This document shows, piece after piece, positions 1-10,390 of a stretch of 10,390 bases of DNA. Source of the DNA: Candidatus Dadabacteria bacterium (lineage in GTDB: Bacteria; Desulfobacterota_D; UBA1144; Nemesobacterales; UBA2774); the NCBI GenBank assembly GCA_003229065.1, contig QIHJ01000199.1, forward strand, positions 1 to 10,390. The letters are read 5' to 3'. A program made the position numbers and the translations under genes. How positions within the stretch are numbered: position 1 is the stretch's first letter; every line of letters begins with the position of its first letter. The notes beneath the pieces are model-generated. The model was given only the letters and a program-made list of their open reading frames with translations. It did no database searches and was not told where the DNA came from.

Positions 1-366
1 CGAGTACTCAATAATCAGGTCGAGCCCGTTGGGGAGCCCTATCTGAAACGTAACTATTGCTGCAAGGATAATGCCGGTGGCGTCCCCGGCGATGCAGTGG
101 ATCATGGAACCCACGGACTGTTTCCAGTGGGGCTTTATGAACTCATCATGTGTCCCCGGCAGGGGCTGGCGGCAGGAGAGGAAAAATATAAACAGCCCTA
201 CAGGGCCCGTATATAGAACTATAAGGACCCAGGCGAGCTTCATTATTCCCATTGAAGGCGTATTGGTTTGTAGATCGTAAACCAGGAAGATGAGAGACAG
301 CCCTGTGAGTATGAACCAAAGAAGCAGCACGCCGCCTGCGATTGAATCTGGTATTATAGCTTCCAT
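1..366 (-). CDS. DUF4396 membrane protein, N-terminal part (runs off left edge)
   Basis: An open frame starts at ATG 366-364 and stays open to base 1, giving 122 residues, so the C-terminus lies outside the window. Hydrophobic segments fall at about residues 10-31, 42-64 and 96-110. Between the last two is a conserved-looking stretch with HWKQS (80-84), then HC (90-91) and GD (94-95). I recognise this pattern (W-K-Q-x-V-G-S, H-C-x-x-G-D) from the DUF4396 family of small bacterial membrane proteins, whose biochemical role is not established. Histidine, cysteine and aspartate close to a membrane segment might bind metal, but that is inference. The start is supported by AGGTG at 375-371, four bases before the ATG, and by a promoter at 415-444. 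The gene is divergent from the FUSC gene. The family call rests on memory of the motif, not on a search. Confidence 0.72.
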   Translation of the reverse strand, partial: MEAIIPDSIAGGVLLLWFILTGLSLIFLVYDLQTNTPSMGIMKLAWVLIVLYTGPVGLFIFFLSCRQPLPGTHDEFIKPHWKQSVGSMIHCIAGDATGIILAAIVTFQIGLPNGLDLIIEYS

Positions 367-414
367 TAATCACCTATATTTTTTTGGTATTCCCCCACTA
401 CGGACTTAATGGCC

Positions 415-444
415 ATTATCACATGAAAGTGATCTTATTGTCAA
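415..444 (-). promoter_or_regulatory. Sigma-70-type promoter for the DUF4396 gene
   Basis: On the minus strand a perfect -35 box TTGACA (444-439) is followed after 18 bases by GATAAT (420-415), one mismatch from TATAAT. Initiation would fall near 408, giving a leader of about 40 bases ending in the AGGTG ribosome site. The spacing is acceptable and the match is the best promoter-like match I found in the window. It is predicted from sequence only. Confidence 0.55.
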
Positions 445-453
445 CAATACTCT

Positions 454-459
454 TATAAT
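454..459 (+). promoter_or_regulatory. Possible -10 box (TATAAT) for the FUSC operon
   Basis: A perfect TATAAT lies about 54 bases before the GTG start of the FUSC gene. No good -35 box sits 16-18 bases upstream. The TTGTCA at 438-443 is only 10 bases away, too close to pair with it. If used, this promoter would overlap the minus-strand promoter of the DUF4396 gene back to back. Confidence 0.3.
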
Positions 460-512
460 AAAACTTTCGCGATGTATCAAAATATATCTCATAATACTTC
501 ATACTAAACATA

Positions 513-2756
513 GTGGACCTGCCAACTTATCTGAAGAAATTCCGTGTTAAATCCGCGCTTAAGGTTGTGTTGGCCGCGGTAATATGCATTCTGGTGAATA
601 ACATTCTTCACCTCGATGCAATATACCTGGCGGAGCTGTATACATTTTTGATATTAACCCTATTCCACGGTCAGGCTCTCAAGGTGGGCTTACAAACACT
701 CTTTGCAGTAATAGTGTTCGGTGCTATAAGTATCGGGATCACGTATCTGTTCCTGGATTCTAAGGTCATATATATAATCCTTATGAGTTTTGTGCTCTTC
801 TTGTGTATGACATTTATAAAAAAGTATTTTCTGGCAACGTTGCTAAGCGGTGTGCTGATAGCGATAACAACCTACATGGCTGTTAATGAATCTGTTACGG
901 AAGCTACCAATACAGCTCAAAATTTTGTATTGCAGATGGTCTTGGCTGTTATCGTGTGCTGGATAGTGGATGAGTATATATGGCCGCACAGGAGCCGCAG
1001 GACTTTTGACCTGACACTGTCCACAATGTTTTCCGAGTTGGGAAATCTCTATCAAAACTACACTGCTGAGGATATAGGCGGGAGATACGGCCATCATTCT
1101 ATATCGACCACTCTTGTTACTTTCTCAGGTCTCATGAATTTGCTTAAGAGAGTAGAGAGTGAGGAGGGGAGAAGTAAATACTTTCCTGTCGGCGCATATA
1201 TAAAGATGATTACATTCGGTAGAGGCATATACATAAAGACAGAGGTATTGGAGGAGTATGTTCTGAAACAGCATGATTTTCTAAGTGATGCCGAGGTCTC
1301 GGACGAGCTTAACAAAATCTTGCTCAATATCTCCGGGCGCTTTAGAGAGCTCTCGGACGCTGTTTCAGGAAATCGGGAGGCACGACTACAGGGTGATGAT
1401 ATCGGAAGCTCAATCAACTCATTACACAGCTATTATAAAAAGATACATGAGGTTAAGGGGAAAGAGGTTCAGTACTACGAGGACTTGCTGGCTTTCGGCG
1501 CAATGCTCCCGGTCTTGGACGAAGTAACTCTTAAGCTAAGTAAAATTGAGCATTTATATAATCTTATTCAGAGAAATGAATACCGTAAAATGCTGGAGCA
1601 GCGGGTGACGCACGCACCCGAAGTAGAAGAGATAAAGTCCAAGCCCTTTTTTCAATTTAATGACGAGACCGTTAAAGTCGGCATTAGAACTGTGATTATA
1701 TATTGGCTTCTTATACTCGGACAGGTAACTATAGATCTTCCGGGAGGTGCGCTTGTCTCGTTTTATGCAATTTTGTTCGGCATCATCCCCAACCTGGGTC
1801 AGGCGTTTATGAAAAGCAGCTACGGTATTGCGGGCATTGTTGCAGGAATAGTATTTGGATTTATTGCGCTAATTATAGTTTCGTTTACACCTCATTTTCT
1901 GATACTTTTGCTGCTGTTCTGTATGGGATTTTTCATTGCATCATTTGTGACTACAAGTCCGAGGGATATATCGGCTGCGGGTCTTCAGGCCGGTCTTGTA
2001 ATACCCTATGCTCTGCTTTACACTACGGGTCCCCAGGTTGATCTGGACGCCGCTATCACAAGGTTTTTAGCGTTACTTTCTGCCGCTTTTATCGGACTGA
2101 TAGTTCTTCATCTCGTATGGCCTGTAAACCCGTATACGCAGCTAAGACAAAATATATCAAAAGCACTTCGGGTAAGCGGCGGGATACTGGGAAAGCTCCT
2201 TATGTTCGATATAAAGGAGAAGGACAAGATAGACGCACTGGTAGTCCCATTGGCGGCGTCACTCCCTACGAGTACGGCGCTTCTTCACGATGCCGAGTAT
2301 ATAATGCGCGAAGAAAAGCTTCATTCAGAGGAATATCTCCATATAATAGAATCTCTGGAAGTGATGTTCGCCGACCTCGAAACCGTAAAAAGAATGGTTT
2401 ACAGTCATATGGACAGCGAGCTATTTCATATGTATCTCGGCCATATGTCAGATGATTATAAGATGCTCTGCAGCTACTTTGATGAGGTGTCTGCACTCCT
2501 CAGCTCTTCTAAAAGGGATATGACCGCTCAAATTTCAGACTTAAAAGTTAAGATTGAAGAGGACAGGCAGGTGTTCAGAGACTCGGATGTTTGGCGGAAA
2601 TATGAGCCCGGGGATATAGAAAGTAATGTTTTAGTTACGGCGAGCATAGACAGCCTGCTTGATTCGCTTTATAAAATCTGTTGCCGTATTAACACGATAA
2701 ACGGGATTGAAACCGGGCAGGATGTAACATTGCAAACCTCCGAAACTATGTCATGA
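513..2756 (+). CDS. FUSC-family inner-membrane transporter (AaeB/fusaric acid resistance type)
   Basis: The 747-residue protein has the two-half architecture of the FUSC family. A membrane block at about residues 15-155 ends in IWPHRSRR. A hydrophilic, helix-rich cytoplasmic region follows at about 160-385. A second membrane block at about 388-537 ends in VWPVNPYTQLR, and a soluble tail of about 200 residues completes it. The repeated W-P plus basic residues after each membrane block is typical of the family. FUSC proteins such as AaeB export aromatic carboxylic acids with an HlyD-type partner; one is encoded downstream at 4716. The substrate here is unknown. The soluble tail makes it somewhat longer than AaeB (about 655 aa). 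The start is GTG: an in-frame stop lies at 492-494, and no ATG or clear Shine-Dalgarno lies between, so initiation may be weak. It is the first gene of a four-gene plus-strand block. Confidence 0.85.
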   Translation: MDLPTYLKKFRVKSALKVVLAAVICILVNNILHLDAIYLAELYTFLILTLFHGQALKVGLQTLFAVIVFGAISIGITYLFLDSKVIYIILMSFVLFLCMTFIKKYFLATLLSGVLIAITTYMAVNESVTEATNTAQNFVLQMVLAVIVCWIVDEYIWPHRSRRTFDLTLSTMFSELGNLYQNYTAEDIGGRYGHHSISTTLVTFSGLMNLLKRVESEEGRSKYFPVGAYIKMITFGRGIYIKTEVLEEYVLKQHDFLSDAEVSDELNKILLNISGRFRELSDAVSGNREARLQGDDIGSSINSLHSYYKKIHEVKGKEVQYYEDLLAFGAMLPVLDEVTLKLSKIEHLYNLIQRNEYRKMLEQRVTHAPEVEEIKSKPFFQFNDETVKVGIRTVIIYWLLILGQVTIDLPGGALVSFYAILFGIIPNLGQAFMKSSYGIAGIVAGIVFGFIALIIVSFTPHFLILLLLFCMGFFIASFVTTSPRDISAAGLQAGLVIPYALLYTTGPQVDLDAAITRFLALLSAAFIGLIVLHLVWPVNPYTQLRQNISKALRVSGGILGKLLMFDIKEKDKIDALVVPLAASLPTSTALLHDAEYIMREEKLHSEEYLHIIESLEVMFADLETVKRMVYSHMDSELFHMYLGHMSDDYKMLCSYFDEVSALLSSSKRDMTAQISDLKVKIEEDRQVFRDSDVWRKYEPGDIESNVLVTASIDSLLDSLYKICCRINTINGIETGQDVTLQTSETMS

Positions 2757-2793
2757 AAAATTGCGGGCGCTTAAAATTACAGTACAATTTCCG

Positions 2794-2822
2794 TTTTGAT
2801 TTCTGAAAACAGGGGCTATAAT
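2794..2822 (+). promoter_or_regulatory. Possible promoter before the antiporter gene
   Basis: The 81-base gap between the FUSC and antiporter genes contains a perfect TATAAT at 2817-2822. A weak -35 (TTTTGA, 2794-2799, three of six matches) sits 17 bases upstream. Initiation would fall near 2829, leaving almost no leader for the GTG start at 2838 but about 36 bases for the ATG at 2865. The box would allow the antiporter to be transcribed separately from FUSC. Confidence 0.3.
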
Positions 2823-2837
2823 TGAGTCTCAGGCTCA

Positions 2838-4136
2838 GTGGCAGAGCCTTCGAGCTATACAGATATGGACTTATTTAACGTATTCGCGATACTGATTACG
2901 CTTACCGCCGTATTCAGCTTCATAAATGTGGTCTACATAAAGCTGCCCTCTACCGTGGGGGTAATGCTTGCGTCGCTTATTTCCTCTATTGTAATAATCA
3001 TCTCCGGTTATCTGGGCTTCGGGGGCATGGACTGGGCTGTCAAACTTGTCGAGGCCGCTGACTTCGACCACCTGGTGATGAACGGGCTTTTGAGCTTCTT
3101 GTTATTTGCCGCTGCATCAAGGGTGAATATTTCCGAGCTAAGAGAGTATAAGTGGACAATCTCTTATCTGGCGACTGTAGGGATTATCATCTCTACACTA
3201 TTCATCGGGTTTACCATCCATTGGTTATTCTCCCTTTTCGGTAAAGACCTACCGCTGATTTACACTATTATATTCGGAGCCATTATCTCTCCTATCGATG
3301 CTATTTTAGTACTGAGGCTGCTAAAGCAAGTAAATGCAAGTAAGGCTTTGGAGACCATTATTACCGGGGAATCTCTTTTTAACGACGCTGTTGCGGTAGT
3401 GCTGTTCGTTTTTCTAGTTGCAATTGCGGGCGGGGACGCTGAGTTCACAGGTGTTGACATAGCTAAATTCTTTGTCAAAGAGGCTTTGGGAGGGTTATTC
3501 CTGGGACTGTTCTTCGGTTATTTGAGTCATAGGATGATAGTAAAAATAATTAAAGAGGGCTCTAACAACCATATAGTTATCGTACTCATTACGCTTGCGC
3601 TTGTGTCCGGCGGGTACACGGCTGCCGAGCTTCTGGACGTGTCCGCACCACTTACGAGCGTGGTTGCGGGGCTGTTCCTGGCCAGGAGCAGGCGTCGTAA
3701 AACCGGTGAAGAGATGCCTATGCATGTGAGGTATGTGCATGATTTCTGGGATGTCGTCGACGAAGTGCTCAATGCGCTTCTTTTTGTTCTGATCGGGCTT
3801 GAGGTGCTGGTGCTCAATTTCCAAAAATCATTCTTTGCAGGATGTATTTTGGTTATTCCAGTGATTATTGTTGCCAGGTATATAAGCGTTGAAGCCCCGC
3901 TTTTATTTTTGAGGTTCTTTAGAAAGCTCCCGTCCTTAAAAGGGTTTGTAATGACGTGGTGCGGAATTAGGGGCGGAGTCTCTATAGCGCTCGCCCTTTC
4001 GCTCCCTGACTCGGAAGAGAGGGATGTAGTAATTGTTCTTACATACGTCGTTGTTATATTTTCCATATTCGTGCAGGGGCTTACATTGGGGAGAGTAATA
4101 AACTGGGCGAAACACAAAGAAGGCGAAATTAAATAA
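2838..4136 (+). CDS. CPA1-family (NhaP-type) Na+/H+ antiporter
   Basis: This 432-residue, almost wholly hydrophobic protein should exchange cytoplasmic Na+ or K+ for protons across the inner membrane. The key signatures are GESLFNDAVAVVLF at about residues 177-190, containing the N182-D183 pair that marks electroneutral CPA1 exchangers, and WCGIRGGVSIALALSLP at 374-390, with the conserved arginine R378. The segment SPIDAI (151-156) occupies the position of the unwound-helix motif that is usually SATDPV. There is no C-terminal TrkA-like or cyclic-nucleotide domain; the protein ends about ten residues after the last helix. The GTG start at 2838 is the most upstream possible, because a stop lies at 2823-2825. 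ATG 2865 is equally plausible and would give a family-typical N-terminus; neither has a clear Shine-Dalgarno. The gene sits between two efflux-pump genes, which suggests a shared function or regulation. Confidence 0.87.
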   Translation: MAEPSSYTDMDLFNVFAILITLTAVFSFINVVYIKLPSTVGVMLASLISSIVIIISGYLGFGGMDWAVKLVEAADFDHLVMNGLLSFLLFAAASRVNISELREYKWTISYLATVGIIISTLFIGFTIHWLFSLFGKDLPLIYTIIFGAIISPIDAILVLRLLKQVNASKALETIITGESLFNDAVAVVLFVFLVAIAGGDAEFTGVDIAKFFVKEALGGLFLGLFFGYLSHRMIVKIIKEGSNNHIVIVLITLALVSGGYTAAELLDVSAPLTSVVAGLFLARSRRRKTGEEMPMHVRYVHDFWDVVDEVLNALLFVLIGLEVLVLNFQKSFFAGCILVIPVIIVARYISVEAPLLFLRFFRKLPSLKGFVMTWCGIRGGVSIALALSLPDSEERDVVIVLTYVVVIFSIFVQGLTLGRVINWAKHKEGEIK

Positions 4137-4150
4137 GCACATTATTGGCT

Positions 4151-4156
4151 TATAAT
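4151..4156 (+). promoter_or_regulatory. Possible -10 box (TATAAT) before the lipoprotein gene
   Basis: The 110-base gap after the antiporter contains a perfect TATAAT but no convincing -35 box. Initiation near 4163 would give a leader of about 84 bases. The leader includes the AT-only palindrome TTATTAATAA (4224-4233) immediately before the Shine-Dalgarno. Chance occurrence in AT-rich spacer DNA is quite possible. Confidence 0.22.
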
Positions 4157-4246
4157 TAAATAGATGTTAGGTTTTATTCATCGCCGGAGCTTTATGATCT
4201 GTGTATATTCATAGCGCAGGCTGTTATTAATAATAAGGAGGAAGTG

Positions 4247-4660
4247 ATGAAAAAGACGATAACAATTAGAATTAGTGTTTTAGCCGTGCTCTCAGTATTT
4301 TTTCTTATGAGCTGCGCTGCGATAAAATCTCAGGACGCAGAGTCCACAGAGGAGCTCTTGGGCGCTGCCGGGTTTATTCTGATCCCTGCCGAAACACCTG
4401 AAGAAATTGCAAACCTAAACACCTTAACACCGCTTAAAGTAGAATTCAGCGTTAAGGACAATAAGCCCCTTTACTGGTATGCCGACCCCTATAGCTGTAA
4501 ATGCGTCTACACCGGCGACCAAGCTGCATATGAGCGTTATCAGAGATTAAATGTCGAGCAGAATATTGCTTACGAGGAGCAGGATGCCGCTCTCATGAAC
4601 GAGCAGGCCGCAGCCGACGCCAATATGTGGGGCTGGCTGGGCGGTCCCTGGGGCTGGTAA
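4247..4660 (+). CDS. Small predicted outer-membrane lipoprotein with Trp/Gly-rich tail
   Basis: I do not assign this 137-residue protein to a named family. A basic n-region (MKKTITIR) and a hydrophobic stretch lead to a lipobox-like LMSC with the lipidated cysteine at residue 23. Ala-Ala follows at +2/+3, which by the enterobacterial Lol rule favours the outer membrane. The mature part has an acidic linker, then LYWYADP (75-81) and CKCVYTGD (84-91, Cys-x-Cys), then AYERYQRL (94-101). A Gln/Glu/Ala-rich helix follows, and the tail MWGWLGGPWGW. The strong AAGGAGG at 4235-4241 lies five bases from ATG 4247 but only two from the in-frame GTG 4244, so I chose the ATG. Its place between the antiporter and the HlyD adaptor suggests an accessory of the efflux system, for example an envelope anchor. 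That is inference. Confidence 0.78.
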   Translation: MKKTITIRISVLAVLSVFFLMSCAAIKSQDAESTEELLGAAGFILIPAETPEEIANLNTLTPLKVEFSVKDNKPLYWYADPYSCKCVYTGDQAAYERYQRLNVEQNIAYEEQDAALMNEQAAADANMWGWLGGPWGW

Positions 4661-4715
4661 TACTCGTAAAGATTTGGGCTTACGGAGATTGGCAATTTAA
4701 TAGCCCGGGCCTGAA

Positions 4716-5825
4716 ATGAAACTCAAATATCTCTTTGGCAAATTAGGTATTAAGAGACCCGATTACACCGCACGGTTCTGGGTAATTCTGGTAGTTTGCA
4801 TTGTGGTGGTACTGATAATCTATTACGCGCTCCTGGACCGATATACGCCCTACACCGGCGACGCATATATACAGGCCTATGTGGTGCAGGTGGCCCCCCA
4901 AGTAGAAGGCCGGGTGGTGGCTGTGTACGTGGAGAATAACCAGTTTATCCGGGAGGGTGAGAAGCTTTTTAGCCTGGATCCCCGCCCCTATGAGTATCGG
5001 GTAGAGCAGCAGCGCGCCGAGCTTGTACAGGCCAAACAAGAAGTCGATCAGTACCGGAGCGATATCAGGGCTGCGGAGCAGGTGGTCAAGCAGTCTCAGG
5101 CGGAGCTTACCTATGCTCATAAGCTATATGACGACCTCCTGCCGCTTGCAGAGAAGAATTACGTAGCCCGTATTGAGCTCGATCGGGCGATTGACAAGTT
5201 AAACTCCCAAAAAGCGGTGCTGAATCAATCCATAGCCGAGTATGAGCGCACCGAGCAGGCGCTCGAATACACGATAGACGGAGAGTTCGCGCTAATCAGG
5301 CAAATGGAGTCGCAGCTTGCCTACTACCGGTACCAGCTGGAACAGACCACGGTATATGCGTCTGTGGACGGGTTCGTTACGAACCTTCAGCTTGTAAGCG
5401 GCTCCTATATAGACGTTGGGGATGCCGTTTTAACCCTTGTAGACGACGATAACTGGTGGGTAGTGGCTAACTTTAGAGAGAACAGCGTAGGAAGAATCCG
5501 CGAGGGACAAAAGGCTGAAATAAGTATTTCTCTGTACCCGGGTAAGATCTTCGAAGCCCGGATCGAAAGCACCGACTGGGGAGTGAGCGCAGGGCAGGGT
5601 ATACCCTCCGGCAATCTGCCAGATGTGGAGAACCCGGAGAACTGGATCAGCATCTCGCAGCGTTTTCCCGTAAGACTCACAATTACTGATCTGAACGAGG
5701 AGCAATACCCGCTTAGAATAGGAGGCTCGGCGAGTGTGGCTGTCTATACCGGCAGGAATTTCATATTAAACGGACTTGCCGGCTTATGGCTGCGAATCGG
5801 GAGCCTGATCGATTACGTCTATTAA
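4716..5825 (+). CDS. HlyD/EmrA/AaeA-type membrane-fusion protein of efflux pump
   Basis: The 369-residue protein is a periplasmic adaptor anchored in the inner membrane. A short basic cytoplasmic end precedes one transmembrane helix at about residues 22-40. The first half of a lipoyl-like domain spans 50-92 (VAPQVEGRVVAVYVENNQ, then G81 and LDPRPY). A long alpha-helical hairpin spans about 93-208. The second lipoyl half is at 213-243 (VYASVDGFVTNL, then G229). A beta-barrel region (VVANFREN, then GQKAEI) continues to about 345. The C-terminal LAGLWLRIGSLIDY resembles the YibH/YiaV branch of the family. Such adaptors bridge an inner-membrane transporter to an outer-membrane channel; the FUSC protein at 513 is the natural partner. 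No channel gene is visible. The ATG lacks a clear Shine-Dalgarno; the expected position holds the palindrome GCCCGGGC (4703-4710). The start was kept because of the basic N-terminus. Confidence 0.88.
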   Translation: MKLKYLFGKLGIKRPDYTARFWVILVVCIVVVLIIYYALLDRYTPYTGDAYIQAYVVQVAPQVEGRVVAVYVENNQFIREGEKLFSLDPRPYEYRVEQQRAELVQAKQEVDQYRSDIRAAEQVVKQSQAELTYAHKLYDDLLPLAEKNYVARIELDRAIDKLNSQKAVLNQSIAEYERTEQALEYTIDGEFALIRQMESQLAYYRYQLEQTTVYASVDGFVTNLQLVSGSYIDVGDAVLTLVDDDNWWVVANFRENSVGRIREGQKAEISISLYPGKIFEARIESTDWGVSAGQGIPSGNLPDVENPENWISISQRFPVRLTITDLNEEQYPLRIGGSASVAVYTGRNFILNGLAGLWLRIGSLIDYVY

Positions 5826-5847
5826 ATATCCCGGTGTATTTACAACA

Positions 5848-5884
5848 CTATTTTCAAACTCTTATAGATAGAGCTTGAAAATAG
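5848..5884. terminator. Candidate bidirectional terminator between convergent genes
   Basis: Arms at 5848-5861 (CTATTTTCAAACTC) and 5871-5884 (GAGCTTGAAAATAG) pair at 13 of 14 positions around a nine-base loop. They lie where the HlyD gene (ending 5825) and the glycosyltransferase gene (ending 5862) meet. The right arm encodes the last residues of the glycosyltransferase, so the hairpin overlaps coding sequence. The stem is AT-rich and no long T-run follows on either strand, so it may be a weak or factor-assisted terminator. Confidence 0.45.
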
Positions 5885-6587
5885 TCCAGAGGATTTTATA
5901 GCCTGCTTTAAAAGACCCGCTCAAGGTGCCGGTAATTTTGGATACCCCTATCCTTTTCCTGTAACTGACCGGAACCTCTGTACACCTGTACCCCGATTTA
6001 GCGGCCTTGACCTGCATCTCGACAGTCCAGCCGAATGTGGTGTCTGTCATTTCAAGCTCTAAGAGCTTCTCAAACTTTATTGCCCGGAAAGGGCCGAGAT
6101 CGGTGAACTTTACGCCGTATAGCCATTTTATGAGCGTTGTGGCAAGAGCGTTTCCGAACCTGGCCTGAGGGAGCATCGCGCCCGGCTCCGCTTCGCCCAG
6201 TTTCCTGGAGCCTATCACCATGTCGTAATCTTCATCGATAATGGGTTTTACAAGCTCTCTAATTTCTTCGGGGAAGTCAGAGTAATCACCGTCAATGAAC
6301 ACTATGATGTCAGGACTTTCGTTTAAGTTTTTTGCGTGCCCTATCCCCTTGAGGCATGCCTGTCCGTAGCCCCTTCGGGGCTCATCGATCACTGTAGCGC
6401 CGTGAGACCCTGCCACTTGCGCAGTTGTGTCCGTTGATGCGTTGTTCACGACAACGACTTCGCTTACGAAATCCTCCGGGATATCGGCCAGGACTTTGCC
6501 GATCGAGTCTTCCTCATTGTATGCGGGGATAATTACGAGAATTTTAGGGTTCATCTTATCAATGTGTATTCCAGGATAGGGATACAT
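5862..6587 (-). CDS. Family 2 glycosyltransferase, polyprenyl-phosphate mannose synthase-like
   Basis: This 241-residue GT-A fold enzyme should transfer a sugar from a nucleotide donor, probably to a lipid phosphate or a glycan precursor. Visible motifs are IIPAYNEEDSIG (19-30) at the nucleotide-binding end and VVVNNASTDTT (45-55). The metal-binding D-x-D is D99-G100-D101 in FIDGDYSD. TDLGPFRAI lies at 162-170 and the basic RIGVSKITGT at 212-221. These match the DPM1/DPG-synthase-like subgroup of GT2. There is no C-terminal membrane domain, so it is probably cytoplasmic or peripheral. The start is uncertain. ATG 6587 has AGGT three bases upstream, while ATG 6554 (residue 12) would begin directly at the conserved core but has no Shine-Dalgarno. 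It lies about 290 bases downstream of the flavoprotein gene, beyond a repeat region, so co-transcription is doubtful. The donor and acceptor cannot be read from the sequence. Confidence 0.85.
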   Translation of the reverse strand: MYPYPGIHIDKMNPKILVIIPAYNEEDSIGKVLADIPEDFVSEVVVVNNASTDTTAQVAGSHGATVIDEPRRGYGQACLKGIGHAKNLNESPDIIVFIDGDYSDFPEEIRELVKPIIDEDYDMVIGSRKLGEAEPGAMLPQARFGNALATTLIKWLYGVKFTDLGPFRAIKFEKLLELEMTDTTFGWTVEMQVKAAKSGYRCTEVPVSYRKRIGVSKITGTLSGSFKAGYKILWTIFKLYL

Positions 6588-6634
6588 ACTACCTGTTGGA
6601 AGGGAATTGAGGAACTTTTAAGGATGCAGGATGC

Positions 6635-6827
6635 GAGATTCTATCCCCATTCTAGTTTTCTTCCTGATTGAAGGAATGGATTAACAAATGAGATACTGAA
6701 ACAATTTCAGAATGACTAAAAATCTTCATACTCCCGGTCTTCGCTAAAGCTTCGCCTAGGCAGGCGAGAGCCTCAGTATGAGCGGTTTTTGTCAGTGCCG
6801 GGTTGTGAGAGATTGCCGCGAAATGAC
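6635..6827. repeat. Interspersed-repeat remnants with GAGAT...AATG-type hairpin units
   Basis: The gene-free stretch 6588-6875 has no convincing open frame but contains at least three units with a common layout: GAGAT, a short hairpin, then AATG(AC). Unit one is 6635-6679 (GAGATT, arms TTCCT/AGGAA, then AATGG). Unit two is 6690-6716 (GAGATA, arms CTGAAA/TTTCAG around CAA, then AATGAC). Unit three is 6809-6827 (GAGATTGCCGCGAAATGAC). Their complements read like the GTCATTCTGAA...TTTCAG...ATCTC repeats I remember from several environmental bacterial genomes. A larger nested hairpin lies between units two and three. This looks like a decayed mosaic of small interspersed elements. Confidence 0.45.
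6726..6781. other. Nested hairpin: outer TCATACT/AGTATGA, inner GCTTCGCCT/AGGCGAGAGC
   Basis: Outer arms TCATACT (6726-6732) and AGTATGA (6775-6781) are perfect complements. Inside them, GCTTCGCCT (6749-6757) pairs with AGGCGAGAGC (6762-6771) with one bulged G, around the loop AGGC. On the plus strand a TTTTT run follows at 6786-6790, but both flanking genes are on the minus strand. It is therefore more likely part of the repeat mosaic than a terminator for them. Confidence 0.4.
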
Positions 6828-6860
6828 AGTTATTAGATGCCGCTTGAAATCTACATGTGA

Positions 6861-6875
6861 GCGGACACAGTCCGC
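6861..6875 (-). terminator. GC-rich hairpin immediately after the flavoprotein stop codon
   Basis: GCGGAC (6861-6866) and GTCCGC (6870-6875) form a perfect six-pair stem with a three-base loop. It starts directly after the TAG stop of the flavoprotein gene (6878-6876). No T-run follows in the direction of transcription, so it could be a 3' stabilising hairpin or a Rho-assisted end rather than a classical intrinsic terminator. Confidence 0.35.
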
Positions 6876-9257
6876 CTATTTATTCTCACGCATTAATACG
6901 GGAGATGCGGCAAGCTTGTCAATAGAGATTACTCCCCCGGTTTTTCTGTCTACCTGACCGAACTGGAGAACCCCTGTGGGGCAGGACTGCACGCACGCGC
7001 TGCAGCGAACGCACTCGGGATCGTTCAAAGGGAGCCCTTTGTTAGCGAAGTTCATTATGTCTATACCCATGTGGCATACCGAGGTGCATACATTACAGGA
7101 TATGCACTTTTTCTTGTTAGATATAATCCTGAAGCGGCTGAACCGGGCGTAGATATGCATGAGCGCGGCGAGAGGGCATATGAACCTGCACCATACCCTG
7201 CCGCTGAACCAGAAATATAGCCCGTACCCAATTATGCCGGCAAAAAAGAGATCGACCACCCATTTGTAGTTGAACTGTATACCGAAGGGCTTCCAGCCGT
7301 AGAGCATAGAGGCGTATAGATTGTTCAGCCACTGCCCGATGCCGGTGTCTGGGACAGACCAGCTGATGACGCGCGCTATCAAAATAATAAAAGCTATAAC
7401 GAGGATCACCTGGCCTACCATGTTTGCGCGGTTCCAGCGGGCGCCGTGGGGCATCTTGTGGCGCTGGGTATCGCCGAGGGTCTCGGCCATAGCGCCGCAC
7501 GAGCATATCCAGCCGCAGTAAGCGCCCTTACCCCAGAAATAGATCATGCCCGGGATTATAACAAACGTCTGTACGAGGCTAATTATGAGCCATGTCCACA
7601 GCGGCTCATGGCTGAACACGTTCCATATGAACAGGGGCCAGGCCAGTATTATGCCGAACGCCCGCCAGTACTCGCGGCCGTGTCCGTAGTTGGCCTCGGG
7701 AAATAGCTCGTTTCCGACCGTGTTCATAAATCCTGCATCAAATAGACCGTTGTGTCCGAGATAAGGGAGCACGAAGTACGGCAGAAAGAAAAGCGGTATA
7801 ACCTGTATAAGAGCAAGCGACAGGGTCTGTATCTTGATATAGGGGGTCTTGCGTCTTCTTACGCGCATTATGCCGAATATTACCACCAGTAGCGTGTACA
7901 GAAGGGAGTAATAAAACCCTGGCTCCTCGAGCGTAATCGCCATAGTGCCGAGGAGGGTAGACGGGTCGTTTACCATAAGTGAAAAAGACTCGCTAATGCT
8001 GTTAAATAGAGGGGGAAGGTTGTACGGGAACCACTCGTTTGACTGAAAGAGCTTTGTGAGCGAGCCTCCCGCTTTCCAGTTGTAAACAAATGTCATGAAT
8101 AGTAAGAAGAGGGCCAGGCTTATCCAGCCCATAGCGCTGAACTCGCCCTTAATCCTTACTCCGCTCCTTCTGAAAAAGTCAAGCGGCGCCTCGCGCCCAA
8201 TCATGGTAAATACCGCGTCATTCGCTAATGTGAGATCGTTCCCGTCCTTGTCGGTGATCTTGACCTCGGTCTCGCCGATGTCCTTCACCCGGCTCTTCAT
8301 CATGAGGCTTATCTTGCCGGGCTGGCGGGCTTCGGGCATATATTTCCCGGTGCTAGTGGTTACGCGATCGGACGACGGGGTCTCGATCGCCACATCAGCC
8401 TCAGGGTCGGCCATGAGCATATTAAGATATTCTATGTTCTCTAGTTTTGGTCTTGAGAACTCTTCCTTTCTATATGAGTGAGTGACCGAGCCTCCTGCCT
8501 TTGCAATCGCTATAGATGTTTCAAGAGCACTGTCTCCACCCCCGACTACAAGCACGTTCTTACCTTCAAAATCCATTGGGTCGTGGAGGCGGTTAAACAC
8601 TTTTCCCTTGTCCTCACCGGGTACTCCTAATTTCCTGAAATTACCCGAGCGCCCTATACCCACAATTACCCGTCTTGCCTTAAGGTTCTCACCGTTGGGT
8701 ATGGTTATTTCAAAGTAATTACCTTTCTTCTCGACCTTTTCCACCCTGGCCATGACGGGCTCGATCCCTTTGCCGAGAGTCTGCTCCTTCATCTCTTCCA
8801 CAAGAGGCTCTTTGATGTCTTTTGTAAACTGGAGGTCTCCGAGAGGGACCATCTCTGTAGGGTATGTATAGATCGGTTTTCCTTTGGGGAAGTTGACTAC
8901 AGTAGAGAAGGGCTCAGTTGCTTCGAGTATCCTGAAATTCAGCTCGTCCTTCTTCGCTTCAAGCGCAGCCGCCATCCCTGAGACGCCTGCTCCGACAATT
9001 ACGAGATCGAGCATATCGGGGTCTTTATTCGCACCGCGCTCAGAGAGGAAGCTCTTGTCCATACGGATCGATTCCACGGCCCTTGCGCCAGAGTCGGAAG
9101 AGAATTTCAAAAGCGGTATACCGGTGAGATCGCCTACGATATATAGCCCCGGGACATTCGTAGAATAGTCGCTGTTAACCTCTGGCAGTTTTTCCACAAC
9201 TCCGGCAGGCCACTGCGTATGGAGCCATTTTGTATATCTCGTTATCAGCCCGAACAA
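6876..9257 (-). CDS. Membrane iron-sulfur flavoprotein: TrxR-like FAD/NAD(P)H module fused to NapH/NosR-type domain
   Basis: This 793-residue fusion looks like a one-chain electron conduit from NAD(P)H through FAD and Fe-S clusters at the membrane. Residues 35-62 (NVPGLYIVGDLTGIPLLK and onward) resemble the C-terminal FAD-binding segment of thioredoxin reductases. The FAD Rossmann motif GAGVSG is at 89-94 and the NAD(P)H motif VVGGGDSALE at 237-246. No CxxC redox pair of classical thioredoxin reductase is seen. From about 375 the chain is membranous, with helices near 375-392, 448-464, 478-500, 534-549, 553-575, 613-632 and 667-685. It carries CGWICSCG (581-588) and WCRFICP (689-695), the paired cysteine motifs of NapH/NosR/CcoG-like proteins. 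Two 4Fe-4S sites follow: C718, C721, C724, C728 and C749, C752, C755, C759. The TTG start has a perfect AGGAGG (9270-9265) seven bases upstream and an in-frame stop five codons before it. The electron acceptor is unknown. Confidence 0.85.
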   Translation of the reverse strand: MFGLITRYTKWLHTQWPAGVVEKLPEVNSDYSTNVPGLYIVGDLTGIPLLKFSSDSGARAVESIRMDKSFLSERGANKDPDMLDLVIVGAGVSGMAAALEAKKDELNFRILEATEPFSTVVNFPKGKPIYTYPTEMVPLGDLQFTKDIKEPLVEEMKEQTLGKGIEPVMARVEKVEKKGNYFEITIPNGENLKARRVIVGIGRSGNFRKLGVPGEDKGKVFNRLHDPMDFEGKNVLVVGGGDSALETSIAIAKAGGSVTHSYRKEEFSRPKLENIEYLNMLMADPEADVAIETPSSDRVTTSTGKYMPEARQPGKISLMMKSRVKDIGETEVKITDKDGNDLTLANDAVFTMIGREAPLDFFRRSGVRIKGEFSAMGWISLALFLLFMTFVYNWKAGGSLTKLFQSNEWFPYNLPPLFNSISESFSLMVNDPSTLLGTMAITLEEPGFYYSLLYTLLVVIFGIMRVRRRKTPYIKIQTLSLALIQVIPLFFLPYFVLPYLGHNGLFDAGFMNTVGNELFPEANYGHGREYWRAFGIILAWPLFIWNVFSHEPLWTWLIISLVQTFVIIPGMIYFWGKGAYCGWICSCGAMAETLGDTQRHKMPHGARWNRANMVGQVILVIAFIILIARVISWSVPDTGIGQWLNNLYASMLYGWKPFGIQFNYKWVVDLFFAGIIGYGLYFWFSGRVWCRFICPLAALMHIYARFSRFRIISNKKKCISCNVCTSVCHMGIDIMNFANKGLPLNDPECVRCSACVQSCPTGVLQFGQVDRKTGGVISIDKLAASPVLMRENK

Positions 9258-9264
9258 GGTGATT

Positions 9265-9270
9265 CCTCCT
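9265..9270 (-). promoter_or_regulatory. Strong ribosome binding site that fixes a TTG start
   Basis: AGGAGG on the minus strand lies seven bases before TTG 9257-9255. The in-frame ATG at 9014-9012 (residue 82) would start right before the FAD Rossmann motif but has no Shine-Dalgarno. The longer TTG reading is therefore preferred, and it adds the N-terminal FAD-like segment. Confidence 0.75.
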
Positions 9271-9372
9271 CTTTACTTATTGTCACATTATGCCGCCGTC
9301 TCAAGCCGCTAATTCTACTATCAATAATAAGTGATATTGCAAAAAAGTCTCAAGGCCCGATTATTGTCTATA

Positions 9373-10140
9373 TTACTGTATGCCGTTTAGTGTCCAGTCG
9401 TAGCTTGTGTATTCGATCTTGAAATCAGAGCCGGCTTTGCCGTAGAAATAGGGATTTACAAACCTCACCACAGAGCCCGACTCCTTTACGAAGTCCTCAC
9501 TATACCAATCAAACAGAGGAGAGAGGTGCAGGGTCTTATTCGCTGTATCTATAGAGTTATTCCGAGTATCGGACAAGAACACGCGCGTCTGAGCTTCCAG
9601 CTGCTCATTAAGCGTTTCGCCGAGATAGGGCTTATCTATAAGCACGGGGCAGCCTTTGGCAGCACACACAAGGGCAAAATGGATTCTTGGCTCTGGATAG
9701 TTTTTTCTGATTACTTCATTTTCCAGGGCATTAAGGGTAATTTTGTCTCCGAACAGCCCTACGATCGGCTGCTCCCAGGGGCCTCCAGAATCTTCGGCTA
9801 TGTCTTTGATGCTTACAACCGGATAATTTTCCTGAATAAGATCAAGCGTCCCGGCATTGTAAACGTTTATTAGAAAGGCAAGCTGGTGGTCTTGAGACCA
9901 GGTCTCAAACTCCTCTTTGGATACGCGTGAAGTTTGGTTGAGATAACTTTTTAGGTTGTCCGGGTTTGATTTTATCCCTCTGTAGTCGACCGATCCGTCC
10001 TTGAGATATTCTCCCACTACGTTTGAGTAAAGAGTGTGAGTCTGATCGAAGGGCCCGGGTGTTATATCAGCGGCGGATGCATATGTTGAGAGTTGGAGAG
10101 GCAGCGCCAAAGAGAATAATAAGATTAGATATATGTTCAT
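9373..10140 (-). CDS. Exported DUF547 domain protein
   Basis: The 255-residue protein has an N-terminal hydrophobic stretch ending in ASAA, giving a likely signal-peptidase cleavage near residue 23-24. The signal is unusual in having no Lys or Arg in its n-region. The mature protein carries the DUF547 hallmarks: DHQLAFLINVYNAGTLDL (84-101), RIHFALVCAAKGCP (152-165, with C159 and C164) and the terminal YDWTLN (247-252). The conserved Asn and Cys residues give the domain a possible hydrolase look, but its activity is not established. AAGGAG (10156-10151) lies ten bases upstream of the ATG, and an in-frame stop upstream rules out a longer form. A 115-base gap separates it from the flavoprotein gene downstream, so the two may be co-transcribed. 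That gap holds a direct repeat GTCTCAAG (9298-9305 and 9347-9354) and no clear promoter. Confidence 0.85.
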   Translation of the reverse strand: MNIYLILLFSLALPLQLSTYASAADITPGPFDQTHTLYSNVVGEYLKDGSVDYRGIKSNPDNLKSYLNQTSRVSKEEFETWSQDHQLAFLINVYNAGTLDLIQENYPVVSIKDIAEDSGGPWEQPIVGLFGDKITLNALENEVIRKNYPEPRIHFALVCAAKGCPVLIDKPYLGETLNEQLEAQTRVFLSDTRNNSIDTANKTLHLSPLFDWYSEDFVKESGSVVRFVNPYFYGKAGSDFKIEYTSYDWTLNGIQ

Positions 10141-10163
10141 GATGGGCGGGCTCCTTAAGCTTC

Positions 10164-10193
10164 ATATTGCATATTAGTTCTTTTAAGCAATAT
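10164..10193. repeat. Short inverted repeat upstream of the DUF547 gene
   Basis: ATATTGC (10164-10170) and GCAATAT (10187-10193) are perfect complements separated by 16 bases. They are accompanied by the direct repeat TTAAGC (10155-10160 and 10183-10188). The pair lies in the 100-base gap between the right-edge gene and the DUF547 gene, 24-53 bases before the DUF547 start. It could be an operator half-site pair, but I see no matching promoter and chance is possible. Confidence 0.25.
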
Positions 10194-10240
10194 ACGCTCG
10201 GATATGGAAGGCGGTTTCATCTAAACCTTATTTGAGAGAT

Positions 10241-10390
10241 TTATCCTTCTCTTCTTATCTTCCACCAGTCTCCTGCTTTTAAAAGGAGCGCTCTTGAGTA
10301 CTCGACGTGTGACCACATGAGCGGGGTCGCGAACTGAATATAGCCTCCTTCTGCGCTTTTATGGTCTCTGAATATACAGCTGCTTCCCGT
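10241..10390 (-). CDS. C-terminal end of a possible glycoside hydrolase family 15-like protein (runs off right edge)
   Basis: An open minus-strand frame enters from the right edge and ends at TAA 10243-10241, giving the last 49 residues. The central stretch GGYIQFATPLMWSHVEYSRA (residues 16-35 of the fragment) recalls the end of GH15 glucoamylase-like enzymes. In those, a Pro-Leu-x-Trp-(Ser/Ala)-His-(Ala/x)-Glu-(Tyr/Phe) motif precedes the last helix of the alpha/alpha-barrel. Such enzymes release glucose from alpha-glucans or hydrolyse trehalose. The assignment rests on one motif and is tentative; the coding call itself is firmer, because the frame is in phase with the edge and has a natural end. 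The gene lies 100 bases upstream of the DUF547 gene on the same strand. Confidence 0.5.
   Translation of the reverse strand, partial: TGSSCIFRDHKSAEGGYIQFATPLMWSHVEYSRALLLKAGDWWKIRREG

Follow-up and report, generated by a model that had tools for sequence, protein, structure and literature searches.

A probable circular permutation in the flavin module of a membrane iron-sulphur protein from a Candidatus Dadabacteria genome

Few folds in enzymology have been studied as much as that of thioredoxin reductase and lipoamide dehydrogenase, and the order of its parts is usually assumed. Thioredoxin reductases feature a redox-active CxxC in the NADPH domain. YpdA, the bacillithiol disulfide reductase Bdr (PDB 7a76, 7a7b, 7apr; TIGR04018), has its parts in the unrotated order and carries a cysteine, Cys14, in the motif GGGPC14G, on which its activity depends according to the available portion of PMC6591457. 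On the membrane side, the available portion of PMC5928378 describes a membrane module shared by PceC, NosR and NapH, and NapH-like proteins likely pass electrons across the membrane, as stated in the available part of PMC8238504.

The protein described here, of 793 residues, joins elements of both kinds. It is encoded in a window of 10,390 nucleotides, the whole stretch of DNA analysed, from contig QIHJ01000199.1 of a Candidatus Dadabacteria genome. In common with NosR, NapH and PceC it has a membrane module that bears two CxxxC sites; like NosR and NapH, it also has two C-terminal 4Fe-4S motifs (PMC5928378 and PMC8238504, in their available portions). It differs from them in the first of the cysteine motifs, which reads CGWICSCG rather than CxxxCP, and in lacking an FMN-binding domain (no Pfam match to FMN_bind at E 0.001), in place of which stands an N-terminal NAD(P)H:FAD module. 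Unlike YpdA/Bdr, it is fused to a membrane domain and has no equivalent of Cys14. The features of the locus are as follows.

9373..10140, minus strand: DUF547 gene, directly upstream and separate from the flavoprotein (Pfam, neighbour comparison)
9265..9270, minus strand: Shine-Dalgarno-like AGGAGG, 7 bases ahead of the TTG start (direct reading)
6876..9257, minus strand: permuted flavoprotein/NosR-NapH-like iron-sulphur membrane protein, 793 residues, probable as to the permutation, TTG start (ORF translation, Pfam, homologues)
9186..9257, minus strand: residues 1-24, N-terminal helix and WLHxxWPAG motif (alignment; model helix 2-13, low confidence)
9060..9185, minus strand: residues 25-66, probable displaced FAD-domain segment, strand TNVPGLYIVGD plus helix (profiles, rotation scores, model)
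9015..9059, minus strand: residues 67-81, linker between the former C-terminal helix and the former N-terminal strand (spacing counts, model)
8142..9014, minus strand: residues 82-372, FAD Rossmann and NAD(P)H-binding domains (Pfam Pyr_redox_3/Pyr_redox_2, YpdA fold match)
8976..8993, minus strand: GAGVSG, residues 89-94, FAD phosphate-binding loop (sequence, alignment)
8526..8543, minus strand: GGGDSA, residues 239-244, NAD(P)H-binding loop (sequence, alignment)
8451..8477, minus strand: SYRKEEFSR, residues 261-269, putative determinant of nucleotide specificity (alignment)
7206..8135, minus strand: residues 375-684, membrane domain with six or seven helices (model helices, hydropathy)
7497..7517, minus strand: C581-xxx-C585-x-C587, first membrane-edge cysteine motif (Fer4_5, alignment)
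7173..7190, minus strand: C690-xxx-C694-P, second membrane-edge cysteine motif (Fer4_5 in two stretches, alignment)
6963..7127, minus strand: residues 711-765, two-cluster ferredoxin domain with eight cysteines (Fer4_10, cysteine list)

The core of the module is matched by Pyr_redox_3 (PF13738) at residues 86-368, with 111.4 bits against a cut-off of 30, and by Pyr_redox_2 (PF07992) at residues 84-369, with 74.9 bits against 26.1. Its FAD GxGxxG and NAD(P)H GxGxxG/A domains place it in the thioredoxin-reductase branch of the two-dinucleotide-binding-domain flavoproteins. The Pyr_redox_2 match stops at profile position 251 of 291, and the 40 positions left unmatched are the expected place of the GD segment; a permuted order of the parts accounts for Pfam matches which stop before the profile end. 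The initial annotation had proposed such a rotation, pointing to a PGLY...GD segment ahead of the FAD motif, and the sequence bears this out, as P36-G37-L38-Y39-I40-V41-G42-D43 precedes G89-A-G-V-S-G94. At the other end, T351-M-I-G-R-E-A-P-L-D-F-F362 runs, as the annotation had also stated, into a hydrophobic helix (373-391 by hydropathy, 375-395 in the model), and no second GD segment stands behind the NAD(P)H domain, where the chain enters the membrane near residue 375. The GD segment is thus in front of the module rather than at its C-terminal end, as in a permuted variant, and the rotated order finds agreement in homologue profiles, rotation scores and the structure model. Positions 290-330 of the NCBIfam lipoamide_DH profile match residues 26-65, a resemblance between sequences which is above chance.

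The arrangement is conserved. Of 359 homologues, 358 have the segment ahead of the core according to a hidden Markov model of residues 24-65, and none has it behind: 120/120 in class A (the best 120 of 5421 homologues, from 8000 scored candidates), 119/119 from a module-only search (best 120 of 5363 listed) and 119/120 in the distant class B, where the single exception, P0250, has a sequence which begins at the core. Homologues starting at residue 82 and keeping a C-terminal GD segment, which would have spoken against the proposal, were absent from these 359 proteins. Spacing between segment and core is bimodal: the 378 permuted proteins range from +10 to +33 residues (mostly a linker of 11-20), the 13 rows in native order within a third set from -297 to -318, and nothing falls between. 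G42-D43 is kept in 155/155 class A rows, 135 of them distinct, and GD in 121/122 class B rows. In an alignment of 87 sequences, G19, P25, G42, D43, L44, G46, P48, K51 and G57 are invariant, as constant as G89, G91 and G94 of the FAD loop, and the WLHxxWPAG motif of residues 1-24 is almost invariant within class A. Among 26 loci with named records (L025, L040, L041 and L045 matched in part only), permuted proteins are labelled Dadabacteria, Deltaproteobacteria, Thermodesulfobacteriota, Caldithrix, Phycisphaerae, Sumerlaeia/Sumerlaeota, Verrucomicrobia and kin, Myxococcales, and Bacteroidetes with Salinibacter-like genera. The rotated order has no representation in the domain libraries searched. 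No description of a permuted thioredoxin-reductase-type enzyme was found among the matches listed from the open-licence PMC literature, nor is one given in the available portions of PMC4686048, PMC5928378, PMC8238504 and PMC6591457. Stand-alone soluble forms of the permuted module were also sought; 16 short matches among the best 120 of 5363 listed are apparently truncated or frame-shifted copies of the membrane fusion.

The native-order relatives (L047, L048, L116 and others), which have no NosR-like domain, are less closely related. In L047 and L048 the same core stands near the N-terminus, and a homologous GD-type segment is placed instead at the C-terminal end of the module, where the front-segment profile scores 29.4 and 17.9 bits, respectively; in ordinary thioredoxin reductases the same profile matches weakly behind the core, at about 4 to 10 bits. 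The core of L047 is homologous to the one described here (35% identity over L047 residues 7-208), and its C-terminal segment, TNVPGIYVVGAVGGKDLIKSALNEG, is followed by cNMP-binding and iron-sulphur (Fer4) domains, with no membrane domain found. Rotating our sequence raised the best single-path alignment score from 302 to 354 against L047, a gain 13 SD above controls (100 rotations with shuffled segments, 302.8 +/- 3.9, maximum 319), and from 269 to 297 against L048, 5.7 SD above shuffles (271.9 +/- 4.4, maximum 292). Single-path alignment was used because phmmer sums separate stretches, which explains why it did not prefer the rotated whole sequence against L047 (130.0 vs 130.5); the segment contributes about 18 bits to that score whichever order is used (shuffles 111.7 +/- 1.1). 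Scanning the rotated form with Pfam likewise brought almost no gain (Pyr_redox_2 79.7 vs 79.5 bits, end still at 251 of 291), probably owing to residues 1-24 lying between the joined ends and to the weak last 40 profile positions.

In the structure model, residues 80-374 align to YpdA 1-272 of about 323, and the final ~50 residues of YpdA remain unmatched. For the single-chain model of residues 1-375, mean pLDDT is 94, 92 and 93 for blocks 31-40, 51-60 and 61-70, and lower, at 70, for block 41-50 with the GD turn; strand 38-40 has no partner strand inside its own segment. Placement of residues 35-62 away from the FAD site, which would have counted against the annotation, is not what this model predicts. 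The rotated order and the joined old termini, which together with folding within one chain characterise a circular permutation, are accompanied by a modelled fold. Counting against the rotation, pairs between segment and core are not enriched among the strong couplings (4 of the top 50 and 72 of the top 348, against a background fraction of 0.22). Residues 1-375 are very probably a circularly permuted two-dinucleotide-binding-domain module of the YpdA/thioredoxin-reductase kind, as judged from sequence comparison. The GD strand and helix of the former C-terminus (residues 25-66) would now stand in front, joined by the linker to the old N-terminus, and the new break would fall in the loop that follows FFRRSGVRI, near YpdA residues 270-276. 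The moved segment is predicted to rejoin the FAD sheet of the same chain.

The front segment might instead complete the FAD site of a partner chain, so that the site would be whole in a dimer only. Thioredoxin reductases are homodimers, which counts for such a domain swap, and couplings and single-chain models cannot separate cis from trans. Against it, every one of the 378 permuted proteins has the joining stretch, which is short at 10-33 residues, and the coupling V61-L85 brings the segment helix next to where the following strand starts, which together make the within-chain route short. We regard the swapped dimer as unlikely, and consider it likely, on the basis of the model, that a single chain completes its own FAD site.

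Regarding function, a membrane-tethered thiol-disulphide reductase of the YpdA type deserves consideration in place of an electron-transfer protein, since YpdA/Bdr is the best PDB match by both fold and sequence. However, cysteine is absent from residues 1-375, CxxC occurs in 0/405 module rows, and the position of Cys14, needed by YpdA according to the available portion of PMC6591457, holds no cysteine in 405/405 rows (VS in the 793-residue protein), which argues against a disulphide reductase. The curated families are likewise not reached, with 125.4 bits against a cut-off of 339.9 for YpdA/Bdr (TIGR04018) and 84.2 against 343.45 for thioredoxin reductase (TIGR01292). Such an enzyme therefore appears quite improbable, although homologues often have a cysteine elsewhere in the module (at least one in 86/155 class A rows), so that other thiol chemistry is conceivable in them.

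An electron-transfer role, in which the NAD(P)H/FAD module is coupled to a transmembrane iron-sulphur chain, has about an even chance of being correct on the motifs present. The membrane half matches Fer4_5 (PF12801) in two stretches, with 39.7 bits against a cut-off of 22, and its two C-terminal 4Fe-4S motifs match the PF13237 ferredoxin at residues 711-760 with 31.4 bits against 25.5. It does not reach the curated NosR/NapH families (NF046105, 45.2 of 1000 bits; TIGR02163, 63.6 of 213.05). In the 87-sequence alignment C581, C585 and C587 are invariant, and C690 and C694 are present at 90% or more. Five clear peaks appear in the hydropathy profile, against six or seven helices in the model; with an even number both ends of the protein would lie in the cytosol, and a positively charged loop behind the second membrane helix, together with the ferredoxin at the C-terminal end, suggests a cytosolic location of both redox domains. 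SYRKEEFSR, with YRK....R at 262-269, resembles the NADPH-type HRRxxxR motif, and an NAD kinase gene divergently adjoins that of the flavoprotein in 5/9 Bacteroidetes/Rhodothermota-labelled loci (L032-L036; called by Pfam in two and by homology in the rest); taken together, these favour NADPH. By way of its FAD, the cytosolic module would exchange electrons with NAD(P)H, probably NADPH, and the likely path would lead from NADPH to FAD, the 4Fe-4S clusters, the CxxxC sites and finally a quinone or a periplasmic partner, with reverse flow also possible. Five loci (L016-L020) have open reading frames of 469-508 residues with the NosR-like membrane and ferredoxin half only and no flavin module, the matches spanning the query from about 446 or 558 to 766.

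The annotation had further suggested that the permutation freed the C-terminal side of the module for membrane fusion, which is supported only in part, since the members of a further class D (L106, L109, L126-L145) are permuted in the same way. In class D a hydrophobic stretch is followed by a ferredoxin-like domain directly ahead of the GD/GE segment, and then by the FAD/NAD core; no NosR-like profile matched above 8 bits, which weakens membrane fusion as the reason for the permutation. A search of 386 genomes with L109, limited to the few top-ranking candidates of each genome, gave 41 places in 37 genomes; 39 of them include the segment before the core and two, the L047 and L048 genes, begin at the core. 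All 20 fetched class D loci have the segment before the core and a hydrophobic stretch no more than 200 residues ahead of it; two C-x5-C-x3-CP motifs are present in 18/20, the second cysteine of the 4Fe-4S motif often being missing, and one complete four-cysteine motif in 11/20. GE replaces GD in 12/12 class D rows. Many members have nothing behind the permuted module and some open frames are longer; in L145, CxxCH motifs occur upstream within the same frame.

Tandem duplication with losses is a usual route to circular permutation, and the front segment could accordingly be a roleless relic of a second reductase copy, the site being closed otherwise, e.g. by the ferredoxin. Whole-protein structure alignments do extend into residues 719-761 (34 of the 50 listed continue past 372), so that the ferredoxin may lie near that face. 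Nonetheless, the stretch ahead of the segment is just 24 residues long and shows no sign of a second core, and the nine invariant front-part residues and the near-constant GD are hardly those of a relic; we consider this reading very improbable. An assembly or gene-calling artefact fusing two genes, conceivable in a draft genome of 446 contigs, is practically dismissed by the same order in independent genomes named from several phyla.

As for the history of the permuted module, a first tree of 63 rows (one protein in six, taken at regular intervals from classes A and B) placed the native cNMP class beside class B with support 98/92. A second, of 65 rows, added class D and more native rows and left out L103, L101, L056, L039, L036, P0240 and nine of the first tree's 20 class A proteins; here native rows interleave with permuted ones and class A stands apart, but an AU test did not reject one permuted clade (p 0.449); long branches are present. 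Tentatively, and with slightly less than even confidence, we propose that the permutation, possibly a single event, produced a portable NAD(P)H:flavin module with swapped ends, which bacteria of many phyla have combined with at least three electron-transfer chassis, namely two transmembrane iron-sulphur proteins of the NosR/NapH type (classes A and B) and the class D ferredoxin-like protein. Together these would make up a superfamily, so far undescribed, of NADPH redox proteins that span the membrane or are anchored in it, the swap serving to bring the ferredoxin or the membrane entry to the end nearest the flavin. A natural, conserved and widespread permutation of this kind would mean that the FAD domain tolerates new ends at the loop before the GD segment. 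It bears on database names such as 'NosR/NirI family transcriptional regulator' and 'thioredoxin reductase/ferredoxin', and points to an uncharacterised family of likely electron carriers between NADPH and the membrane.

Gene neighbours, surveyed at 30 loci, some sharing one genome, do not fix the function. The DUF547 gene lies next to that of the flavoprotein, on its upstream side, in 7/10 Dadabacteria-type genomes examined (seen in the window and at L051-L054, L022, L038 and L046); the papers listed for DUF547 deal mostly with plants. Uracil phosphoribosyltransferase lies directly downstream in 4/4 Verrucomicrobia-labelled loci (L028, L029, L031, L039), called by Pfam for three and by homology for L028. 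Further upstream, several Dadabacteria-type genomes encode a 449-residue protein without a Pfam match, an RskA-type anti-sigma factor and an ECF sigma factor, which hints at stress regulation. Window positions 513-5825, on the plus strand, encode a FUSC-like transporter, a Na+/H+ exchanger, a 138-residue lipoprotein-like protein and an EmrA/HlyD-type adaptor, a cluster conserved near the flavoprotein in several relatives. At 5862-6587 there is a family-2 glycosyltransferase, whose best NCBIfam match is AglJ, below cut-off, and such a gene occurs near the flavoprotein in most Dadabacteria-type relatives.
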